Shown one piece after another: positions 1-64,000 of a stretch of 64,000 nucleotides of DNA (its first letter is position 1; every line of letters begins with the position of its first letter). A program made the position numbers and the translations under genes. This stretch comes from Prauserella cavernicola. Its GTDB lineage: Bacteria; Actinomycetota; Actinomycetes; Mycobacteriales; Pseudonocardiaceae. The DNA lies in contig NZ_JAENJH010000002.1 of assembly GCF_016595675.1 (NCBI RefSeq), positions 806,001 through 870,000 of the forward strand. The letters run 5' to 3'. The notes beneath the pieces are model-generated. The model made no database searches. It worked only from the letters and a program-made list of their open reading frames with translations, and was not told the origin of the DNA.

Positions 1-879
1 GTCGACGGCGAGCCTGCCGAGCGTGTAGGTGCCGTCGGCCGCGTCGGTCGCCGACATCGCGTCGGTGACGAGCACGGTCCGGTCGGGGCCCGCGTGCCGC
101 GCGGCCAGCCGGACCACGGTGGGGTGCACGTGGACGAGGTCGCAGATCAGCTCCACCGTCACGCGCTCGTCGTCGAGCAGCACGCCGATGGGTCCCGGCT
201 CGCGGTGGTGCAGCGGCCGCATGCCGTTGAACAGATGCGTGGCCACCGTCGCGCCCGCGTCGATGGCGGGCCGGATCTGCTCCTCCGTGCCGTCGGTGTG
301 CCCGATCGCGGCGACGACGCCCGACTCGGCGAGCTGGCGCACCGCCTTGATGCCGCCGGTCAGCTCGGGAGCGAGCGTGACCATGCGCACGGTGCCCCTG
401 CCCGCGTCGAGCAGCGCGTCCACCGCGCTCGAGTCGGGTTCGCGCAGTGCGTCCGGATCGTGCGCGCCACACCGGGTCTGCGCGATGAACGGCCCCTCGA
501 GGTGCACGCCTGCCAGTTCACCGTCGGCCACCAGGTCCGACAGCGCCGCGAGCTGGTTCGAGAGCACCGCGAACGGGTCGGAGACCAGGCTGGCCAGCAT
601 CGTCGTGGTGCCGTGCCTGCGATGCGCGGCGACGGCTTTGGCCGCCTCGCCGGGATCGGTCGTCGAGAACGACGAGCCGCCACCGCCGTGGCAGTGCAGG
701 TCGACGAACCCGGGCACGACGAGTGCGCCGCGCAGGTCCACGTGGTCGCCCTCGGGCGGGTTTCCCGTGCCGAGGTCGGCGATCAGACCGCCGGAGACGG
801 AGAGCCAGCCACCGTCGAGCACACCGTCCGGGCAGGCGAGCCGCCCGCCTGTGAGCACGAAGTCGTCGGAACCGTTCAC
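1..879 (-). CDS. nagA: N-acetylglucosamine-6-phosphate deacetylase, 3' end outside window
   Basis: Zinc-dependent hydrolysis of N-acetylglucosamine-6-phosphate to glucosamine-6-phosphate and acetate, the entry of chitin- or wall-derived GlcNAc into central metabolism; cytosolic, amidohydrolase superfamily. The 293 codons present start at a GTG (879) and run off the window edge, so roughly the last 90 residues of a normal enzyme of about 380 are missing. Visible ligands and catalytic residues: His62-x-His64, Glu128 in HLEGPF, His194 in IGHTDG, His215 in THLFNGM and Asp273 in VTDAMSAT. Two ATGs just upstream (887, 890) are in another frame and hit a stop at once, hence the GTG. A DasR-type operator sits 11 bases upstream of the start, so induction by amino sugars is likely. 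Confidence 0.95.
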   Translation of the reverse strand, partial: MNGSDDFVLTGGRLACPDGVLDGGWLSVSGGLIADLGTGNPPEGDHVDLRGALVVPGFVDLHCHGGGGSSFSTTDPGEAAKAVAAHRRHGTTTMLASLVSDPFAVLSNQLAALSDLVADGELAGVHLEGPFIAQTRCGAHDPDALREPDSSAVDALLDAGRGTVRMVTLAPELTGGIKAVRQLAESGVVAAIGHTDGTEEQIRPAIDAGATVATHLFNGMRPLHHREPGPIGVLLDDERVTVELICDLVHVHPTVVRLAARHAGPDRTVLVTDAMSATDAADGTYTLGRLAVD

Positions 880-890
880 GAGCCCATCAT

Positions 891-906
891 ATTGGTCCAG
901 ACCAGA
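891..906. promoter_or_regulatory. DasR-responsive element (dre) upstream of nagA
   Basis: The 16 bases ATTGGTCCAGACCAGA form an imperfect palindrome matching the dre consensus of the GntR/HutC regulator DasR (about ACTGGTCTAGACCAGT, known from Streptomyces and relatives). The core TGGTC-x-AGACCA is nearly intact. It lies 11 bases upstream of the nagA start, and nagA is a classical DasR target, which supports the reading. Binding itself is inferred. Confidence 0.75.
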
Positions 907-945
907 ATGTTGGCAACTAACGAGGTATCGCTGCTGCTTCGTTAC

Positions 946-1563
946 TCAGTTTCTGCCGTCGTGCATCGTCCGCTGCAGAGCCTCGAGCGCGCGGCTCGCG
1001 GTGGACTTCACGGTCCCCTTCGAGATGCCGGCCGCCTCGGAGATCTCGGCCTCCGACAGTCCGCCGTAGTAGCGCAGCACCAGCACCTCGCGCTGGCGCG
1101 GCGGCAGCTTGCCCAGCGCGGCGACCACGGCCTGGTGCTCGGTCGACAGCATCGCCAGGCTCTCGGCCGAGCGCGCGTTGACCGCGTGCGGCGGCACGTA
1201 CTCGCGGGCGGTCTTGCGCCTGCGCAACACGCTGCGTGAGCCGTTCACCACAGCCGTCCGCAGGTAGCCGACGGCAGCGGCCGCGTCGCGGAGCTTGCCC
1301 CAGTTGCGGTGCAGACCTGTGAACGCCTCCTGCACGACGTCCTCCGCCGTGGCGGGTTCGTCGACGAGCAGGATCGCGAGCCGCACGAGCCGCATCCGGT
1401 GCTGGCGGTACAGATCCTCGAGGTTCAGCGGGCCGGTCGGCTGGGCCTTGGGCACCGGAGAGTCCAGTGTCCGCAGATGCCCGAGCGTCTGCTCGACGCT
1501 GCTCTCGACGTTCCTCCCGGCCGCGGCGCCCGGCTGTCCCATGGGCTCGGCGCTGCCCTGCAT
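946..1563 (-). CDS. RNA polymerase sigma factor, ECF/SigE-like family
   Basis: Alternative sigma factor, 205 residues. A low-complexity N-terminal 45 residues is followed by sigma-70 region 2 (LYRQHRMRLVRLAILLVD, then ATAEDVVQEAFTGLHRNW) and region 4 (LPPRQREVLVLRYYGGLSE, with the helix-turn-helix ISEAAGISKGTVKSTASRAL). The frame stays open upstream to 1704, but ATG 1563 has GGCAGG about 5 bases upstream and avoids overlap with the promoter region of the divergent gene at 1728. No anti-sigma gene adjoins it, unlike the sigma gene at 30718. Regulon unknown. Confidence 0.85.
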   Translation of the reverse strand: MQGSAEPMGQPGAAAGRNVESSVEQTLGHLRTLDSPVPKAQPTGPLNLEDLYRQHRMRLVRLAILLVDEPATAEDVVQEAFTGLHRNWGKLRDAAAAVGYLRTAVVNGSRSVLRRRKTAREYVPPHAVNARSAESLAMLSTEHQAVVAALGKLPPRQREVLVLRYYGGLSEAEISEAAGISKGTVKSTASRALEALQRTMHDGRN

Positions 1564-1727
1564 CGAAACCTGCCCATCCCTCGACGGCGTTCTCCAGCCC
1601 CTAGACCAGAGCTGACGCGTACTCAGCGTATCGGTTCGGACCGGCATTACCCAGCGTTCCCAGGTGACCGTCGGGTACCGATACGGTGCGCTGGCTGGAG
1701 ACAACGCTAGATCATCGGGAGGTTCCA

Positions 1728-2009
1728 GTGGCCTGGTTCTTGGTGGAAATCCGTTACGTGCCCGAGAAGTTCGCCGAGGTGCGGCCCCGGCACAGGGAGT
1801 TCCTCGTCTCGCTCGCGGAGCAGGGCGTAGTCGCGGTGGCGGGGCCGGTGGACAACGACACCGGCGGGGTGTCGCTGTACCAGGCGGAGAACCGGGAGGA
1901 GCTGCAGAAGCTGATCGACCAGGACCCCTACCACCTCGAGGGTGCGATCGCGGAGCGCACGGTCCGCGAGTTCAAGCCGGTGATCGGCGCCTGGGTCCCG
2001 AAGCAGTAG
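1728..2009 (+). CDS. YciI-like family protein
   Basis: Small cytosolic protein of 93 residues with the YciI ferredoxin-like fold: an opening beta strand (WFLVEIRYV), a His in the RPRHREFL helix and a second half with GPVDND...GGVSLYQAENREE, ending in FKPVIGAW. Family members are often fused to or encoded beside sigma factors, and this one is divergent from an ECF-like sigma gene; the biochemical role is not known. The GTG at 1728 is chosen because GGGAGG lies 5 bases upstream. A long palindrome follows the stop after 11 bases and probably ends transcription. Confidence 0.85.
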   Translation: MAWFLVEIRYVPEKFAEVRPRHREFLVSLAEQGVVAVAGPVDNDTGGVSLYQAENREELQKLIDQDPYHLEGAIAERTVREFKPVIGAWVPKQ

Positions 2010-2020
2010 CCGAGACCCGA

Positions 2021-2079
2021 GATGCGGTGAAGGGCACCTTTACTGCGTTGAACGCACGTAAGGTGCCCTTCACCGCATC
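2021..2079. repeat. 59-base palindromic element, copy 1
   Basis: Perfect 20-base arms (2021-2040 and 2060-2079) around a 19-base centre that contains its own small palindrome TGCGTT-G-AACGCA, with three unpaired positions between the outer and inner stems. It sits between two convergent genes (stops at 2009 and 2100), which fits a bidirectional terminator, although no T-tract follows. Three further copies occur at 8221, 12415 and 28205. Confidence 0.9.
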
Positions 2080-2099
2080 CGGGGTGGCTGTCGGGGTGG

Positions 2100-3212
2100 T
2101 TACTGTGCGTGGACGATCACGCCGCGGACGTTCTTGCCGTCGCGCAGGTCCTGGTAGCCCTCGTTGACCTGGTCCAGGGTGTACTTCGTCGTCACGAGCT
2201 CGTCGAGCTTGAGCTTGCCCGCGTCGTAGAGGCGCAGCATTTTCACGATGTCGTACTGCGGGTTGGCCGAGCCGAACAGCGTGCCCTTGATCGTCTTCTC
2301 GAACAGCGTCAGCACGCCGCCGGAGACGTGCACGGTGAGCTTCTCGGGGTTCGCCAGCCCCGTCACCACCACGACGCCGCCCTTGCCGACAGCGTCGAAC
2401 GCCTCGCTCACCACCTGCTCGTCCACCGTTCCGACGGTGATGATGGCCTGGTCGGCCATCTGTCCCCAGGTCAACTCGGCGATCTTCTCCGCGGCCTCGG
2501 CCGCCGACGCGAACGCGTGCGTGGCGCCCACCTTGAGCGCGCTCTCGCGCTTGAACTCGATCGGGTCCACCACGATGACGTTCTTCGCTCCCGCGTGCGC
2601 TGCGCCCTGCACGGCGTTGATCCCGATGCCACCGATGCCGTAGATCACCGTGGTGTCGCCCGCGCGGACCCCGCCCGCGTAGTTCGCCGAGGCCCATCCC
2701 GTCGGCACGCCGCAGCCCACGAGCACCGCGGTCTCCAGCGGCAGCCACTCGTCGACCTTCACCACCGAGTGCTGGGAGATCGTGGCGCGCTCGGAGAACG
2801 TGCCGAGCATGCACATCGCGCCGAAGTCGCGGCCCCCGGAGTGGAAGCGGAAGGTTCCGTCGGGCAGATGCCCGTCGAGGATCGTGGCGCCGAGGTCGCA
2901 CAGGTTCGACCGGCCCGTCGCGCAGTAGCGGCACGTGCCGCAGTTGGGAATGAAGCTGCACACCACGTGGTCGCCGGGCTGGACCTTGGTGACGCCTGGT
3001 CCGACCTCCTCGATGATCCCGGCGCCCTCGTGGCCGCCGATGATCGGGAACCGGGGCCCCAGGTCGCCGTCGATGAGGTGCAGGTCCGAGTGGCACAGAC
3101 CGGCGGCCGTGTACTTGATCAGCACCTCACCGGGACCGGGGCCGTCCAGGTCGAGCTCGAGGATCTCGAACGGCTTGCCTGCGTCGAACAGTACTGCCGC
3201 CTTCGTCTTCAC
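2100..3212 (-). CDS. NDMA-dependent (nicotinoprotein) zinc alcohol dehydrogenase, Rxyl_3153-like
   Basis: Medium-chain zinc alcohol dehydrogenase, 370 residues. Catalytic zinc ligands are Cys40 (GLCHSD), His61-Glu62 (GGHEGAG) and Cys167 (VGCGVPTG); structural zinc is held by Cys91, 94, 97 and 105. The Rossmann motif is GIGGIG at 192-197. Overall sequence resembles the actinobacterial NDMA-dependent group, nicotinoproteins that keep NAD(H) bound and, by established genomic association, hand electrons to mycofactocin. No mycofactocin gene is in the window. The gene follows the AcoR-like regulator at 3298 by 85 bases on the same strand, so that regulator probably responds to its substrate or an aldehyde product. 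The substrate cannot be told from sequence. Confidence 0.8.
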   Translation of the reverse strand: MKTKAAVLFDAGKPFEILELDLDGPGPGEVLIKYTAAGLCHSDLHLIDGDLGPRFPIIGGHEGAGIIEEVGPGVTKVQPGDHVVCSFIPNCGTCRYCATGRSNLCDLGATILDGHLPDGTFRFHSGGRDFGAMCMLGTFSERATISQHSVVKVDEWLPLETAVLVGCGVPTGWASANYAGGVRAGDTTVIYGIGGIGINAVQGAAHAGAKNVIVVDPIEFKRESALKVGATHAFASAAEAAEKIAELTWGQMADQAIITVGTVDEQVVSEAFDAVGKGGVVVVTGLANPEKLTVHVSGGVLTLFEKTIKGTLFGSANPQYDIVKMLRLYDAGKLKLDELVTTKYTLDQVNEGYQDLRDGKNVRGVIVHAQ

Positions 3213-3297
3213 AGCTGTCTCCTCACGTGCGCCGTTGCAACGTCTGCGGAGATTGTCGAACGGTCGCGAGGCCGCCAGGTGTGCAAATCCTGCACAC

Positions 3298-4923
3298 CTA
3301 GCTGATCCGGAGCGCCCGCATGCGGTTGTAGAGGGTGGAGCGGCTGATGCCGAGGTGCCTGGCCGCGTGCACCTTGTTGCCGCCGACGGCGGCGAGCGCC
3401 TTGGTGATGGCGTCGTGCTCGGCGCGCTCCCAGCCGGTGAGCTGCGGCGTCGCCGCGCTCACCCGGCAGCCCGGCGCGAGGTCCCTCGCCGTGAGGTCGC
3501 CCGCGGTGCGCCGGTCGGCGGCCTCGTCGAGCACGGTCTCCAGTTCGCGCAGGTTGCCCGGCCACGGTTGCGCGGCCAGCAGCTCCAGCGCGCCTGCCGT
3601 CAGGCGCAGCGAGCTGCCCGGCCGCAGCCCGGAGAGCAGCGTGCGCGCGAGCGCGGGAATGTCGGCCCTGCGCTCGCGCAACGGCGGCAGCTCGACGCGC
3701 CGGTGCGTGCGCGCGACCAGTGCGGCGTGCTCGCCGTGCAGGTCGGACAACGGCTCCGAGGTGAGCACGAACCACGCGGCCGAGTCGTCCATGAGCCTGG
3801 CCAGCCAGCTCGCCAGCACGGCGGGCAGCAGGTGCACGTCGCGCACCGCGATGAGCCCCGGATGTCCGGCGGCCAGCTGCTCCAGGCGCGCGCACCAGGC
3901 GGTCTCGCCCAGCGTGGGCACGTCGGCCGAGTCGAGCCGGGCGAGCGGTTCGGCACCCGCGAGTACCGCGGTCGCGGCCGTGCGGCCCGTGCCGGGTTCG
4001 CCCGCGACGAGCACCCGGCGCCTGGCGAGCGCGCCGCGGCGCAGCCGGTCCTCGATGTCGGCGGGCAACACCCCGCCGAGCGCGCGCCTGCGCACGTGCG
4101 CCGGATACGACGGCCGCACCGGGGCCAGCTCGAACAGCATCCCGGCGTTGACCGACACGGCCTCCATGCGCACCTCCACCTCGGCGCCGGAGGACAGCCG
4201 CAGCCTGCGCACCCCGCGCCGCGTGCGGCTCACCTCGCGCAGCAGGGAGTGGTCGCACGCGTCGACCAGGTCCACCGCGGTGCTGTTGGCCAGCACCACG
4301 TCCTCTCCGAGCGCGAGCACCGCCGCGCTGCGGTGCTGCGCGGCCTGGAACGCGGCGAGTAGCCGTTGCTGCGCCTGGTTGGAGCCGTCGAGCAGGCGTC
4401 GCTCGATGTCGGCGACGGCGTGTGCGAGGAAGGGCCCGAGCAGTGGGTTGGTGTCCTCGACAAGGCCGGTGATGTCGAGGACGCCCTCAAGCCGCTTCGT
4501 CGCCGGATGGACGATGGGGTGGCCGTAGCAGGTGAACCGCTTGAACGCCTCGAGGTAGTGCTCGTCGCCGTGTACGGCCACGCCCCTGCGCACCTCGTAG
4601 GGAGTCGCGAGTGAGTTGGTGCCGCTGGTCTCCTCGGTGAACTGGCACCCGGGAACCGCGCCGATGCTGTCGAGCACGCGTTCCACGGAGTGCCTGCCGA
4701 AGCGTCTGGCCACGATGCGGCAGTCGCGGTCGGCGAGCACCACGCACAGGCGGGTGTCGTCGAGATGCCGGGCGACCTCGTCGAGCACGGGGGTCGCCGC
4801 CCGCAGCAGTCTGCTGCTGGTGTCTATGTCGTGCACTTCCAGCCGGTCGGCGGCGCCGTTCGGGGTCAGTCCGGAGAGTTCGGCCCGCCGCCACGACTGT
4901 GCGATCTCCAGTCGTAGCTCCAC
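3298..4923 (-). CDS. AcoR-like transcriptional regulator with degenerate AAA+ domain
   Basis: A 541-residue regulator: N-terminal GAF-type sensor (about 40-180, with the GTNSLAT segment and CYGHPI typical of AcoR-like proteins), PAS-like middle (about 190-270), an AAA+ domain with Walker A GEPGTGRT at 308-315, the WPGNLREL segment at 454-461, and a C-terminal Fis-type helix-turn-helix (AARHLGISRSTLYNRM, about 520-535). The GAFTGA loop needed to contact sigma-54 is absent, and the Walker B region reads LIAVRDVHLL instead of a normal acidic pair, so it probably does not act as a sigma-54 activator. It lies directly upstream of the alcohol dehydrogenase gene and likely controls it. Confidence 0.85.
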   Translation of the reverse strand: MELRLEIAQSWRRAELSGLTPNGAADRLEVHDIDTSSRLLRAATPVLDEVARHLDDTRLCVVLADRDCRIVARRFGRHSVERVLDSIGAVPGCQFTEETSGTNSLATPYEVRRGVAVHGDEHYLEAFKRFTCYGHPIVHPATKRLEGVLDITGLVEDTNPLLGPFLAHAVADIERRLLDGSNQAQQRLLAAFQAAQHRSAAVLALGEDVVLANSTAVDLVDACDHSLLREVSRTRRGVRRLRLSSGAEVEVRMEAVSVNAGMLFELAPVRPSYPAHVRRRALGGVLPADIEDRLRRGALARRRVLVAGEPGTGRTAATAVLAGAEPLARLDSADVPTLGETAWCARLEQLAAGHPGLIAVRDVHLLPAVLASWLARLMDDSAAWFVLTSEPLSDLHGEHAALVARTHRRVELPPLRERRADIPALARTLLSGLRPGSSLRLTAGALELLAAQPWPGNLRELETVLDEAADRRTAGDLTARDLAPGCRVSAATPQLTGWERAEHDAITKALAAVGGNKVHAARHLGISRSTLYNRMRALRIS

Positions 4924-4992
4924 TGCGCACTCCTCATCGAGTGATCCACGCCATCATCGCAGGCGCGGAGCCCTCGAACCAGGGCCGCGAAG

Positions 4993-5457
4993 CTAGTAGA
5001 CCCCGCCGAGCTTGGAGTGGTCCCAGCTCACGATCTTGGTCGGCGTCAGCAGCAGGCCGACCCGCTTGGCGGCCTGTGTGGCGACGCCTGCCTCGAGCTC
5101 GGCCGATGCTGACGGCTCCCCGCTGTAGCGCAGCAGCAGCTCGGTGCCGATCGCGGCGACGTCGCCGGTGTCCTCGATCAGCTCCACGTCGCACTCCATC
5201 GAGACGCCGCGAAGCCGTTCGTAGCTCTCGCCCGACTCGACGAGCACCGTCGCCTGCGGAAGGCGCAGCAGATTGGCGACCTTCTGCGACCGGCGGTAGG
5301 TCCAGGTCGCCACGGCCTCGCCCCTCGGCACGTACCAGAGCGGGGCGAGGTGCGGCCTCCCGTTGGGGCCGATCGTGGCGACGTTGATGACCTTCTGTTC
5401 GGCGAGGTAGTCGACGACCTCGCCGGTGTTCATCCTGATCTGGTCGCGGCGCGACAT
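4993..5457 (-). CDS. PPOX-fold protein, possibly F420- or flavin-dependent
   Basis: A 154-residue protein with the pyridoxamine-5-phosphate-oxidase-like split barrel: IRMNTGEVVDYLAEQKVINV, then ATIGPNGRPHLAPLWYV and TWTYRRSQKVANLLRLP, the usual order of substrate- and cofactor-facing strands in the actinobacterial PPOX class often annotated as F420-dependent. The cofactor cannot be fixed from sequence. It ends a same-strand run with the SDR gene upstream (13-base gap), suggesting co-transcription. A true PdxH function is unlikely because the PLP-site residues of PdxH are not evident. Confidence 0.75.
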   Translation of the reverse strand: MSRRDQIRMNTGEVVDYLAEQKVINVATIGPNGRPHLAPLWYVPRGEAVATWTYRRSQKVANLLRLPQATVLVESGESYERLRGVSMECDVELIEDTGDVAAIGTELLLRYSGEPSASAELEAGVATQAAKRVGLLLTPTKIVSWDHSKLGGVY

Positions 5458-5469
5458 TCGGTGGGCTCC

Positions 5470-6360
5470 TTACCTGGTCGCGGCCCGGCCTCCGTGCCCG
5501 GTGACGGCGGACTCGCGGGCGCCGCGGGCGGCGATGTCCTCCAGCGCGGCACGGTCGGCGGCCGGTACCCGCGAACGGGCGCCGAGCTCGACGATGGGCG
5601 GCAGGAACGAGCGGATGAGCTTGAGCGCACCGACCCAGCGCGGCACGTGGATGGTCCTGGCGCGGCGCTTCACCCCGGCTTCGAGGCAGTCGAGCGCCAC
5701 GCCCAGCGGGTAGGTCTTGCCGAGCAGGCCGGGCATGCCGGAGCGGAGCCTGCCGAAGACCGGGTGGGTGTCCGCGCTGTCCACGAGGTCGGTCTTGATC
5801 CATGTCGGGTGCGCGACGCCGACCTTGACGCCGAGGTGCGCGACCTCGGCCCGCAGGCTGTTGCAGAACGCCTCGACCCCGGCCTTGGCCGCGGAGTAGT
5901 TGGCCATGCCCGGCGCGTGGGTGATCGCGGCGAGTGAGGAGATCGCCAGCAGGTAGCCCTTGCGCTCGATCACGTGCGGCAGCGCGACGCGGAACGTGCG
6001 CCACACGCCGAGCAGGTCGACCTCGATCACCTTCTCGAACGCCGCCGGGTCCACCGAGCGCACGAAGCCGGTGGTGGCGATGCCCGCGTTGGCGATGACG
6101 ATGTCGATGCCGCCGAAGTGCTCGGCGACCTCGTCGGTGGCCGTCTCCAGCGCCTCCCAGCTGGTGACATCGGCCTCCCACGCCTTGGCGGCGGGGCCGA
6201 TGCGGTCGGCGACCTTCTGCTGCTCGTCGGCTTCGAGGCCGACGAGCGCCACCTTCGCGCCGTCGGCGGCCAGCCGCTCGGCGAGGCCCGCGCCGATGCC
6301 GCGCGCCGCCCCGGTGATGAGCACGACCTTGTTCTTCACGCTGCCGGACAGGAACGCCAT
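5470..6360 (-). CDS. Short-chain dehydrogenase/reductase (SDR)
   Basis: NAD(P)-dependent oxidoreductase of 296 residues, classical SDR. Cofactor motif TGAARGIG at 16-23, NAG at 91-93, catalytic Ser141/142, Tyr155 and Lys159 in YSAAK. The C-terminal 50 residues (ALKLIRSFLPPIVELGARSR) resemble the hydrophobic tail of SDRs acting on lipid-like substrates. The open frame extends upstream to 6402, but ATG 6360 has GAGGAGG 8 bases away and gives the standard N terminus. It is followed closely by the PPOX-fold gene and preceded by the aldo/keto reductase on the same strand. Confidence 0.88.
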   Translation of the reverse strand: MAFLSGSVKNKVVLITGAARGIGAGLAERLAADGAKVALVGLEADEQQKVADRIGPAAKAWEADVTSWEALETATDEVAEHFGGIDIVIANAGIATTGFVRSVDPAAFEKVIEVDLLGVWRTFRVALPHVIERKGYLLAISSLAAITHAPGMANYSAAKAGVEAFCNSLRAEVAHLGVKVGVAHPTWIKTDLVDSADTHPVFGRLRSGMPGLLGKTYPLGVALDCLEAGVKRRARTIHVPRWVGALKLIRSFLPPIVELGARSRVPAADRAALEDIAARGARESAVTGHGGRAATR

Positions 6361-6417
6361 GTGCGGTGCCTCCTCGATGAGCTTGGACGCACCGTACCTC
6401 AACTTACTCGGAGTAGG

Positions 6418-7347
6418 CTACTCGTCGGTAGACACGCTGATGGCCGCCAGTTCGTCGTCGGTGAGGCGCAGTCGCGTCGCCGCCAGCAGGTCGGCGAGCT
6501 GGGTTGTGTCGCGTGCGCTGGCGATCGGGGCGGCCACCGTCGGCTGGGCCGTCAGCCAGGCCAGCGACACGGCGGTCACCGACGTCGAGTGCGCCGCGGC
6601 CACCGAGTCGAGCGCGGCCAGTACCCGCTCGCCTCGATCGTCCAGATAGGACAGAGCGCCCTTCCTGCGCGGACTGTCCACCGACCCCTCGTGCGACCGG
6701 TACTTGCCGGTGAGGAAGCCCTTGGCGAGCGCGTAGTACGGCAGCGTCGCCAGTCCCTCCTCGCGCACCAGAGGGGCCAGCTCGCGCTCGTAGTCGCGCT
6801 CGACGAGGTTGTAGTGCGGCTGCACCGCTACGAACCTGGCGAGACCTTCGCGATCCGAAATGGACAGAGATTCGCGCAGGCGCCGCGCGGTGAAGTTCGA
6901 GGCACCGAGATGACGCACCTTGCCCTCGCGCACCAGCGCGTCGAACGCGGTCAGCGTTTCCTCCAGCGGCACGTCGCCCACGTCGCGGTGGGCGTAGTAG
7001 AGGTCGATGTGGTCGGTTCGCAGCCTGCGCAGCGAATCCTCCGCCGCCTCCTTGATGTTGCTCGCCGACAGTCCCGGCCTGCGTTGCCAGCCACCGACCT
7101 TGGTGGCCAGCACGACGTCGTCGCGCCTGCCGCGGCGAGCCAGCCAGTCGCCGATGATCGTCTCGGACTCGCCACCCGAGTTGCCCTCGACGCCGGCCAT
7201 GTAGACGTCGGCCGTGTCGATGAAGTTGCCGCCCGCGTCGGTGTAGGCGTCGAGCACCTCGAACGACGTCGACTCGTCAGCCGTCCAGCCGAACACGTTG
7301 CCGCCCAGGTTGAGCGGAAATACCTCGATCTCGCCAATCTTGCCCAT
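6418..7347 (-). CDS. Aldo/keto reductase
   Basis: NADPH-dependent carbonyl reductase of the AKR superfamily, 309 residues in a TIM barrel. The catalytic tetrad is visible: Asp44 and Tyr49 (FIDTADVYM), Lys83 (ATKV) and His120 (YYAHRD). The cofactor segment near the C terminus (SARDTTQLADLLAAT) is normal. It leads a same-strand group with the SDR (57-base gap) and PPOX-fold genes and is divergent from the LLM-type gene, 41 bases away, so the two may share a promoter region. Substrate unknown. Confidence 0.9.
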   Translation of the reverse strand: MGKIGEIEVFPLNLGGNVFGWTADESTSFEVLDAYTDAGGNFIDTADVYMAGVEGNSGGESETIIGDWLARRGRRDDVVLATKVGGWQRRPGLSASNIKEAAEDSLRRLRTDHIDLYYAHRDVGDVPLEETLTAFDALVREGKVRHLGASNFTARRLRESLSISDREGLARFVAVQPHYNLVERDYERELAPLVREEGLATLPYYALAKGFLTGKYRSHEGSVDSPRRKGALSYLDDRGERVLAALDSVAAAHSTSVTAVSLAWLTAQPTVAAPIASARDTTQLADLLAATRLRLTDDELAAISVSTDE

Positions 7348-7388
7348 GGTCGGAACATAACCCCGACGATTCGGTGTTGAGTGGGTAC

Positions 7389-8219
7389 ATGGCTGTGAAA
7401 CTGGGAAAGTACGGAATCTGGCGGGGCGCTGGCGGGCTCACTCCTGAGCTGGCCGTCGAGGTCGAGAAGCTCGGTTACGGCGCCATCTGGATCGGCGGTT
7501 CGCCGCCCGCCGACCTCGAGCTCGCGGAGAGCCTGCTCGACGCGACCCAATCCATCGCCGTGGCCACGGGCATCGTCAACATGTGGGCCACCGACGCCGC
7601 GACGGTGGGAGCCGCCTACCACCGGGTCGTGGCCAAGCACCCGGACCGGTTCCTGCTCGGCGTCGGCGTCGGCCATCCCGAGGCCACGGCCGATTACCAG
7701 AAGCCCTACGACAAGATCGTCTCCTACCTCGACGAACTCGACGAGGCCGGCGTGCCCAGGGACGGCCTCGTGCTCGCCGCGCTCGGCCCGAAGGTGCTCA
7801 AGCTCTCCGCGGAGCGCGCCGCGGGCGCCCATCCGTACCTGACCACGCCGGAGCACACGCGCCAGGCGCGCGAGCTGCTCGGCGCCGACGTTCTGCTGGC
7901 CCCCGAGCACAAGGTGGTGCTGGAAAGCGATCCGGCGCGTGCCCGCGAGATCGCCCGTCCGCCGATCAACATGCCCTATCTCAACCTGCGCAACTACGCC
8001 AACAACCTGCGCAGGCTCGGCTGGGACGACTCGGAGATCACCGACGGCGGCAGCGACCGGCTCATCGACGCGCTCGGCCTGCACGGCGACGCGCAGACGA
8101 TCGCGCGCGGGCTGAACGCCCACCTCGAGGCCGGCGCCGACCACGTCTGCCTGCACAACCTGCCCGACGACGCCGATCCGCTCCCGACGTACCGAGCGCT
8201 GGCCGCAGCGCTGTTCTAA
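7389..8219 (+). CDS. LLM-class F420-dependent oxidoreductase, TIGR03620-like
   Basis: Luciferase-like TIM-barrel oxidoreductase, 276 residues. The opening KLGKYGIWRGAGGLTPE and the strand GYGAIWIGGSPPADL, then ATGIVNMWATDAATV and RFLLGVGVGHPE, are typical of the actinobacterial F420-using subgroup rather than FMN luciferases. Start ATG 7389 is chosen over the in-frame ATG at 7374 because the family N terminus begins there. Transcription probably ends at the palindromic element that begins 1 base after the stop. Substrate not predictable. Confidence 0.82.
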   Translation: MAVKLGKYGIWRGAGGLTPELAVEVEKLGYGAIWIGGSPPADLELAESLLDATQSIAVATGIVNMWATDAATVGAAYHRVVAKHPDRFLLGVGVGHPEATADYQKPYDKIVSYLDELDEAGVPRDGLVLAALGPKVLKLSAERAAGAHPYLTTPEHTRQARELLGADVLLAPEHKVVLESDPARAREIARPPINMPYLNLRNYANNLRRLGWDDSEITDGGSDRLIDALGLHGDAQTIARGLNAHLEAGADHVCLHNLPDDADPLPTYRALAAALF

Positions 8220-8220
8220 A

Positions 8221-8279
8221 ACTGCGGTGAAGGGCACCTTTACCGCGTTGAATGCAGTAAAGGTGCCCTTCACCGCAGT
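8221..8279. repeat. 59-base palindromic element, copy 2
   Basis: Perfect 23-base arms (8221-8243 and 8257-8279) around a 13-base centre with a weak inner stem. It starts 1 base after the stop of the LLM-type gene and lies 66 bases before fba, in a tandem rather than convergent intergenic space. The innermost arm bases differ from copy 1 but remain paired. Confidence 0.92.
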
Positions 8280-8345
8280 CTGGCGCACCCGAGGAGCGGG
8301 CCTCGTAGGATGCGGGGCAAAAGGACACCGTCGAGGAGGACAACG

Positions 8346-9374
8346 ATGCCCATCGCCACACCCGAGGTCTACGCCGAGATGCTGGACCGGGCCAAGGCGA
8401 ACGAGTTCGCGTACCCGGCCATCAACGTGACCTCGTCGGAAACGGTGAACGCGGCCATCCGTGGCTTCGCGGAGGCGGAGAGCGACGGGATCATCCAGTT
8501 CTCCACCGGTGGTGCGGAGTTCGCGTCCGGCCAGGCCGTGAAGGACATGGTGACCGGTTCGGTCGCGCTGGCGGAGTTCGCCCACGTCGTCGCCGCGAAG
8601 TACCCGATCAACGTCGCGCTGCACACCGACCACTGCCCCAAGGACAAGCTCGACGGCTTCGTCCGCCCGCTCATCGACATCTCGCAGGAGCGTGTGAACC
8701 GGGGCGAGAACCCGCTGTTCCAGTCCCACATGTGGGACGGCTCCGCGATCGACCTCGACGAGAACCTCACGATCGCCTCCGAGCTGCTGGCCAAGGCCGC
8801 CGCCGCGAAGATCATCCTCGAGGTCGAGATCGGTGTCGTCGGTGGCGAGGAGGATGGTGTCGCCAACGAGATCAACGAGAAGCTCTACACCGCCGAGGGC
8901 GACTTCGTGAAGACCGTCGACGCGCTTGGCTCCGGCGACAAGGGCCGCTACCTGCTCGCCGCCACGTTCGGCAACGTGCACGGTGCCTACAAGCCCGGCG
9001 CGGTGCAGCTGCGGCCCGACGTGCTCAAGCGGGGCCAGCAGGTCGCCTCCGAGAAGCTGGGTCTTGCCGAGGGCTCCAAGCCGTTCGAGCTGGTGTTCCA
9101 CGGCGGTTCCGGCTCGCTGCTCGAGGAGATCCACGAGGCGCTCTCGTACGGCGTCGTGAAGATGAACGTCGACACGGACACGCAGTACGCGTTCTCCCGT
9201 CCGATCGCCGACCACTTCTTCAAGAACTACGACGGCGTTCTGAAGGTGGACGGCGAGGTCGGCAACAAGAAGGCCTACGACCCGCGCAGCTACCTCAAGG
9301 CCGCCGAGTCCGCGATGGCCAAGCGGATCGTTGAGGCGGCGCAGAGCCTCAGGTCAGCGGGCACCAAGCTCTGA
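8346..9374 (+). CDS. fba: Class II fructose-bisphosphate aldolase
   Basis: Zinc-dependent cleavage of fructose-1,6-bisphosphate to DHAP and glyceraldehyde-3-phosphate, glycolysis/gluconeogenesis, cytosol; 342 residues, the usual length of the long class IIA form. Key segments: zinc-binding HTDHCP, EVEIGVVGGEEDG, the His-bearing TFGNVHGAYKPG, and phosphate-binding FHGGSGS with NVDTDTQYAF. ATG 8346 has GAGGAGG 7 bases upstream; a further ATG 36 bases upstream lacks a ribosome site. A TAGGAT box at 8306 is a plausible -10. The last 21 bases overlap the convergent gene at 9354. Confidence 0.96.
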   Translation: MPIATPEVYAEMLDRAKANEFAYPAINVTSSETVNAAIRGFAEAESDGIIQFSTGGAEFASGQAVKDMVTGSVALAEFAHVVAAKYPINVALHTDHCPKDKLDGFVRPLIDISQERVNRGENPLFQSHMWDGSAIDLDENLTIASELLAKAAAAKIILEVEIGVVGGEEDGVANEINEKLYTAEGDFVKTVDALGSGDKGRYLLAATFGNVHGAYKPGAVQLRPDVLKRGQQVASEKLGLAEGSKPFELVFHGGSGSLLEEIHEALSYGVVKMNVDTDTQYAFSRPIADHFFKNYDGVLKVDGEVGNKKAYDPRSYLKAAESAMAKRIVEAAQSLRSAGTKL

Positions 9375-10526
9375 GAACGCTGTCCGCCTGCGGGCGGCCA
9401 GGTACCAGACCGCGGCCACTCCGGCCAGCACGATCGGCGCCGTCCAGTACGCACTGGGCGGCGCCGTTTCCGTGAGCGCGTCGCCCAGCAGCCACGGCCG
9501 CAGCTGCGACTGCACCCACAGCGCCCCGTAGCCGAAGACGGTCACCAGCACGCCGCCCACGGCGAAGCGTGCGGCGGGCGCGCGGAAGGCCAGATCGACG
9601 GCGAGGCCAACGAACACGAGGTAGAACGGCACCGTCGACGTCGGGAAGTCGCCCGCCAGCAACAGCGGCCAGATGATCGCGCGGTAGGCCACGTAGGCGC
9701 CCGCGACGGTCGTCGCCGTCCACGTCCTGCCCACCGTGTACCTGGCCGCGGCCAGAATCAGCGCCATCACGCCGATGCCCCACATCGGGTACACCCAGTC
9801 CTCGATCGGCAGCGCGAAGTGGATCACGGCCTCGCGGTCCACCGAGCGGCCGATGTCGTCGGCGGCGAACTCCAGCAGCGTCGGCTCCGCGTAGGGCTCG
9901 CCGCGCTCCCACGAACGCAGCTCGAGGATGCCGTACTCCTGCTGCCCGTTGGGAAAGAACGTGTTCTCCAGGAAGAAGCCCCACAGTGCGGTGAGCACCA
10001 CGGCCCTGACCGGTCCGGGCGGTGCGACGCGGAGCCAGCCCGCGATGACGCCGGCGAGCATGATGCCGGTGCCCAGGTAGAGCAGACCGTGCGTCGGGCT
10101 CCACGCGGTGAGGTCGAGCCCGCTGACGCGGTGGTTGATCACGTCGAGCGGCGCGGCGATCAGGAACATCACCAGACCGGCCTGCATCAGGCGCAGCGAG
10201 CGCCGGTCGCAGCCGAGCCCGGTGTAGGTGTGGATCGCCACGAGCACGCAGATGATCACCGTGCCGACGGTGTTGATCAGGTGTGGCGGGGCGAAGTCGT
10301 CGCGCAGCCACTTGAAATGCCACGACATGTCCCATGAGGCGCCGATGACCTTGAACGCGAACGCAGTCAGCCACATGCTGTAGCAGAACCGGGTCACCCA
10401 TTCCGGGGTCGGCGTGCCCGGGGCCGAACGGTGCCAGTGCCGCTGGAAGAACAGCACGGTCTTGGCGATCGGGCTCGTCGGGATGCCGGATTCGCGCTCG
10501 TCAGGCAGGGCTGCCGCTTTTGTCAC
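9354..10526 (-). CDS. Polytopic membrane protein of unknown function
   Basis: A 390-residue integral membrane protein with about nine hydrophobic spans (for example FCYSMWLTAFAFKVIGASW, INTVGTVIICVLVAIHTY, GLVMFLIAAPLDVI, GIMLAGVIAGWL, IGVMALILAAARY, PFYLVFVGLAVDLAF, APIVLAGVAAVWYLAA). Charged segments such as SWDMSWHF, HRVSGLD and the acidic loop around LLEFAADDIGRSVD lie between spans, and the several His/Asp pairs could bind metal or haem, but no family is recognised. It overlaps the 3' end of fba by 21 bases in convergent orientation. Confidence 0.75.
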   Translation of the reverse strand: MTKAAALPDERESGIPTSPIAKTVLFFQRHWHRSAPGTPTPEWVTRFCYSMWLTAFAFKVIGASWDMSWHFKWLRDDFAPPHLINTVGTVIICVLVAIHTYTGLGCDRRSLRLMQAGLVMFLIAAPLDVINHRVSGLDLTAWSPTHGLLYLGTGIMLAGVIAGWLRVAPPGPVRAVVLTALWGFFLENTFFPNGQQEYGILELRSWERGEPYAEPTLLEFAADDIGRSVDREAVIHFALPIEDWVYPMWGIGVMALILAAARYTVGRTWTATTVAGAYVAYRAIIWPLLLAGDFPTSTVPFYLVFVGLAVDLAFRAPAARFAVGGVLVTVFGYGALWVQSQLRPWLLGDALTETAPPSAYWTAPIVLAGVAAVWYLAARRRTAFSELGAR

Positions 10527-10654
10527 CCGTGCATCATGCCGGGCGAAGATCTCCGTCGAGTGGGAAACCGGCGAAAATCAGGTGTCACCCTTAGGGGGAC
10601 GACGGTCGCTAGCCTGTGGGTGATCTTGTTCCGGACCCCGAGGAGCGCTGTCGT

Positions 10655-11818
10655 ATGCGCCTGTTGTTCAGTGCCGTCCCCGCTCACGGTCACGTGCTGC
10701 CGCTGGCTCCGTTGATGAGCGCCGCACTCGACCTCGGGCACGAGGTCGCCGTGGTCGTGAGCGCCGGAGCCGCCGAACTGGTTCGCGCGGAGCTGCCCGC
10801 TGGGGTCGAGCACCTGCCCGCGGGCCCGATGCCGGTGGAACTGGCGGTGGAGGCGGCCAAGCGCACCGGCGGCGAGGTCATGACGCCGTCCGTGGAGGGC
10901 ATCGGGGAGACCTTCGGCGGCGTCCTGCTCGACACCACGGCGGACGAGGCCGTCGAGGCCGCGCGTGCCTGGCGGGCGGATGTCGTGCTCTCCGAGATCT
11001 ATTGCACGGTCGGCGCCACCGTCGCCGCGACGTTGGGCCTGCCGTGGCATCGGGTCACGATGACCGCCGCGATTCCCGCTGACTGGCAGAGCGCGATCGA
11101 GAAGGCCGCCGCGGCGCGTCACGAGGCGCGCGGCATCCGCCCCGGTGCGCCCGCGAGCGTCCTGGGCCTGTGGCCCCCGCTCCTGCGCGACACCGACGAC
11201 GCCGCAGGCGAGCCGGGGGTCCCGGTCCTGCCGGTGCGCTCGCGCGCCCACCGTCGTCCCTCGGCCACCGCGCCCTGCGCACCGGCCTCCGCCGGAACCG
11301 GGCGCCCGAAGGTCCTCGTGACGCTGGGGACCGTCTTCTCCGACAGCGCCGTGCTCGCGGCGGTCGTGGACGCGGTCGCCGAGAATCCCGTCGACGTCGT
11401 GGCCACCCTCGGTCTGGCGTTGCAGGGCGAGCAGGTGGTCGGTGAGGATCGTCGAGGCGCGGGAGGTGGCGAGGTCACGTTCGTGCCGTTCGTGCCGATC
11501 GACGAGCTCCTTCGGGGAGTCGACGTGGTCGTCGGCGTCGGCGGGGCTGGCACGGTGCTCGCCTCCCTCAGCCACGGCGTTCCCCTCGTGCTCTGGCCAC
11601 AGGGTGCCGATCAGCCCGCGATCACGGACCGCGTCGTCGCCGCGGGGGCGGGCGTGCGGGTGAGCTCCGTGGCCGACGTGCGGTCCGCCGTCGCGGAGGT
11701 GCTCGGCTCCGCGGACGTGCGCAAGCGCGCCGAGGAGGTCGCCTCGTCGATGGCGGAGGCCGCCGACCCCCGCGATGCGATTCGCAGCGTGACCGAACCC
11801 GGATCGGTTTCACCCTGA
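10655..11818 (+). CDS. Glycosyltransferase, GT1/GT28-like
   Basis: GT-B fold glycosyltransferase, 387 residues. The N domain opens MRLLFSAVPAHGHVLPLAPL, the acceptor-binding strand of macrolide and glycolipid glycosyltransferases; the C domain has LVTLGTVF and VGVGGAGTVLASLSHG then LVLWPQGADQPAITDRV, the nucleotide-sugar motif. The His that usually precedes the GGxGT turn is Val here. ATG 10655 follows a GGAG about 10 bases upstream; the ATG at 10616 is not preceded by one. A TAGCCT box at 10610 could be the -10. Acceptor unknown; no natural-product cluster surrounds it. Confidence 0.85.
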   Translation: MRLLFSAVPAHGHVLPLAPLMSAALDLGHEVAVVVSAGAAELVRAELPAGVEHLPAGPMPVELAVEAAKRTGGEVMTPSVEGIGETFGGVLLDTTADEAVEAARAWRADVVLSEIYCTVGATVAATLGLPWHRVTMTAAIPADWQSAIEKAAAARHEARGIRPGAPASVLGLWPPLLRDTDDAAGEPGVPVLPVRSRAHRRPSATAPCAPASAGTGRPKVLVTLGTVFSDSAVLAAVVDAVAENPVDVVATLGLALQGEQVVGEDRRGAGGGEVTFVPFVPIDELLRGVDVVVGVGGAGTVLASLSHGVPLVLWPQGADQPAITDRVVAAGAGVRVSSVADVRSAVAEVLGSADVRKRAEEVASSMAEAADPRDAIRSVTEPGSVSP

Positions 11819-11865
11819 CAGGGCAATGGATCGCGGGCCGGGGGGCGTAGGGCACAGTGGAGGCC

Positions 11866-11952
11866 ATGATGCCGAAACGAATCGTCGCCGCGGTGCTCGT
11901 CGCGGCGCTGCTGCTGGGTGGCAGCGCCGTGGCCCTGAGCGTCTTGCTGTGA
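11866..11952 (+). CDS. Small single-span membrane peptide, 28 residues
   Basis: Short frame of 28 codons: a basic N terminus (MMPKR) followed by one hydrophobic segment (IVAAVLVAALLLGGSAVALS) and a stop. GTGGAGG lies 2 bases before the first ATG and 5 before the second (11869), which is probably the true start. It fills the gap between the glycosyltransferase and the DUF3151 gene on the same strand. Its class is that of small transmembrane peptides; function unknown. It may be fortuitous, but ribosome site, composition and position agree. Confidence 0.45.
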   Translation: MMPKRIVAAVLVAALLLGGSAVALSVLL

Positions 11953-11986
11953 CCGTCCGGTCCCCCGGTTGATGCAGAATGGCCGC

Positions 11987-12403
11987 ATGACACACGGCAA
12001 CCTCCTCGAACCACCCGCCACCAAACTGCCCGAGCGCGTCGACGCCGAGGCGGCGCTCGACGCGGGCACGGACCCGGCCGAGGTCGCCGCGGAACACCCC
12101 GACTTCAGCGAGGCCTGGGCCGCGCTGGGCGAGAAGGCGCTCGCCGCCGACGAGTTCGTGGCCGCCTACGCCTACGCGCGCACCGGCTACCACCGCGGCC
12201 TCGACCAGCTCCGCCGCGCGGGCTGGAAGGGCTTCGGCCCGGTGCCGTGGAACCACCGCCCGAACCAGGGTTTCCTGCGTGCGCTCGCCGTGCTGGGCAA
12301 GGCGGCGGGCCGCATCGGCGAGACCGACGAGTACGAGCGCTGCAAGAAGCTGCTCACCGACTCGGATCCGGCCGCGGCCGAGGCCACGGGCCTCACGGAC
12401 TGA
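11987..12403 (+). CDS. DUF3151 family protein
   Basis: A 138-residue cytosolic protein matching DUF3151: NLLEPPATKLPER, HPDFSEAWAALGEKAL, then AYAYARTGYHRGLDQLRR and GPVPWNHRPNQGFLRAL, an all-helical TPR-like arrangement. The function is unknown. In Mycobacterium the homologue lies between fba and purA, and here it again lies between them. The ATG at 11987 is preferred to 11969 because conserved family sequence begins there. A palindromic element follows the stop after 11 bases. Confidence 0.85.
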   Translation: MTHGNLLEPPATKLPERVDAEAALDAGTDPAEVAAEHPDFSEAWAALGEKALAADEFVAAYAYARTGYHRGLDQLRRAGWKGFGPVPWNHRPNQGFLRALAVLGKAAGRIGETDEYERCKKLLTDSDPAAAEATGLTD

Positions 12404-12414
12404 GCCGACCACAG

Positions 12415-12471
12415 ATGCAGTGAAGGGCACCTTCCCCGCGTTCAACGCGGGAAAGGTGCCCTTCACTGCAT
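12415..12471. repeat. 59-base palindromic element, copy 3
   Basis: Outer arms of 19 bases (12415-12433 and 12453-12471) enclose an inner stem CCCGCGTT-C-AACGCGGG that is itself a perfect palindrome, so almost all of the element pairs. One outer pair is A-T where the other copies have G-C (TGCAGTG versus TGCGGTG, changed on both sides). It separates two convergent genes (stops at 12403 and 12494). Confidence 0.92.
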
Positions 12472-12493
12472 TCGAGGGTCAGCTCACGTGCGG

Positions 12494-13141
12494 TCAGCAG
12501 GTTGCGAGCATTTCCGTCAAGGCGGCCTGTTCCGGCTCCTCCACCGTCAGCTCGTACGTGTGCTTCACGCCGACCCACATGGCGGCGTAGGTGCACCAGT
12601 AGTCCTCTGCCGGCGGCTTCCAGGCGTCGGGCGACTGGTCGCCCTTCGACTGGTTCACGTTGTCGGTGACGGCGATCAGCTGCGGGCCGGAGAGGTCGTT
12701 GGCGAACTGCTCGCGCTGGTCGGTCGTCCAGTCGGCCGCGCCGGAACGCCACGCCTCCGCGAGCGGCACCACGTGGTCGATGTCGACGTCCGACGGGTCG
12801 CTCCACGTCTCGCCGTCGTAAGGGCTGGGCCAGCTGCCCGAGGTCGGGTAGCAGTCGGAGCCGGTCTCCACGCCGGTGCCGTCGCGCTCGAGCACGGCCT
12901 CCCGGGTGTTGCAGGAGTCGCCCTGGTCGCTCCAGTGCGGGAACTGGTCGCGGTCGTAACCGTCCATGGAGCCGTCGGGCGCCACGGTCAGCTCGGCGAG
13001 CTGAGCGCGGGCGGTGGCCTCGTCCGGGATGCCGGGTGGCTCGGCGTTCGCGACGCCGGACAGCGGTGCCGTCAACGCGACGGTTGCGCCCAGTGCGAGC
13101 AAGCCACGACGGAGAGTGCGGGGAACGGACACCTGCGTCAC
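12494..13141 (-). CDS. Secreted HNH endonuclease family protein (DUF1524/GmrSD-like)
   Basis: Exported nuclease-like protein of 215 residues. A signal peptide of about 33 residues (RRGLLALGATVALTAPLSG, cleavage after GVANA) precedes a Cys-containing domain whose core DVDIDHVVPLAEAW, then NVNQSKGDQSPDAWKPP, is the DHxxP...N...K HNH/beta-beta-alpha-metal pattern of actinobacterial extracellular HNH proteins. The final YWCTYAAMWVGVKHTY motif is also family-typical. Likely secreted to degrade DNA; this is inferred. The start codon is GTG 13141, and the start plus its ribosome site lie in one arm of an inverted repeat (13139-13186). Confidence 0.88.
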   Translation of the reverse strand: MTQVSVPRTLRRGLLALGATVALTAPLSGVANAEPPGIPDEATARAQLAELTVAPDGSMDGYDRDQFPHWSDQGDSCNTREAVLERDGTGVETGSDCYPTSGSWPSPYDGETWSDPSDVDIDHVVPLAEAWRSGAADWTTDQREQFANDLSGPQLIAVTDNVNQSKGDQSPDAWKPPAEDYWCTYAAMWVGVKHTYELTVEEPEQAALTEMLATC

Positions 13142-13186
13142 CTCTCTGGGTAGTTGGGGACTTTCCGACTGTGACCCAGGGAGGTG
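13139..13186 (-). promoter_or_regulatory. Inverted repeat enclosing start codon and ribosome site of the HNH gene
   Basis: 13-base arms (13139-13151 and 13174-13186; 12 of 13 paired) with a 22-base loop. On the mRNA the 3' arm ACCCAGAGAGGTG contains the AGAGAG ribosome site and the GTG start, so folding would hide both. It may be a translational switch or a DNA operator; which one is inference. Confidence 0.45.
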
Positions 13187-13206
13187 ACGGGATCAACACT
13201 TCCGCG

Positions 13207-15222
<2,016 letters not shown>

Positions 15223-15249
15223 GTCGGACCGTCCGGAAAGGACGGTGGC

Positions 15250-16149
15250 TCAGCGCGCGATGACCTCGTTCAGCGTCGCGATCGCCGCGGCGACGGAGGG
15301 AGCCTCCCGGTCGCCGCGGCGTGTGCACGTGAGGAACCTGCGCGACGGCGCGGTTCCGCCGACCTCGACGCGGCGGATGTCCACATCGGGCGGTAGCTGG
15401 GCGAGCCGGGGGAACAGCGCCACGCCGAGGCCGAGGTCGACGAGGCTGGCGACCAGGCTCGCGTCGCACGCCTCGTGGGCGACGTTGGGGCTGAAGCCCG
15501 CGGCCGAGCACGCGGCCAGTACGTGGGCGAGCCACGCGTCGCCCTCGGCGCCGATGATCCACGGCTCACCGGCCACCTCCTCGAGGTGGGCGCAGCGTCG
15601 TTTCGCGAGCGGGTGCTCGGCGGGCACGAGCAGGTCGAACGGGTCGTCGAGCAGCGGTTGCTGCTCGAACCGCTGGTCGCCTGCCGCGGGGTTGCCGGGG
15701 ATGGCCTCCACCACCGCGAGGTCGATGCCGCCGGTGAGGAGCAGGTCGAAACAGCGCGTGGTCTCGGTCTCGCGCAGTCGCACGGTCAGCGCGGGGTGCC
15801 GCTCGCGCATCAGCGCCGTGACCGGGCCGAGGAAGCGGCACATCGCCGTGGCGAAACCCGCGATGCGCAGAATTCCCGACGGCTCGCCGTCGGTGGCGTG
15901 CAGCTCGGCCTCGGCCAGCCGCCAGCGGGCCTCGATGGCGTCGGCGTGCGAGAGCAGGCCCAGCGCCGCGCCGGTCAGCCGCACCTTGCGCCCGTTCGGT
16001 TCGAGCAGTGCGACGCCGAGGTCGCGGCCGAGCAGCCGGATCTGTTGCGAGGCGGCCGACGGGGTCAGGTGCAGTGCCTTCGCGGCGGCGGTGACCGTGC
16101 CGTAGTGGGCGACCGCGCGCAGCACGCTCAGCCTCCGCAGATCAATCAT
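15250..16149 (-). CDS. LysR-family transcriptional regulator
   Basis: A 299-residue LTTR: N-terminal winged helix-turn-helix (LSVLRAVAHYGTVTAAAKAL, SAASQQIRLLGRDLGVALLE) and a C-terminal periplasmic-binding-protein-like effector domain starting at GILRIAGFATAM. It is convergent with purA (27-base gap), and a small zinc-ribbon gene diverges from it 74 bases away, so LysR autoregulation from that gap would reach the zinc-ribbon gene. Effector unknown. Confidence 0.92.
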   Translation of the reverse strand: MIDLRRLSVLRAVAHYGTVTAAAKALHLTPSAASQQIRLLGRDLGVALLEPNGRKVRLTGAALGLLSHADAIEARWRLAEAELHATDGEPSGILRIAGFATAMCRFLGPVTALMRERHPALTVRLRETETTRCFDLLLTGGIDLAVVEAIPGNPAAGDQRFEQQPLLDDPFDLLVPAEHPLAKRRCAHLEEVAGEPWIIGAEGDAWLAHVLAACSAAGFSPNVAHEACDASLVASLVDLGLGVALFPRLAQLPPDVDIRRVEVGGTAPSRRFLTCTRRGDREAPSVAAAIATLNEVIAR

Positions 16150-16223
16150 GAAGTCGATTCTTCACAATTGACTCCAAAAATCCAACCTGGACCTGCATGC
16201 TCGGACGGGCGCATCCTGGGCCC

Positions 16224-16415
16224 ATGAGCACGTGTCCCTTCTGCGGCTGGCCCGACACCGACGTCTACGAGATCGTGTCGCGCCACCGAACCCCGGAGGG
16301 CGAGACCGTCTGGACCCACTGCGCGTGCGGGTCGCTCCAGGTGCGGGTGGAGTCCTCGGAGGTGGTGGCCCGCGGCCGGCCGAGAGCGGCGGTGCGCTGT
16401 GAGGACACCGCGTGA
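16224..16415 (+). CDS. Small zinc-ribbon protein
   Basis: A 63-residue protein with two Cys pairs, CPFCG near the N terminus and CACG near residue 36, consistent with one zinc ribbon; a fifth Cys lies near the C terminus. Comparable small proteins occur widely in Pseudonocardiaceae, function unknown. ATG 16224 is preferred over 16197 because the Cys-rich domain begins directly after it. It is divergent from the LysR gene and precedes a broken MerR-type gene on the same strand. Confidence 0.65.
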   Translation: MSTCPFCGWPDTDVYEIVSRHRTPEGETVWTHCACGSLQVRVESSEVVARGRPRAAVRCEDTA

Positions 16416-16442
16416 GGTCTTGGCCTGGAGTGCACTCCAGGT

Positions 16443-16752
16443 GTGACTCTGGATGTCGTGAGCTTCAGCGTCGACACTCTGCGCTACTGCGAGAAGATCG
16501 GGTTGCTGCAGGACGTCGACGGCGACGCCGGGCGGGCGTCGTCGGTACTCCGACGACGAAGTCGCCCTGCTGCTGCGGGGCGGTGCGGAGTGCGGCAAGG
16601 AACGGCTCGCGGTGCTGCGTGCGCACGAGGGACGCGTCGAACAACAGCTCGCCCAGCTACGCGAGCACCAGCGCCTCATCCGGCACAAGATCGAGCACTA
16701 CGCCGCACAGGAGTGCGCCGCGGACCAGCGGCCCGCGGCGCACATCACCTGA
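16443..16752 (+). pseudogene. MerR-family regulator remnant, frameshifted and deleted
   Basis: The first frame, from GTG 16443, reads FSVDTLRYCEKIGLLQDVDG, the recognition-helix end of a MerR DNA-binding domain, but lacks the usual first helix (IGEVAERxG). Near 16531 the sense passes to another frame: GRRRYSDDEVALLL, then KERLAVLRAHEGRVEQQLAQ and LIRHKIEHYAAQE, the dimerisation coiled coil, ending at a stop at 16750. The segment that normally joins these parts, about 25-30 residues, is missing. The remnant thus has an N-terminal loss, a frameshift and an internal deletion. A sequencing error could explain the shift alone but not the deletion. Confidence 0.75.
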
Positions 16753-16759
16753 AAGTCGC

Positions 16760-17881
16760 CTACCTGCCCGCGGCCTTGGCCGCCTCGACGGCGATGTCCG
16801 GGTGGTCGGCGAACACGCCGTCGATGCCCGTGGCGAGGAACGCCTCGTACTCGGCGAAGATGTCGCCCCACTCGGCCGGGTTCTCCGACGAGCGGAAGTC
16901 GGCCGGCAGGAAGCTGTTCTCGGCGCGGAAGGTGAACGGAGTCACCGTCAGCCCGGCCCGGTGCGCGTCTGCGACGAGCGTGGTCGGCTCCAGCAGGTGG
17001 CCGTTCTCGTCCTTGGGGATCACGCGGTCCTTGGCGGGGCCGAGACCGTCGGCGTAGGTGGCGATCTCGCGCAGGCCCTTCGGCTTCATCAGGTCGGTGT
17101 AGGTGCGCGGGTCACCGGCCGCCACGAAGTCATACGGCGCGCCGGAGGAGTCGACCAGCTGCACGAGCTGAACCCGGAGCTGCTTCGACAGCTGCTTGAG
17201 GTTGGCCACCTCGAACGACTGCACGACGACCTTGGCGTTCTTGCGGTTGAGACCGTTGCGCTGCAACGTCGTCACTAGCGGCGGTTCCAGCGGCAGACCG
17301 AGCTGCTGGAAGTACGTCGGGTGCTTGGTCTCGGGGTAGACGCCGATCTCGCGGCCCAGTTCCTTGGACAGTCGCTTGGAGAGGTCGATCACCTCCTGCA
17401 GCGTGGGCACCTCGAAGCGGCCGTCGTAGATCGTGTTGTTCGGCCGCAGCTCGGGGATGCGCTCGGTCGCGCGCAGCGTCTTCAGCTCGGCGAGGGTGAA
17501 GTCCTCGGCGAACCATCCGGTCACGGGCTTGCCGTCGAGCTGCTTGGTGGTCTTGCGGTCGGCGAACTCGGGGCGCTGCGAGACGTCGGTGGTGCCGCCG
17601 ATCTCGGGCTCGTGCCTGGCGACCAGCACGCCGTCCTTGGTGATCACCAGGTCCGGCTCGATGTAGTCGGCGCCCATGCGGGCTCCGAGCTCGTACGCGG
17701 CGAGCGTGTGCTCGGGCCGGTAGCCGGACGCGCCCCGGTGGGCCACGATCACGGGCCCGTCCTGCCCCCGGCCCGCCGTCACCGGGCCGTCCGATGCCGC
17801 GTGCACGGGGCTGGCCACGCTCGTGATGCCGAGTACGGCGAACGCGCTCAACGCCGCCAGCATCAGTCGCTTTCGAAGCAT
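16760..17881 (-). CDS. glpQ: Secreted glycerophosphodiester phosphodiesterase
   Basis: Hydrolyses deacylated phospholipids to glycerol-3-phosphate and an alcohol. It is 373 residues with a signal peptide (basic MLRKRLM, hydrophobic [16 protein letters not shown], cleavage after VHA at about 28). The GDPD TIM-barrel motifs are His48-Arg49 (VAHRGASG), Glu75 and Asp77 (YIEPDLV) and His90 (LVARHEP), with EVxxxK-type ETKHP further on. The length and insertions resemble the bacterial GlpQ type acting outside the membrane. It ends 7 bases from the MerR remnant and is divergent from purD. Confidence 0.93.
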
Positions 17882-18008
17882 CTACTCAGCCCTTTCTGGG
17901 GGGACGTCAGGGTTTCGGAGGCAACATTCATCGACCGCCCCGACGCACGGGCGACGGTGTGGCGGCAGCGAGGAGACATGCCGGTGAACGGCAGACGACC
18001 CCCGCGAT

Positions 18009-18014
18009 TACCCT
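18009..18014 (+). promoter_or_regulatory. Putative -10 box of leaderless purD
   Basis: TACCCT ends 7 bases before the purD GTG, and no Shine-Dalgarno sequence intervenes, as expected for a leaderless actinobacterial mRNA that starts at the start codon. The same arrangement precedes purB, purL and three other genes here. Confidence 0.5.
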
Positions 18015-18021
18015 CAGCACC

Positions 18022-19284
18022 GTGCGAGTCCTGGTTATCGGCTCCGGAGCCCGAGAGCATGCCATCGTCCTTGCCGCGTCCAACGACCCGGCGGTCACGG
18101 CGCTCGCCTGCGCGCCGGGCAACGCCGGGATCGCGGCGCTGGCCGAACCGCTCGGTGTGGACCTGACCGACCCCTCCGCCGTCGCCGTCGCGGCAGGCGA
18201 GTGGAAGGCCGACCTGGTGGTGATCGGTCCCGAGGTGCCGCTCGTGGCCGGAGCGGCGGATGCCGTCCGCAAGGCGGGCATCGCGTGCTTCGGCCCCTCC
18301 GCCGCGGCTGCCCGCATCGAGGGCTCGAAGGCGTTCGCGAAGGAGGTCATGGCCGCCGCCGGTGTGCCGACCGCGCGCGCCGAGGTCGTGGACAACCCCG
18401 CTCATCTCGACGCCGCCCTGTCGCGTTTCGGCCCCACGTGGGTGGTGAAGGACGACGGGCTCGCCGCAGGCAAGGGCGTGGTGGTGACGCCCGACATCGA
18501 CCAGGCGCGCAAGCACGCGCTGATGCTGCTCGACGGCGGCCACCCGGTGGTGCTCGAGTCGTTCCTCGACGGCCCCGAGGCATCGCTGTTCTGTCTCGTG
18601 GACGGCCGCACCGTGGTGCCGTTGCTGCCCGCGCAGGACTTCAAGCGCGTCGGAGACGGCGACGCGGGCCCGAACACCGGCGGCATGGGCGCCTACGCCC
18701 CGCTGCCGTGGGCACCGCAGGGACTGGTGGACGACGTGGTCGCCACCATCGTCCAGCCGGTGGTCGACGAGCTGGCCGCCCGCGACTCCACGTTCTCGGG
18801 TCTGCTCTACGCCGGGCTGGCGCTGACCAGCGAGGGCCCGCAGGTGATCGAGTTCAACTGCCGTTTCGGCGACCCCGAGACCCAGGCGGTGCTCGCGCTG
18901 CTGCGCACCCCCATCGCCGGGCTGCTGTACGCCACGGCCACCGGTTCGCTGGCCGAGCAGCCGCCGCTGGACTGGGCCGAGGGCGCCGCCGTCACGATCG
19001 TGCTGGCCGCCGACGGCTACCCCGGCAAGCCGCGCACGGGCGACGTCATCACCGGCGGGGAGGCCGAGGGCGTGCTGCACGCGGGCACCCGCCGCCGCGA
19101 CGACGGCGCCGTGGTGGCCAACGGTGGTCGCGTGCTCTCCGTCGTCGGCACCGGCGACGACCTCGAGGCGGCGCGAGCGGAGGCCTACGAGCGGGTCGGC
19201 CGCGTCCACCTGCCCGGTGCGCACCACCGCACCGACATCGCGCTGCGCGCCGTGCGCGGCGAGATCGCACTGCCCGCGCACTGA
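18022..19284 (+). CDS. purD: Phosphoribosylamine-glycine ligase (GAR synthetase)
   Basis: ATP-dependent joining of glycine to 5-phosphoribosylamine, second step of de novo purine synthesis; 420 residues, normal length, ATP-grasp fold. Visible: N-terminal [32 protein letters not shown]-grasp segments [10 protein letters not shown] and [39 protein letters not shown], and metal-binding [12 protein letters not shown]. The GTG at 18022 is selected because it begins the conserved Rossmann-like strand and follows a TACCCT box at leaderless spacing. Divergent from the glycerophosphodiesterase. Confidence 0.97.
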
Positions 19285-19414
19285 GCGGACCGATCGGAAC
19301 TCGCGGGAACCGCGGGGCGGCTTCGTCCGTCGAAGTTCAGGTCGCCGTCACACCCGGGTTGGTAGCCTGCGGTGGGAAATTGTCCGGCTACGGACCGTAG
19401 CAGGGGGTGCGCGC

Positions 19415-19846
19415 ATGTCAGAGAGCGGCGAGATGCAGTCGGGATCGCCACTGCCGTTCACGACCGGCTTCACCGGTGGTGAGCGACTCAACGCGACCGT
19501 ACCGGGAGTGCCGGGAGCCAGGGACATCCAGATCGCCCCCGATCGGATCCTCGACGTCGCGCGGATCATCGAGGAGCAGGCGGGCGCACTCCAGGAGAAG
19601 CTCGCCGGCCAGCTCGGCGCGCTGCGGATCAACGCCCCGGCCGAGGACATCGTGTCCACCAACGTCGTCGACGTGTGGAACGAGGTCATCGCGGGCGCCG
19701 ACGGCTCCTACGAGCGCAAGGTCCGCGCCTACGTCCAGGAGCTCAGGTCGCTGGCCGAGCAGCTCCGCGAGGCGAGTGGCACCTACCAGCTCGACGACGA
19801 GGACAAGGCGGCGAGCTTCGGGGACCGGCGTGTCCACGAGGCCTAG
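19415..19846 (+). CDS. PE-like type VII secretion substrate
   Basis: A 143-residue helical protein that opens the ESX locus. After a 35-residue leader (SGSPLPFTTGFTGGERLNAT), helices IAPDRILDVARIIEEQAGAL and IVSTNVVDVWNEVIAGADGS are followed by a third, YVQELRSLAEQLREASGTYQ, which ends in Tyr124-x3-Asp128, the general YxxxD/E export signal. The INAPAED turn matches the PAxxD turn of PE proteins. It likely pairs with the PPE-like protein at 20437 and is escorted by EspG (22182). A TAGCCT box at 19363 could start transcription. It overlaps the lipoprotein gene by 17 bases. Confidence 0.65.
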   Translation: MSESGEMQSGSPLPFTTGFTGGERLNATVPGVPGARDIQIAPDRILDVARIIEEQAGALQEKLAGQLGALRINAPAEDIVSTNVVDVWNEVIAGADGSYERKVRAYVQELRSLAEQLREASGTYQLDDEDKAASFGDRRVHEA

Positions 19847-20426
19847 CAGGCCTGGGCGCCTCGCGTTCGGCGCGGTGCTGGCCGCACTCGCGCTGGCAGG
19901 CTGCTCGACCCCGCAGGACGGCGAGGCGAGCGCCGCGGGTGGTGCGACGCCGGAGGAGCCGTCGCCGCAGCGCCCGGCGGAGCTCTCGCTCGACGGCGTC
20001 GACCCGTGCTCGCTGTTCACCGGCGCACAGCTCGACGAACTGAAGGTCAACAGCGAGCCGCGGAGCTCGCAGGAGGGCCGCGACGGGCCCACCTGCTCAC
20101 TCGACGTCGACCGCACCGCGCCGTACTACAGCTTCTACGTCGAGACGATCACCGGCGCCGACGTCGCCGACTGGGTGGACGGTGACCGCGCGAACAGCTC
20201 CACCATCACCCAGGAGACCGAGATCGAGGGCTTTCCCGCCCTCGTGCACCACGCCGACGGTTCGAGCCCGAGCGACTGCGAGTCGCTAGTCGGCGTCGCG
20301 CAGGGCCAGACCCTGCGCACGCAGCTCTACCCCACCGACCCGGGTGAGTTCACCCAGGAACAGATGTGCGACCTGGCCGCACAGGCCGCCACGCTCGCCG
20401 TGCAGACGTTGCAGGCCACGAGGTAA
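19830..20426 (+). CDS. DUF3558-like lipoprotein
   Basis: A 198-residue lipoprotein: signal peptide RLAFGAVLAALALAGC with lipobox Cys near residue 26, a Ser/Pro/Gly-rich linker, and a DUF3558-type domain beginning VDPCSLFTGAQLDELKV, with Cys pairs at DPCSLF/PTCSLD and DCESL/EQMCDL. Domains of this kind are common beside actinobacterial ESX substrate genes; their role is unknown. The GTG at 19830 overlaps the preceding stop by 17 bases, suggesting translational coupling. Confidence 0.8.
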   Translation: MSTRPSRPGRLAFGAVLAALALAGCSTPQDGEASAAGGATPEEPSPQRPAELSLDGVDPCSLFTGAQLDELKVNSEPRSSQEGRDGPTCSLDVDRTAPYYSFYVETITGADVADWVDGDRANSSTITQETEIEGFPALVHHADGSSPSDCESLVGVAQGQTLRTQLYPTDPGEFTQEQMCDLAAQAATLAVQTLQATR

Positions 20427-20436
20427 GGACCGGGCA

Positions 20437-22185
20437 ATGGACAACCTCGACATCTCGGTGCTGGTCAACAAGATCAGCGACCACCGCTACGACGGCTACA
20501 CCGACAACATGCTCGCCGACGAGATCGACCGGTTCCGGTCCGGTCCCGGCATCAGCGGCATCAGCGACGCCGTCGAGGCGCTCATGGCCATCGGCGGCGC
20601 ACTCGCCGAGACCGACGGAATCCTGCGCACCGAGCTGGCCAAGCTGGGCGTGGAGTGGCAGAGCGAGGCCGGTGCACAGGCCGGAGCCGCGGTGGCCCGC
20701 AACGCCGACTTCTCCACGCAGGCCGGTGAGCGGGTGGACGACTCGGCCAAGCGAATCTTCGCGCAGGGCGAGTCGTTCAACCGCACGTTGCACAAGCTGC
20801 CCGACTCAGAAGCACTACGGCAGTCGGCGGGCTACGGGGTGTTCGACGGGCTGGGCAGCCTGCTCGGCTTCGAGACCGACAACGCGGTCAAGGTCGCGCA
20901 GGCGCGGGAAGCCAGGCAGCAGGCGCTGGAGGCGCTCAACGCCTATGCGCAGGACAGCGGCGAGCACCTCAACAGCACGCCGTCGCTGGCGTCCCCGCAG
21001 ACCCTGCACGCCGACACCGGGCCGAGGCTTCCGGGCAGGGTCGACGCGGGCGGCGGCCCCGACGACGTGACCGCCGCGGCGGGCCTGCGTGGACCGATCG
21101 CCGCGGCACCCGGCTCCGTCCCCGGTTCGCCGCCTCCCACCGCCGCCCCGCCGGTGAGCGGTGCGAGCGCGTACGCGCCGACGCCCGCCTACGGCCTGCC
21201 CGCGCAGCAGCCGCCGCCCTCGCGCAGCACCGGCAGTGGAAACCCGGTGACGCGGCCCGTGCCGCAGTCGACGTCGGCGAGCAGCGCCGCGCCCGCGCCG
21301 GCGCCGGCGCCCTCCGGTTACGTGGGCGGGGTCCGGGCGCCGCAGCAGCACCAGTCCGGCAGCGTCGCCGTCCCGCCGAGCGCTCCCGCGGCGCCCGGCG
21401 GTTCCGGCTCGCCGATCGCGCCCGGTTCGACCACTCCGCCCGCCGTGCCGCCCGTGGCGGGTGGTGTCGTCGGCGGCACGCAGTCCCCCGGCACGGCCGT
21501 CCCGCCGGGAGCTGGTGCCGGTTCCGGGCCGGGCACACCGGGCCGGGTCGGCGGCGTTGTCGGCGGACCCGTGACGGGAGGCGCGCCCGGAGCGGGTGGC
21601 GTTCCCGCCGCGAGTACTCCGCCGCCCGCTGCTGGCAGTGGCGGCGTCGCGGGCGGCGTCGGTGGTGTCGTGGGCAAGCCGGGTGTGCCCGGCGGCGGCG
21701 GTGACGACCAGCCGCTCGCCAAGGGCAAGTCGTTCGGTTCGGCGCCCCAGCCCGGCTCCCAGCCGGGCACGGTCACCAGCGGTGGCTTCACCGGAACGCC
21801 GAAGGGCGGTGCGCCGCTGAACGACGTCGGTGCCGGAGCCGCGGCGCTCGGCGCCGGTGGCGTCGCGGGCGCGCTGGCGGGCGACAACGAACGCAAGGGC
21901 AGAGGCGTCGGTCGCAGCGCACCGGGTTCGACGCGGTCTCCGCACCAGCTCGCGATCGGCGACCTGCCCGAGGAGGAGGCACGCGCCCAGCGCAACTCCG
22001 ACCGGCTCAGCCCGCGTTCGGAGCGCCAGCGCGCCGGCTACCTGGAGAAGGCCGCGCCGCAGGACGAGGGCGAAGAGGACGCGAGCCACGTGCGCCGCTA
22101 CGGCGTCGACGACAACGACCTGTTCACCGACCAGCGCATGGTCTCGCCCGACGTCATCGGCGACGACGCGGACGGACACAAGTGA
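20437..22185 (+). CDS. PPE-like ESX-associated protein with long Pro/Gly-rich tail
   Basis: A 582-residue protein. The N-terminal 185 residues are helical and PPE-like: VEALMAIGGALAETDGIL, the tip motif LGVEWQSEAGAQAGAAVA, then a helical stretch ending EALNAYAQDSGEHL. Residues about 190-500 are low complexity (Pro, Gly, Ala, Ser, with repeats such as GVVGG). The C terminus is charged and looks conserved (ERQRAGYLEKAAPQDEGEED, YGVDDNDLFTDQRMVSPDVI). No signal peptide is visible, consistent with type VII export as a dimer with the PE-like protein. It is coupled to EspG by a GTGA start-stop overlap. Confidence 0.75.
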   Translation: MDNLDISVLVNKISDHRYDGYTDNMLADEIDRFRSGPGISGISDAVEALMAIGGALAETDGILRTELAKLGVEWQSEAGAQAGAAVARNADFSTQAGERVDDSAKRIFAQGESFNRTLHKLPDSEALRQSAGYGVFDGLGSLLGFETDNAVKVAQAREARQQALEALNAYAQDSGEHLNSTPSLASPQTLHADTGPRLPGRVDAGGGPDDVTAAAGLRGPIAAAPGSVPGSPPPTAAPPVSGASAYAPTPAYGLPAQQPPPSRSTGSGNPVTRPVPQSTSASSAAPAPAPAPSGYVGGVRAPQQHQSGSVAVPPSAPAAPGGSGSPIAPGSTTPPAVPPVAGGVVGGTQSPGTAVPPGAGAGSGPGTPGRVGGVVGGPVTGGAPGAGGVPAASTPPPAAGSGGVAGGVGGVVGKPGVPGGGGDDQPLAKGKSFGSAPQPGSQPGTVTSGGFTGTPKGGAPLNDVGAGAAALGAGGVAGALAGDNERKGRGVGRSAPGSTRSPHQLAIGDLPEEEARAQRNSDRLSPRSERQRAGYLEKAAPQDEGEEDASHVRRYGVDDNDLFTDQRMVSPDVIGDDADGHK

Positions 22186-22958
22186 GCGGAGCCGCCGCGG
22201 GCAGCGTGGTCCTGTCCACGCTGGAGTTCGACATGCTCTGGGAGGCCGAGCGCCTGCCGACCAGGCACGTGGCACTCGACGTTCCGAGCCCTGGCGTCAC
22301 CCACACCGAGCGCGACGAGCTCGTGAAGCGGGCGTGGGAGTCGCTGGCCCGGCGTGGTCTCGCGCGAGGCAACAAGGCGTCGAACGACGTGGTCGACCTG
22401 TTGAACCTGTTCGTGCAGCCGAAGGTGAGCATCGACCTCTGGGTCTGGGCCGACCGGCAGATCTCCGGGCTCGCCGTGAGCACGGGCAACCAGGCGCTGC
22501 TCGGCGTGGTCGACGGCGACGAGGTGTGGCTCATCCCCGCCGCGGACACGTCGCTGCCCGAGTCCGCGGTCTCGGTGGCAGGAGACCTCGGCGCTGGGGT
22601 CGGGCAGTCGGTGAGCCTGCCGCACGAGGTGCTGGTGGCCGCCGACGAGCGGGCTCGCGGGGACGCGAAGGCGATGGTCACCGAGCTCGAGGACCGTGGC
22701 GTGGAGCTGTGGCAGGCACAGGAGCTCGCCGGGATGATGATGGGCATGGGCACGCGCGGCCAGTTCGGCGCGCAGCGCCACGGTCGCGACGGTCAGATCA
22801 CCAGAGCGCGGCGCGTGATCGCCTTCTACGACAACGATGCGGGGCGCTACCTCTTCCAGGTGCAGCCGGGCAGCGACGGGCGAAACTGGGCAACCGTGAC
22901 ACCGGCGGACAATTCGCTGCTCGCCGGCCGCGTGTGGGAGCTGCTCTCGGAGGTCTGA
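22182..22958 (+). CDS. espG: EspG-family ESX chaperone
   Basis: Cytosolic chaperone of 258 residues that in mycobacteria binds the tip of PPE proteins and keeps PE-PPE pairs soluble for delivery to the ESX channel. Family features: opening strand VVLSTLEFDMLWEAE, RDELVKRAWESLARRGLA, a central sheet (VSIDLWVWADRQISGLAV, GNQALLGVVDGDEVWLI), and the closing RRVIAFYDNDAGRYLFQVQP with WATVTPADNSLLAGRVWELL. The GTG at 22182 overlaps the upstream stop by four bases. Position immediately after the PPE-like gene fits a dedicated chaperone-substrate unit. Confidence 0.85.
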   Translation: MSGAAAGSVVLSTLEFDMLWEAERLPTRHVALDVPSPGVTHTERDELVKRAWESLARRGLARGNKASNDVVDLLNLFVQPKVSIDLWVWADRQISGLAVSTGNQALLGVVDGDEVWLIPAADTSLPESAVSVAGDLGAGVGQSVSLPHEVLVAADERARGDAKAMVTELEDRGVELWQAQELAGMMMGMGTRGQFGAQRHGRDGQITRARRVIAFYDNDAGRYLFQVQPGSDGRNWATVTPADNSLLAGRVWELLSEV

Positions 22959-23086
22959 GCAGCTCGAAGCTCGCGCGCGAACCCGTGCGGCGTCGTACAG
23001 TGGCGGAACCGCCGCAGGAGTCGACGCGTCGAACGGGCGGACGACAATCGGGGTGTGCGAGACGGGATGACAGGGGAGAAACAGCC

Positions 23087-23398
23087 GTGCCCGTATACGA
23101 CGCGGAGTCGATGAACATCACGGCGGGCAGCCTCGACAAGCTCGCCGAGGAGTTCCGGTCCTCGAAGGACAAGATGAAGGGCGTCGAAGGGGAAAGCCCC
23201 TTCGGCGAGGTCGAGGATCCCGAGAACCCGGACAGGGTCGACGGCACGCTCGGCTCGTTCACCTCCGGTATGCAGTCCGAGTTCGAGAGCGCTGCCGGCC
23301 TGATGTCGGCCGCCAGCACCGCGTTGCGCGACGCCGTCGCCGCTATGGGAGAGGCCGACGCGACCGCCGCGGACAACCTCACCGTCAGGGACCGCTGA
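23087..23398 (+). CDS. WXG100/ESX-type small helical protein
   Basis: A 103-residue, all-helical protein of the size of EsxA/B-type or related ESX substrates: MNITAGSLDKLAEEFRSSKD, a turn region GESPFGEVEDPENPDRVDG, then TSGMQSEFESAAGLMSAAST and LRDAVAAMGEADATAA. The canonical Trp-x-Gly turn is not present, so it is a divergent member. AGGGGAGA lies 6-7 bases before the GTG at 23087. Its stop overlaps the ATG of the next gene (TGATG), so it is co-translated with the WXG-transglycosylase and may be its partner. Confidence 0.65.
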   Translation: MPVYDAESMNITAGSLDKLAEEFRSSKDKMKGVEGESPFGEVEDPENPDRVDGTLGSFTSGMQSEFESAAGLMSAASTALRDAVAAMGEADATAADNLTVRDR

Positions 23399-24543
23399 TG
23401 GCGGGCGCAGGAATTCCCGCCAACTGGTCCGATGTGGAGACACGGGCCGCCAAGGTGGACAAGGTCAACCCCGGCGAGATCCAGGAGGTCGCCCGGCAGT
23501 TCGACGAGGCGTCGCGCAACGCGGGCGACCACACGGCGGGACTCACCAGTGCCGCCGCGCCGTTGCAGGACGGCGGCGTGTGGGACGGGCCTGCCGCCGA
23601 CTCGTTCTTCGACTACGTCGGCAAGGTCGCCGCGGCGGGCAGCAAGGTCAAGGACAAGCTCGACGAGGTGGCGCGCGAGCTCACCACGTTGCAGGAGACG
23701 CTGTCCGACCTCAAGAGGCAGATCCAGAGCACCAAGGAAGACGCTCGTACGGCCATCGACAACCGCAACACCGAGGCCGAGGGCAACGCACAGGCCGCGC
23801 GCGGCGCCATGCGGGCGTTCAACGACGGCGAGCGCGACCAGCCGCCCTCGCCCACCGCGGAGGAGATCATCCGGACCGCGGACGAGGAGAACAAGCGCAC
23901 CGCGTCGGACGCCGCCACGCGCATCGACGAACTGCTCGGACAGTCCAATCAGGCCATCGCGAGGGCGCAGGAGCTCATGAAGACCGAAGTGGACGGTGGG
24001 TTCGCGGCGGTGCCACCGCCCGGAGGGTCCGGTTCGCAGATGCAGGCCACCGGCGGTGTCAGCGACGGCGGTGTCAGCGAGGGCTCGGGCGGCGGTTCCG
24101 GTGGAGGCGGCAGCTCGGGTGGCGGCGCGTCCGGAGGCGGCGGGCTCGGCTCGAGCGGCGGCCCGCCGAGCAGTGGCCCTCCTCCCGGCAACGTCGACCA
24201 GTGGATCCGCGAGGCCATCAAGATCCTGCAGGCCAACGGAATCCCGGTGACCGAGGACAACATCGACGAGATCTGGACGATCATCGAGAAGGAGTCCGGC
24301 GGCGATCCGCACGCCCTCAACGACTGGGACTCCAACGCGGCCAAGGGAACGCCGTCGAAGGGGCTGATGCAGTGCATCGACCCGACGTTCGAGGCGCACA
24401 AGCTGCCCGGCCACGACGACATCTACGACCCGGTGGACAACATCATCGCCGGGGTCCGCTACACGTTCGACCGCTACGGCGGCTTCGAAGGCCACCCCGG
24501 CCTCGCTTCCATGGCCGGTGGCGGGGGTTACCAGGGCTACTAG
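23398..24543 (+). CDS. WXG-type domain fused to lytic transglycosylase (SLT)
   Basis: A 381-residue fusion. Residues 25-200 form long helices with Trp62-x-Gly64 in GGVWDGPAADSF, as in WXG100 hairpins, and a coiled-coil arm (VKDKLDEVARELTTLQETL). Residues about 205-265 are a Gly/Ser linker. Residues 268-381 are an SLT/lysozyme-like domain: IREAIKILQANGIPVTEDN, catalytic Glu299 in IEKESGGDP, SKGLMQCIDPTFEAHK and NIIAGVRYTFDRYGG. No signal peptide is present, so the ESX route may carry a peptidoglycan-cleaving enzyme outward to open the wall or act on other cells. Destination is inferred. Confidence 0.85.
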   Translation: MAGAGIPANWSDVETRAAKVDKVNPGEIQEVARQFDEASRNAGDHTAGLTSAAAPLQDGGVWDGPAADSFFDYVGKVAAAGSKVKDKLDEVARELTTLQETLSDLKRQIQSTKEDARTAIDNRNTEAEGNAQAARGAMRAFNDGERDQPPSPTAEEIIRTADEENKRTASDAATRIDELLGQSNQAIARAQELMKTEVDGGFAAVPPPGGSGSQMQATGGVSDGGVSEGSGGGSGGGGSSGGGASGGGGLGSSGGPPSSGPPPGNVDQWIREAIKILQANGIPVTEDNIDEIWTIIEKESGGDPHALNDWDSNAAKGTPSKGLMQCIDPTFEAHKLPGHDDIYDPVDNIIAGVRYTFDRYGGFEGHPGLASMAGGGGYQGY

Positions 24544-24608
24544 CTCCATGAAGATCCCTTAATCGGGGACTCAGCGCCGATTCACGCTCCGCCCGCATCG
24601 TTGTTTCC

Positions 24609-25784
24609 ATGAGCGAGAAGCGGTGGACACCCGGTGAGGCGGACCTCGGACGGCTGTGGAGCGCGGCCGTCGAGGTCGCGGGCGGCACGGTGCTCGGCTG
24701 GCGCACCACTCACCTCGACGTGCAGCCGAAGGGCGGCACGACGGTCGCTGCCCACGTGGACGTCGAATGGGGCGACGGTGCGCACAGCACCGAGACCTTC
24801 GGGGCCACCACCGACTCCCGGCACACGCAGGCCGCGCTGCTGATGTCCGACGGCGAGCGCGAGGTCGGGCTCTGGCGGTTCCCGCACGACCCGGCGCTGC
24901 CCGCGCTGCCCGCCGCGTGCGATCCCGAGCGGATGCGCCGCCTCGTGGCCGGGCTCGGCCTCGGCGACGGCGAGGTGACGCTGCGGGTGCGGGCCTACCG
25001 CCCGTGCCGCAGGGCCGTGGTCGAGGTACGGACCGCGCGCACGAGCCTCTTCGTGAAGGTGTTGCGTCCCGGCAAGGTCGAGGACCTGCAGCGGCTGCAC
25101 CGGGCGGCCGCGGGCTCGCTAGCGCCCGAGAGTCTCGGTTGGACCGACGACGGGCTGCTCGTGCTCGGCGGACTGCCAGGTACACCGCTGCGCGACCTGC
25201 TGCTCACCGAGGACTCGATCGCGCTCGACCCCGAGCGGATCGTCGAGGTGCTGCGGACGCTGCCGCCCGCACTGGCCGAGCACCCCGCCCGGCCGGGCTG
25301 GGGTGAGCAGGCCCGCCACTACGCGAACGCCGTGGCCGCGGTACTGCCGGAGGCCGGTCCCGCCGCGCACGCGATCGCCGATGCCGTGCTGCCCTCGGGC
25401 GAGCCGCCGGTGGCCGTGCACGGCGACTTCTACGAGAGCCAGCTGCTCGTGCGCGACGGCGAACTCGGCGGGCTGCTCGACATCGACACCGCGGGCGCGG
25501 GCGATCGCTACGACGACCCCGCGTGCCTGCTCGGCCACCTCGCCGTGCTCGCGCAGGTGAGACCCGACCGCGCCGAAGTGATCGACGCCTACGCGGCGAG
25601 GTGCCTTCGCGAGTTCGAGCGGCACTTCGACCCCCGAATCCTGCGCACCCGGGTCGCGGCTGTGGTGCTGTCACTGGCCACCGGCTCGCACCGGGTGCAG
25701 GACGAGAACTGGCGCACGGCGCTCGGGCAACGACTCGAGCTCGCCCAGCGCTGGCTGACCGGCGAGCAGCTGCTCGCCGCGTGA
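24609..25784 (+). CDS. Aminoglycoside-phosphotransferase-like kinase fold protein
   Basis: A 391-residue protein. N-terminal residues 1-95 are a non-kinase beta region (VLGWRTTHLDVQPKGGTTVA). The APH/choline-kinase fold follows: SLFVKVLRPGKVEDL with the ATP-site Lys, WTDDGLLVLGGLPGTPLRDL as hinge, catalytic VHGDFYESQLLV, and metal-binding LLDIDTAGAGDRYDDPA. In the catalytic loop the usual HGDxxxxN Asn is Gln, a change also seen in other actinobacterial members. The substrate is unknown and nothing nearby suggests antibiotic resistance. Confidence 0.8.
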   Translation: MSEKRWTPGEADLGRLWSAAVEVAGGTVLGWRTTHLDVQPKGGTTVAAHVDVEWGDGAHSTETFGATTDSRHTQAALLMSDGEREVGLWRFPHDPALPALPAACDPERMRRLVAGLGLGDGEVTLRVRAYRPCRRAVVEVRTARTSLFVKVLRPGKVEDLQRLHRAAAGSLAPESLGWTDDGLLVLGGLPGTPLRDLLLTEDSIALDPERIVEVLRTLPPALAEHPARPGWGEQARHYANAVAAVLPEAGPAAHAIADAVLPSGEPPVAVHGDFYESQLLVRDGELGGLLDIDTAGAGDRYDDPACLLGHLAVLAQVRPDRAEVIDAYAARCLREFERHFDPRILRTRVAAVVLSLATGSHRVQDENWRTALGQRLELAQRWLTGEQLLAA

Positions 25785-25817
25785 GAAACCGAAAGTAACG
25801 AGGAGAGGAAAACGATC

Positions 25818-26234
25818 ATGGCTCAGAACAAGCGTCCCTGGTTCGTCGTCGCGGCCACCGCGACCGTGCTCGGAGTCGGCGGCCTGGTGGCGATGGGCAC
25901 CGCGTCGGCTGACGTGCAGCTCAACGACCAGCAGGTGCCCTCGCAGGTGCAGCTCGTCGACCACGCCCAGCAGCAGGCCGGTGACGACTCTCCGGAGTCG
26001 GCCGACTCGCCCGCGGCCTCGGCCGTCGACTCCCCCGCGGACCGCGACCACAACACGGCCAACACGGCCAACACGGCCAACACGGCCAACACGGCCAACA
26101 CGGCCAACACGGCCCAGACGCCCAACACTCCCAACACGCCGAACTCCCCGCAGACGCCGAACACGCCGAACACGCCGAACACGCCTGACTCGGCCGCGTC
26201 GCCGTCGCCGAACAGCGCCGACAGCCCTCGCTGA
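25818..26234 (+). CDS. Secreted low-complexity Asn-Thr-Ala/Pro repeat protein
   Basis: A 138-residue exported protein. Signal peptide: KRPWFVVAATATVLGVGGLV, cleavage after TASA at about 31. The mature part begins with a Gln/Val-rich stretch (DVQLNDQQVPSQVQLVDHAQ), then acidic Ser/Asp/Pro, then seven Asn-Thr-Ala triplets and a run of Asn-Thr-Pro variants to the end. There is no Cys, wall anchor or recognised domain, and the tail is predicted disordered. GAGGAG lies upstream of the ATG. The 9-base DNA repeat invites slippage, so the length probably varies between strains. Function unknown. Confidence 0.8.
   Translation: MAQNKRPWFVVAATATVLGVGGLVAMGTASADVQLNDQQVPSQVQLVDHAQQQAGDDSPESADSPAASAVDSPADRDHNTANTANTANTANTANTANTAQTPNTPNTPNSPQTPNTPNTPNTPDSAASPSPNSADSPR
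26052..26114 (+). repeat. Seven tandem 9-base repeats within the secreted repeat protein gene
   Basis: Seven identical AACACGGCC units (Asn-Thr-Ala) in frame, followed to about 26190 by diverged nine-base units encoding Asn-Thr-Pro. Unit length is a multiple of three, so copy-number change would preserve the frame. Confidence 0.95.
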
Positions 26235-26285
26235 ACCGAACAATCCAGCTAGAATCGCGCATTCTTCCCAAAAAGGATGGCTGTA

Positions 26286-27014
26286 GTGGCTGACGCGACC
26301 AGCGAGAGTCTGACCGCGGACGGCACCGGGGTGCGGTTGCGCCCGGTGTGGTGGGCCCTGCTCGGGGTGTCGGTGGCGCTCAACGTGGCGAGCATGGCGG
26401 TGCCCGCGTTGATCCACCACCCCCTGACCAGGGACCGCGGTGAGATCCAGCTCTACCTCGACGTGTTCGTGGAAGGGAACCTGCCGACCTGGTGGAGCGT
26501 GGGACTGCTGGTGGTGGCGGCCGTCCTGTACGGGGTGACCGCGGCGCTCGCGCGGGGACCGGCGCGAGCGGAGTCGTGGGGCTGGTGGTGCGGCGCGGCA
26601 CTGCTGACCCTGCTGTCCCTCGACGACCACACACAACTGCACGAACGTCTCGATCGCATCGGGCGGCAGCTGGTGACCTTCGACGGCTTCCCGTTCTACT
26701 GGCTGCTGCCCGGTGCGGTGGCGGGCCTCGTGGTGGTGGCCGCGCTCTCGCTGCTGGCGAGCAGGCTGCGCGGTCGGCCGAGGTGGTTCGTGATCGGCGG
26801 CTGCGCGCTGCTGCTCGGCTCGGCGCTGGGCATGGAACTGGTGCAGGGACTGCTGATCGCGAGCGGCGAGAGCGGCCCGCTCTACGTGCTGACCTACCAC
26901 GCCGAGGAGCTGGGCGAGAACGTCGGCGTGCTGCTGCTCATCGCCGCGGCCGCGCTGTCGCTGTCGATCCGCCGCCGCGACGACGGATTCACGGTCGGCT
27001 ACCGCGCGGGCTAG
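26286..27014 (+). CDS. Membrane protein with about six spans, unknown
   Basis: A 242-residue integral membrane protein. Hydrophobic spans: VWWALLGVSVALNVASMAV, WWSVGLLVVAAVLYGVTAAL, WWCGAALLTLLSLDDHTQLH, YWLLPGAVAGLVVVAALSLL, WFVIGGCALLLGSALGMELV and VGVLLLIAAAALSLSI. The conserved-looking acidic/His cluster SLDDHTQLHERLDRIG follows span three. GTG 26286 has AAGGA 8 bases upstream; ATG 26277 lies on the ribosome site itself and is less likely. It is followed after 23 bases by the aminotransferase. No family recognised. Confidence 0.65.
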   Translation: MADATSESLTADGTGVRLRPVWWALLGVSVALNVASMAVPALIHHPLTRDRGEIQLYLDVFVEGNLPTWWSVGLLVVAAVLYGVTAALARGPARAESWGWWCGAALLTLLSLDDHTQLHERLDRIGRQLVTFDGFPFYWLLPGAVAGLVVVAALSLLASRLRGRPRWFVIGGCALLLGSALGMELVQGLLIASGESGPLYVLTYHAEELGENVGVLLLIAAAALSLSIRRRDDGFTVGYRAG

Positions 27015-27024
27015 CCGGCGGCCT

Positions 27025-27030
27025 TACCCT
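27025..27030 (+). promoter_or_regulatory. Putative -10 box of leaderless aminotransferase gene
   Basis: TACCCT ends 7 bases before ATG 27038, with no Shine-Dalgarno sequence between, in the 23-base gap after the membrane protein gene. Same spacing as purD. Confidence 0.5.
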
Positions 27031-27037
27031 CGGCGGC

Positions 27038-28201
27038 ATGGTCGAGTTCCCACACTTCCCCGGCCCCTCGCGGCGCGCCGACGTGGCGCCCTTCCACGTC
27101 ATGGAGGTCCTCTCCGCGGCGCAGGCCAGACAGCGCAGCCACGGCGACGTGGTCTCGCTCTGCGCGGGCCAGCCCACGGCGGGGGCGCCGAAGCCCGTGC
27201 TGGAGGCGGCGCGGCGTGCGCTGGGTGAAGGCGACCTCGGCTACACCGTGCAGCTGGGCATCCCCGAGCTGCGCGAGGCGATCGCCGGTCACTACGAGCG
27301 CACCTACTCGCTCGAGGTCAGCCCGCAGGACGTGATCGTCACGACCGGCTCCTCCGGCGGGTTCCTGCTCTCGTTCCTGGCGGCCTTCGAAGCGGGCGAC
27401 CGGGTGGCGATGGCGCGGCCCGGCTACCCCGCCTACCGCAACCTGCTGGCCGCGCTCGGCTGCGAGGTCGTGGAGTTCACCACCGACGAGCACACGCGCT
27501 TCCAGCCCACCACCGACCTGCTCGACGAGCTCGGCCCCATCAAGGGGCTCATCGTGGCCAGCCCCAGCAACCCGACCGGCACCGTGCTCCCTCCCGGCGA
27601 ACTCGCCGCGATCGCGGGTTGGTGCTCGTCGCACGGCGTGCAGCTGATCAGCGACGAGATCTATCACGGCATCTCGTACGAGGCCGAACTCGGCTGCGCG
27701 TGGCAGACCTCGACCGAGTCGCTGGTGCTGGGCTCGTTCTCCAAGTACTTCGCGATGACGGGCTGGCGGCTCGGCTGGATGCTCGTGCCGCAGCGGCTGC
27801 ACCGCGCGGTCGACGTGCTCACCGGGAACTTCAACATCTGCCCGCCCGCGCTGGCCCAGCGCGCGGCCGTAGCGGCGTTCACGCCGGAGTCCTACGCCGA
27901 GCTCGACGGGCACGTCGCGAACTACCGGACCAACCGGGACCTGCTGCTGAAGGGCCTGCGCGACCTCGGGTTCGACCGCGTCGCACCCGTCGACGGCGCG
28001 TTCTACGCCTACGTCGACGTCTCCGCCCACACCGACGACAGCCTCAGCTGGTGCCAGCGGCTGCTCGCCGACACGGGTGTGGCGATCACGCCGGGCATCG
28101 ACTTCGACCCGGTCGAGGGCGGCCGTTTCGTCCGGTTCTCCTTCGCGGGCGCGGAGTCCGAGGTCGCCGAAGCCATCCACAGGCTCGCCACCTGGCTCTG
28201 A
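27038..28201 (+). CDS. PLP-dependent aminotransferase, fold type I (class I/II)
   Basis: A 387-residue aminotransferase of the aspartate-aminotransferase family. Visible: substrate-end SLCAGQP, GYTVQLGIPELREAIAGHY, PLP-phosphate TTGSSGGF, Asn178 in SNPTG, Asp206 and Tyr209 in SDEIYHG, Schiff-base Lys236 in GSFSKYFAMTGWRLG, and the carboxylate-binding Arg in RFVRFSFA. Amino donor and acceptor cannot be assigned; it could act on alanine, aspartate or aromatic substrates. Preceded by a TACCCT box at leaderless spacing; a palindromic element starts 3 bases after the stop. Confidence 0.92.
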   Translation: MVEFPHFPGPSRRADVAPFHVMEVLSAAQARQRSHGDVVSLCAGQPTAGAPKPVLEAARRALGEGDLGYTVQLGIPELREAIAGHYERTYSLEVSPQDVIVTTGSSGGFLLSFLAAFEAGDRVAMARPGYPAYRNLLAALGCEVVEFTTDEHTRFQPTTDLLDELGPIKGLIVASPSNPTGTVLPPGELAAIAGWCSSHGVQLISDEIYHGISYEAELGCAWQTSTESLVLGSFSKYFAMTGWRLGWMLVPQRLHRAVDVLTGNFNICPPALAQRAAVAAFTPESYAELDGHVANYRTNRDLLLKGLRDLGFDRVAPVDGAFYAYVDVSAHTDDSLSWCQRLLADTGVAITPGIDFDPVEGGRFVRFSFAGAESEVAEAIHRLATWL

Positions 28202-28204
28202 AGA

Positions 28205-28263
28205 ACTGCGGTGAAGGGCACCTTTACTGCATTGAACGCGGTAAAGGTGCCCTTCACCGCAGT
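28205..28263. repeat. 59-base palindromic element, copy 4
   Basis: Perfect 23-base arms (28205-28227, 28241-28263), identical to those of copy 2, around a 13-base centre that differs from copy 2 at several positions. It begins 3 bases after the aminotransferase stop and ends about 140 bases before the next gene on the same strand. Confidence 0.92.
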
Positions 28264-28406
28264 CGGGCAGGCTTGGGGCTGGGCGGGTTATAAGGGGGAA
28301 CCCCGAGTTTTCCCTGAACGTTGGCAGTTCGGAGGGTCATCCGGGTCCGCGGCATGCCAACCTGGGATGGACCGGATGGCTACTCGATGTGCAGCGGAGG
28401 AAGGTC

Positions 28407-28592
28407 ATGTTCTGGAAGATCGTCGGCGGTCTGCTGATTGCCTGGATCGCGTTCATGGTGATCGGTTCCTTGGTGGGCTTCCTGGTGAAGGCGGTGTTCT
28501 GGATCGCCCTCATCGCGGGTGCCGCGTTCCTCGGTACGGCCGCGTACGGAGCCATCAAGGGCGGCGGCAACAAGAAGCAGATCAACTCCTGA
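28407..28592 (+). CDS. Small membrane protein, two spans, unknown
   Basis: A 61-residue protein with two hydrophobic helices (VGGLLIAWIAFMVIGSLVGF and VFWIALIAGAAFLGTAAYGA) and a polar tail GGGNKKQINS. The ribosome site GGAGGAAGG precedes ATG 28407 by 4-5 bases and excludes the in-frame ATG at 28389. The DoxX-like gene follows after 13 bases, probably in the same transcript. No family recognised. Confidence 0.7.
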   Translation: MFWKIVGGLLIAWIAFMVIGSLVGFLVKAVFWIALIAGAAFLGTAAYGAIKGGGNKKQINS

Positions 28593-28605
28593 GCCGACTC
28601 CGTCC

Positions 28606-28956
28606 ATGTCGATCGTCATCGGGGTGCTTTCACTCCTGCTGACGGCGGCGTTCGTCGGAGCGGGCGGGGCACGGCTCGCGGGGGCTCAGCCCCTGAAGTC
28701 CTACGCCGGGCACCTCGGGTTGTCCACGCAGGTCAACCACGCGATAGGGGCGCTCGAGCTCGCCGCTGCGGCGGGGCTCATCGTCGGGTTCTGGTTCCGT
28801 CCCGTCGCGCTCGCCGCGTCGATCGGTCTCGTGGTGATGATGGTCGGCACGGTGCTGCGGCACCTGCGGGTCAAGGACTCACCCGCGGTCGCCGCGCCCG
28901 CCGCGAGCCTCGGGGTGCTCGCGGTGGCCAACGCGGTGCTGCTCGGACTGGCCTGA
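28606..28956 (+). CDS. DoxX-like membrane protein
   Basis: A 116-residue protein with four hydrophobic spans (IVIGVLSLLLTAAFVGAGG, IGALELAAAAGLIVGFW, VALAASIGLVVMMVGTVL, ASLGVLAVANAVLLGLA). Its length, the short basic loop after span one (KSYAGHLGL) and the GALELAAAAGLIVG segment match the DoxX/DoxX-like family, small subunits or partners of membrane redox enzymes. The function here is unknown. The start at 28606 removes an upstream low-complexity extension without a ribosome site. Confidence 0.7.
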   Translation: MSIVIGVLSLLLTAAFVGAGGARLAGAQPLKSYAGHLGLSTQVNHAIGALELAAAAGLIVGFWFRPVALAASIGLVVMMVGTVLRHLRVKDSPAVAAPAASLGVLAVANAVLLGLA

Positions 28957-28961
28957 GCGAC

Positions 28962-29543
28962 TCAGAGCAGCTCGTCCGCGCTGGGGATGCCCTGCCAGAC
29001 GTGGGCGTGCAGGCCCGCCGCCCTCGCTCCGTCCACGTTCGCCTGCCGGTCGTCGAAGAACAGGCAGTCACCCGGTTCCGCGCCCAGCCTGGCCAGCAGT
29101 AGTTCGAAGATCTTCGCGTCCGGCTTCGCCATGCCCACGTCGCCCGAGAACAGCAGCTCGCTGAAGTGCCGCGTCCACGGCTGCTCCTCCGCGAACCGCG
29201 CGAACGACACCGGCGCGTTGGACAGCACGGCCAGCGCCGCACCCGCTTCGGCCAGTGACTCCACCAGCTCCAGCGACTCCGGCGCGACGTGGGACCAGCC
29301 CTCGATGTCGAGCTCCGTGAGCCGCGCCGAGGTCGCCTCGTCGACGCGCACGTCGAGTGCGTCGCCGACCGTGCTCCAGAACTCCAGGTCGCTCGCGCCC
29401 CGGTCGTAGGCGTCGCGCGCGGCCCAGTACGCGGGTTCGAACGCGGCGAGCGGCGCGCCCATCCGCTCGGCGAGCGACGGCAACGCCTTGGTGCGCGTGC
29501 ACAGCACCTCGCCGTAGTCGAAGACCAGCCAGCGGCCGCTCAC
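28962..29543 (-). CDS. HAD-superfamily hydrolase
   Basis: A 193-residue HAD hydrolase. Motif I FDYGEVL has nucleophile Asp9 but Gly instead of the second Asp, as in the dehalogenase and epoxide-hydrolase N-domain-like subgroup; motif II is VLSNAP, motif III the Lys in AKPDAKIF, and motif IV FFDDR. A four-helix cap lies between motifs I and II. The GTG overlaps the threonine aldolase stop by four bases (GTGA), so the two are translationally coupled. Substrate unknown. Confidence 0.88.
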   Translation of the reverse strand: MSGRWLVFDYGEVLCTRTKALPSLAERMGAPLAAFEPAYWAARDAYDRGASDLEFWSTVGDALDVRVDEATSARLTELDIEGWSHVAPESLELVESLAEAGAALAVLSNAPVSFARFAEEQPWTRHFSELLFSGDVGMAKPDAKIFELLLARLGAEPGDCLFFDDRQANVDGARAAGLHAHVWQGIPSADELL

Positions 29544-30580
29544 CGGGCGTTCGCCTTGATGCGGCCGAGCGCGTCGGCGACGTCGTCGGCGGAGACGTCG
29601 CGGTGCAGCACGAAGCGCACCTTGCCCGCCATGGGCAGCGTGAGGACCCCGAGCGAGCGCAGCGACTCCAGCGTGAGCCGCACGTCGGGTACCGCGGCGA
29701 GCACGATGTTGGTCTGCGGCTCGCCGACGTCCCAGCCGAGTTCGCGCAGGCCCGCGGCGAGCGCCTTGGCGTTGTCGTGGTCGGTCGCCAGCTCGCCGAC
29801 CCGGTCGAGCGCGAGTAGGCCCGCCGCGGCGAGCACGCCACCCTGGCGCACGCCGCCACCGAGCATCTGCCGCATCCGGCGCGCCTGCTCGACGAACTCC
29901 TCGCTACCCGCGACGACGGAGCCGACGGGTGCGCCGAGGCCCTTGCTGAAGCACGCCGACACGGTGTCGACGCCCACCGTCAGCGCGGCGGGCGGAAGAC
30001 CGAGTGCGGCGGCGGCGTTCCACAGCCGCGCGCCGTCGAGGTGCACGAGCAGGCCCTCGTCGCGCGCGGTGGCCACGAGCTGGGCGTGCTCGTCGGGCGG
30101 CGTGATGGCCCCACCGGCGGCGTTGTGGGTGTTCTCCAGGCAGAGCAGTGTCGTGCGCAGCGCGTAGTAGGGCCCGCTGCGCGTTCCGGCCGCGATCCGC
30201 ACCGCCCTCGGCGTCGGCCTGCCTGGGCCTGCGTCGTGCTCGAGGACGTCGGGCATGCCGCTGGCGAGCCACGCGGCGGAGCCGAGCTCGTTGGTCAGCA
30301 CGTGCGCGTTGCGGGTGGCGAGGAACCGGTCGCCCCTGCGCAGGTGCACCGACAGTGCGATGAGGTTGGCCATGGTGCCGCTCGGTGTCCAGAGCGCGGC
30401 GTCCATGCCCAGCGTCTCCGCCGCGCGTCGTTCCAGCTCGCGCACCGTGGGGTCGACGTCGATGACGTTGTCGCCGACCTCGGCGTTCGCCATCGCCTGG
30501 CGCATGGGTTCGTCAGGCCGGGTGATCGTGTCCGAACGGAAGTCGAGGTGCGAAGTGGCGGGATTCGCTTCGGAGGTCAC
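29540..30580 (-). CDS. ltaE: Low-specificity L-threonine aldolase
   Basis: PLP enzyme cleaving L-threonine and L-allo-threonine to glycine and acetaldehyde; 346 residues, fold type I. Visible: DFRSDTITRPDEPMRQAM at the N terminus, PSGTMANLIAL for PLP-phosphate, LENTHNAAGG, LDGARLWNA at 181-189 and Schiff-base Lys213 in FSKGLGAPVGS, ending FVLHRDVSADDV. It is coupled to the HAD gene downstream. Upstream (30600-30614) a short GTGAG/CTCAC dyad lies in the divergent region before the sigma gene. PhhA-type beta-eliminating relatives cannot be fully excluded. Confidence 0.92.
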   Translation of the reverse strand: MTSEANPATSHLDFRSDTITRPDEPMRQAMANAEVGDNVIDVDPTVRELERRAAETLGMDAALWTPSGTMANLIALSVHLRRGDRFLATRNAHVLTNELGSAAWLASGMPDVLEHDAGPGRPTPRAVRIAAGTRSGPYYALRTTLLCLENTHNAAGGAITPPDEHAQLVATARDEGLLVHLDGARLWNAAAALGLPPAALTVGVDTVSACFSKGLGAPVGSVVAGSEEFVEQARRMRQMLGGGVRQGGVLAAAGLLALDRVGELATDHDNAKALAAGLRELGWDVGEPQTNIVLAAVPDVRLTLESLRSLGVLTLPMAGKVRFVLHRDVSADDVADALGRIKANAR

Positions 30581-30717
30581 AGTCTGATCACATCACATCG
30601 TGAGTTGATCTCACAACGAGGTCTCTCCCGAGCGGAAATCTGTGCGGGCGTGCAACCGTGGACCCCTGCACTTCCGTCTCTGCCATCGACAACACAAACC
30701 GACCGGAGAACCATCGC

Positions 30718-31227
30718 GTGGACCACCGCGACGAGCAGGAGTTCGCGGAGTACTTCGCCGCCAAGCGGGACTCCGTGCGCCGGACCGCGTACATGCTCTG
30801 TGGCGACTGGCACCGCGCCGACGACCTGGCGCAGACGGCGTTCGTCGCACTTCACCGGCGGTGGCGCAAGATCCGTGACCGGGCCGCCACCGACGCGTAT
30901 GTGCGCAAGACGCTGGTCAGGGCCTCGATCGACGAGTCGCGCAGACCCTGGCGCAGGGAGCGGCAGTCGGACGAACTGCCCGAGCCGCCACCGGAGGGCA
31001 ACCCGCTCGCCGACCGGGTCGCGCTGCGGGAGGACCTGCTGACGGCCCTGCGCGAGGTGCCGCCGAAGCAGCGGGCCGTGCTGGTGCTGCGCTACTTCGA
31101 GGGGCTCGACGTGAGTGGAGTCGCGAAGGTGCTCCGGTGCAGCGAGGGCAACGTCAAGAGCCAGACCGCGCGCGGGCTGGCCAACCTGCGGGACGTGCTC
31201 GGCGAGGAGGTGGAGACACGTGGATGA
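30718..31227 (+). CDS. SigE-family RNA polymerase sigma factor (TIGR02983-like)
   Basis: A 169-residue ECF sigma factor: region 2 FAEYFAAKRDSVRRTAYMLC then ADDLAQTAFVALHRRWRKI, and region 4 VPPKQRAVLVLRYFEGLDVS with helix-turn-helix VAKVLRCSEGNVKSQTARGL. Start GTG 30718 has GGAG about 10 bases upstream. The gene overlaps the following membrane-protein gene by 8 bases, the usual layout of a sigma/anti-sigma pair. Stimulus unknown. Confidence 0.9.
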   Translation: MDHRDEQEFAEYFAAKRDSVRRTAYMLCGDWHRADDLAQTAFVALHRRWRKIRDRAATDAYVRKTLVRASIDESRRPWRRERQSDELPEPPPEGNPLADRVALREDLLTALREVPPKQRAVLVLRYFEGLDVSGVAKVLRCSEGNVKSQTARGLANLRDVLGEEVETRG

Positions 31228-31909
31228 GCGGGAACTCGAGGAGCTGTTCCGGGACGCCCCCGGTGAGGCTCCGCCGCCGACGTTCGCCGCCGCCGACATC
31301 GCGTCCGAGTCGCGCCGGATCACCCGACGGCGCCACTCCATGATCGCGGGGGTGGCCTGCGCGGTCGTGTTGCTGGGAGGCGCGGCGGGCGCCGTGGGTG
31401 TATTGCTGGGTGGCGGCGATGAATCGACCAGTACCGCGTCGGGGTCTGCTCCCAATGAGGGCAAACCCTTGATCGCGGGGCAACCGGGAGCGTCCTCCGG
31501 ACGTCTTCCCAGCGCGCAGGACTTCCCTGACACCGTGCCGAAGCAGGGCGGATCGGTGGAAGGGGAGAGCACCCTCGGGTGCGACAAGGTCGACCGGGAG
31601 CTCGCCACCGCCCTCGCTGGCGAGCTTCCGGTCGGCGCAGGAGCCGACGCCATCGGCGGGCTCGTCTGCCCTGCGGGCTCTCGCACGGCCGCCTACACGC
31701 TCGACGGCGGCACCGTCACCGCCGCGCTGGTCCCCGAAGGTGTCTCCACCCGGCTGGCCGACCGGCCGGAGGGCACCGAGGTGGTGGAGCGGCCCGCGGC
31801 GAGTGGCGGCACGCTGCTCATGGTGAGCATCCCCGACTCGGCGACACCGCGGGCGCCGCTCGCGAATCAGCTCGGCGGCGTGGCCGACGCGCTGGCGCCT
31901 CGGTTCTGA
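31220..31909 (+). CDS. Single-span membrane partner of the sigma factor (anti-sigma candidate)
   Basis: A 229-residue protein with a cytosolic N terminus of about 40 residues (ERELEELFRDAPGEAPPPTF), one transmembrane helix (MIAGVACAVVLLGGAAGAVG) and an exported domain of about 150 residues with a pair of Cys (TLGCDK and GLVCPAG) that may form a disulfide. The N-terminal segment lacks the HxxxCxxC zinc motif. Overlap with the sigma gene by 8 bases and the topology suggest an anti-sigma factor, by inference only. The domain itself is not recognised. Confidence 0.7.
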   Translation: MDERELEELFRDAPGEAPPPTFAAADIASESRRITRRRHSMIAGVACAVVLLGGAAGAVGVLLGGGDESTSTASGSAPNEGKPLIAGQPGASSGRLPSAQDFPDTVPKQGGSVEGESTLGCDKVDRELATALAGELPVGAGADAIGGLVCPAGSRTAAYTLDGGTVTAALVPEGVSTRLADRPEGTEVVERPAASGGTLLMVSIPDSATPRAPLANQLGGVADALAPRF

Positions 31910-31938
31910 CCAGGGGCCGGGTGGCAAACTAGCTTGGC

Positions 31939-32535
31939 ATGACGTCCGACGGGAGCACTGCGAGCACGGCGAGCACGCCGAAGGGCGAGCGACGGCGTGC
32001 CGCGCTGGTCAGTGCCGCCGCCGAATTGCTGACCGAGAGCGGCTTCGAGGCGATCAGGCACCGCGCCGTGGCCGACCGGGCCGGGCTCCCGCTCGCCTCC
32101 ACCACGTACTACTTCGACTCGCTCGACGACCTGATCGCCGCCGCGATGGAGTTCTACGGTCGTTCCGAGCTGGCCAAGGGCCGCGACCGGCTGTCGCGGC
32201 TGAGCACCGAGCACCGGGGCGTCGACACGCTCGTGGAACTGGTGCTCGACCAGCTGCTGGGAGACGACGCCGACTACGAGGCCGTGCTGCTGCGCTACGA
32301 GCGTCTCGTCGCCACCGGCAGGCGGCCCTACCTGCGCCCGCTCATGCGCACGCTGGCCGTGGAGCTGCGCGAGCTGCTCACCGAGATCTTCGCGAAGTCC
32401 GGGGTGCCCATCGACGCACAGCGGCTCGAACAGCTGATCGCGCTGGTCGACGGCGCGGTCGTGAACGCGCTGATCGAGGTGAAACCCGACCCGAGGGCAG
32501 CGGCGGCCAGGATGCTGCGCGACGCGTTGAGCTGA
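31939..32535 (+). CDS. TetR-family transcriptional regulator
   Basis: A 198-residue TetR repressor. Helix-turn-helix at about 13-60: RRAALVSAAAELLTESGFEA, IRHRAVADRAGLPLASTTYY, FDSLDDLIAAAMEF, the standard recognition pattern. The C-terminal ligand domain is mostly Leu-rich helices (VDTLVELVLDQLLGDDADYE). It lies 45 bases upstream of purB on the same strand, but purB has its own promoter-like box, so control of purB is unproven. Confidence 0.92.
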   Translation: MTSDGSTASTASTPKGERRRAALVSAAAELLTESGFEAIRHRAVADRAGLPLASTTYYFDSLDDLIAAAMEFYGRSELAKGRDRLSRLSTEHRGVDTLVELVLDQLLGDDADYEAVLLRYERLVATGRRPYLRPLMRTLAVELRELLTEIFAKSGVPIDAQRLEQLIALVDGAVVNALIEVKPDPRAAAARMLRDALS

Positions 32536-32568
32536 CCCGGTGCCGCAGCTGTGACCTGGGCCGCCGGT

Positions 32569-32574
32569 TAGCCT
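32569..32574 (+). promoter_or_regulatory. Putative -10 box of leaderless purB
   Basis: TAGCCT ends 6 bases before the purB GTG, with no Shine-Dalgarno sequence in the 45-base gap after the TetR gene. Confidence 0.5.
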
Positions 32575-32580
32575 GGCTGC

Positions 32581-34008
32581 GTGACGGACAAGCCCAGCAT
32601 CCCCAACGTTCTCGCCGGCCGCTACGCCTCGCCCGAGCTGGTGGCGCTGTGGTCGCCGGACAACAAGGTGCGACTGGAGCGCGAGCTGTGGCTGGCCGTG
32701 CTCAAGGCGCAGGCGGAGCTCGGGGTGGAGGTGCCCGACGGCGTCGTCGCCGACTACGAGCGGGTGCTCGACCGCGTGGACCTGGCCTCGATCGCCGATC
32801 GCGAGCGGGTGACCAGGCACGACGTGAAGGCCCGCATCGAGGAGTTCAACGCGCTGGCCGGGCACGAACACGTGCACAAGGGCATGACCTCGCGCGACCT
32901 CACCGAGAACGTCGAGCAGCTGCAGCTGCGCCGCTCGCTGGAGCTCATCCGCGGACGCGTCGTCGCCGTGCTGGACCGGCTCGCCGGGCTGGCCGTGGAG
33001 CACTCCGGACTGGTCATGGCGGGCCGTTCGCACAACGTGGCCGCGCAGGCCACGACGCTGGGCAAGCGCTTCGCCACCTCGGCCGACGAGCTGTTGGTGG
33101 CCTTCGAGCGGCTCGACGAGCTGGTCGGCCGCTATCCGCTGCGCGGCATCAAGGGCCCGGTCGGCACCGCGCAGGATATGCTCGACCTGCTCGGCGAGCA
33201 GGCCAAGCTGGATGAGCTGGAGTCGCGCGTCGCCGCTCACCTCGGCTTCACGCGGGCGTTCACGAGCGTGGGCCAGGTCTATCCGCGCTCGCTCGACTTC
33301 GACGTGCTCTCGTCGCTGGTGCAGGTGGCGGCCGCGCCGTCGAGCCTGGCCAAGACCATCCGGCTGATGGCGGGCCACGAGCTGGTCACCGAGGGCTTCC
33401 AGCCCGGCCAGGTCGGTTCGTCGGCGATGCCGCACAAGATGAACACGCGCTCGTGCGAGCGGGTGAACGGGCTCGCGGTGGTGCTGCGCGGCTACCTGTC
33501 GATGATCGGCGAGCTCTCCGGCGACCAGTGGAACGAGGGCGACGTCTCGGACTCGGTGGTGCGCAGGGTCGCGCTGCCCGACGCGTTCTTCGCGCTCGAC
33601 GGTCTGCTGGAGACGTTCCTCACCGTCCTCGGCGAGTTCGGTGCCTTCCCCGCCGTCGTCGACCGCGAACTGGGCCGGTATCTGCCGTTCCTGTCCACCA
33701 CGAAGGTGCTCATGGCCGCGGTCCGCTCCGGCGTCGGCAGGGAGACCGCGCACGAGGCGATCAAGGAGAACGCGGTGGCCGTCGCACTGGCGATGCGGGA
33801 GGGTCAGGCCGACAACGACCTGCTCGACCGGCTCGCCGCCGACGAGCGGCTGCCGCTGGACCGGCCCGCGCTCGACGCGCTGCTGGCCGACCGGCTCTCG
33901 TTCACGGGCACGGCCGAGGGCCAGGTGGAGACCGTCGCGGCGCGCGTCGAGCAGCTCGCGAAGCGGTTCCCCGAGGCCGCCGCGTACCGGCCCGCCCCCA
34001 TCCTGTGA
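32581..34008 (+). CDS. purB: Adenylosuccinate lyase
   Basis: Cleaves fumarate from SAICAR (step 8 of IMP synthesis) and from adenylosuccinate (last step to AMP). It is 475 residues, a homotetrameric fumarase/aspartase-fold enzyme. Visible: TRHDVKARIEEFNALAGHEH, HKGMTSRDLTENVEQLQL, catalytic-His region AGRSHNVAAQATTLGKRF and the family signature GSSAMPHKMNTRSCE with its Ser loop. The GTG at 32581 gives the expected N terminus (ASPELVALWSPDNKVRLERE). It works directly after purA (13936), which is 18 kb away. Confidence 0.97.
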   Translation: MTDKPSIPNVLAGRYASPELVALWSPDNKVRLERELWLAVLKAQAELGVEVPDGVVADYERVLDRVDLASIADRERVTRHDVKARIEEFNALAGHEHVHKGMTSRDLTENVEQLQLRRSLELIRGRVVAVLDRLAGLAVEHSGLVMAGRSHNVAAQATTLGKRFATSADELLVAFERLDELVGRYPLRGIKGPVGTAQDMLDLLGEQAKLDELESRVAAHLGFTRAFTSVGQVYPRSLDFDVLSSLVQVAAAPSSLAKTIRLMAGHELVTEGFQPGQVGSSAMPHKMNTRSCERVNGLAVVLRGYLSMIGELSGDQWNEGDVSDSVVRRVALPDAFFALDGLLETFLTVLGEFGAFPAVVDRELGRYLPFLSTTKVLMAAVRSGVGRETAHEAIKENAVAVALAMREGQADNDLLDRLAADERLPLDRPALDALLADRLSFTGTAEGQVETVAARVEQLAKRFPEAAAYRPAPIL

Positions 34009-34057
34009 TCTGGGAACACGTGGACCACCTGGTGGACCTCTGTCAGCATCGGTCCGA

Positions 34058-34074
34058 CTCGGCACCGTGCCGAG
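34058..34074. terminator. Hairpin downstream of purB
   Basis: CTCGGCA-CCG-TGCCGAG, a 7-pair stem with a 3-base loop, starts 50 bases after the purB stop and about 80 bases before the TauE-like gene. No T-tract follows, as is common in GC-rich actinobacteria. Confidence 0.4.
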
Positions 34075-34155
34075 CCCGCTGACACCCGTCCCCTGACCCC
34101 GCCGAGGTCTTCTGCCGCAGGAGTGCCCGGCCGCACGTGAAACCGAGGTCCGCCC

Positions 34156-35067
34156 ATGCTCGCCCTCGTCGTGTTCGGCGTCGCCGGATTCGTGGCACAG
34201 CTGGTGTCGGGAATGCTCGGCATGGGCTACGGCATGACCTCGACGACCGCGCTGGTCGCCTTCGGCACGGCACCTGCCGTCGCGTCGGCGTCGGCGCACT
34301 TCGCCCAGGTGGGCACCTCGCTGGCCTCGGGACTGTCGCACTGGAAGTTCCGCAACATCGACTGGCGGACGGTGAGCATCCTCGCGGTGCCCGGAGCGAT
34401 CGGTGCCGTCGTGGGCGCGTTCGTGCTGGTGTCGCTGTCCACGGACTTCGCGAGCGTGTGGATCAGCACGATCCTGTTCGTGCTCGGCCTCTACGTGCTG
34501 GTGCGGTTCGCGTTCCTGCGCCTCGGCAAGCTGATCACCGACAAGCGGCCTGGCGCGAAGTTCCTGGCGCCGCTCGGGCTCGTCGCCGGATTCGTCGACT
34601 CGACCGGCGGTGGCGGCTGGGGTCCCGTCGCCACGACGACGTTGCTGTCGAGCGGCAGGCTCGAACCGCGCAAGGTGGTCGGCTCTGTGGGTGCCGCCGA
34701 GTTCGCCGTCACGGTGGCAGCGTGTGCCGCGTTCCTCGTCGCGCTCTCCCACGAGGAGATGAACTGGGTGGTCGTCGGCGGGCTGCTGCTCGGCGGTGTC
34801 CTCGCGGCGCCGCTCGGTGCGTGGCTCGCGCACCGCCTGCCGCCCCGGGTGCTGGGCACGGCGGCGGGCGGGCTGATCATCCTGACCAACGGTTGGCTGC
34901 TGCTGTCCACGCTCGGTGCCTCGCCCACGGTGATCGCGGTGGTCTACGTGGGACTCGTGGCGTTCATCGTCACGGCACTGGCCAACGCGGTGCGCTCGAT
35001 GCGGGAGGAGCGGCGCGTCAACGCACTCGCAGGCGAGGACGACGTCCAGCAGACCGCCGACCGCTGA
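34156..35067 (+). CDS. TauE/SafE-family sulfite/anion exporter
   Basis: A 303-residue inner-membrane protein of the TauE/SafE (DUF81) family. Two homologous halves, about eight spans: the first opens VVFGVAGFVAQLVSGMLGMG, the second LGLVAGFVDSTGGGGWGPVA, each carrying the Gly-rich loop typical of the family. Family members move sulfite, sulfoacetate or other organosulfur anions. No sulfur gene is nearby, so the substrate is unknown. Preceded by the purB terminator-like hairpin. Confidence 0.88.
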   Translation: MLALVVFGVAGFVAQLVSGMLGMGYGMTSTTALVAFGTAPAVASASAHFAQVGTSLASGLSHWKFRNIDWRTVSILAVPGAIGAVVGAFVLVSLSTDFASVWISTILFVLGLYVLVRFAFLRLGKLITDKRPGAKFLAPLGLVAGFVDSTGGGGWGPVATTTLLSSGRLEPRKVVGSVGAAEFAVTVAACAAFLVALSHEEMNWVVVGGLLLGGVLAAPLGAWLAHRLPPRVLGTAAGGLIILTNGWLLLSTLGASPTVIAVVYVGLVAFIVTALANAVRSMREERRVNALAGEDDVQQTADR

Positions 35068-35137
35068 CGGCACTGTCGCACCGGCTTCACTCGCGCCTCA
35101 CCTCGCAGCCAACGGGCGGTCACACCCGTCGTGCCTA

Positions 35138-35827
35138 ATGAGGCGCGTGGACGCAACCCTGTTGGTGTCGCTGTCCGGTGCCGGCCCCCGGACCTTGCAC
35201 CGCTGCACAGAACTGGCCGGGGAACTGGACGCGCGCGGTGTCCCGCTCTCGATGCTGTTCACCCCGAGCGCCGAGGACGGTTCGCCCGACGTCTCCGAAT
35301 GGATGCGCGAGCGGGTGCGCGGCGGTGACGCCGTGCTGCTGCACGGCTACGACCACCGCATCAGGGCCGAGTTCGCCTCGCTGCCCGCCCACGAGGCCAG
35401 GCTGCGGCTGATCGCCGCGGGCGCCGCTCTGGAGAGGGCGGGTCTGCGCACCAAGGCGTTCGCCCCGCCGCGCTGGCGAGTTTCGCGCGGCACCCTCGAG
35501 GCGCTGCGGCACCACGGATACCGGCTGTGCGCCGACCTCTCGACCGTGCGTGACCTGACCACCGGCGAGGTGGCCCGCGCCAGGGTGCAGGGCTTCGGCA
35601 GCCAGAATCAGCGCACCGAGACGGTGCGGTGCTTCGCGCTCGTGCTCAGCGCCGCACGCGCGGCCAGGCGCGGCGGGCTGGTGCGGCTCGGCGTCGACGC
35701 GAGGGACCTGCGCAGGCCCGGCAGGCGGCAGGCCTTCCTGGACGCCGTCGACGTGGCGCTGGAGCACGGCGCCACCGGCCGGACCTACCTCACAGCGCTG
35801 CCGACTCGGCTCGCGGCAACACCCTGA
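35138..35827 (+). CDS. DUF2334 polysaccharide-deacetylase-like protein
   Basis: A 229-residue protein of the DUF2334 branch of the carbohydrate esterase 4 (NodB-like) fold: TLLVSLSGAGPRTLHRCTEL, metal-site-like LLHGYDHR, AFAPPRWRVSRGTLEALRHH and RLGVDARDLRRPGRRQAFLD. The first Asp of the usual deacetylase metal motif appears to be replaced by Ser (LVSLSG), so catalysis may differ from NodB. No signal peptide. The last 38 bases overlap the convergent MBL gene. Confidence 0.78.
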   Translation: MRRVDATLLVSLSGAGPRTLHRCTELAGELDARGVPLSMLFTPSAEDGSPDVSEWMRERVRGGDAVLLHGYDHRIRAEFASLPAHEARLRLIAAGAALERAGLRTKAFAPPRWRVSRGTLEALRHHGYRLCADLSTVRDLTTGEVARARVQGFGSQNQRTETVRCFALVLSAARAARRGGLVRLGVDARDLRRPGRRQAFLDAVDVALEHGATGRTYLTALPTRLAATP

Positions 35828-36425
35828 CCTCGGTGCCCTCGGGCGCGAGGTTGGTGAACAGGCCGTAGTGCATGGCCGGGTTGGCGAGCACGGCCTCGTG
35901 GATCGGCACCGCGAGGCGCGGCGACACGGCCCGCAGGTAGTCCACGGCCTCCCCCGCCTTGAGCCACGGCGCGCCCGTCGGCAGGCCGAGCACGTCGATG
36001 CGCTGCTCGGGCACGAAGAACGAGTCGCCGGGGTGGTAGAAGGCGCCGTGGTCGACGATGAACCCGACGTTGGGGATCACCGGGATGTCGGCGTGGATCG
36101 TGGCGTGCTGGCCGCCGACGACGTTGACGCTCGCCCCGCCGAGTTCGAAGGCGTCGCCGGGTTGCGCCGTCGTCGAGGGCAGGCCCAGCTTCTCCACTGT
36201 CTCCTTGGAACCGGGGTCGGTGATCAGCCGCGCGCCGGGGTTGGCCTCCAGCAGACCGGGCAGCTTCTCGGTGTCGATGTGGTCGTAGTGCTGGTGCGTG
36301 ATCAGCACGGCGTCGAGCTCGCGCTCACCTTCGAACCCGGAGGAGAAGGCGCCGGGATCGATCAGAATGCGGGCGCTGTCGGTTTCGATCAAGACACAGG
36401 CGTGTCCGAAGTGGACGATTCGCAT
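35790..36425 (-). CDS. MBL-fold metal-dependent hydrolase
   Basis: A 211-residue metallo-beta-lactamase-fold protein of the UlaG/YtnP-like branch: HFGHACVLIETDSARILIDP, then the metal motif THQHYDHID with His44, His46, Asp48 and His49, further ligands at GGQHATIH and HPGDSFFV, and the final His in PIHEAVL. Substrate unknown; relatives include lactonases and phosphodiesterases. It overlaps the DUF2334 gene by 38 bases tail to tail and is divergent from the aldehyde dehydrogenase. GGAGGG precedes the ATG by 7 bases. Confidence 0.9.
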   Translation of the reverse strand: MRIVHFGHACVLIETDSARILIDPGAFSSGFEGERELDAVLITHQHYDHIDTEKLPGLLEANPGARLITDPGSKETVEKLGLPSTTAQPGDAFELGGASVNVVGGQHATIHADIPVIPNVGFIVDHGAFYHPGDSFFVPEQRIDVLGLPTGAPWLKAGEAVDYLRAVSPRLAVPIHEAVLANPAMHYGLFTNLAPEGTEVRVLPRAESAAL

Positions 36426-36499
36426 GGTGCTCCCTCCAGTCGCGGTCCCACAGTACGCCGCAGGCTAGTTGGCAGATTGTCAGTAAGAAGACGTCGCCG

Positions 36500-36505
36500 T
36501 ACCCT
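36500..36505 (+). promoter_or_regulatory. Putative -10 box of leaderless aldehyde dehydrogenase gene
   Basis: TACCCT ends 6 bases before ATG 36512, in the divergent region with the MBL gene. The spacing matches the other leaderless genes here and supports 36512 over the upstream GTG at 36506, which lies immediately after the box. Confidence 0.5.
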
Positions 36506-36511
36506 GTGGCC

Positions 36512-37993
36512 ATGACCACAGTGCAGGCAGTCGAAACGTTCGACTCGCTCGACCCGGCGACGGACGAGGTCCTCGGTACCTACCCCGTGCACACGGCCGA
36601 GCAGGTCGAGGCCGCCGTCGCCAGGGCGCGCGAGGCCGCCAGGTGGTGGGAACAGCTCGGCTTCGCCGGGCGCGCGCAGCGACTGGCGAGCTGGCGCGGC
36701 ATCATCGCGCGCAGGCTGCCCGAGCTCTGCGAGGTGGTCCGCAGGGAGAACGGCAAGCCGGCCGGTGACGCCCAGTTGGAGATCGTGCTCGCGATCGAGC
36801 ACCTCGCGTGGGCCGCCAAGCACGCGCGCAAGATCCTCGGCCCGCAGCGCCGCTCGCCGGGCCTGCTGCTGTCCAACCAGGCCGCGACCGTCGAGTACCA
36901 CCCGCTCGGCGTGGTCGGCGTGATCGGCCCGTGGAACTACCCGGTCTACACGCCGCTGGGTTCGGTCAGCTACGCGCTCGCCGCGGGCAACGCCGTGGTG
37001 TTCAAGCCAAGCGAGTACACGCCCGGCATCGGCACCTGGCTCGCCGACACGTTCGCCGAGGCCGTGCCCGAGCACCCCGTGCTGCAGGTGATCACCGGCT
37101 TCGGGGCGACCGGCGCGGCGCTGGCGAACTCGGGCGTCGACAAGATCGCCTTCACCGGCTCGGCCACGACGGGCAAGAAGGTGATGGCCGCCGCGGCCGA
37201 GACGCTCACGCCCGTGGTGATCGAGGCAGGCGGCAAGGATCCGCTGCTCGTCGACGCCGACGCCGACGTGGAGGCCGCCGCCGACGCCACGGTGTGGGGC
37301 GCGTTCTCCAACGCGGGCCAGACGTGCACCGGCGTCGAACGCGTCTACGTCCACGAGCGCGTGTACGACGACTTCGTGGCGCGCGTGGTCGAGAAGACGA
37401 AGCGGGTGGACGCGGGCACGCAGTACGGCCCCATGACGATGCCCTCACAGCTCGAGGTGGTGCGCAGGCACATCGCCGACGCGCTCGCCAGAGGCGGACG
37501 CGCGCTGGTGGGTGGCAAGGACGCGGTCGGCGACCGCTTCGTCAGGCCGACCGTGCTCGTGGACGTGCCCGAGGACTCCGCGGCCGTGCGCGAGGAGACC
37601 TTCGGGCCCACGGTCACCATCGCCAAGGTCGCCGACATGGACGAGGCCGTCGAGAAGGCCAACGACTCGGTGTACGGCCTCGGGTCGACGGTGTTCTCCA
37701 AGCGGCGCGGGATGGAGCTGGCGCGGCGGCTGCGCACCGGACAGACGGCGATCAACGCGCCGCTGTCGTTCGCGGGCATCGCCTCACTGCCCTTCGGCGG
37801 GCTCGGCGATTCCGGGTTCGGGCGCATCCACGGCCCCGAGGGGCTGCGGGAGTTCGCGCGGCCCAAGGCCATCGCGCGCCAGCGCTTCACGGCGCCCGTC
37901 GCGCTCACGTCGTTCACCCGCACCGCAAAGACCGACGCGCTGGTGGGCAAACTGATCGGCAAGCTGCACGGCAAGCAGCGCGACAAGCACTGA
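36512..37993 (+). CDS. Aldehyde dehydrogenase family protein (succinate-semialdehyde-type)
   Basis: NAD(P)-dependent oxidation of an aldehyde to an acid, 493 residues. Catalytic Cys272 in GQTCTG, Glu238 in VIEAGGKDP, Asn142 in GPWNYP, and the cofactor motif FTGSATTGKKV. The pattern of a long C-terminal basic tail (LVGKLIGKLHGKQRDKH) resembles actinobacterial succinate-semialdehyde or membrane-associated fatty-aldehyde dehydrogenases; the tail may bind the membrane. Substrate not assignable. Divergent from the MBL-fold gene. Confidence 0.9.
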   Translation: MTTVQAVETFDSLDPATDEVLGTYPVHTAEQVEAAVARAREAARWWEQLGFAGRAQRLASWRGIIARRLPELCEVVRRENGKPAGDAQLEIVLAIEHLAWAAKHARKILGPQRRSPGLLLSNQAATVEYHPLGVVGVIGPWNYPVYTPLGSVSYALAAGNAVVFKPSEYTPGIGTWLADTFAEAVPEHPVLQVITGFGATGAALANSGVDKIAFTGSATTGKKVMAAAAETLTPVVIEAGGKDPLLVDADADVEAAADATVWGAFSNAGQTCTGVERVYVHERVYDDFVARVVEKTKRVDAGTQYGPMTMPSQLEVVRRHIADALARGGRALVGGKDAVGDRFVRPTVLVDVPEDSAAVREETFGPTVTIAKVADMDEAVEKANDSVYGLGSTVFSKRRGMELARRLRTGQTAINAPLSFAGIASLPFGGLGDSGFGRIHGPEGLREFARPKAIARQRFTAPVALTSFTRTAKTDALVGKLIGKLHGKQRDKH

Positions 37994-38103
37994 CTCCACA
38001 CCCGACTTCTCGCGATCGCCTGTCCGAGGGCAGGGCGGCGTGCTAAAAACGATCCGGCATTCGCCCGTAGGCGGTGCCGGGTCGTCGCACGTGGGGGAGT
38101 TCG

Positions 38104-38694
38104 ATGAACCAGCCGAATCCTGGGTGGTACCAGCAGCCGTACCAGCCGCAGCAGCCCGTTCACGGCTACCCGCAGCAGCAGCCGCCGCCCGGCTACGGCT
38201 ACCCACCCGGCTACGGTCCGCCGCGGCCGAGCACCGCGATGGCCTACGTCGCGGCCGCGTTCTTCCTGCCCGCGATCGCGTTCACCTACATCGTCGCGGT
38301 GATCTCGTGGGACGGGACGACGGACAACCTCGACGCGCTGGTGGCGACGCTTGGCCTGGCGTTCACCGACGACCTCACCGGCAACGTCGACTTCGCCATC
38401 ACCTTCAGCATCAGCTTCGCCTCCACGGTCACACTGTTCGCGGTGCTGCTGTGCTTCCGGCTCGGCTTCGTGCGCTGGATCCTCGTCGCGCTCGCCGCGA
38501 TCGGGTCGGGCTACTACGTCTACGCGATCATCGACCTGCTCTCGAGCACCGGCGGCGGGGACTACGTCGGCATGCCCGTGGTCGCGCTGCTGCTGTGGCT
38601 CGTCCCACTGGTCGGCGCGGCGCTGCCCGCGACGGGCCGGGCCATGCGCGGTGCAGGTCAGCGGCCTCTGGTCGCACACGGTCACTGGCGCTGA
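38104..38694 (+). CDS. Membrane protein with Pro/Gln/Tyr-rich N-terminal tail
   Basis: A 196-residue protein. The first 43 residues are low complexity (GWYQQPYQPQQPVHGYPQQQ), followed by four hydrophobic spans (AYVAAAFFLPAIAFTYIVAV, ITFSISFASTVTLFAVLLCF, WILVALAAIGSGYYVYAIID, PVVALLLWLVPLVGAALPA). Similar tails occur on the single-span proteins at 48269 and 51115, but the membrane domain differs. GGGGGAG lies upstream of ATG 38104. Family unknown. Confidence 0.72.
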   Translation: MNQPNPGWYQQPYQPQQPVHGYPQQQPPPGYGYPPGYGPPRPSTAMAYVAAAFFLPAIAFTYIVAVISWDGTTDNLDALVATLGLAFTDDLTGNVDFAITFSISFASTVTLFAVLLCFRLGFVRWILVALAAIGSGYYVYAIIDLLSSTGGGDYVGMPVVALLLWLVPLVGAALPATGRAMRGAGQRPLVAHGHWR

Positions 38695-38799
38695 CAGGAC
38701 TGGGCCAAACCGGCGAATCGGGCCCCCGCGCGCAACGTCCGGGAATACCCGCACGTCCAACGTGTGTATTAACCGGGTGAAATAGCGGTAAGTCGGCAC

Positions 38800-38832
38800 G
38801 GGGCCGAGGGGTGTCGGGGGCCTCTCGGCCCC
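38800..38832 (+). promoter_or_regulatory. GC-rich stem-loop in the purS leader
   Basis: GGGGCCGAG (38800-38808) and CTCGGCCCC (38824-38832) form a 9-pair stem with a 15-base loop, followed by TAAGCT, about 50 bases before the purS GTG. It may terminate transcription from the upstream membrane gene or attenuate purSQ. TAAGCT (38833-38838) could also be part of a promoter, in which case the hairpin precedes it. Confidence 0.45.
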
Positions 38833-38883
38833 TAAGCTACGCTCGATGGGCATCGACCTGCGGAAATATAGGAGCAGCCTGTC

Positions 38884-39123
38884 GTGGCCCGAGTAGTCGT
38901 CGACGTCATGCCCAAGCCCGAGATTCTCGACCCGCAAGGCCAGGCGGTGGCCGGTGCGCTGCCGCGCCTCGGCTTCGCAGGGGTCACCGAGGTTCGCCAG
39001 GGCAAGCACTTCGAGCTGGAAGTCGACGATTCCGTCGACGACGAGACCCTCGCGAAGATCGCGGAGGGGTTCCTCGCCAATCCGGTGATCGAGGACTGGA
39101 CCGTGCGGAGGTTGGAGGCGTGA
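38884..39123 (+). CDS. purS: Phosphoribosylformylglycinamidine synthase subunit PurS
   Basis: A 79-residue small subunit of the three-part FGAM synthase (PurS-PurQ-PurL) of Gram-positives, which bridges PurQ and PurL. Typical opening [40 protein letters not shown] and [12 protein letters not shown] 38884 follows an AGGAG about 9 bases upstream. The stop overlaps the purQ GTG by four bases. purL lies 6.8 kb downstream, separated by catabolic and transport genes. Confidence 0.96.
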
Positions 39124-39800
39124 GCCCCCGCATCGGCGTCATCACCTTTCCTGGCACGCTCGACGACGTCGACGCGTCCCGCGCTGTGCGCTACTCCGGC
39201 GCCGAGGCGGTGGATCTCTGGCACGCCGATGCCGACCTCAAGGGGGTCGACGCGGTGGTGGTGCCCGGCGGGTTCTCCTACGGCGACTACCTGCGGTGCG
39301 GCGCGATCGCCCGGTTCGCCCCCGTGATGACGTCGGTGGTGGAGGCCGCGGGCAAGGGGATGCCGGTGCTCGGCATCTGCAACGGCTTCCAGATCCTGTG
39401 CGAGGCCGGCCTGCTGCCCGGCGCGCTCGTGCGCAACGAGAAGCTGCACTTCGTGTGCCGCGACCAGTGGCTACGGGTCGAGAACAACGACACCGTGTGG
39501 AGCACGCGCTACGACCAGGGCGCCGAGGTGCTGATCCCGTTGAAGTCCGGCGAGGGCGGGTACATGGCCGACCAGGCCACGCTCGACCGGCTCGAGGGTG
39601 ACGGTCGCGTGGTGTTCCGCTACGTCGGCGGAAACCCCAACGGCTCCCGCAACGACATCGCGGGCATCGCCAGCGAGAGCGGCCGCGTCGTCGGCCTGAT
39701 GCCGCACCCGGAGCATGCGATCGACGCCCTCACGGGCCCGTCCGACGACGGTCTCGGCATGTTCTACTCGGCTCTGGACGCGCTGGTCCCCAGCGCCTGA
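39120..39800 (+). CDS. purQ: Phosphoribosylformylglycinamidine synthase, glutaminase subunit PurQ
   Basis: Releases ammonia from glutamine for PurL in conversion of FGAR to FGAM. A 226-residue class I glutamine amidotransferase: [34 protein letters not shown], nucleophile Cys in [14 protein letters not shown], and the His-x-Glu of GLMPHPEHA near the C terminus. GTG overlaps the purS stop (GTGA). A strong hairpin after the stop ends the purSQ transcript. Confidence 0.97.
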
Positions 39801-39814
39801 GTCCGGCTTCCTCG

Positions 39815-39853
39815 AAGGCCACCTCACCCGCGTCGCGCGGGCGGGGTGGCCTT
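39815..39853. terminator. Strong terminator after purQ
   Basis: AAGGCCACC (39815-39823) pairs with GGTGGCCTT (39845-39853), and CCCGCG (39827-39832) pairs with CGCGGG (39836-39841) around a TCG loop, with a small internal loop. The result is a nearly continuous 17-18-pair stem followed by TTGTCG. It serves purSQ and, from the other side, the phosphonatase-like gene whose stop is at 39898. Confidence 0.8.
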
Positions 39854-39897
39854 TGTCGTATCTGGGGTCGACTCGCGTCCGGAGTCGGGGCCGGTCG

Positions 39898-40569
39898 TCA
39901 GATTCCCAGCAGGGCGGGGATCGCGGCCACGCTCGGCAGCATGTGGGTGTGGCGCGCCGCGCCCAGGTCGGTCGCCGAGTGGCCGCCGGTCAGCACTCCC
40001 ACGACGTATCCGGCGCCCGCGTTGCTGCCCGCTTCGAGGTCCCTCGTCGTGTCGCCCGCGGTGAGCACCGAGCGAACGTCGCGCACGCCGGTGCGTTCCA
40101 TCGCTCGAAAGATCAGGTACGGCGCCGGCCTGCCAGCCGACACGTCGTCGACCGACACCACGGCGTCCACCACGGAGTCGTCCCAGCCGAGGGTTTCGAG
40201 CAGCCCGCTCACCACCTGCCGGTCGAACCCGGTCGTCAGCGCCACCCGCACTCCCGCTCCCCGCAGGGCGGTGATCGCCTCGGGCACTCCGGGCAGCGGC
40301 GTCGGAGGGGTCGCGGCGTAGGCGTCGGCGAGCCTCGCGCGGAAGTCGGTCAGGCCCTGCTCCACCACCTCCGCGGTGGGCGCGCGCCCGGTGGTCTCGG
40401 TGACGAGCCCCGTGATGGCCTCGCGCTTGCCCGCGCCCATCCACCGCCGGACGTCGGCTGCCGTCGGTGTTCCGCCCGCGGCGGTCGCGGCCTGTTCCAG
40501 TGCGGCGTAGACGGCGCCGTGTTCCTCCACGGTGGTGCCCGCGATGTCCAGTACGGCGAGCTCGATCAC
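39898..40569 (-). CDS. Phosphonatase-like HAD hydrolase (TIGR03351/PhnX-like)
   Basis: A 223-residue HAD hydrolase. Motif I LDIAGTT places nucleophile Asp8 with Ala two residues on, the phosphonoacetaldehyde-hydrolase arrangement, and Lys48 in WMGAGKREA sits where PhnX carries its Schiff-base Lys. Motif II is ALTTGFDR, the third motif area GRPAPYLIFRAME, motif IV TAGDTTRDLEAG. PhnX proper cleaves phosphonoacetaldehyde to acetaldehyde and phosphate; the PhnX-like group is defined by association with phosphonate genes. It follows the GntR regulator with a GTGA overlap and is near a HpnW-type flavoprotein, supporting a phosphonate role. Confidence 0.82.
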   Translation of the reverse strand: MIELAVLDIAGTTVEEHGAVYAALEQAATAAGGTPTAADVRRWMGAGKREAITGLVTETTGRAPTAEVVEQGLTDFRARLADAYAATPPTPLPGVPEAITALRGAGVRVALTTGFDRQVVSGLLETLGWDDSVVDAVVSVDDVSAGRPAPYLIFRAMERTGVRDVRSVLTAGDTTRDLEAGSNAGAGYVVGVLTGGHSATDLGAARHTHMLPSVAAIPALLGI

Positions 40570-41315
40570 GAAGCAGACCTCCAGTTCCTGGCGAGCGCGG
40601 GCTGCGCACGCTGTGAGTTCTCGACGGCGAAGCTGACCAGGTCGGGCCGGTACCGGTCGTCGGAGTACTCGACGGGCCCGCCGTCGGCTCCGCAGGCTCT
40701 GCGGCGTTCGCGCAGCAGCGGCGCGCCCACGTCGACGCCGAGCAGTTCGCTGTCGGTGGCGTCGGCCGCCACGGCGTCCATCAGGTGGCGCGCGGTGCTC
40801 AGGTCCACTCCGCGCGCGGCCAGGTAGGCGTAGATCGAACCGGAGTCGCAGTCGTGGTCGAACAACAACCTGCCGACCGGCTCCACGAACGTCGTGCGCT
40901 CGAGCATCGTCGGCGTCTCGTCGATGAGCCGCAGCCGCAGCACCTGCACCACAGGGGCGCCCTCGTCGAGGTCCAGCTCGTCGGCGAGCTCGGCGGTCGC
41001 GGGCCTGCGGGCGATCTCGAGGGTGCGCTGCCCCGGTGTCCGGCCCAGGTCGCGCACCCAGCGGGAGAACGACAGGAACGTCTCGAACGGCTGGCTCAGT
41101 GCCTGTCGACGCACTACCGGCGGCTTGCCCCTGCCGCCGCCGATCATGCCCTCGGCCCGCAACGCCGTCAGCGCCTGTCGCACCGGCCCGCGCGAGGCGT
41201 TCCACTGTGCGGTGAGCTGCGACTCGGAGGGAACGGGTGTGCCGACGGGGAGCTCGCCGGTGGAGATCCGGCGGCGCAGATCCGCGGCGATGCGCTCGTG
41301 CAGGGGTCCGTCCAC
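40566..41315 (-). CDS. GntR/HutC-family regulator with UTRA domain
   Basis: A 249-residue regulator: winged helix-turn-helix (LHERIAADLRRRISTGELPV, PSESQLTAQWNASRGPVRQA, LRAEGMI) and a UTRA effector domain (from about residue 85: LGRTPGQRTLEI through PVEYSDDRYRPDLVSF). It precedes the phosphonatase-like gene in a two-gene unit and faces the flavoprotein gene across a 94-base divergent region. TATAGT lies 8 bases before the GTG, so its mRNA is nearly leaderless. It probably represses both sides and is released by a phosphonate or its breakdown product. Confidence 0.9.
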   Translation of the reverse strand: MDGPLHERIAADLRRRISTGELPVGTPVPSESQLTAQWNASRGPVRQALTALRAEGMIGGGRGKPPVVRRQALSQPFETFLSFSRWVRDLGRTPGQRTLEIARRPATAELADELDLDEGAPVVQVLRLRLIDETPTMLERTTFVEPVGRLLFDHDCDSGSIYAYLAARGVDLSTARHLMDAVAADATDSELLGVDVGAPLLRERRRACGADGGPVEYSDDRYRPDLVSFAVENSQRAQPALARNWRSAS

Positions 41316-41409
41316 GACACTTGACTATACAGCTCTGGTCAACCGTGACAGCGCGATGAACAGCACAGAACGTTCCTCCGTTGAGCCTTGACGTCGGGCA
41401 AATGAACCG

Positions 41410-42540
41410 ATGAGCTTGCTTGTCATGACAAGTTCCGTACTGGGTTCCGTCGACGTCGTCGTGATCGGCGCCGGGATCGTCGGCCTCTCCCACGCCCACG
41501 CCGCCGTCGAGCGCGGCCTCTCGGTCGCGGTGGTGGAGCGTGACGAGTGGGCGACCGGGGCCTCCGTGCGCAACTTCGGCCACGGCTGCGTCACCGCGCA
41601 GGACGGCGAGGCACTCGGCTACGCGCTGGCGGCGCGGCGGGAATGGGCGCGGCTCGCTCGCGACGCCGGATTCTGGCTCGGCGAGGACGGCACCCTCGTG
41701 GTCGCCCGCGCCGACGACGAGTTCGCCGTGCTCGCCGAGTTCGCCGAGCTGCGGGGCGAGCAGGTTCGACTGCTCGACGCTGCCGACGTCGCGCGCAAGG
41801 CGCCCGTCGGTGACGGCGTGGTCGGTGGCGCGGTGCTGCCGCTCGACGTCCGCGTGAACCCGCGCGAGGCCGTGCACGCCATCGCGACGTTGCTCGCCGC
41901 GCGCGGCGTGACGTTCCACTGGGCCACCACCGCGCACGTCATCGAGCCGGGCGAGGTCGCCACCAGCAGGGGCACGCTGCGCGCGGGCAACGTCGTGGTG
42001 GCCGTCGGACACGACGTCGACCGGCACTTCCCCGAGCTGGCCGAGCGCAGAAAGGTGCGCCGTTGCTCGCTGTCGATGCTGCGCGTGGCCGACCCGCACG
42101 GGCGCGAGGTCGGCCCCGCCGTGCTCACCGGGCTGTCGATGCTGCGCTACGCCGGGTTCGCGGCGTGCCCGAGCCTCGCGGAGGTCAGGGCGCGCGTCGA
42201 GCGGCGGCACCCGGACCTGCTCGCCGCGGGTCTGAACCTGATGTTCACGCAGCTCCCCGGCGGCGACCTGACCATCGGCGACACCCACGACCACCAGCGG
42301 ACCCTCAACCCGTACGTGGCCGAGGAACGCGACGAGCTCGTGCTGGCCGAGACCGCGCGCCTGCTCGGCGTCGGCTCGCTCACCGTGCGCGAACGCTGGC
42401 GCGGGGTCTACGCGTCGGCTCCGGAGCCGTTCCTCGTCGAGACGCCCGCGCCAGGCGTGCGCGTCGTGGCCGTCACCTCCGGCATCGGGATGACGACCGC
42501 GCTCGGGCTCGCGCCCGTGGTGCTCGACGACCTCGGCTGA
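41410..42540 (+). CDS. FAD-dependent oxidoreductase, TIGR03364/HpnW-like
   Basis: A DAO-type flavoprotein of up to 376 residues: FAD motif DVVVIGAGIVGLSHAHAA, GHGCVTAQDGEALGY, LPLDVRVNPREAVHAI and the C-terminal FAD segment VVAVTSGIGMTTALGLAP. It resembles the TIGR03364 group, defined from phosphonate-utilisation neighbourhoods, where such enzymes are thought to oxidise amino- or N-methylamino-phosphonates to phosphonoacetaldehyde; this would feed the PhnX-like enzyme encoded opposite. ATG 41425 is an alternative start, and it lies inside a 14-base palindrome (41419-41432) likely bound by the neighbouring GntR protein. Confidence 0.8.
   Translation: MSLLVMTSSVLGSVDVVVIGAGIVGLSHAHAAVERGLSVAVVERDEWATGASVRNFGHGCVTAQDGEALGYALAARREWARLARDAGFWLGEDGTLVVARADDEFAVLAEFAELRGEQVRLLDAADVARKAPVGDGVVGGAVLPLDVRVNPREAVHAIATLLAARGVTFHWATTAHVIEPGEVATSRGTLRAGNVVVAVGHDVDRHFPELAERRKVRRCSLSMLRVADPHGREVGPAVLTGLSMLRYAGFAACPSLAEVRARVERRHPDLLAAGLNLMFTQLPGGDLTIGDTHDHQRTLNPYVAEERDELVLAETARLLGVGSLTVRERWRGVYASAPEPFLVETPAPGVRVVAVTSGIGMTTALGLAPVVLDDLG
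41419..41432. promoter_or_regulatory. 14-base perfect palindrome, candidate GntR operator
   Basis: CTTGTCATGACAAG is perfectly self-complementary and overlaps the beginning of the flavoprotein gene, in or next to the divergent region with the GntR gene. Size and symmetry suit a GntR-family dimer. No second exact copy was seen nearby. Confidence 0.55.
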
Positions 42541-42543
42541 CCC

Positions 42544-44274
42544 TCACTCCGCGCGCGATGCGTGCACCAGCCGGGCGTAGGAGCCGCCCTCGGCCAGCAG
42601 CGAGGCGTGGCTGCCGAGCTCGGTGATGCGCCCGTCCTCCACCACCGCCACGCGGTCGGCCGCCGCCGCGGTGTGTAGCCGGTGGGCGATGGCGATCACC
42701 GTGCGCCCGGCGAGCACATTGGCGAGGGTGCGTTCCAGCTCCCTCGCCGACGACGTGTCCAGCAGCGACGTCGCCTCGTCGAGCACCAGGGTGTGCGGGT
42801 CGGCGAGCACCACGCGCGCCAGCGCGAGCTGCTGCGCCATCGCCGCGGGCACCGCCTGTGCGCCGGTGCCGAGCTCGGTGTCCAAGCCCTCGGGCAGCCC
42901 GCGCGCCCACTCCAGCGCTCCCGCCGAGGCGAGCGCGTCGAGCAGCTGCGCGTCGGTCCACCCGTCGCTCTCGGGCAGCGACAGGTTCTCGCGCAGCGTG
43001 CCGCTGAACACGTGCTGTTCCTGCGTCAGCAACAGCACCTCGCCGCGCAGCACGTCGTCGGGCAGGGTCGACACCTCGACCCCGCCGACCGTCACCGACC
43101 CGCCGGTCGGCCCCGCGACACCGGCCAGCAGCCTGCCGAGCGTCGACTTGCCCGCCCCGGAGGGGCCCACCACCGCGAGCCGCTCTCCCGTCGGGATGTT
43201 CAGGTCGATGCCGTGCAGCACCTCGCGTCCGGTGTCGTAGGAGAACCGCACGCCGGCGAGCTCGATGTCGCGCCCGCGCGGCGGGCCACCGGTCCGTTCG
43301 GCGGGCGGCGTCCGCACGCCGAGCACCCTGCGCAGCGCGGTGCCCGCGACGGCGAAGTCCTCGACCCACCACAGCAGCTCGTCCATCGGCGACGCGAGCG
43401 CCTGGACGTAGAGCACCATCGTGGTGATCGTGCCCAGCGCCACGAGGTCCTGCGAGTACGCCCACGCGCCGAGCAGCAGCATCGCCGCGATCGGCAGCGC
43501 GTGCGAGAGCTCGAGGAAGGGCACCCAGCGCACCTGCAGCCGACGCAGGTCCCGCTCCCCGGTGAGCGCGCCCTGCAGCGCCCGCTCGCCGTGCCGGACG
43601 CGGCGGCCGATCAGCCCGAGCGCCTCGGCCGTGCGCGCGCCCTCGACGGTCTCGTGGGTGCCGGACTGCACACCTGACCATGCGGCCAGCATCCGCTCGA
43701 TCGTTCTGGGCGAGCGGCGCCAGTACCTCCGGGTCGGGAAGTAGATCACCGGCAGCGACACCAGCAGGCCGAGCGCCAGCAGCGGCGAGGTGACGATCAT
43801 GGCCGCGACGGTGAGCAGCACCGTGATGGCGGCGATCGTGATCTCCGGCGCCGCGTTGCGGGTGGCGTTGTCGATGCGCTCGACGTCGGAGGTCGCCCTG
43901 CTCAGCAGGTCGCCGGTGCCCGCGGCCTCGACCGTGCCCAACGGCAGGCGCAGCGACGCTGCCACGAAGTCCTCGCGGGTCTTCGCCAGCACCCGTTCGC
44001 CGAGCACGCCCGCTCGCACGCGTGCCGCCCGCTTGAGCGCGGCCTGCACCAGCAGGATCGCCACGAACGCGAGCGCGAGCAGGTCGATGCCGACGGTGTC
44101 GGAACCACGGCTCACCTCGTCCACCAGGTAGCCGAGCAGCTGCGGCCCGGCCAGCCCGGCGACCGCGGCGACGCCGAACAGCGCGATCACCGTCAGGAAC
44201 GCGGCGCGGTTGTCGCGAAACGTCGTGCGCGCCCAGCCCCGCGCGTCCTCGCGCGTGGCGAGGGGAAGTCTCAC
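42544..44274 (-). CDS. ABC exporter half-transporter with intact Walker A, broken signature
   Basis: A 576-residue TMD-NBD half-transporter. Six spans (for example [40 protein letters not shown]), then an NBD: Walker [10 protein letters not shown] at 370-378, Q-loop [11 protein letters not shown], Walker B LVLDEATS with Glu500, H-loop His531 in AIAHRLH. The LSGGQ signature is replaced by [12 protein letters not shown] at 471-482. This is the mirror image of its partner at 44271, so the pair should build one competent ATP site. Start GTG 44274 overlaps the partner stop (GTGA) and has GAGG 6 bases upstream. Cargo unknown. Confidence 0.9.
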
Positions 44275-45902
44275 CTGCACCTCGTCACCACCTCGTCCGC
44301 GACCGCCGTCCAGAGCGGACTCTGGCTGAACACGACGGTCGTTCTGCCTTCGCGCAGCCTCGCCACGCGCTCGCTGATCCGCGCCTCGGTGTGCGCGTCG
44401 ACGGCCGAGGTCGGCTCGTCGAGGATCAGCACGTCGGCGTCCTTGGCCAGTGCCCTGGCCAAACTCAGTCGCTGCCGCTGGCCACCGGAGACCTCCCGGC
44501 CGCGCTCGCCGATGCGCTCGGCGAGTCCGTCGGGCAGCGCGGCCACGATGTCGTCGGCGTCGGCCGCCCACAGCGCGGTGGCGACCGAGACCTCGCCGGG
44601 CCGGTCCGGGGCGACCTCGTCGCCGAGCGGACCCGAGAACCACAGGTCCTGGTTGTGGGCGAACACCACGCGCTCGCGCAGGTCTGCCAGCGCGACCCGG
44701 TCCACGGGCACCCCGGAGAGCAGCGCGGTCGGCCCGTCGTCGGTGAACCGCGCCAGCCGCGAGGCCATCGCCTCCGCGCGCGGACCCGCGTCCACGACGG
44801 TGAGCTTGCCCGCGACGGCGGTGATCCCGGACTCGACGTCGTGCGGTTCGAGCGGACCGTCCGGCAGTCGCACCGGCGAGTCCGGCTCGTCCAGCAGCGG
44901 CCGCAGGTTGAGGATGCGGCAGGCCTTGCGCGCCGAGACCCACGCCGAAGCCCACACACCCGTGCTCTCCGTGGTCGTGCTCACCGGGATCACCAGGAAC
45001 GCCGCGGCGCCGTAGAACGCCACGAGCTCGCCGACCGTGATCGTGCCCGCGACGGCCAGCCGCGCGCCCAGCCACGTGATGACCACGGTGACCAGACCCG
45101 GCAGCAGCACCTCGGCGGCGGTCAGCCACGACTCGCTGCGCGCCACGGCGACGCCGGTGCGGCGCACCCGCTGGCTGGCGTGGCGGAACCGGCCGAGGAA
45201 CTGTCGCTCTCCGCCGACGCCGCGCAGGATCCGCAGGCCGGACACGATGTCGGAGCCGAGCGCGTTCACTGCCGACAGCTCCTCGCGCTGGGTGTCGAGC
45301 CTGCGTTCCAGCGGCCCGATCAGCGGGCCGATGCCCGCCACGGCGAACGGGACGCCCACGAGCGCGACCGAGCCGAGCAGTGGCGAGTACGTCAGCAGCA
45401 CGATGCCGACCGTGAGGAACGCCACGATCGAGCCGACGACGCGGCCGATCACCTCGAGGGCGAAGCCGACCTTGTCGATGTCGGCCGACGTCACGGCCAG
45501 CACCTCGCCCGAACTCGCCTGCTCCCGCAGCGAGGAGCCGAGCCGCGCGGTGTGCGTGCCAACGACCCGCTGGGTCGCCGATGCTCCGTGCATCCACATG
45601 CCCGCGCCGAGGAAGTCGAGCACCCCGCCGAAGATCGCCTGCGCCACACCGATTCCGGCAACCAGCGCCGCGAGCCAGAGCAGGGCCGTGGTGTCACCGC
45701 CCGCGATTCCCGAGTCGATCGCCGCCCCGATCACGAGCGGCAGCAGCGCGCCGGGCACCAGCCACAGCGCGCCGAACACCATGGCGGCCAGCGCCAGCCA
45801 CGGGCGGCTCGCGAGGATCGCGCGCAGCAGCGATCCGGGTGTGACCCGCTCGGGGAGCCGGAGCTCCGGAGCCGGGTAGGGCGTTGCGGACACGTCGCTC
45901 AA
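44271..45902 (-). CDS. ABC exporter half-transporter with intact signature, no Walker A
   Basis: A 543-residue TMD-NBD half-transporter, first gene of the pair. Six spans (for example [40 protein letters not shown]). In the NBD the A-loop and Walker A are gone ([10 protein letters not shown] at 369-378 where GxxGxGKS is expected) and the H-loop His is replaced (FSQS at 525-528), yet the signature [15 protein letters not shown] begins at 471 and Walker [10 protein letters not shown] (Glu496) is intact. It therefore supplies the signature to the partner's ATP site and cannot itself bind ATP normally. Divergent from purL. Cargo unknown. Confidence 0.9.
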
Positions 45903-45945
45903 CGTTACGAACGACCTGCGACGATGGCGACCGAATTTCGCCGGG

Positions 45946-45951
45946 TAGCCT
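45946..45951 (+). promoter_or_regulatory. Putative -10 box of leaderless purL
   Basis: TAGCCT ends 6 bases before the purL GTG; there is no Shine-Dalgarno sequence in the 55-base divergent gap with the ABC gene. Confidence 0.5.
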
Positions 45952-45957
45952 GTCGGC

Positions 45958-48258
45958 GTGGTCTCACCTCACGTCGAAACGCCCGCCATCGACAGCACCG
46001 CACGCGCCGAGCAGACCCCGGATCTGCCGCAGCCCTACGTCGAACTCGGCCTCGCCGACGACGAGTACGCGCGCATCAAGGAGATCCTCGGCCGCAGGCC
46101 CACCGAGGCCGAGCTGGCCATGTACTCGGTGATGTGGAGCGAGCACTGCTCGTACAAGTCGTCGAAGAAGCACCTCTCCTACTTCGGCAAGACCACCACG
46201 CCGGAGATGCGCGAGAAGATGCTCGCCGGCATCGGCGAGAACGCGGGTGTGGTCGACATCGGCGACGGCTGGGCCGTCACGTTCAAGGTGGAGAGCCACA
46301 ACCACCCGTCCTATGTGGAGCCCTATCAGGGCGCGGCGACCGGTGTCGGCGGAATCGTCCGCGACATCCTCGCGATGGGTGCGCGCCCGCTCGCGGTCGC
46401 CGACCCGCTGCGCTTCGGCCCCGCCGACGCGCCGGACACCCGCAGGGTGCTGCCGGGTGTGGTGGCGGGCGTCGCCGGGTACGGCAACTGCCTCGGCCTG
46501 CCCAACATCGGCGGCGAGGTGGTCTTCGACGAGAGCTACGCGGGCAACCCGCTCGTCAACGCGCTGTGCGTGGGCGCCATGCGCGTCGAGGACCTGCACC
46601 TCGCGCACGCCTCCGGCACGGGCAACAAGATCATCCTGTTCGGCGCGCGCACCGGCCTCGACGGCATCGGCGGCGTGTCCGTGCTCGCGAGCGACACGTT
46701 CTCGGGTGACGAGACGGCCGGCGGCCGCAAGAAGCTGCCGAGCGTCCAGGTGGGCGACCCGTTCACCGAGAAGGTGCTCATCGAGTGCTGCCTCGAGCTG
46801 TTCGCGAAGAAGCTCGTGGTCGGCATCCAGGACCTCGGCGGTGCCGGGCTGTCCTGCGCCACCTCCGAGCTGGCCGCGGCTGGCGACGGCGGCATGCACA
46901 TCGACCTGGACCAGGTTCCGTTGCGCGCCAAGGGCATGACGGCTGCCGAGATCCTCTCCAGCGAGTCGCAGGAGCGGATGTGCGCCGTGGTGTCGCCGTC
47001 CGATGTGGACGCTTTCATGGCCGTGTGCGCGAAGTGGGACGTGATCGCCACCGAGATCGGTGAGGTCACCGACGGCGAGCACCTGGTCATCACCTGGGGC
47101 GGCGAGACCGTGGTCGACGTGCCGCCGCGCACTGTCGCCCACCAGGGCCCGGTGTACGACCGCCCGTACGCGCGTCCCGCCGCGCAGGACACCGTGCAGG
47201 CGAACACCCCCGACTCGCTCGCCCGTCCGTCCACTCCGGACGAACTGCGCGAGACGCTGCTGACGCTCATCGCCTCGCCGAACCTGGCTTCGAAGGAATG
47301 GGTCACGCAGCAGTACGACCGCTACGTGCGCGGCAACACGGTGCTCGCCCAGCCCTCTGACTCGGGCGTGATCCGCATCGACGAGTCCACCGGCCGGGGC
47401 GTCGCCGTCGCCACCGACTGCAACAGCCGCTTCGTCTACCTCGACCCGTACGCGGGCACGCAGCTCGCGCTGGCCGAGGCCTACCGCAACGTGGCCACCA
47501 GCGGCGCGCAGCCGATGGCGGTCACCAACTGCCTCAACTTCGGCTCCCCGCGCGACCCCGGCGTGATGTGGCAGTTCGAGCGGGCCGTGCACGGTCTCGC
47601 CGACGGCTGCGCGCAGCTGGGCGTGCCGGTTACCGGCGGCAACGTCAGCTTCTACAACCAGACCGGCGAGACCGCGATCCTGCCCACCCCGGTGGTCGGT
47701 GTGCTCGGCGTTGTCGACGACGTCACGCGCCGCATCCCCACCGGCATCGGCAACGAGGCGGGCGAGTCGCTGCTGCTGCTCGGTGACACCCACGACGAGT
47801 TCGGCGGCTCGGCCTGGGCGCACGTGATCCACCAGCACCTCGGCGGCCTGCCGCCGAAGGTCGACCTCGAGCGCGAGCGGCTGCTTGCCGAGATCCTGGT
47901 CGCCGGTTCGCGCGACGGCATGATCTCGGCGGCCCACGACCTCTCCGACGGTGGCCTCGCACAGGCGTTCGTCGAGATGGTCCTCATCGGACAGTGCGGG
48001 GCGCGCGCGATCCTCGCCGACGACCAGGACCCGTTCGTGCAGCTGTTCTCCGAGTCGGCTGGCCGCGTGCTGGTGGCCGTGCCGCGCAGCGAGGAGCTGC
48101 GGTTCACGGAGATGTGCGGCGCGCGCGGCCTGCCGTGGCGCAGGGCCGGTGTGGTCGACCCCGAGTCGGGTTCGCTCGAGATCCAGGACATCGCGACGTT
48201 CGGCCTCGACGAGCTCCGCACCGCCTGGGAGGGAACGCTGCCCGCGCTGTTCGGCTGA
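45958..48258 (+). CDS. purL: Phosphoribosylformylglycinamidine synthase subunit PurL (small form)
   Basis: ATP-dependent amidation of FGAR to FGAM with ammonia from PurQ. It is 766 residues, the small PurL that works with PurS and PurQ. Visible: [75 protein letters not shown], and in the second half [31 protein letters not shown] and [16 protein letters not shown]. The GTG start follows a TAGCCT box at leaderless spacing, so purL appears to have its own promoter although its partners are at 38884-39800. Confidence 0.97.
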
Positions 48259-48268
48259 GTCGCGCGGG

Positions 48269-48856
48269 TCAGCGGTAGTCGATGCCGACGGTGCTGATGC
48301 AGAACGTCGAGCCGTTGTTCTCGCGGGTCGCCGTGATCAGCCCGCTGGCGGTGACGCCGCCGGTCCCGGTGACCCGCGCGCCCGCCAGTGCCGGGTCGTC
48401 GTCGACGAGATAGTCGGCCTCGAAGGCTAGGCCCCGGGCGAGGATCTCCTCGACCTGTTCCTCGCCGTCCCGCACCTCCGGGCAGAACAGCCCGGCCGCG
48501 TAGTCGGCGTCGCCGGCGTTGAGCGAGTGCACGAAGTCGCGGATCGTGCGGGTTCCCTCGTCGTCGGCGGTGCCGCTGGAGGAGCCGTTCGTCCTCGCCG
48601 AGGTGGTCGAGGGTGCGACCTGCCGCTCCGACGTCGCCGCTGCGGCGCTGCTGCCGCTCTCGTCGTCGCCGAGGAGGAAGCCGGGGGCGACGAACCCGGT
48701 GATCCCCAGTATCGACACCGCCGCGACCAGACCCACCACGGCCACCACGACTCCGGCTTTGCTCTTGCGCGGCGGCTGCGGGCCGTACCCACTCTGTGGA
48801 TAACCTCCCGGATTCTGTGGATAACCGCCGGGTTGCTGTGGGTGGCCGTGCGTCAT
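48269..48856 (-). CDS. Single-span membrane protein with Pro/Gly/Tyr-rich tail, paralogue 1
   Basis: A 195-residue protein: cytosolic low-complexity tail (PQQPGGYPQNPGGYPQSGYG), basic stop PPRKSK, one transmembrane helix (GVVVAVVGLVAAVSILGITG), the juxtamembrane motif [12 protein letters not shown], a Ser/Thr linker, and an exported domain of about 95 residues with two Cys (LFCPE and STFCIS). Its tail, motif and layout are shared with the protein at 51115, indicating paralogy. The exported domain resembles DUF4878/NTF2-like lipoprotein domains only loosely. Convergent with purL, 10 bases apart. Confidence 0.7.
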   Translation of the reverse strand: MTHGHPQQPGGYPQNPGGYPQSGYGPQPPRKSKAGVVVAVVGLVAAVSILGITGFVAPGFLLGDDESGSSAAAATSERQVAPSTTSARTNGSSSGTADDEGTRTIRDFVHSLNAGDADYAAGLFCPEVRDGEEQVEEILARGLAFEADYLVDDDPALAGARVTGTGGVTASGLITATRENNGSTFCISTVGIDYR

Positions 48857-48866
48857 GGTGCGGAGT

Positions 48867-49877
48867 CTAGCCAGCTGCGGGTTCCTCGCGGGACAAAACG
48901 GTCATTCCGTCTCGTAGTTCGTCGGCGACCCAGCCCTCCGGCGGGTCGACGTGGCTGTCGAACCTGGCGTCGCGCAGCACCAGCTCCGAGCCGAACGACG
49001 TCTGCCCGAACCTGGTCTCGCCGTGGAAGACGGCGTCCTTGAAGTTCGCCTCGCCGAGAAACGTCGTGCCGGTGAAGTCGGCCAGCGAGTTGAACCTCGT
49101 GCCGCTGAACCACGCGCGCTCCTCGAACCGGGTACCGGTACAGCGGAAGCGGCCCGCGAGCCTGCCCGCGCCGGTCGTCGTCGCGGTGAACCAGGCGGGT
49201 CCGGTGAACACGCAGTCGCTGAGGTTGGTGCTGCTGTGCAGGTAGGCGTAGCGCAGGATCACCGAGCCCATCCGGCGGCCGGACAGGTCGAGGTACTCCA
49301 GCGCGGCGCCGGTGAGGTCGAGGTCGTACGCGGGTGCGCCGCTCTGCTCGGTGCGGGGCAGCAGGTCGAAGACCAGTCGCTGCGCGGTGAGGCGTACCTG
49401 CAGTTCGCGTTCGGCCTCGGGGTCCTCGGCACCTGGCTTCTTCTCGAACCGGGGGTGGCTGAACGGCCTGCGCAGGTAGGCGCAGAGCACGTCGAGCACG
49501 GTCTGGGTGAAGCCCGGCCTGCTGCGCGCGAGTCCCGCGAGCGCGTGCATCGCGCCCACCCGCACCTGGTCGGCCTCGTTGCCGAGCAGTTCCACCGAGC
49601 GGGCGAACCGTTCGTCGGAGATCCGGCTGGTCTCCAGGTCGTGGCGGCGTCGTTCGATGTCCTGGCGGGCCTCCTCGACCTTGCGGCGCCGGTCGTTGAG
49701 CCACAGCGCGTACAACGCGATCACCGAGGCGCCCGCCAGTCCGCCCGTGCGCAACGCGTCGCTGCTGCTGGTCCTGCTGTCGGTCAGCAGCCAGAGGCTG
49801 ATGCCGAGCACGAGCGCCACTGCCGCCGCGATGGTGCCGAACAGCGGGGACCGGAACGCGGAGCGGAGCCGTTTCAT
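48867..49877 (-). CDS. Membrane-anchored pentapeptide-repeat protein
   Basis: A 336-residue protein. Two hydrophobic spans near the N terminus (SPLFGTIAAAVALVLGISLW, TGGLAGASVIALYALWL) lead into a coiled coil (RRRKVEEARQDIERRRHDLE), a HEAT-like helical part (FARSVELLGNEADQVRVGAM, LAGLARSRPGFTQTVLDVLC) and pentapeptide repeats from about 195 (AYDLDLTGAALEYLDLSGRR, then units such as TGTRFEERAWFSGTRF and TFLGEANFKDAVFHGETRFG). The repeats form a right-handed beta helix. The function is unknown; membrane-anchored relatives are common in actinobacteria. ATG 49877 is chosen because upstream frame lacks coding character. Confidence 0.82.
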   Translation of the reverse strand: MKRLRSAFRSPLFGTIAAAVALVLGISLWLLTDSRTSSSDALRTGGLAGASVIALYALWLNDRRRKVEEARQDIERRRHDLETSRISDERFARSVELLGNEADQVRVGAMHALAGLARSRPGFTQTVLDVLCAYLRRPFSHPRFEKKPGAEDPEAERELQVRLTAQRLVFDLLPRTEQSGAPAYDLDLTGAALEYLDLSGRRMGSVILRYAYLHSSTNLSDCVFTGPAWFTATTTGAGRLAGRFRCTGTRFEERAWFSGTRFNSLADFTGTTFLGEANFKDAVFHGETRFGQTSFGSELVLRDARFDSHVDPPEGWVADELRDGMTVLSREEPAAG

Positions 49878-49927
49878 GCCAAGGAATCTAGGCGATCTTG
49901 CGACGCCGGTGGGCAAGATCGCCCGGA

Positions 49928-50440
49928 TCACTCCGGCTGGGGCAGGCTCCGCTGGAACAGGACGGTGTCGAGCAGGCGCCCGTGCTTGTCGCCGACCTGC
50001 CGCAGCCTGCCCACCTCGGCGAACCCGCGCCTGCGGTGCAGCTCGGCCGAGGATTCGTCGCCGGAGTCGGTGATCACGGCGATGACCTCGCGAAGTCCCG
50101 AGCGGGTGCAGCGGTCGAGCAGCTCGTCCAGCAGCGCGCCGCCCAGTCCGCGGCCCAGCGCCCACGGTGCGAGGTAGATCGAGTCCTCGACGGTGTGCCG
50201 GTAGGCAGGCCGTGTCTTCCACGGTCCGCAGTAGGCGTAGCCGGCCACGCGGCCATCGGACTCGGCGACCAGGAACGGCAGGCCCGCCTCGGTGATCGCG
50301 GTGAAGCGGCGCTGCCACTCGGCGGCGTCGGGCGCGTCGAACTCGAAGGTGGCGACGCTGTCGCGCACGTAGTGGGCGTAGATCTCGGCGATCGCGGGCA
50401 GGTCGGCCGTCGACGCGTCGCGGAGCACCCTGGATTTCAC
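49928..50440 (-). CDS. GNAT acetyltransferase, phosphinothricin-acetyltransferase-like
   Basis: A 170-residue N-acetyltransferase: LRDASTADLPAIAEIYAHYV, FLVAESDGRVAGYAYCGPWK, acetyl-CoA loop LAPWALGRGLGGALLDELLD and SSAELHRRRGFAEVGRLRQV, then DTVLFQRSL. The pattern matches the Pat/Bar-like GNAT family that acetylates amino-acid-like toxins such as phosphinothricin or methionine sulfoximine; the actual substrate is unknown. Two GTGs are possible (50440, 50458); 50440 gives the family-typical N terminus. The 5' end touches an inverted repeat shared with the divergent XRE-cupin gene. Confidence 0.82.
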   Translation of the reverse strand: MKSRVLRDASTADLPAIAEIYAHYVRDSVATFEFDAPDAAEWQRRFTAITEAGLPFLVAESDGRVAGYAYCGPWKTRPAYRHTVEDSIYLAPWALGRGLGGALLDELLDRCTRSGLREVIAVITDSGDESSAELHRRRGFAEVGRLRQVGDKHGRLLDTVLFQRSLPQPE

Positions 50441-50468
50441 TATAGAAGAACCGGTCACTACTATAGTG
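50438..50468. promoter_or_regulatory. Inverted-repeat operator between GNAT and XRE-cupin genes
   Basis: CACTATAG (50438-50445) and CTATAGTG (50461-50468) form a perfect 8-base dyad with a 15-base spacer. The half-sites touch the start regions of the two divergent genes and include TATAGT, which itself looks like a -10 box on each strand. Binding by the XRE-cupin protein would block both promoters at once. Confidence 0.65.
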
Positions 50469-50471
50469 TAT

Positions 50472-51056
50472 ATGGATCTCAGTGTGCTCGGCCAGCGGAT
50501 TCAGGGACTCCGGCGGGACCGGGGCCTGACCCTGCAGGAACTCGCGGGCCAGTCCGGGGTGAGCGTGAGCATGCTGTCCTCGGTCGAGCGCGGCGACAAG
50601 GCGCCGACGGTGGTGGTGCTCGACCGCATCGCGGATGGGCTCGGCGTGCGGCTCGCGGGGCTACTGGCCGAACCCGACGCCGACCGGATCCTCGTGCGCA
50701 GGGCCGCCGAGCAGGACGTGGTCGACGAGCCGGGTGGCTGGCAACGCACCATCCTCACCCCGGTGGTCGCGGGCGTGAACTTCGAATGGATCCGTTCGAC
50801 CCTGCCGCCCGGCTGCGAGCCCGGCACCTATCCGGCCTATGCGCCGGGCTCCCACGAGTACATCTTCGTCGAGTCCGGTTCAGTCGAACTCACCATCGAC
50901 GGCGAACGCGTGGTCGATCTCGGCGCGGGCGACTCGATCTACCTGGCCGCCGACGTCACGCTCGAGTACGCCAACCGCAGCGCCGAGCCCTGCACCTACT
51001 ACGTCGCGGCGCTGATCATGCGGTCCCGCGACGCGGGCACCCGCTACACGAGATGA
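50472..51056 (+). CDS. XRE-family regulator with cupin sensor domain
   Basis: A 194-residue regulator: helix-turn-helix LGQRIQGLRRDRGLTLQELA, QSGVSVSMLSSVERGDKAPT, then a cupin barrel (about 105-185: GCEPGTYPAYAPGSHEYIFV, EVxxDG-type VELTIDGERVVDLGAGDSIY). Members of this class usually repress a neighbouring catabolic or detoxifying gene and themselves, sensing a small metabolite in the cupin. Here the target is most likely the GNAT gene, which shares the inverted repeat at 50438. ATG 50472 lies just after TATAGT (50462-50467), so the mRNA is nearly leaderless; GTG 50466 is an alternative start. Confidence 0.88.
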   Translation: MDLSVLGQRIQGLRRDRGLTLQELAGQSGVSVSMLSSVERGDKAPTVVVLDRIADGLGVRLAGLLAEPDADRILVRRAAEQDVVDEPGGWQRTILTPVVAGVNFEWIRSTLPPGCEPGTYPAYAPGSHEYIFVESGSVELTIDGERVVDLGAGDSIYLAADVTLEYANRSAEPCTYYVAALIMRSRDAGTRYTR

Positions 51057-51071
51057 GCCAGGACACGACAA

Positions 51072-51098
51072 AGGCCGGCCCCGGATGGGAGCCGGCCT
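51072..51098. terminator. Bidirectional terminator after XRE-cupin gene
   Basis: AGGCCGGC (51072-51079) pairs with GCCGGCCT (51091-51098) around an 11-base loop, midway between the convergent stops at 51056 and 51115. Confidence 0.65.
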
Positions 51099-51114
51099 CT
51101 GCGAAAACCGCGAG

Positions 51115-52284
<1,170 letters not shown>

Positions 52285-52302
52285 CTAGTCCTACCCGGCA
52301 CA

Positions 52303-52344
52303 CCACAAGGCTCCCGATTCGGGGTCGAATCGGGAGCCTTGTGG
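52303..52344. terminator. 18-pair perfect stem-loop terminator
   Basis: Perfect 18-base arms (52303-52320 and 52327-52344) around a 6-base loop GGGGTC, 24 bases after the stop of the GH25 gene on the minus strand. It should stop transcription of that gene before it reaches the membrane-protein gene at 52170. Confidence 0.85.
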
Positions 52345-52368
52345 ACAAATCGGTTGTGGCCCCCCGGC

Positions 52369-53268
52369 TCAGCCGGTGGCCAGCGCCTGCAGTCGGTCGT
52401 AGGCGCCGTTGAACGAGTTCTGGTCGATCGGGCTGGAGGTGTACTGCCAGAACGTGTGGAAGCCCCAGCCGTTCGGCAGCGCGCCGACCGAGTCCGAGTA
52501 CCGCGCGACCCACAGCGGCACCGTGTCACCGAAGCTCTGCGCGGTCCCGACGCATTGGTTCCACCAGCTCGTGGACGTGTAGATCACGGGCCAGCGGCCG
52601 GTGCGCGAGTGGTAGGTGTCGTGGAAGTCGCGAATCCACGCCGCCATCTGCGCCTGGTTCAGGCCATAGCAGGCGGCCCCGTACGGGTTGTACTCCATGT
52701 CCAGCGCGCCGGGCAGGGTCTTGCCGTCCCCTGACCAGCCGCCACCGCCGTCCACGAAGTAGTTGGCCTGCGCCGCGCCGGACGCGCGGTCCGGGAGTGC
52801 GAAGTGGTACGCACCACGGATCATGCCGATGTCGTACGAGCCGTTGTACTGCTGCGCGAAGTACGGGTTCTTGTAGCCCGTGCCCTCGGTGGCCTTGACG
52901 AACGTGAACCGCTTGCCCTGGCCCCACCAGTGGTTCCAGTCCACGTTCTGTTGGTGACCGCTGACGTCCATGCCGGGAACGGTCGCCTGAGCAGGAGCGC
53001 CGTCGACGTCGATTCCCTGCGGGCGCAGGGCCGCCCGCTTGCTGTCCGGTGTGGAACGGTCTCCCTCGACCTCGGCGATCTGGGAGCCCATCGGATGGTC
53101 GAATTTCTCGACGTATTCCTGCACCGGCATGCCGTCGACCCGGTTCGGTACGGCTCGGCGTTCCGCCTGAGCGGCGCCGGCCGGGGTCAGCGCGCTGAGC
53201 AGGAGCGCGCCGACCGAGCCGACAGCGGCGGCTGTGCTTACCCGCCGCCAGATTCTTCGTGCGGACAT
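52369..53268 (-). CDS. Secreted GH25 lysozyme, copy A
   Basis: A 299-residue exported muramidase. Signal peptide RRVSTAAAVGSVGALLLSAL, cleavage near GAAQA; a pro-region of about 55 residues (VPNRVDGMPVQEYVEKFDHP) precedes the GH25 barrel: PGMDVSGHQQNVDWNHWWGQ, FVKATEGTGYKNPYFAQQYN, IRGAYHFALPDRASGAAQAN, catalytic DMEYNPYG, PVIYTSTSWWNQCVG and WQYTSSPIDQNSFNGAYDRL. It cleaves N-acetylmuramyl bonds in peptidoglycan. ATG 53268 is preferred because GAAGGG lies about 9 bases upstream; the ATG at 53277 overlaps that site. Close relative of the copy at 53458. Confidence 0.92.
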   Translation of the reverse strand: MSARRIWRRVSTAAAVGSVGALLLSALTPAGAAQAERRAVPNRVDGMPVQEYVEKFDHPMGSQIAEVEGDRSTPDSKRAALRPQGIDVDGAPAQATVPGMDVSGHQQNVDWNHWWGQGKRFTFVKATEGTGYKNPYFAQQYNGSYDIGMIRGAYHFALPDRASGAAQANYFVDGGGGWSGDGKTLPGALDMEYNPYGAACYGLNQAQMAAWIRDFHDTYHSRTGRWPVIYTSTSWWNQCVGTAQSFGDTVPLWVARYSDSVGALPNGWGFHTFWQYTSSPIDQNSFNGAYDRLQALATG

Positions 53269-53457
53269 GCGAAACATCCCTTCACGATTAACAATTTGCC
53301 CTCGCGTCGGGCGACTCGTTGCAGGTAGTCGCCCGGGCGTTGATTGTTATCGCAGGATGCCTGCTTTGTCACTAGGTGGCATGAAATACCCGCTACAAGT
53401 GGGTGATTCACGGGTGAATTAAGGGGCCGAGGGTGATGGCGAGAGTCACGTTCGCGC

Positions 53458-54309
53458 TCATCCGGCGGCCAACGCGGTGAGCTGTCCCGGCTTGCCGTTG
53501 AAAAAGTTCTGGTCGCCGGGAAGCCTGCCCGCGTCGGAGAACTGCCAGATGCTCTGGAAGTCCCAGCCGGCGGGGAGCTCCCCGATCTCCGGCGCGTAGC
53601 GAGCCAGCCAGAGTGGATTGGTCTTGCCGAACGCCGTGCTGTTGCCCGTGCACTTCTTCCACCAGCTCGTGGACGTGTAGATCATCGGCGTGCGCCCGGT
53701 GCGGGACTTGTAGGCGTTGGAGAAGTCCCTGATCCACGCGACGATCACCGACGGCTTGCGGTCGTAGCAGGACTCGCCGTACGGGTTGTACTCCAGGTCG
53801 AGCGCGCCGGGCAGCGTCTTGCCGTCCTTGGTCCAGCCGCCGCCGTTGTCCACGAAGTAGTGGGCCTGCGCCGCTCCCTTGGAGATGTCGGGCCTGCCGA
53901 AATGGTATGCACCACGGATCAGCCCGGCCTTGTGCGAGCCGTTGTACTGCTGGGCGAAGTGGTCGCTCGTGAACCCCGTGCCCTCGGTGGCCTTGACGTA
54001 GACGAACTTGGCCCCGTCCGCTGCCGCGGCGGGCCAGTCCACGTCGCCCTGCCAGCCGCTGACGTCGTGGCCGAGCACCGTGGCCTTCGCCGTCGACAGG
54101 TACGCGTCCTGGGATGGCGACCCCGTCACGCCCTCGTGCAGTGCGATCTGCGAACCCGCGTGCCGTTGCTCGGCGCCCCGGTAGTCGGGCTTGACGAACT
54201 CCTCGGCCTGTGCGGCCGAGCCCCCGTAGGTCAGCGTGCTCGCCGCGAACACCGCGACTCCGAAACCCGCAAGAGCACTGCGGCACATGAGAGAACTGCG
54301 ACGCTTCAC
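53458..54309 (-). CDS. Secreted GH25 lysozyme, copy B
   Basis: A 283-residue exported muramidase and close paralogue of the one at 52369. Signal peptide RSALAGFGVAVFAASTLTYG with cleavage near SAAQA; a short pro-region (FVKPDYRGAEQRHAGSQIAL) carries the GSQIA motif also found in copy A. The GH25 domain has LGHDVSGWQGDVDWPAAAAD, YVKATEGTGFTSDHFAQQYN, catalytic DLEYNPYGESCYD, PMIYTSTSWWKKC and SIWQFSDAG. GTG 54309 follows GGGTGGG and is preferred over the upstream ATG. The two copies lie head to tail, 190 bases apart, but are diverged enough to be an old duplication. Confidence 0.92.
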   Translation of the reverse strand: MKRRSSLMCRSALAGFGVAVFAASTLTYGGSAAQAEEFVKPDYRGAEQRHAGSQIALHEGVTGSPSQDAYLSTAKATVLGHDVSGWQGDVDWPAAAADGAKFVYVKATEGTGFTSDHFAQQYNGSHKAGLIRGAYHFGRPDISKGAAQAHYFVDNGGGWTKDGKTLPGALDLEYNPYGESCYDRKPSVIVAWIRDFSNAYKSRTGRTPMIYTSTSWWKKCTGNSTAFGKTNPLWLARYAPEIGELPAGWDFQSIWQFSDAGRLPGDQNFFNGKPGQLTALAAG

Positions 54310-54403
54310 CTGACACCCACCCTTCGTGCGACTCCCCGTTCCGGCGTCACCATGCCTCGACAAGGCGTGCCGCGCGAACCGGGTGTCACCCGCCAGAGTG
54401 GAC

Positions 54404-55015
54404 TCAGTCCTCCTGGGTGAGGGCCTGCTCGAGGTGTGCCGACGGCACCACGGCGGTGACGACGTCGTGCGGGTTGATCACCAGCGAGTGGCCCCCGAGC
54501 AGCTCGATGATGTCCCTGCCCTTCACCGCGCGCGCGTGCGGCCACTCCGCGGGCACGAGCGACTTGGTCGTGTAGGCGGGAACCATCACCCTGCCGTCGG
54601 TGTTGTGGAAGCCGATCACGGTTCGCTGCACGGGCGAGATCGCGTAGACGAACAGCGTGGAGTCGAGGATGACCGGAGGTAGGTCCTCGGCCGGGCGGTG
54701 TCGCGTTCGGACCAGCTGCAGCAGCCGCTCGAGCTCGTTGGCGGGCTCGGGGTAGCCGAGCGCCTTCGGCGAGGGCCGGTACCGGTCGTTGGGGTGGAAG
54801 TCCTCAACCACATCGCCACCCGCGTTGACCGGGTAGGCGCCCACGACGGCCCAGGACGGCACCTTGCCGTTGGGGTCGAAGGCCTCGTCGATCACGTAGA
54901 GCCAGCTGTTCGGGTTGGCCCGCGCGTTGGCGCGCATCTCCCGCGTGATCTTCGGTTTCCGATTCACCGTGGGCTCGTTGGGAACCAGCCGGTCTGCGTC
55001 ATCGCGTTGCGCCAT
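54404..55015 (-). CDS. Type VII secretion-associated family protein, SseB-like (tentative)
   Basis: A 203-residue cytosolic protein: ITREMRANARANPNSWLYVI, DEAFDPNGKVPSWAVVGAYP, FHPNDRYRPSPKALGYPEP, ELERLLQLVRTRHRPAEDLP and the SseB-like C-terminal segment KGRDIIELLGGHSLVINPHD. The same order occurs in actinobacterial proteins annotated as type VII secretion-associated, where the role is unknown. It lies upstream of the GH25 copy B gene on the same strand (94-base gap). Start ATG 55015 has a GGGGG run 6-7 bases upstream. Assignment rests on recall of the pattern and is tentative. Confidence 0.6.
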   Translation of the reverse strand: MAQRDDADRLVPNEPTVNRKPKITREMRANARANPNSWLYVIDEAFDPNGKVPSWAVVGAYPVNAGGDVVEDFHPNDRYRPSPKALGYPEPANELERLLQLVRTRHRPAEDLPPVILDSTLFVYAISPVQRTVIGFHNTDGRVMVPAYTTKSLVPAEWPHARAVKGRDIIELLGGHSLVINPHDVVTAVVPSAHLEQALTQED

Positions 55016-55078
55016 GTGCAACCCCCACGTTCCTGCCGTGCTGCTGTTCGAAATCGGTCATCACTCTACTGTTGAGGC

Positions 55079-55459
55079 ATGTCCAGTTCGCGTTCGGTCG
55101 ATCCCGGTGAGTTACGAGCCGCGATCGCGACGGTGTCCGACTGGTTGACGGGCTCCGGCGACCAGCCAGCGCGGGCTGATCTGGCCGCCGCGGTGCGCCT
55201 GAGCCTGCGGACGCTCGCGGCCGTCGCGCCGGGCCGCAGTGTCGAGGTCCGGGTTCCTCCGTTCGCCGCCGTCCAGTGCGTCGCGGGGCCGCGGCACACG
55301 CGCGGCACCCCGCCGAACGTCGTCGAGACCGACCCGCGAACGTGGCTGGAGCTCGCCACCGGCCGTCTACAGTGGAGCGACGCGCTGGCCGACGGCAGGA
55401 TCTCCGCCTCCGGTACGCGCGCCGACGTCTCCCACTGGCTGCCGATCGTGCGCCTCTGA
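55079..55459 (+). CDS. Sterol-carrier-like family protein next to purF
   Basis: A 126-residue protein with an SCP2/MysMDH-like fold: LRAAIATVSDWLTGSGDQPA, TLAAVAPGRSVEVRVPPFAA, VQCVAGPRHTRGTPPNVVET and DPRTWLELATGRLQWSDALA, with the DPxTWLxLATG pattern characteristic of the family. In mycobacteria the homologue directly precedes purF; here an XRE/methyltransferase module has come between the two. Role unknown. It is convergent with the methyltransferase gene, 9 bases apart. Confidence 0.78.
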   Translation: MSSSRSVDPGELRAAIATVSDWLTGSGDQPARADLAAAVRLSLRTLAAVAPGRSVEVRVPPFAAVQCVAGPRHTRGTPPNVVETDPRTWLELATGRLQWSDALADGRISASGTRADVSHWLPIVRL

Positions 55460-55468
55460 CACCTGTCG

Positions 55469-56302
55469 CTACGGCTTGCGCGCGACGCCGCCCGCGATGC
55501 AGTACTGCACCTGGTTCAGCGGCTTGATCCGCGGCCCCTCCGGCCACCAGTCCGCGCACCGGACCACGCCAGGCGTGATCATCTCGAGCCCGTCGAAGAG
55601 CTCCTCGATCTCGGACATGGTCCGGAAGGTGCCCGACCCCATCGGGCTGTGCCGGAAGACCTCCTCCATCTTCCTGGCGACCGGGCTGTGCTCGTCCTCC
55701 GGATCAAGGAAGTGACTGATCGCGACGAAGGAGCCCGAAGGGAGGACCTCGAGGTACTCCTTCATGATCGCGGCCGGCTCCTTGGCAGGCCCCTCGAAGT
55801 GGTGCAGCGTCCCGAGCTGGAGGAAGGCGATCGGCTCCGTGAAGTCGATGTGCTTACGCACCACCTGGTTGGTCAGCACCTCCTTCGGCTCGAAGATGTC
55901 GGCCGAGGCGAAGTGCGTGTTGTCGTTCTCCTCCAGCAGCGCCCTGCTGTGCGCGAGCACCACCGGGTCGTTGTCGAGGTAGACGACCTTGGCCCTCGGC
56001 TTGATGCGCTGGACGACCTGGTGGATGTTCTCCGCGGTCGGCAACCCGGAGCCGCAGTCGAGGTACTGCTCGATGTCGGTCTGGATCGCGAGGAAGCGGC
56101 ACGCCCTGATGAGGAAGTTCCGGTTCTCGACGGCGAGGTCCTGCGCTTCGGGCGCGGCCTTCTGGACACCACGGAAGACCTCGCGGTCGATCTCGTAGTT
56201 GTCCTTGCCACCGAGGAAGGCGTCGTAGACACGCGCGATACTGGCCCTGGTCGGGTCGACGCCGACCGGGACTCGTTCGGACGGGGACACGGAACCGGTC
56301 AT
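55469..56302 (-). CDS. SAM-dependent methyltransferase, DUF574 family
   Basis: A 277-residue class I methyltransferase of the DUF574 group abundant in actinomycetes. N-terminal RASIARVYDAFLGGKDNYEI, SAM motif YLDCGSGLPTAENIHQVV, acidic ribose-binding VVYLDNDPVVLAHSRALL, HFASADIFEP and the closing ITPGVVRCADWWPEG are all typical. Substrate unknown; DUF574 genes are commonly found beside Scr1-type XRE regulators, as here (divergent gene at 56491). ATG 56302 has GAGG 6 bases upstream; an ATG at 56314 lacks one. Confidence 0.88.
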   Translation of the reverse strand: MTGSVSPSERVPVGVDPTRASIARVYDAFLGGKDNYEIDREVFRGVQKAAPEAQDLAVENRNFLIRACRFLAIQTDIEQYLDCGSGLPTAENIHQVVQRIKPRAKVVYLDNDPVVLAHSRALLEENDNTHFASADIFEPKEVLTNQVVRKHIDFTEPIAFLQLGTLHHFEGPAKEPAAIMKEYLEVLPSGSFVAISHFLDPEDEHSPVARKMEEVFRHSPMGSGTFRTMSEIEELFDGLEMITPGVVRCADWWPEGPRIKPLNQVQYCIAGGVARKP

Positions 56303-56385
56303 GGGGAACCTCACAGAGTGAGTTGGGGTATCGCGGAGTCAAACGTAGAGTAGGGACTCGTGCCCGGCGGGTAAACGGCGGTGTC

Positions 56386-56413
56386 TTGACTGCGAGGCCG
56401 TCGGCGGTACTTT
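56386..56413 (+). promoter_or_regulatory. Sigma-70-type promoter candidate for the XRE gene
   Basis: TTGACT (56386-56391) and TACTTT (56408-56413) are spaced by 16 bases in the 188-base divergent region, about 75 bases before ATG 56491. A second possible -10, TACGAT, lies about 25 bases further on. Confidence 0.45.
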
Positions 56414-56490
56414 GGGTGATCGGGCGGTTTCCTCGGGTACGATGTCAGGTCTTGAACAGGGGTCGGCAATGAGAGGGTTGGGTCCGAAAC

Positions 56491-57369
56491 ATGGCTGCGG
56501 TTGAGGGTGCCGCCGGCGATCAGTCAGCCGGTCCTACCGCTCGACGCATGATTCTCGGTGCTCAGCTGCGCCGCCTCAGGGAGAACGCGGGCGTCACCAG
56601 GTCCGACGCCGGGTATCACATCCGGGCCTCGGAATCGAAGATCTCGCGGCTCGAGCTCGGCCGGGTCGGCTTCAAGGACCGCGACGTCAGCGACCTGCTC
56701 ACCATGTACGGCGTCGGGGACGCCGAGGAGCGCGCGAGCTTCCTCGCGATGGTCAAGCAGTCCAACCAGCCCGGCTGGTGGCAGAAGTTCAACGAGTACA
56801 TGCCGAAGTGGTTCGACGACTTCGTCGGACTCGAAGAGGCGGCCGCTCGCATCCAGACCTACGAGCTCCAGTTCGTGCCCGGCCTGCTCCAGACCGAGGA
56901 CTACGCGAGGGCGATCGTCACCCACGGTCTGCCCGAGAACGCCAGCGAGGCCGCCGAGGGTCGCCTCGCGCTCCGCATGCGTCGGCAGCGGCTGCTCTTC
57001 CGGCCGAACGCGCCGCGGATGTGGGCGGTCATCGACGAGTCGGTGCTGCACCGTCCGATCGGCGGCAGGGACGTGCTGCGCAAGCAGCTCGACCAGCTCC
57101 TCGAGCTCACCAACATGTCGCACATCACGCTGCAGGTCCTGCCCTACGAGCGCAGCGGCTACGCGGCGGAGGGCGCGTTCACGCTCCTGCGCTTCTCGGA
57201 GCCGGAGCTGCCGAACATCGCCTACATCGAGCACATCGCGGGCGGCCTCTATCTGGACCGCCCTGACGAGATCGAGCTCATCGGACGGTCACTGGACCGG
57301 CTCGCGGTCGACGCCGAGACACCCGATCGGTCACGTCAGATGCTGCTGAAGGCTCACGCAGCGGCGTAG
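56491..57369 (+). CDS. XRE-family regulator with DUF5753 domain (Scr1-like)
   Basis: A 292-residue protein: helix-turn-helix at about 20-75 (ILGAQLRRLRENAGVTRSDA, YHIRASESKISRLELGRVGF) and a C-terminal DUF5753 domain (LEEAAARIQTYELQFVPGLL, ALRMRRQRLLFRPNAPRMWA, VIDESVLHRPIGG, GYAAEGAFTLLRFSEPELPN, YLDRPDEI). This is the classical actinomycete regulator paired with a small DUF397 protein, which it binds or is inhibited by. The DUF397 gene follows at 57541. The ligand is unknown in most cases. Confidence 0.92.
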   Translation: MAAVEGAAGDQSAGPTARRMILGAQLRRLRENAGVTRSDAGYHIRASESKISRLELGRVGFKDRDVSDLLTMYGVGDAEERASFLAMVKQSNQPGWWQKFNEYMPKWFDDFVGLEEAAARIQTYELQFVPGLLQTEDYARAIVTHGLPENASEAAEGRLALRMRRQRLLFRPNAPRMWAVIDESVLHRPIGGRDVLRKQLDQLLELTNMSHITLQVLPYERSGYAAEGAFTLLRFSEPELPNIAYIEHIAGGLYLDRPDEIELIGRSLDRLAVDAETPDRSRQMLLKAHAAA

Positions 57370-57436
57370 CCGCGGGCTGCTTCCTACCTCGGTATTCACC
57401 CGAAAGCGGTTCATCTTCTGTTCGGCGAACTTGCCG

Positions 57437-57502
57437 CTGCACGTGCATTCACACCTGCATTGGCCCGTGCTACGGTGAGTGCACAAGTGAATGCACGTGC
57501 AG
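57437..57502. promoter_or_regulatory. 16-base inverted repeat in the DUF397 promoter
   Basis: Arms 57437-57452 and 57487-57502 are perfect inverted copies (core TGCACGTGCATTCAC) separated by 34 bases that contain a TACGGT box (57471-57476) and further ATTGCA/TGCAC-like motifs (CTGCATTG, GTGCACAA, ATGCATCC). The arms would flank the promoter of the DUF397 gene, 39 bases downstream. Likely an operator for the adjacent Scr1-like regulator; binding is inferred. Confidence 0.65.
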
Positions 57503-57540
57503 ATGCATCCTCCAAGGTGTAAGTCGGGAAGGTGAGGATC

Positions 57541-57780
57541 ATGGCGGAGACGATCCGGAACGGGATCTCTTCGGAGCTGCTGACGGATGCGGCTTGGCGG
57601 AAGAGTAAGTACAGCGGAGCCATGGGCAACTGCGTCGAGGTGGCGCACCTGACCGGTGGGCAGATCGCGATGCGGAACTCCCGCGACCCCCACGGGCCGG
57701 CGCTGATCTACACGCGCGCCGAGATCGAGGCCTTCCTCTCCGGAGCCAAGGACGGCGAGTTCGATGACATGCTCGCCTGA
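57541..57780 (+). CDS. DUF397 family protein
   Basis: A 79-residue protein with the DUF397 pattern: WRKSKYSGAMGNCVEVAHL, then IAMRNSRDPHGPALIYTRAE and IEAFLSGAKDGEFDDML. Such proteins act as small partners of Scr1/XRE-DUF5753 regulators (gene at 56491). ATG 57541 follows GGAAGGTGAGG. The gene has its own promoter region with a long inverted repeat and overlaps the next gene by 17 bases. Confidence 0.93.
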   Translation: MAETIRNGISSELLTDAAWRKSKYSGAMGNCVEVAHLTGGQIAMRNSRDPHGPALIYTRAEIEAFLSGAKDGEFDDMLA

Positions 57781-58141
57781 GACGACGGTCGAGGACGTCC
57801 TCGGCAAGCTGATCGAGCGTGGCTTCAACTTCGTGCACCCGCGTGACGACCGAGGCGAGATCATCACCGTCGTCGGTGTCCGTGCGCACGGCAACGTCGT
57901 GGACGTCGTCAGACTCGACGGCGAGGACGACGTGCTGGCCATGCGCATGCCGGGTGAAGAGCCCGACATCCTCGCCCCCGCGTCCGTTCTGTGGCAACGC
58001 GCCGGTGCCATGACCACCGTCGTCGACGACCTGCTCGGCCTCGGCGACGACGACTACGCCGAGCCCGTGCGGACCGAGTCCCGTGGCTGCTGGGTTCCCG
58101 GCGGTTTCGGCCGCGCCAAGTGGCTCGCGGCCACCGCGTGA
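57764..58141 (+). CDS. Hypothetical protein coupled to DUF397 gene
   Basis: A 125-residue acidic protein, no family recognised. N-terminal half VEDVLGKLIERGFNFVHPRD, EIITVVGVRAHGNVVDVVRL and EDDVLAMRMPGEEPDILAPA looks like a small beta-rich domain; the C terminus ends TESRGCWVPGGFGRAKWLAA. The start overlaps the DUF397 gene by 17 bases, so the two are probably co-translated and may work together. No signal peptide or membrane span. Confidence 0.75.
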   Translation: MTCSPETTVEDVLGKLIERGFNFVHPRDDRGEIITVVGVRAHGNVVDVVRLDGEDDVLAMRMPGEEPDILAPASVLWQRAGAMTTVVDDLLGLGDDDYAEPVRTESRGCWVPGGFGRAKWLAATA

Positions 58142-58233
58142 CCGGCTCTCGCTGAGCGCTACATCACCGAGCCGGGCCGCCTCCTGCGTCTACACTGGGG
58201 GCGGCCCGTTCTCGTATTCAGGGGAGCCTTTCG

Positions 58234-59781
58234 GTGCACACCGACCAGTCGTCCACTGGGGAAGCCGCCGGCGATCAGCTCGAAACCGAACCACGCGAGG
58301 AATGTGGCGTGTTCGGCGTCTGGGCGCCCGGTGAAGATGTCGCGAAACTGACCTACTACGGCCTGTACGCGTTGCAGCATCGCGGGCAGGAAGCCGCGGG
58401 TATCTCCGTCTCGGACGGCAACCAGATCGTCGTCTTCAAGGACCTCGGACTGGTGAGCCAGGTCTTCAACGAACAGATCCTCTCGTCGCTGCAGGGACAC
58501 ATCGCCGTGGGGCACTGCCGCTACTCCACCACCGGTGGCAGCAGCTGGGAGAACGCTCAGCCCACGTTCCGGACCACGCCGACGGGCTCGGGGCTCGCGC
58601 TCGGCCACAACGGCAACCTCGTGAACACCCACGAGCTGCACGAGCGCGCGCGGGAACTCGGCGTCGTCGGCAAGAACGGCGCGACCACCGACTCCGACCT
58701 GGTCAGTGGCCTGCTCGCGGCGGCGGCAGCCGACAAGGGCATCGAGGCGGCGGCGATGGAGCTCCTGCCCACGCTGCGCGGAGCCTTCTGCCTCACGTTC
58801 TCCGACGAGAGCACTCTCTACGCGGCGCGCGACCCACACGGCGTCCGCCCGCTGGTGCTCGGCAGGCTCGAGCGCGGCTGGGTCGTCGCGAGCGAGACCG
58901 CGGCGCTCGACATCACCGGCGCCTCGTTCGTGCGCGAGGTCGAGCCGGGCGAGCTCATCGCGATCGACGCGGGCGGTCTGCGGTCGTCGCGCTTCGCCAA
59001 CCCGGAGCCAAAGGGCTGCATCTTCGAGTACGTCTACTTGGCCAGGCCCGACACCACGATCGCAGGTCGCAGCGTGCACTCCACGCGCGTGGAGATCGGC
59101 AGGCGGCTGGCCGACGAGCACCCCGCCGACGCCGACCTGGTGATCCCGGTGCCGGAGTCCGGCACGCCCGCGGCCATCGGCTACGCGCAGGCCTCGGGCA
59201 TCCCGTACGGCTCGGGCCTGGTGAAGAACGGCTACGTCGGCCGCACGTTCATCCAGCCCTCGCAGACCATCCGCCAGCTCGGCATCCGCCTCAAGCTCAA
59301 CCCGCTGCGCGAGGTGATCAGGGGCAAGCGGCTCGTGGTGGTCGACGATTCCATCGTGCGTGGCAACACCCAGCGCGCGCTGGTCAGGATGCTGCGCGAG
59401 GCCGGAGCGCTCGAGGTGCACGTGCGCATCGCGTCGCCGCCGGTGCGCTGGCCGTGCTTCTACGGCATCGACTTCGCCTCGCGTGCCGAGCTCGTCGCCA
59501 ACGGCGCCGACCTCGACGGCATCCGGCGCTCGATCGGCGCCGACTCGCTCGGCTACGTCTCGCTCGACGGTCTCGTGGCCGCCTCCGAGCAGCCCCGCAC
59601 GCGGTTGTGCGCGGCGTGCTTCGACGGCGAGTACCCCATCGACCTGCCCGATGACGCGCTCATCGGCAAGCATTTGCTCGAAGGGCTGTCCGGAGGTGCG
59701 GCGGGAGTAGGAACGGCCGCGACCTCCATCGCCGTCAGTCCGGCGGGGTACGGTGCCGAGGATGCCGTCAGGCGTCCCTAG
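58234..59781 (+). CDS. purF: Amidophosphoribosyltransferase
   Basis: First committed step of purine synthesis: PRPP plus glutamine to 5-phosphoribosylamine. It is 515 residues. An N-terminal propeptide of 23 residues precedes nucleophile Cys24 in EECGVFGVW, to be exposed by self-cleavage; the glutaminase continues YGLYALQHRGQEAAGIS and CRYSTTGGSSWENAQP. The transferase domain has the PRPP loop LVVVDDSIVRGNTQRALV. Cys residues in KGCIFEYVYLARPDT, WPCFYGIDF and LCAACFDGEYP match the Fe-S-containing Bacillus-type enzyme. GTG 58234 follows GGGGAG. It is 33-48 bases upstream of purM. Confidence 0.97.
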   Translation: MHTDQSSTGEAAGDQLETEPREECGVFGVWAPGEDVAKLTYYGLYALQHRGQEAAGISVSDGNQIVVFKDLGLVSQVFNEQILSSLQGHIAVGHCRYSTTGGSSWENAQPTFRTTPTGSGLALGHNGNLVNTHELHERARELGVVGKNGATTDSDLVSGLLAAAAADKGIEAAAMELLPTLRGAFCLTFSDESTLYAARDPHGVRPLVLGRLERGWVVASETAALDITGASFVREVEPGELIAIDAGGLRSSRFANPEPKGCIFEYVYLARPDTTIAGRSVHSTRVEIGRRLADEHPADADLVIPVPESGTPAAIGYAQASGIPYGSGLVKNGYVGRTFIQPSQTIRQLGIRLKLNPLREVIRGKRLVVVDDSIVRGNTQRALVRMLREAGALEVHVRIASPPVRWPCFYGIDFASRAELVANGADLDGIRRSIGADSLGYVSLDGLVAASEQPRTRLCAACFDGEYPIDLPDDALIGKHLLEGLSGGAAGVGTAATSIAVSPAGYGAEDAVRRP

Positions 59782-59796
59782 GGCACGGGGCCCTAG
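59778..59796. terminator. Hairpin between purF and purM
   Basis: CTAGGGC (59778-59784) pairs with GCCCTAG (59790-59796) around a 5-base loop, starting at the purF stop codon and followed by TCGTTT. Because purM follows directly, it may be a partial terminator or a processing site. Confidence 0.4.
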
Positions 59797-59829
59797 TCGT
59801 TTCGAGCTTCCAGGATGGAGTCCGCTTCC

Positions 59830-60900
59830 GTGAGCGAGTCCACGAGCGCTACGTACGCCGCTGCCGGGGTCGACATCGACGCCGGTGACCACGCCGTCGA
59901 GCTGCTCAAGCCCCATGCCGCCCGCGCCAGCAGGCCGGAGGTGGTTGGCGGAGTCGGCGGGTTCGCCGGCCTCTTCTCGCTGAAGCCGGGGCGCTGGAAG
60001 GAACCGCTGATCGCGTCGTCGACCGATGGCGTCGGCACCAAGATCGCGGTCGCGAGGGCTCTGGACAAGCACGACACGGTGGGCATCGACCTGGTCGCGA
60101 TGGTGGTCGACGACCTGGTCGTGACCGGTGCCGAGCCGCTCTTCCTGCAGGACTACATCGCCATCGGCAAGGTCGTGCCCGAGAAGGTCGCCGCGATCGT
60201 CGAGGGCATCGCGGAGGGCTGCGTGCAGGCGGGCTGCGCGCTGCTGGGCGGCGAGACCGCCGAGCACCCCGGGCTGATGGGCGAGAACGACTACGACATC
60301 TCGGCCACCGGAATCGGTGTCGTCGAGGCCGCCGACGTGCTGGGCCCCGACCTGGTCCGGCCGGGCGACGTCGTGATCGGCATGGGCTCCACCGGTCTGC
60401 ACTCCAACGGCTACTCGCTGGCCAGGCACGTGCTGCTGGACATCGCGCGGATGCCGCTCGACGGGCACGTGGAGGAGTTCGGCCGCACCCTCGGCGAGGA
60501 GCTGCTCGAGCCCACCCGGATCTACGCGAAGGACTGCCTCGCGCTGGCCGCCGAGGCCGACGTGCGGACGTTCTCGCACGTCACCGGCGGTGGCCTCGCG
60601 GCGAACCTTGAGCGCGTCATGCCGCGCGGGCTCACCGCGGAGCTCGACCGGGGTACCTGGACGCCCGCACCCGTGTTCGCGCTGATCGGACAGCGGGGCC
60701 GCATCGAGCGCTCCGAGCTGGAGCGCACCTTCAACATGGGCGTCGGCATGGTCGCGATCGTGTCGCCGGAGGACGTCGACCGGGCGCTGGCCGTGCTCAC
60801 CGCGCGGCACGTGCCCGCGTGGGTGCTCGGCGACGTGCGGCCCTCCGAGGACGCCGACGGGCCTCGCGCCACGCTGACCGGTGACCACCCCCGGTTCTGA
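59830..60900 (+). CDS. purM: Phosphoribosylformylglycinamidine cyclo-ligase (AIR synthetase)
   Basis: ATP-dependent ring closure of FGAM to AIR, the fifth step of purine synthesis, acting after PurSQL. About 356 residues. Visible: YAAAGVDIDAGDHAVELLK, IASSTDGVGTKIAVA, DLVAMVVDDLVVTGAEPLF, LLGGETAEHPGLM, SNGYSLARHVLL, HVTGGGLAANLERVMP. GTG 59830 has GGAG 9 bases upstream; ATG 59815 is an alternative five codons earlier with weak support. The C terminus overlaps arfB by 20 bases. Confidence 0.97.
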   Translation: MSESTSATYAAAGVDIDAGDHAVELLKPHAARASRPEVVGGVGGFAGLFSLKPGRWKEPLIASSTDGVGTKIAVARALDKHDTVGIDLVAMVVDDLVVTGAEPLFLQDYIAIGKVVPEKVAAIVEGIAEGCVQAGCALLGGETAEHPGLMGENDYDISATGIGVVEAADVLGPDLVRPGDVVIGMGSTGLHSNGYSLARHVLLDIARMPLDGHVEEFGRTLGEELLEPTRIYAKDCLALAAEADVRTFSHVTGGGLAANLERVMPRGLTAELDRGTWTPAPVFALIGQRGRIERSELERTFNMGVGMVAIVSPEDVDRALAVLTARHVPAWVLGDVRPSEDADGPRATLTGDHPRF

Positions 60901-61318
60901 CCTGCGCGTCACCGCGCGGTTGGTGATCCCGGACGCCGAGCTGGGCGAACGGTTCTCGCGCGCGTCGGGTCCCGGCGGGCAGGGCGTCAACACCACGTCG
61001 TCGCGGGTGGAGCTGTCCTTCGACGTCGGCCGCTCGCCGTCCGTGCCCGACGACCTGCGGTCGCGGATGCTCGCGCGGCTCGGGCAGCGATTGAACGACG
61101 GCGTGTTGACGATCGTGGCCAGTGAGCATCGCGAGCAGCGGCGCAACCGTGAGGCGGCGAGGGTGCGGCTCGTGGCGTCGTTGCGCGAGGCCGCGGCCGC
61201 GCCGCCGCGCAAGCGCCGCCCCACCAGGCCGACGCGTGGTTCGCAGGAGCGCCGGATCGCCGCGAAGAAACGTCGTGGTGACGTCAAGCGCGGCCGGGGC
61301 GGTCGGTTCGACGAGTAG
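60881..61318 (+). CDS. arfB: Alternative ribosome-rescue factor / peptidyl-tRNA hydrolase ArfB
   Basis: A 145-residue class I release-factor-like protein: LVIPDAELGERFSRASGPGG with the catalytic GGQ at 32-34 (ASGPGGQGVNTTSSRVELSF), then a basic Arg/Lys-rich tail (KRRPTRPTRGSQERRIAAKK) that in ArfB inserts into the empty mRNA channel. It releases peptides from ribosomes stalled without a stop codon. GTG 60881 lies inside purM, so it is translationally coupled. The tail contrasts with the longer release factors RF1 and RF2. Confidence 0.93.
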   Translation: MTTPGSDLRVTARLVIPDAELGERFSRASGPGGQGVNTTSSRVELSFDVGRSPSVPDDLRSRMLARLGQRLNDGVLTIVASEHREQRRNREAARVRLVASLREAAAAPPRKRRPTRPTRGSQERRIAAKKRRGDVKRGRGGRFDE

Positions 61319-61321
61319 GGT
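61316..61321 (+). promoter_or_regulatory. Putative -10 box of leaderless M20 peptidase gene
   Basis: TAGGGT overlaps the arfB stop codon and ends 6 bases before GTG 61328, without a Shine-Dalgarno sequence between. Same spacing as the purB and purL boxes. Confidence 0.45.
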
Positions 61322-61327
61322 GCGCGC

Positions 61328-62671
61328 GTGACCGAACCCCGCCAGCCCGACGACAGTTACCTGCGTGTACTCACCGAGGCGACGGCCGAGGCCGTGCGCC
61401 GCGCCGAACCGCTAACCTCCGACCACGACGGCGCACCCGCGAGCGCGCGCGACGCGGTGACCGCGGCCGTCTCCGCGTACGGCGAGCGGCTGGTCGCGCT
61501 GAGCCGCGACCTGCACGCCAATCCCGAGACCGCGTTCACCGAGCACCGCTCGGCCCGTGCCGTCGCGGACCTGTTGGAGGAGCACGGCCACTCGGTGCGG
61601 GTCGGGGTCGGCGGGCTCGACACCGCGCTGCTCGCCACCACCGGAGAGTCGGGGCCGCACGTCGCGGTGCTCGCCGAGTACGACGCGCTGCCCGGCATCG
61701 GCCACGCGTGCGGGCACAACGTCATCTGCGCGACCGGGGTCGGCGGGTACCTCGGCGTCGCCGCCGCACTCGGCGAGACGGGCGGCCGGGTCTCGCTCGT
61801 CGGCACGCCTGCCGAGGAGGGCGGCGGTGGCAAGGAGACGCTGGCCAGGGCCGGTGTCTTCGACGACGTCGATGCCGTGGTGATGCTGCACCCGTTCAGT
61901 CACGACGTCGCGATGCACCCGTTCCTCGGTCGCCGTCAGCTGGAGATGGTCTTCCACGGCGTGAGCGCGCACGCGGCCGCGCAGCCGTTCATGGGCCGCA
62001 ACGCACTCGACGCGGCGGTCGGCGCCTACCAGGGCGTCGCCGCGCTGCGTCAGCACCTGCCGCCGGGCGACCGCGTGCACGGGGTGTTCACCGACGGCGG
62101 CAACCGGCCCAACGTCGTTCCCGACCGGGCCGCGCTGTTGTTCTACTTCCGGTCGATGCGCCCGGAGACGCTGCGCGACCTGGCCGACCGGCTCGCCGCG
62201 ATCGCGCGCGGCGCTGCCGAGCTGACCGGGTGCGGCGTCGAGCTGCGCTGGGACCCGCAGCCCGCCTATCTGCCGATCCGGTTCAACCACACCCTGTCGG
62301 CCCGCTGGGCGGTGAACCAGGAGCTCAGCGGTCGCACCCCGCTGCCGCCCGGCGTGGTGCCCGACTTCCTCACCGGCTCTACCGACCTGGGCAACCTGTC
62401 GTACCGGATGCCCGCGATCCACCCGATGATCGCCATCTCCGAGCCCACAGCCGCGCTGCACACCGTGGAGTTCGCCGAGGCCGCGGGCTCTGCCGCGGGT
62501 GAGCGCGCGGTGGCCGACGGTGCGCTCGGGCTCGCGCTCACCGCGGTGGACTACCTGGCAGACGGGCGCCTGCGTGCCGCCGTGCACGAGGAGTTCGAGG
62601 CGGCGGGCGGCGCGCTCGATGTTCCGTCCTACTTCTCGGGAAGTCATTCGGGAGAAACACTGATCAACTAG
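61328..62671 (+). CDS. M20-family amidohydrolase, AbgA/AbgB-like
   Basis: A 447-residue metal-dependent amidohydrolase. An N-terminal extension of about 45 residues precedes the M20 catalytic domain: LSRDLHANPETAFTEHRSAR, AVLAEYDALPGIGHACGHNV (metal His and Cys), VGTPAEEGGGGKETLARAG and HPFSHDV, with a dimerisation domain containing FHGVSAHAAAQPFMGRNALD. The sequence is closest in pattern to aminobenzoyl-glutamate hydrolases. The AbgT-like transporter gene follows 36 bases later, so the pair probably imports and cleaves N-acyl or aminobenzoyl-glutamate compounds. Confidence 0.88.
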   Translation: MTEPRQPDDSYLRVLTEATAEAVRRAEPLTSDHDGAPASARDAVTAAVSAYGERLVALSRDLHANPETAFTEHRSARAVADLLEEHGHSVRVGVGGLDTALLATTGESGPHVAVLAEYDALPGIGHACGHNVICATGVGGYLGVAAALGETGGRVSLVGTPAEEGGGGKETLARAGVFDDVDAVVMLHPFSHDVAMHPFLGRRQLEMVFHGVSAHAAAQPFMGRNALDAAVGAYQGVAALRQHLPPGDRVHGVFTDGGNRPNVVPDRAALLFYFRSMRPETLRDLADRLAAIARGAAELTGCGVELRWDPQPAYLPIRFNHTLSARWAVNQELSGRTPLPPGVVPDFLTGSTDLGNLSYRMPAIHPMIAISEPTAALHTVEFAEAAGSAAGERAVADGALGLALTAVDYLADGRLRAAVHEEFEAAGGALDVPSYFSGSHSGETLIN

Positions 62672-62707
62672 CCTGCCTCCACTGTCCGCGGCGACGGAAG
62701 GTGGGCG

Positions 62708-64000
62708 ATGTCGGACACCGGCGCTCTCCCGAAGCAGACCCGGCTCGACCGGCTACTGAACTGGATCGAGCGGGTCGGCAACCGCCTGCCGGAGCCGTTC
62801 ATCCTGTTCGTGCTGCTGACCCTGCTCGTCGGCGTGGTCTCCACGATCATGGCCGCGGCCGGGGTCGAGGTGCTCGTCCCCGGCGAGGACGAGGCGACGC
62901 CCATCCAGGGCGCGTTCACCGGCGCGGGCCTGCAGTTCCTGTTCACCGGCATGGCGACGAACTTCATCGAGTTCCCGCCGCTGCAGACGGTGGTCACGAT
63001 CATGCTCGGCGTCGGGCTCGCCGAGCGGACCGGGCTGCTGTCGGCATTGATCCGGCTCGCGTTCCGGGGCGCGCCCCGCTGGCTGTTGCCCTACGCCCTC
63101 GGCTTCGTCGGTGTCTCGGGCAGCATCATGTCCGACTCGGCGTTCATCATCATCCCGCCGCTGGCGGCGATGGTGTTCAAGGCGGCGGGCAGGCACCCGG
63201 TCGCGGGGCTGCTCGGCGGGTTCGCCGCGACCGGCGCCGGCTACTCGACGTCGATGTTCGTGACCAGCCTCGACGCGCTGTTCGCCGGCATCAGCAACTC
63301 CGTGGCCTCGACGCTGCCCGACCCGGGCACCACGGTCACCCCGATCTCGAACTACTACTTCAACGTCGTGGCCTCGATCGCGCTGAGCCTGCTCGCCGGA
63401 CTGATCATCGCCAAGATCGTGGAGCCGTCCCTCGAACGCAGTCGCTTCCCGCGCGAGGAGGTGGAACCCGCCACCGACACCACGCTGACGGCCGAGCTTG
63501 AACCGCGCGAGCGCAGGGCACTCGTGCGGGCGGGAATCGCACTGCTCGTCACCACCGCGGCGGTGCTGGTGCTGGTGCTGCTGCCCGGATCACCACTGCG
63601 CAACGAGAACGGCGGGTTCCTTCCCGAGTCGCCGCTGCTCGACTCGGTGACCACGCTCGTGTTCGTCGCGTTCTTCGTGCCCGGTCTCGCCTACGGCATC
63701 TCGGTGGGAGCCATCCGCCGCTCCGCCGACGTGCCGCTGCTGATGGGCAAGGCGCTCAAGGACCTGTCCGGGTTCATCGTGCTCGCGTTCGTGCTCGGCC
63801 AGTTCATCGCGCTGTTCGCGTGGACCAACATCGGCGCGTGGCTGGCGGTGAGCGGTGCGAACTTCCTGCAGAGCATCGGGCTCACCGGCTACGCGGCGTT
63901 CCTCGGCTTCATGGTGCTGGCCTCGGTGCTGAACCTGTTCATCATCTCCGGTTCCAGTTTGTGGACCCTGATGGCGGCGGTCTTCGTGCCGATGTTTCTG
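62708..64000 (+). CDS. abgT: AbgT-family transporter, 3' end outside window
   Basis: Integral membrane transporter, 431 codons present of about 500-520 expected; it runs off the right edge without a stop. Spans start at EPFILFVLLTLLVGVVSTIM; family motifs include FIEFPPLQTVVTIMLGVGLAE, GVSGSIMSDSAFIIIPPLAA, GYSTSMFVTSLDALFAGISN, ISNYYFNVVASIALSLLAGL and FVVFFVPGL-like VAFFVPGLAYGISVGAI. The AbgT family imports p-aminobenzoyl-glutamate or exports antimetabolites such as sulfonamides. The upstream hydrolase gene favours the import role. ATG 62708 has GGTGGG about 4 bases upstream. Confidence 0.93.
   Translation, partial: MSDTGALPKQTRLDRLLNWIERVGNRLPEPFILFVLLTLLVGVVSTIMAAAGVEVLVPGEDEATPIQGAFTGAGLQFLFTGMATNFIEFPPLQTVVTIMLGVGLAERTGLLSALIRLAFRGAPRWLLPYALGFVGVSGSIMSDSAFIIIPPLAAMVFKAAGRHPVAGLLGGFAATGAGYSTSMFVTSLDALFAGISNSVASTLPDPGTTVTPISNYYFNVVASIALSLLAGLIIAKIVEPSLERSRFPREEVEPATDTTLTAELEPRERRALVRAGIALLVTTAAVLVLVLLPGSPLRNENGGFLPESPLLDSVTTLVFVAFFVPGLAYGISVGAIRRSADVPLLMGKALKDLSGFIVLAFVLGQFIALFAWTNIGAWLAVSGANFLQSIGLTGYAAFLGFMVLASVLNLFIISGSSLWTLMAAVFVPMFL

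What the first reader, a model, noticed from the sequence alone, without database searches (positions are those of the whole stretch)
8221..8279. Four-copy 59-base palindromic element always just after a stop codon
Copies at 2021-2079, 8221-8279, 12415-12471 and 28205-28263 share a stem of 19-23 perfectly paired bases (core TGAAGGGCACCTT) around a short centre, and lie 1-11 bases after a stop codon (two of them between convergent genes). Four near-identical palindromes in 64 kb, none within a gene, suggest either a family of strong terminators spread by copying or a REP/MITE-like element that inserts at gene ends. None has a T-tract.
Basis: seen in the sequence. Interest (0 to 1): 0.75.

Follow-up and report, generated by a model that had tools for sequence, protein, structure and literature searches.

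The report
Copied hairpins that end bacterial genes
This bacterium carries over a hundred near-identical DNA palindromes, and nearly all of those examined lie just after gene stop codons, where they probably act as two-way end-of-transcript signals; related species carry them at some of the same places but in their own sequence versions, even inside a respiratory-enzyme gene.

Summary
Confirmed, and larger than reported. The own genome holds 117 exact copies of one palindrome (0 for the reversed pattern). Of 57 copies examined (56 of these plus one minor variant), 36 lie between convergent genes, 17 in tandem gaps (16 nearer the stop), 1 in a divergent gap; 3 were called inside ORFs, 2 of them real. 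The architecture recurs in 150 of 390 family genomes, own included (78 with 10 or more copies), in lineage-specific, covarying "dialects". Two same-genus species fill many of the same gaps with other dialects (Fisher 1.6e-6, 7.9e-7); same-site copies are little or no more alike than other cross-species pairs (9.9 vs 10.1; 8.8 vs 10.6). One copy lies in frame in nuoG; at that linker G001/G002 and other genera carry a dialect of their own genome. The RAYT transposase domain was not detected in 45 of 46 genomes. Best reading: a RAYT-less, REP/RPE-like dispersed palindrome, tolerated mainly at gene ends, probably serving there as bidirectional terminator or 3'-end hairpin, and homogenised within lineages by an unknown copying process. 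No transcript data were available.

The parts
2021..2079 (.). palindromic element, copy 1 (55-nt conserved part 2023-2077, centre 2050), convergent gap between a gene ending at 2009 (+; YciI-like, weak hit below cut-off) and an NDMA-dependent alcohol dehydrogenase gene ending at 2100 (-)
   Evidence: G001 and G002 have a type-B element in the same gap
8221..8279 (.). palindromic element, copy 2 (55-nt conserved part 8223-8277, centre 8250), tandem gap after an F420-dependent oxidoreductase gene (stop at 8219) and before a class II fructose-bisphosphate aldolase gene
   Evidence: G001 and G002 have a type-A (GGCCACC) element at the same junction to within 1 nt
12415..12471 (.). palindromic element, copy 3 (55-nt conserved part 12416-12470, centre 12443), convergent gap; variant inner stem CCCCGC/GCGGGA
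   Evidence: G001 (type B) and G002 (type A) occupy the same gap
28205..28263 (.). palindromic element, copy 4 (55-nt conserved part 28207-28261, centre 28234), tandem gap after an aminotransferase-like gene (below NCBIfam cut-off; stop at 28201)
   Evidence: G001 has an element, G002 a shortened remnant, in the same gap

Best explanation
A dispersed palindromic element of about 55 nt, built of two inverted units (GAAGG-NNN-CCTT, 30-nt unit period) around a short centre. SHOWN by sequence: it occurs in many copies that share one or a few dialects per genome; of the copies examined nearly all lie at gene ends, most often between convergent genes; its two arms covary between lineages; some gaps are filled in several species while the dialect differs; a few copies lie in frame in genes. 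INFERRED: new copies appear by a RAYT-independent process (unknown transposase, or template switching/gene conversion through the hairpin). Copies in genes and promoters are mostly removed by selection. Copies just after stop codons are kept because the hairpin ends or protects transcripts from both sides, which a near-symmetric palindrome can do for two convergent genes. Old sites are repeatedly overwritten by the current dialect (concerted evolution), by rewriting in place or by renewed insertion.
For: 117 exact copies, 0 reversed-control; in G000 32 of 32 AAGGGCACCTT arms in 400 kb belong to full elements. Placement: convergent gaps enriched (10 of 17, 14 of 26, 12 of 18; p 1.8e-5, 5.3e-8, 7.2e-7) and divergent gaps depleted (1 of 17, 0 of 26, 0 of 18; p 0.028, 0.0002, 0.002) in G000, G001, G002; the one G001 copy called inside was left out of the 26. 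Places fetched from other genomes: 27 convergent, 25 tandem, 0 divergent, 13 called inside, of 65. Whole-element gain or loss: at five gaps relatives have 3-11 nt where others have 48-138 nt with an element; in-frame copies in NuoG and in the AMP-binding domain of an NRPS, in two different frames. Covariation on 40 chosen elements: 12 of 20 pairs with changes on both sides (2 of 500 shuffles as high), 95.8% of cells paired against 75.7% shuffled (0 of 500). Shared gaps with little site memory: G000/G001 9.9 differences of 45 at shared sites (n=7) against 10.1 for all cross pairs, G000/G002 8.8 (n=6) against 10.6, within G000 3.5. NuoG linkers carry a dialect of their own genome. Where the orthologue lacks the element, its gene end has stronger other hairpins than control ends, p 0.00016-0.005 in 4 of 7 comparisons (not independent, uncorrected).
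Against: No transcript or 3'-end data. No U-tract. The hairpin-substitution test was not significant in the 3 of 7 comparisons that start from G000 (p 0.13-0.35). Mismatches in tandem copies show no clear G.U excess on the gene strand (28 against 18 A.C pooled; 9 against 8 in G000, 3 against 4 in G001/G002, 16 against 6 in other genomes), so RNA-level selection on the stem is not demonstrated. In G212, of 15 family palindromes in 140 kb 2 are in divergent gaps, 1 was called inside and 5 are 98-310 nt from the nearest facing stop. No convincing target-site duplication among 3200 boundary/length combinations; no enzyme found. Three of the seven G000/G001 shared gaps have clearly different junctions (stretch positions 162050, 230365, 238415), which fits repeated insertion as well as rewriting; stop-side distances agree within 2 nt in 4 of 7 (1.3% of shuffles) for G001 but 2 of 6 (53%) for G002. 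In convergent gaps alone G000/G001 sharing is not significant (p 0.14; G000/G002 0.023). G001/G002, the closer pair, do keep site memory (2.8 against 6.9).
Confidence: 0.6

Rival explanations
1. Purely selfish palindromic repeat: gene-end placement only reflects removal of copies from genes and promoters; no terminator function.
For: In-frame copies in NuoG and an NRPS; looser placement in G212; no clear G.U bias; patchy presence, 0 copies in the same-genus G003.
Against: Tandem-gap copies are nearer the upstream stop than the downstream start in 16 of 17 own cases; orthologous ends without the element carry stronger other hairpins in 4 of 7 comparisons.
Confidence: 0.25
2. Ordinary intrinsic terminators that became alike by selection at each site, without mobility.
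For: Strong hairpins right after stops; unrelated hairpins at orthologous ends.
Against: 117 near-identical copies, lineage dialects, gaps of 3-11 nt in relatives, in-frame copies inside genes; no U-tract.
Confidence: 0.04
3. Canonical REP/REPIN mobilised by a RAYT transposase.
For: REPIN-like anatomy: two inverted small palindromes, mostly intergenic, up to 480 copies.
Against: Y1_Tnp (PF01797) detected in 1 of 46 genomes and not in 20 of 21 many-copy genomes tested; the control rings in 5 of 14 named genomes. GTAG near the ends in 1 of 17 copies, CGTC in 0 of 17.
Confidence: 0.04
4. Recognition sites of a DNA-binding or DNA-processing protein (array of AAGG-NNN-CCTT operators with 30-nt period; chromosome organisation, palindrome nuclease or homing target), with dialects set by the protein's changing specificity.
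For: 30-nt unit period, longer runs of 3-6 units; dialects shared genome-wide; patchy presence between species of one genus.
Against: The centre of each unit and the inner stem vary freely as long as the arms pair; no protein identified; gene-end bias not explained.
Confidence: 0.05
5. DNA uptake signal used in inverted pairs as terminator (Neisseria/Haemophilus type).
For: Species dialects and gene-end hairpins resemble that system (PMC1852404, passages). In G001 12 of 62 and in G002 23 of 58 arms lie outside the scanned elements.
Against: In G000 32 of 32 arms are in paired elements, none in a gene. Of the outside arms listed in G001/G002 (12 of 12 and 22 of 23) only 2 and 1 are in genes, and most belong to long or shortened forms of the element. 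117 copies is far below the >=1,000 given for uptake signals (PMC1852404 passage).
Confidence: 0.02

Closest known systems
REP / REPIN elements (GTAG-tagged, RAYT-associated)
   Same: Short palindromes, in REPINs as inverted pairs, often >100 copies per genome, mainly intergenic, lineage-specific (starts of abstracts of PMC2817692 and PMC3116915 in listings; passages of PMC3733652; REPIN anatomy partly recalled).
   Different: RAYT domain not detected in 45 of 46 genomes; no GTAG tag; strong bias to convergent gaps and stop codons; gaps shared between species with different dialects.
Rickettsia palindromic elements (RPE) and CGTC-tagged REPs
   Same: Palindromic repeats apparently without a dedicated transposase (CGTC REPs, abstract passage of PMC3733652) and in-frame insertion into unrelated genes (RPE, passages of PMC10969869).
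   Different: 55 nt against about 150 nt; only 2 verified in-gene copies of 57; no CGTC tag; gene-end bias; dialect differs between species at the same coding site.
DNA uptake sequence hairpins of Neisseria/Pasteurellaceae
   Same: Repeated genome-specific sequence in inverted pairs forming gene-end hairpins (PMC1852404 passages).
   Different: No unpaired units in the own 400 kb, longer, fewer copies, inner stem varies with compensation.
Intrinsic and bidirectional terminators
   Same: Strong hairpin shortly after stops, often between convergent genes.
   Different: No T-tract; copied family; dialects; in-gene copies.

Membership tests
REP/REPIN | RAYT (Y1_Tnp) transposase in the genome | tested here: not met
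   detected in 1 of 46 genomes, own genome negative; control rings in 5 of 14
REP/REPIN | GTAG tag at one end | tested here: not met
   GTAG near the ends in 1 of 17 copies
REP/REPIN | many short extragenic palindromes, in inverted pairs | tested here: met
   117 copies of two inverted units; 54 of 57 examined not called inside a gene
RPE / CGTC-REP | in-frame insertion in protein genes | tested here: met
   NuoG and NRPS, but only 2 of 57 copies
RPE / CGTC-REP | CGTC end tag | tested here: not met
   0 of 17
MITE | target-site duplication | tested here: inconclusive
   no convincing flank repeat in 53 copies; no clean recent empty site between G001 and G002 in the mapped gaps
MITE | partner transposase with matching ends | not tested
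   whole genome not available as a file; only PF01797 was searched
Intrinsic terminator | stable hairpin shortly after stop | tested here: met
   -47.2 to -52.1 kcal/mol for the four window copies; 16 of 17 tandem copies nearer the stop
Intrinsic terminator | U-tract | tested here: not met
   none at the four window copies; other copies not tested for it
Intrinsic terminator | ends transcripts in vivo | not testable with these tools
   no RNA data
DNA uptake sequence | abundant single units, also in genes | tested here: not met
   G000: 0 of 32 arms outside elements; G001 12 of 62 and G002 23 of 58 outside, few in genes
Rfam family | match above gathering score | tested here: not met
   0 matches in the window

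The most novel reading that the evidence does not exclude
Pseudonocardiaceae contain an unknown process that rewrites dispersed 55-nt palindromes in place, so that the copies in a genome, including one that encodes part of the NuoG protein, change together to a new dialect while keeping both arms complementary: concerted evolution of scattered short palindromes without a RAYT.
Probability: 0.35. Interest if true: 0.88.

Novelty: new variant of a known kind. Interest (0 to 1): 0.72.

Why it matters
If right, a bacterial family uses a copied palindrome as stock gene-end signal, so terminators there can spread like mobile DNA, and the sequence of a linker in a respiratory enzyme follows the palindrome dialect of the genome. 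It offers a natural system, with hundreds of genomes of known copy number, for finding what spreads and homogenises short palindromes without a RAYT transposase.

Tried and rejected
RAYT dependence: disfavoured (one Pfam model only). Loss of SbcCD as the reason palindromes are tolerated: rejected, SbcD found in 46 of 46. Uptake-signal reading: disfavoured. Target-site duplication: nothing convincing in 53 copies. RNA-strand test by G.U against A.C mismatches: inconclusive. Rfam: nothing in the window. Plasmids and phages: no match to the 59-nt copy. Literature: six 13-mer units were found only in four unrelated papers. Searches for Pseudonocardiaceae or Amycolatopsis palindromes, bidirectional terminators and MITEs (20 of 259, 20 of 696, 12 of 889 and 11 of 11 hits listed) showed nothing on this family in the rows seen. 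The library lacks most subscription journals, so this is no proof of absence from print.

Limits. Gene calls come from my own codon-usage caller, not validated against a published program. The 57 own copies are the ones listed or lying in the 400-kb stretch, not a random draw: 17 (16 of the exact pattern and one minor GGCCACC variant), 37, 3. The three called inside were looked at by hand: L174 (48-codon low-score ORF, taken as spurious), L183 (NuoG), L229 (NRPS). In G001 one call (254074) overlaps its neighbour. In one search, 13 of 65 places were called inside: 3 chance in-gene matches in low-copy genomes (L154-L156), 5 from one array (L150), 2 from another array (L160), and 3 weak or edge calls (L016, L026, L041); 3 of the 65 (L051-L053) repeat G000-G002 sites. 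Many of the 150 genomes have a single match, some by chance; 78 rows have 10 or more (my count of the listing); the reversed control matched once in each of 2 genomes. The 40 elements were chosen by me, and the invariance of AAGG/CCTT is partly forced by the search patterns. The 30 genomes were picked for having copies, so the share of NuoG linkers with palindromes is not a random sample; the G096 linker is longer than the 110-nt background windows. The GC-rich background windows were taken from G000 genes only.

Full report
1. The core word occurs 8 times exactly in the window, two per copy; at up to 2 mismatches there are 10 matches against 0.53 expected. Whole-genome count: 117 places of TGAAGGGCACCTT N{5,35} AAGGTGCCCTTCA in 7.2 Mb, those listed all 45 nt long, and 0 for the reversed control. 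In 53 own copies the conserved part runs from about -27 to +27 around the centre, with little conserved beyond.

2. Placement. In 400 kb around the window G000 has 17 copies (one of them a minor GGCCACC variant): 10 convergent, 6 tandem, 1 divergent. Another 37 copies gave 25 convergent, 10 tandem and 2 called inside, and 3 more gave 1 convergent, 1 tandem and 1 inside: 57 in all, 36 / 17 / 1 / 3. In tandem gaps 16 of 17 copies are nearer the upstream stop than the downstream start. G001 gives 14 convergent, 12 tandem and 1 called inside of 27, G002 12 and 6 of 18. Enrichment in convergent and depletion in divergent gaps are significant in all three genomes. Fetched places from other genomes give 27 convergent, 25 tandem, 0 divergent and 13 called inside of 65. 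Against this, in G212 (480 copies) 15 family palindromes in 140 kb include 2 in divergent gaps, 1 called inside and 5 that are 98-310 nt from the nearest facing stop.

3. A family-wide architecture with dialects. The exact pattern is found in 3 of 60 genomes, own included (G009 2, G021 1). With up to 3 mismatches it is in 124 of 390 family genomes, own included, with 153 and 150 copies in the same-genus G001 and G002 and 0 in G003. A dialect-free pattern (GAAGG NNN CCTT N19 AAGG NNN CCTTC) is in 150 of 390 genomes, own included, up to 480 copies, very patchy within genera; 78 rows have 10 or more; the reversed control matched once in each of 2 genomes. In a draw from the order it is in 15 of 318 genomes outside the family, 14 of them in one other family. 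The family is Pseudonocardiaceae: part of the G009 locus L018 is identical to the named record L020, YIM PH 21723, on a contig of the same length. Forty chosen elements align without gaps; 12 of 20 stem pairs change on both sides and 95.8% of cells pair, against 75.7% after shuffling. Each arm is itself a small palindrome; longer runs keep a 30-nt unit period.

4. Same sites, different dialect. (Positions in this paragraph are in the fetched 400-kb stretches; window position = G000 stretch position minus 160000.) G000 and G001 share 7 of G000's 10 comparable occupied gaps, G000 and G002 6 of 7; G003 has 0 of 9. Co-occupancy is far above chance overall (1.6e-6 and 7.9e-7) and in tandem gaps alone (0.0018 and 0.0056); in convergent gaps it is 0.14 and 0.023. 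Same-site copies of G000 and G001 differ at 9.9 of 45 positions, like all cross pairs (10.1); for G000 and G002 the figures are 8.8 and 10.6; copies within G000 differ at 3.5. Against type-A copies alone the shared sites give 6.7 (n=3) against 7.7 and 7.5 (n=4) against 7.6. The closer pair G001/G002 keeps site memory (2.8 against 6.9). G001 and G002 each hold two types (13 A and 14 B; 7 A and 11 B), and two shared sites changed type between them. At some shared sites the junction is nearly the same (168250, 32769), at others not (162050, 230365, 238415); stop-side agreement beats shuffling for G001 (0.013) but not for G002 (0.53). At five gaps relatives have 3-11 nt where others have 48-138 nt with an element. 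The six mapped G001 sites that my scan found empty in G002 hold long forms (52-57 nt extra between the arms) or shortened forms.

5. Copies inside genes. One own copy lies in frame in nuoG (NF005895, 1197 bits against a cut-off of 802). G001 and G002 have a type-B element in frame at the same codon position; G003 lacks it. Of 38 readable NuoG linkers (39 fetched; 30 chosen for carrying copies), 11 have a palindrome score of 11 or more; 183 background coding windows reached at most 8. The NuoG unit of G152 occurs 146 times in that genome (up to 2 mismatches), two of them in NuoG, and 0-1 times in seven others. The NuoG unit of G148, G187, G155 and G160 occurs 107, 153, 137 and 85 times in those genomes, 21 times in G152 and never in G000; in G148 it is one of at least two dialects. 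So this linker repeatedly carries a dialect of its own genome, by rewriting or by repeated insertion; 27 of the 38 linkers, G003, G022 and G141 among them, score below 11, some with decayed-looking repeats. A second own copy is read in another frame inside the AMP-binding domain (residues 676-695 of the 576-947 match) of an NRPS.

6. Mechanism. Hairpins of -47.2 to -52.1 kcal/mol right after stops, facing both genes in convergent gaps, fit termination or 3'-end protection. Where the orthologous end lacks the element, other hairpins are stronger than at control ends in 4 of 7 comparisons (p 0.00016-0.005), but not in the three that start from G000 (p 0.13-0.35). Lack of a U-tract and lack of a clear G.U excess (28 against 18) speak for caution. 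The spreading enzyme is unknown: the RAYT domain was not detected in 45 of 46 genomes, SbcD was found in all 46, and no convincing target duplication was seen.

7. Known kinds. What I saw in print: one passage of PMC12306157 (of the six names searched only 'Actinomycet' occurs, once, in a table), passages of PMC3733652 including its abstract, passages of PMC10969869, PMC2267715 and PMC1852404, and starts of abstracts of PMC3116915 and PMC2817692 in search listings. It works like a REP/RPE-type repeat that may do a terminator's job. It fails the RAYT and tag tests for REP, the tag test for CGTC-REP, and the U-tract test for a canonical terminator, so I file it as a new variant rather than as a member.

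Noticed in passing
46 family genomes: A second SbcD match over the cut-off is present in 12 of 20 low-copy genomes of genus g15 but in 1 of 14 high-copy ones, which could mean a palindrome nuclease limits the element; in genus g31, however, high-copy (G098, G099) and zero-copy (G101, G102) genomes all have two, and kinship confounds it.
   Followed up: partly
G001 and G002 stretches, e.g. L079 (G001:C1:73655-73739) and G002:C1:135823-135908: Long forms of the element with typically 52-57 nt extra between the arms (own small stem CGTCTCC/GGAGACG); the same insert also occurs beside a type-B arm (G002:C1:378963).
   Followed up: partly
L150 (G098:C1:120-282), L040, L160, G148:C1:3767625-3767791: Runs of 3-6 palindromic units with an exact 30-nt period, i.e. 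ten codons, which keeps a reading frame.
   Followed up: partly
L229 (centre at 2048 of the locus; G000:C22): In-frame copy inside the AMP-binding domain of an NRPS, read in a different frame from the NuoG copy.
   Followed up: partly
G470, G679, G546, G664, G415 (another family of the order): Few copies of the same architecture with centre GTTAACGC..GCGTTAAC, so the design reaches beyond the family.
   Followed up: no
window 52303-52344: An unrelated perfect 19-nt inverted repeat with a 4-nt loop in the gap between two minus-strand genes, probably an ordinary terminator.
   Followed up: no
G000:C22:659868 (L056, position 13868): A single own copy of a minor GGCCACC dialect among the GGGCACC copies of the 400-kb stretch.
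   Followed up: no
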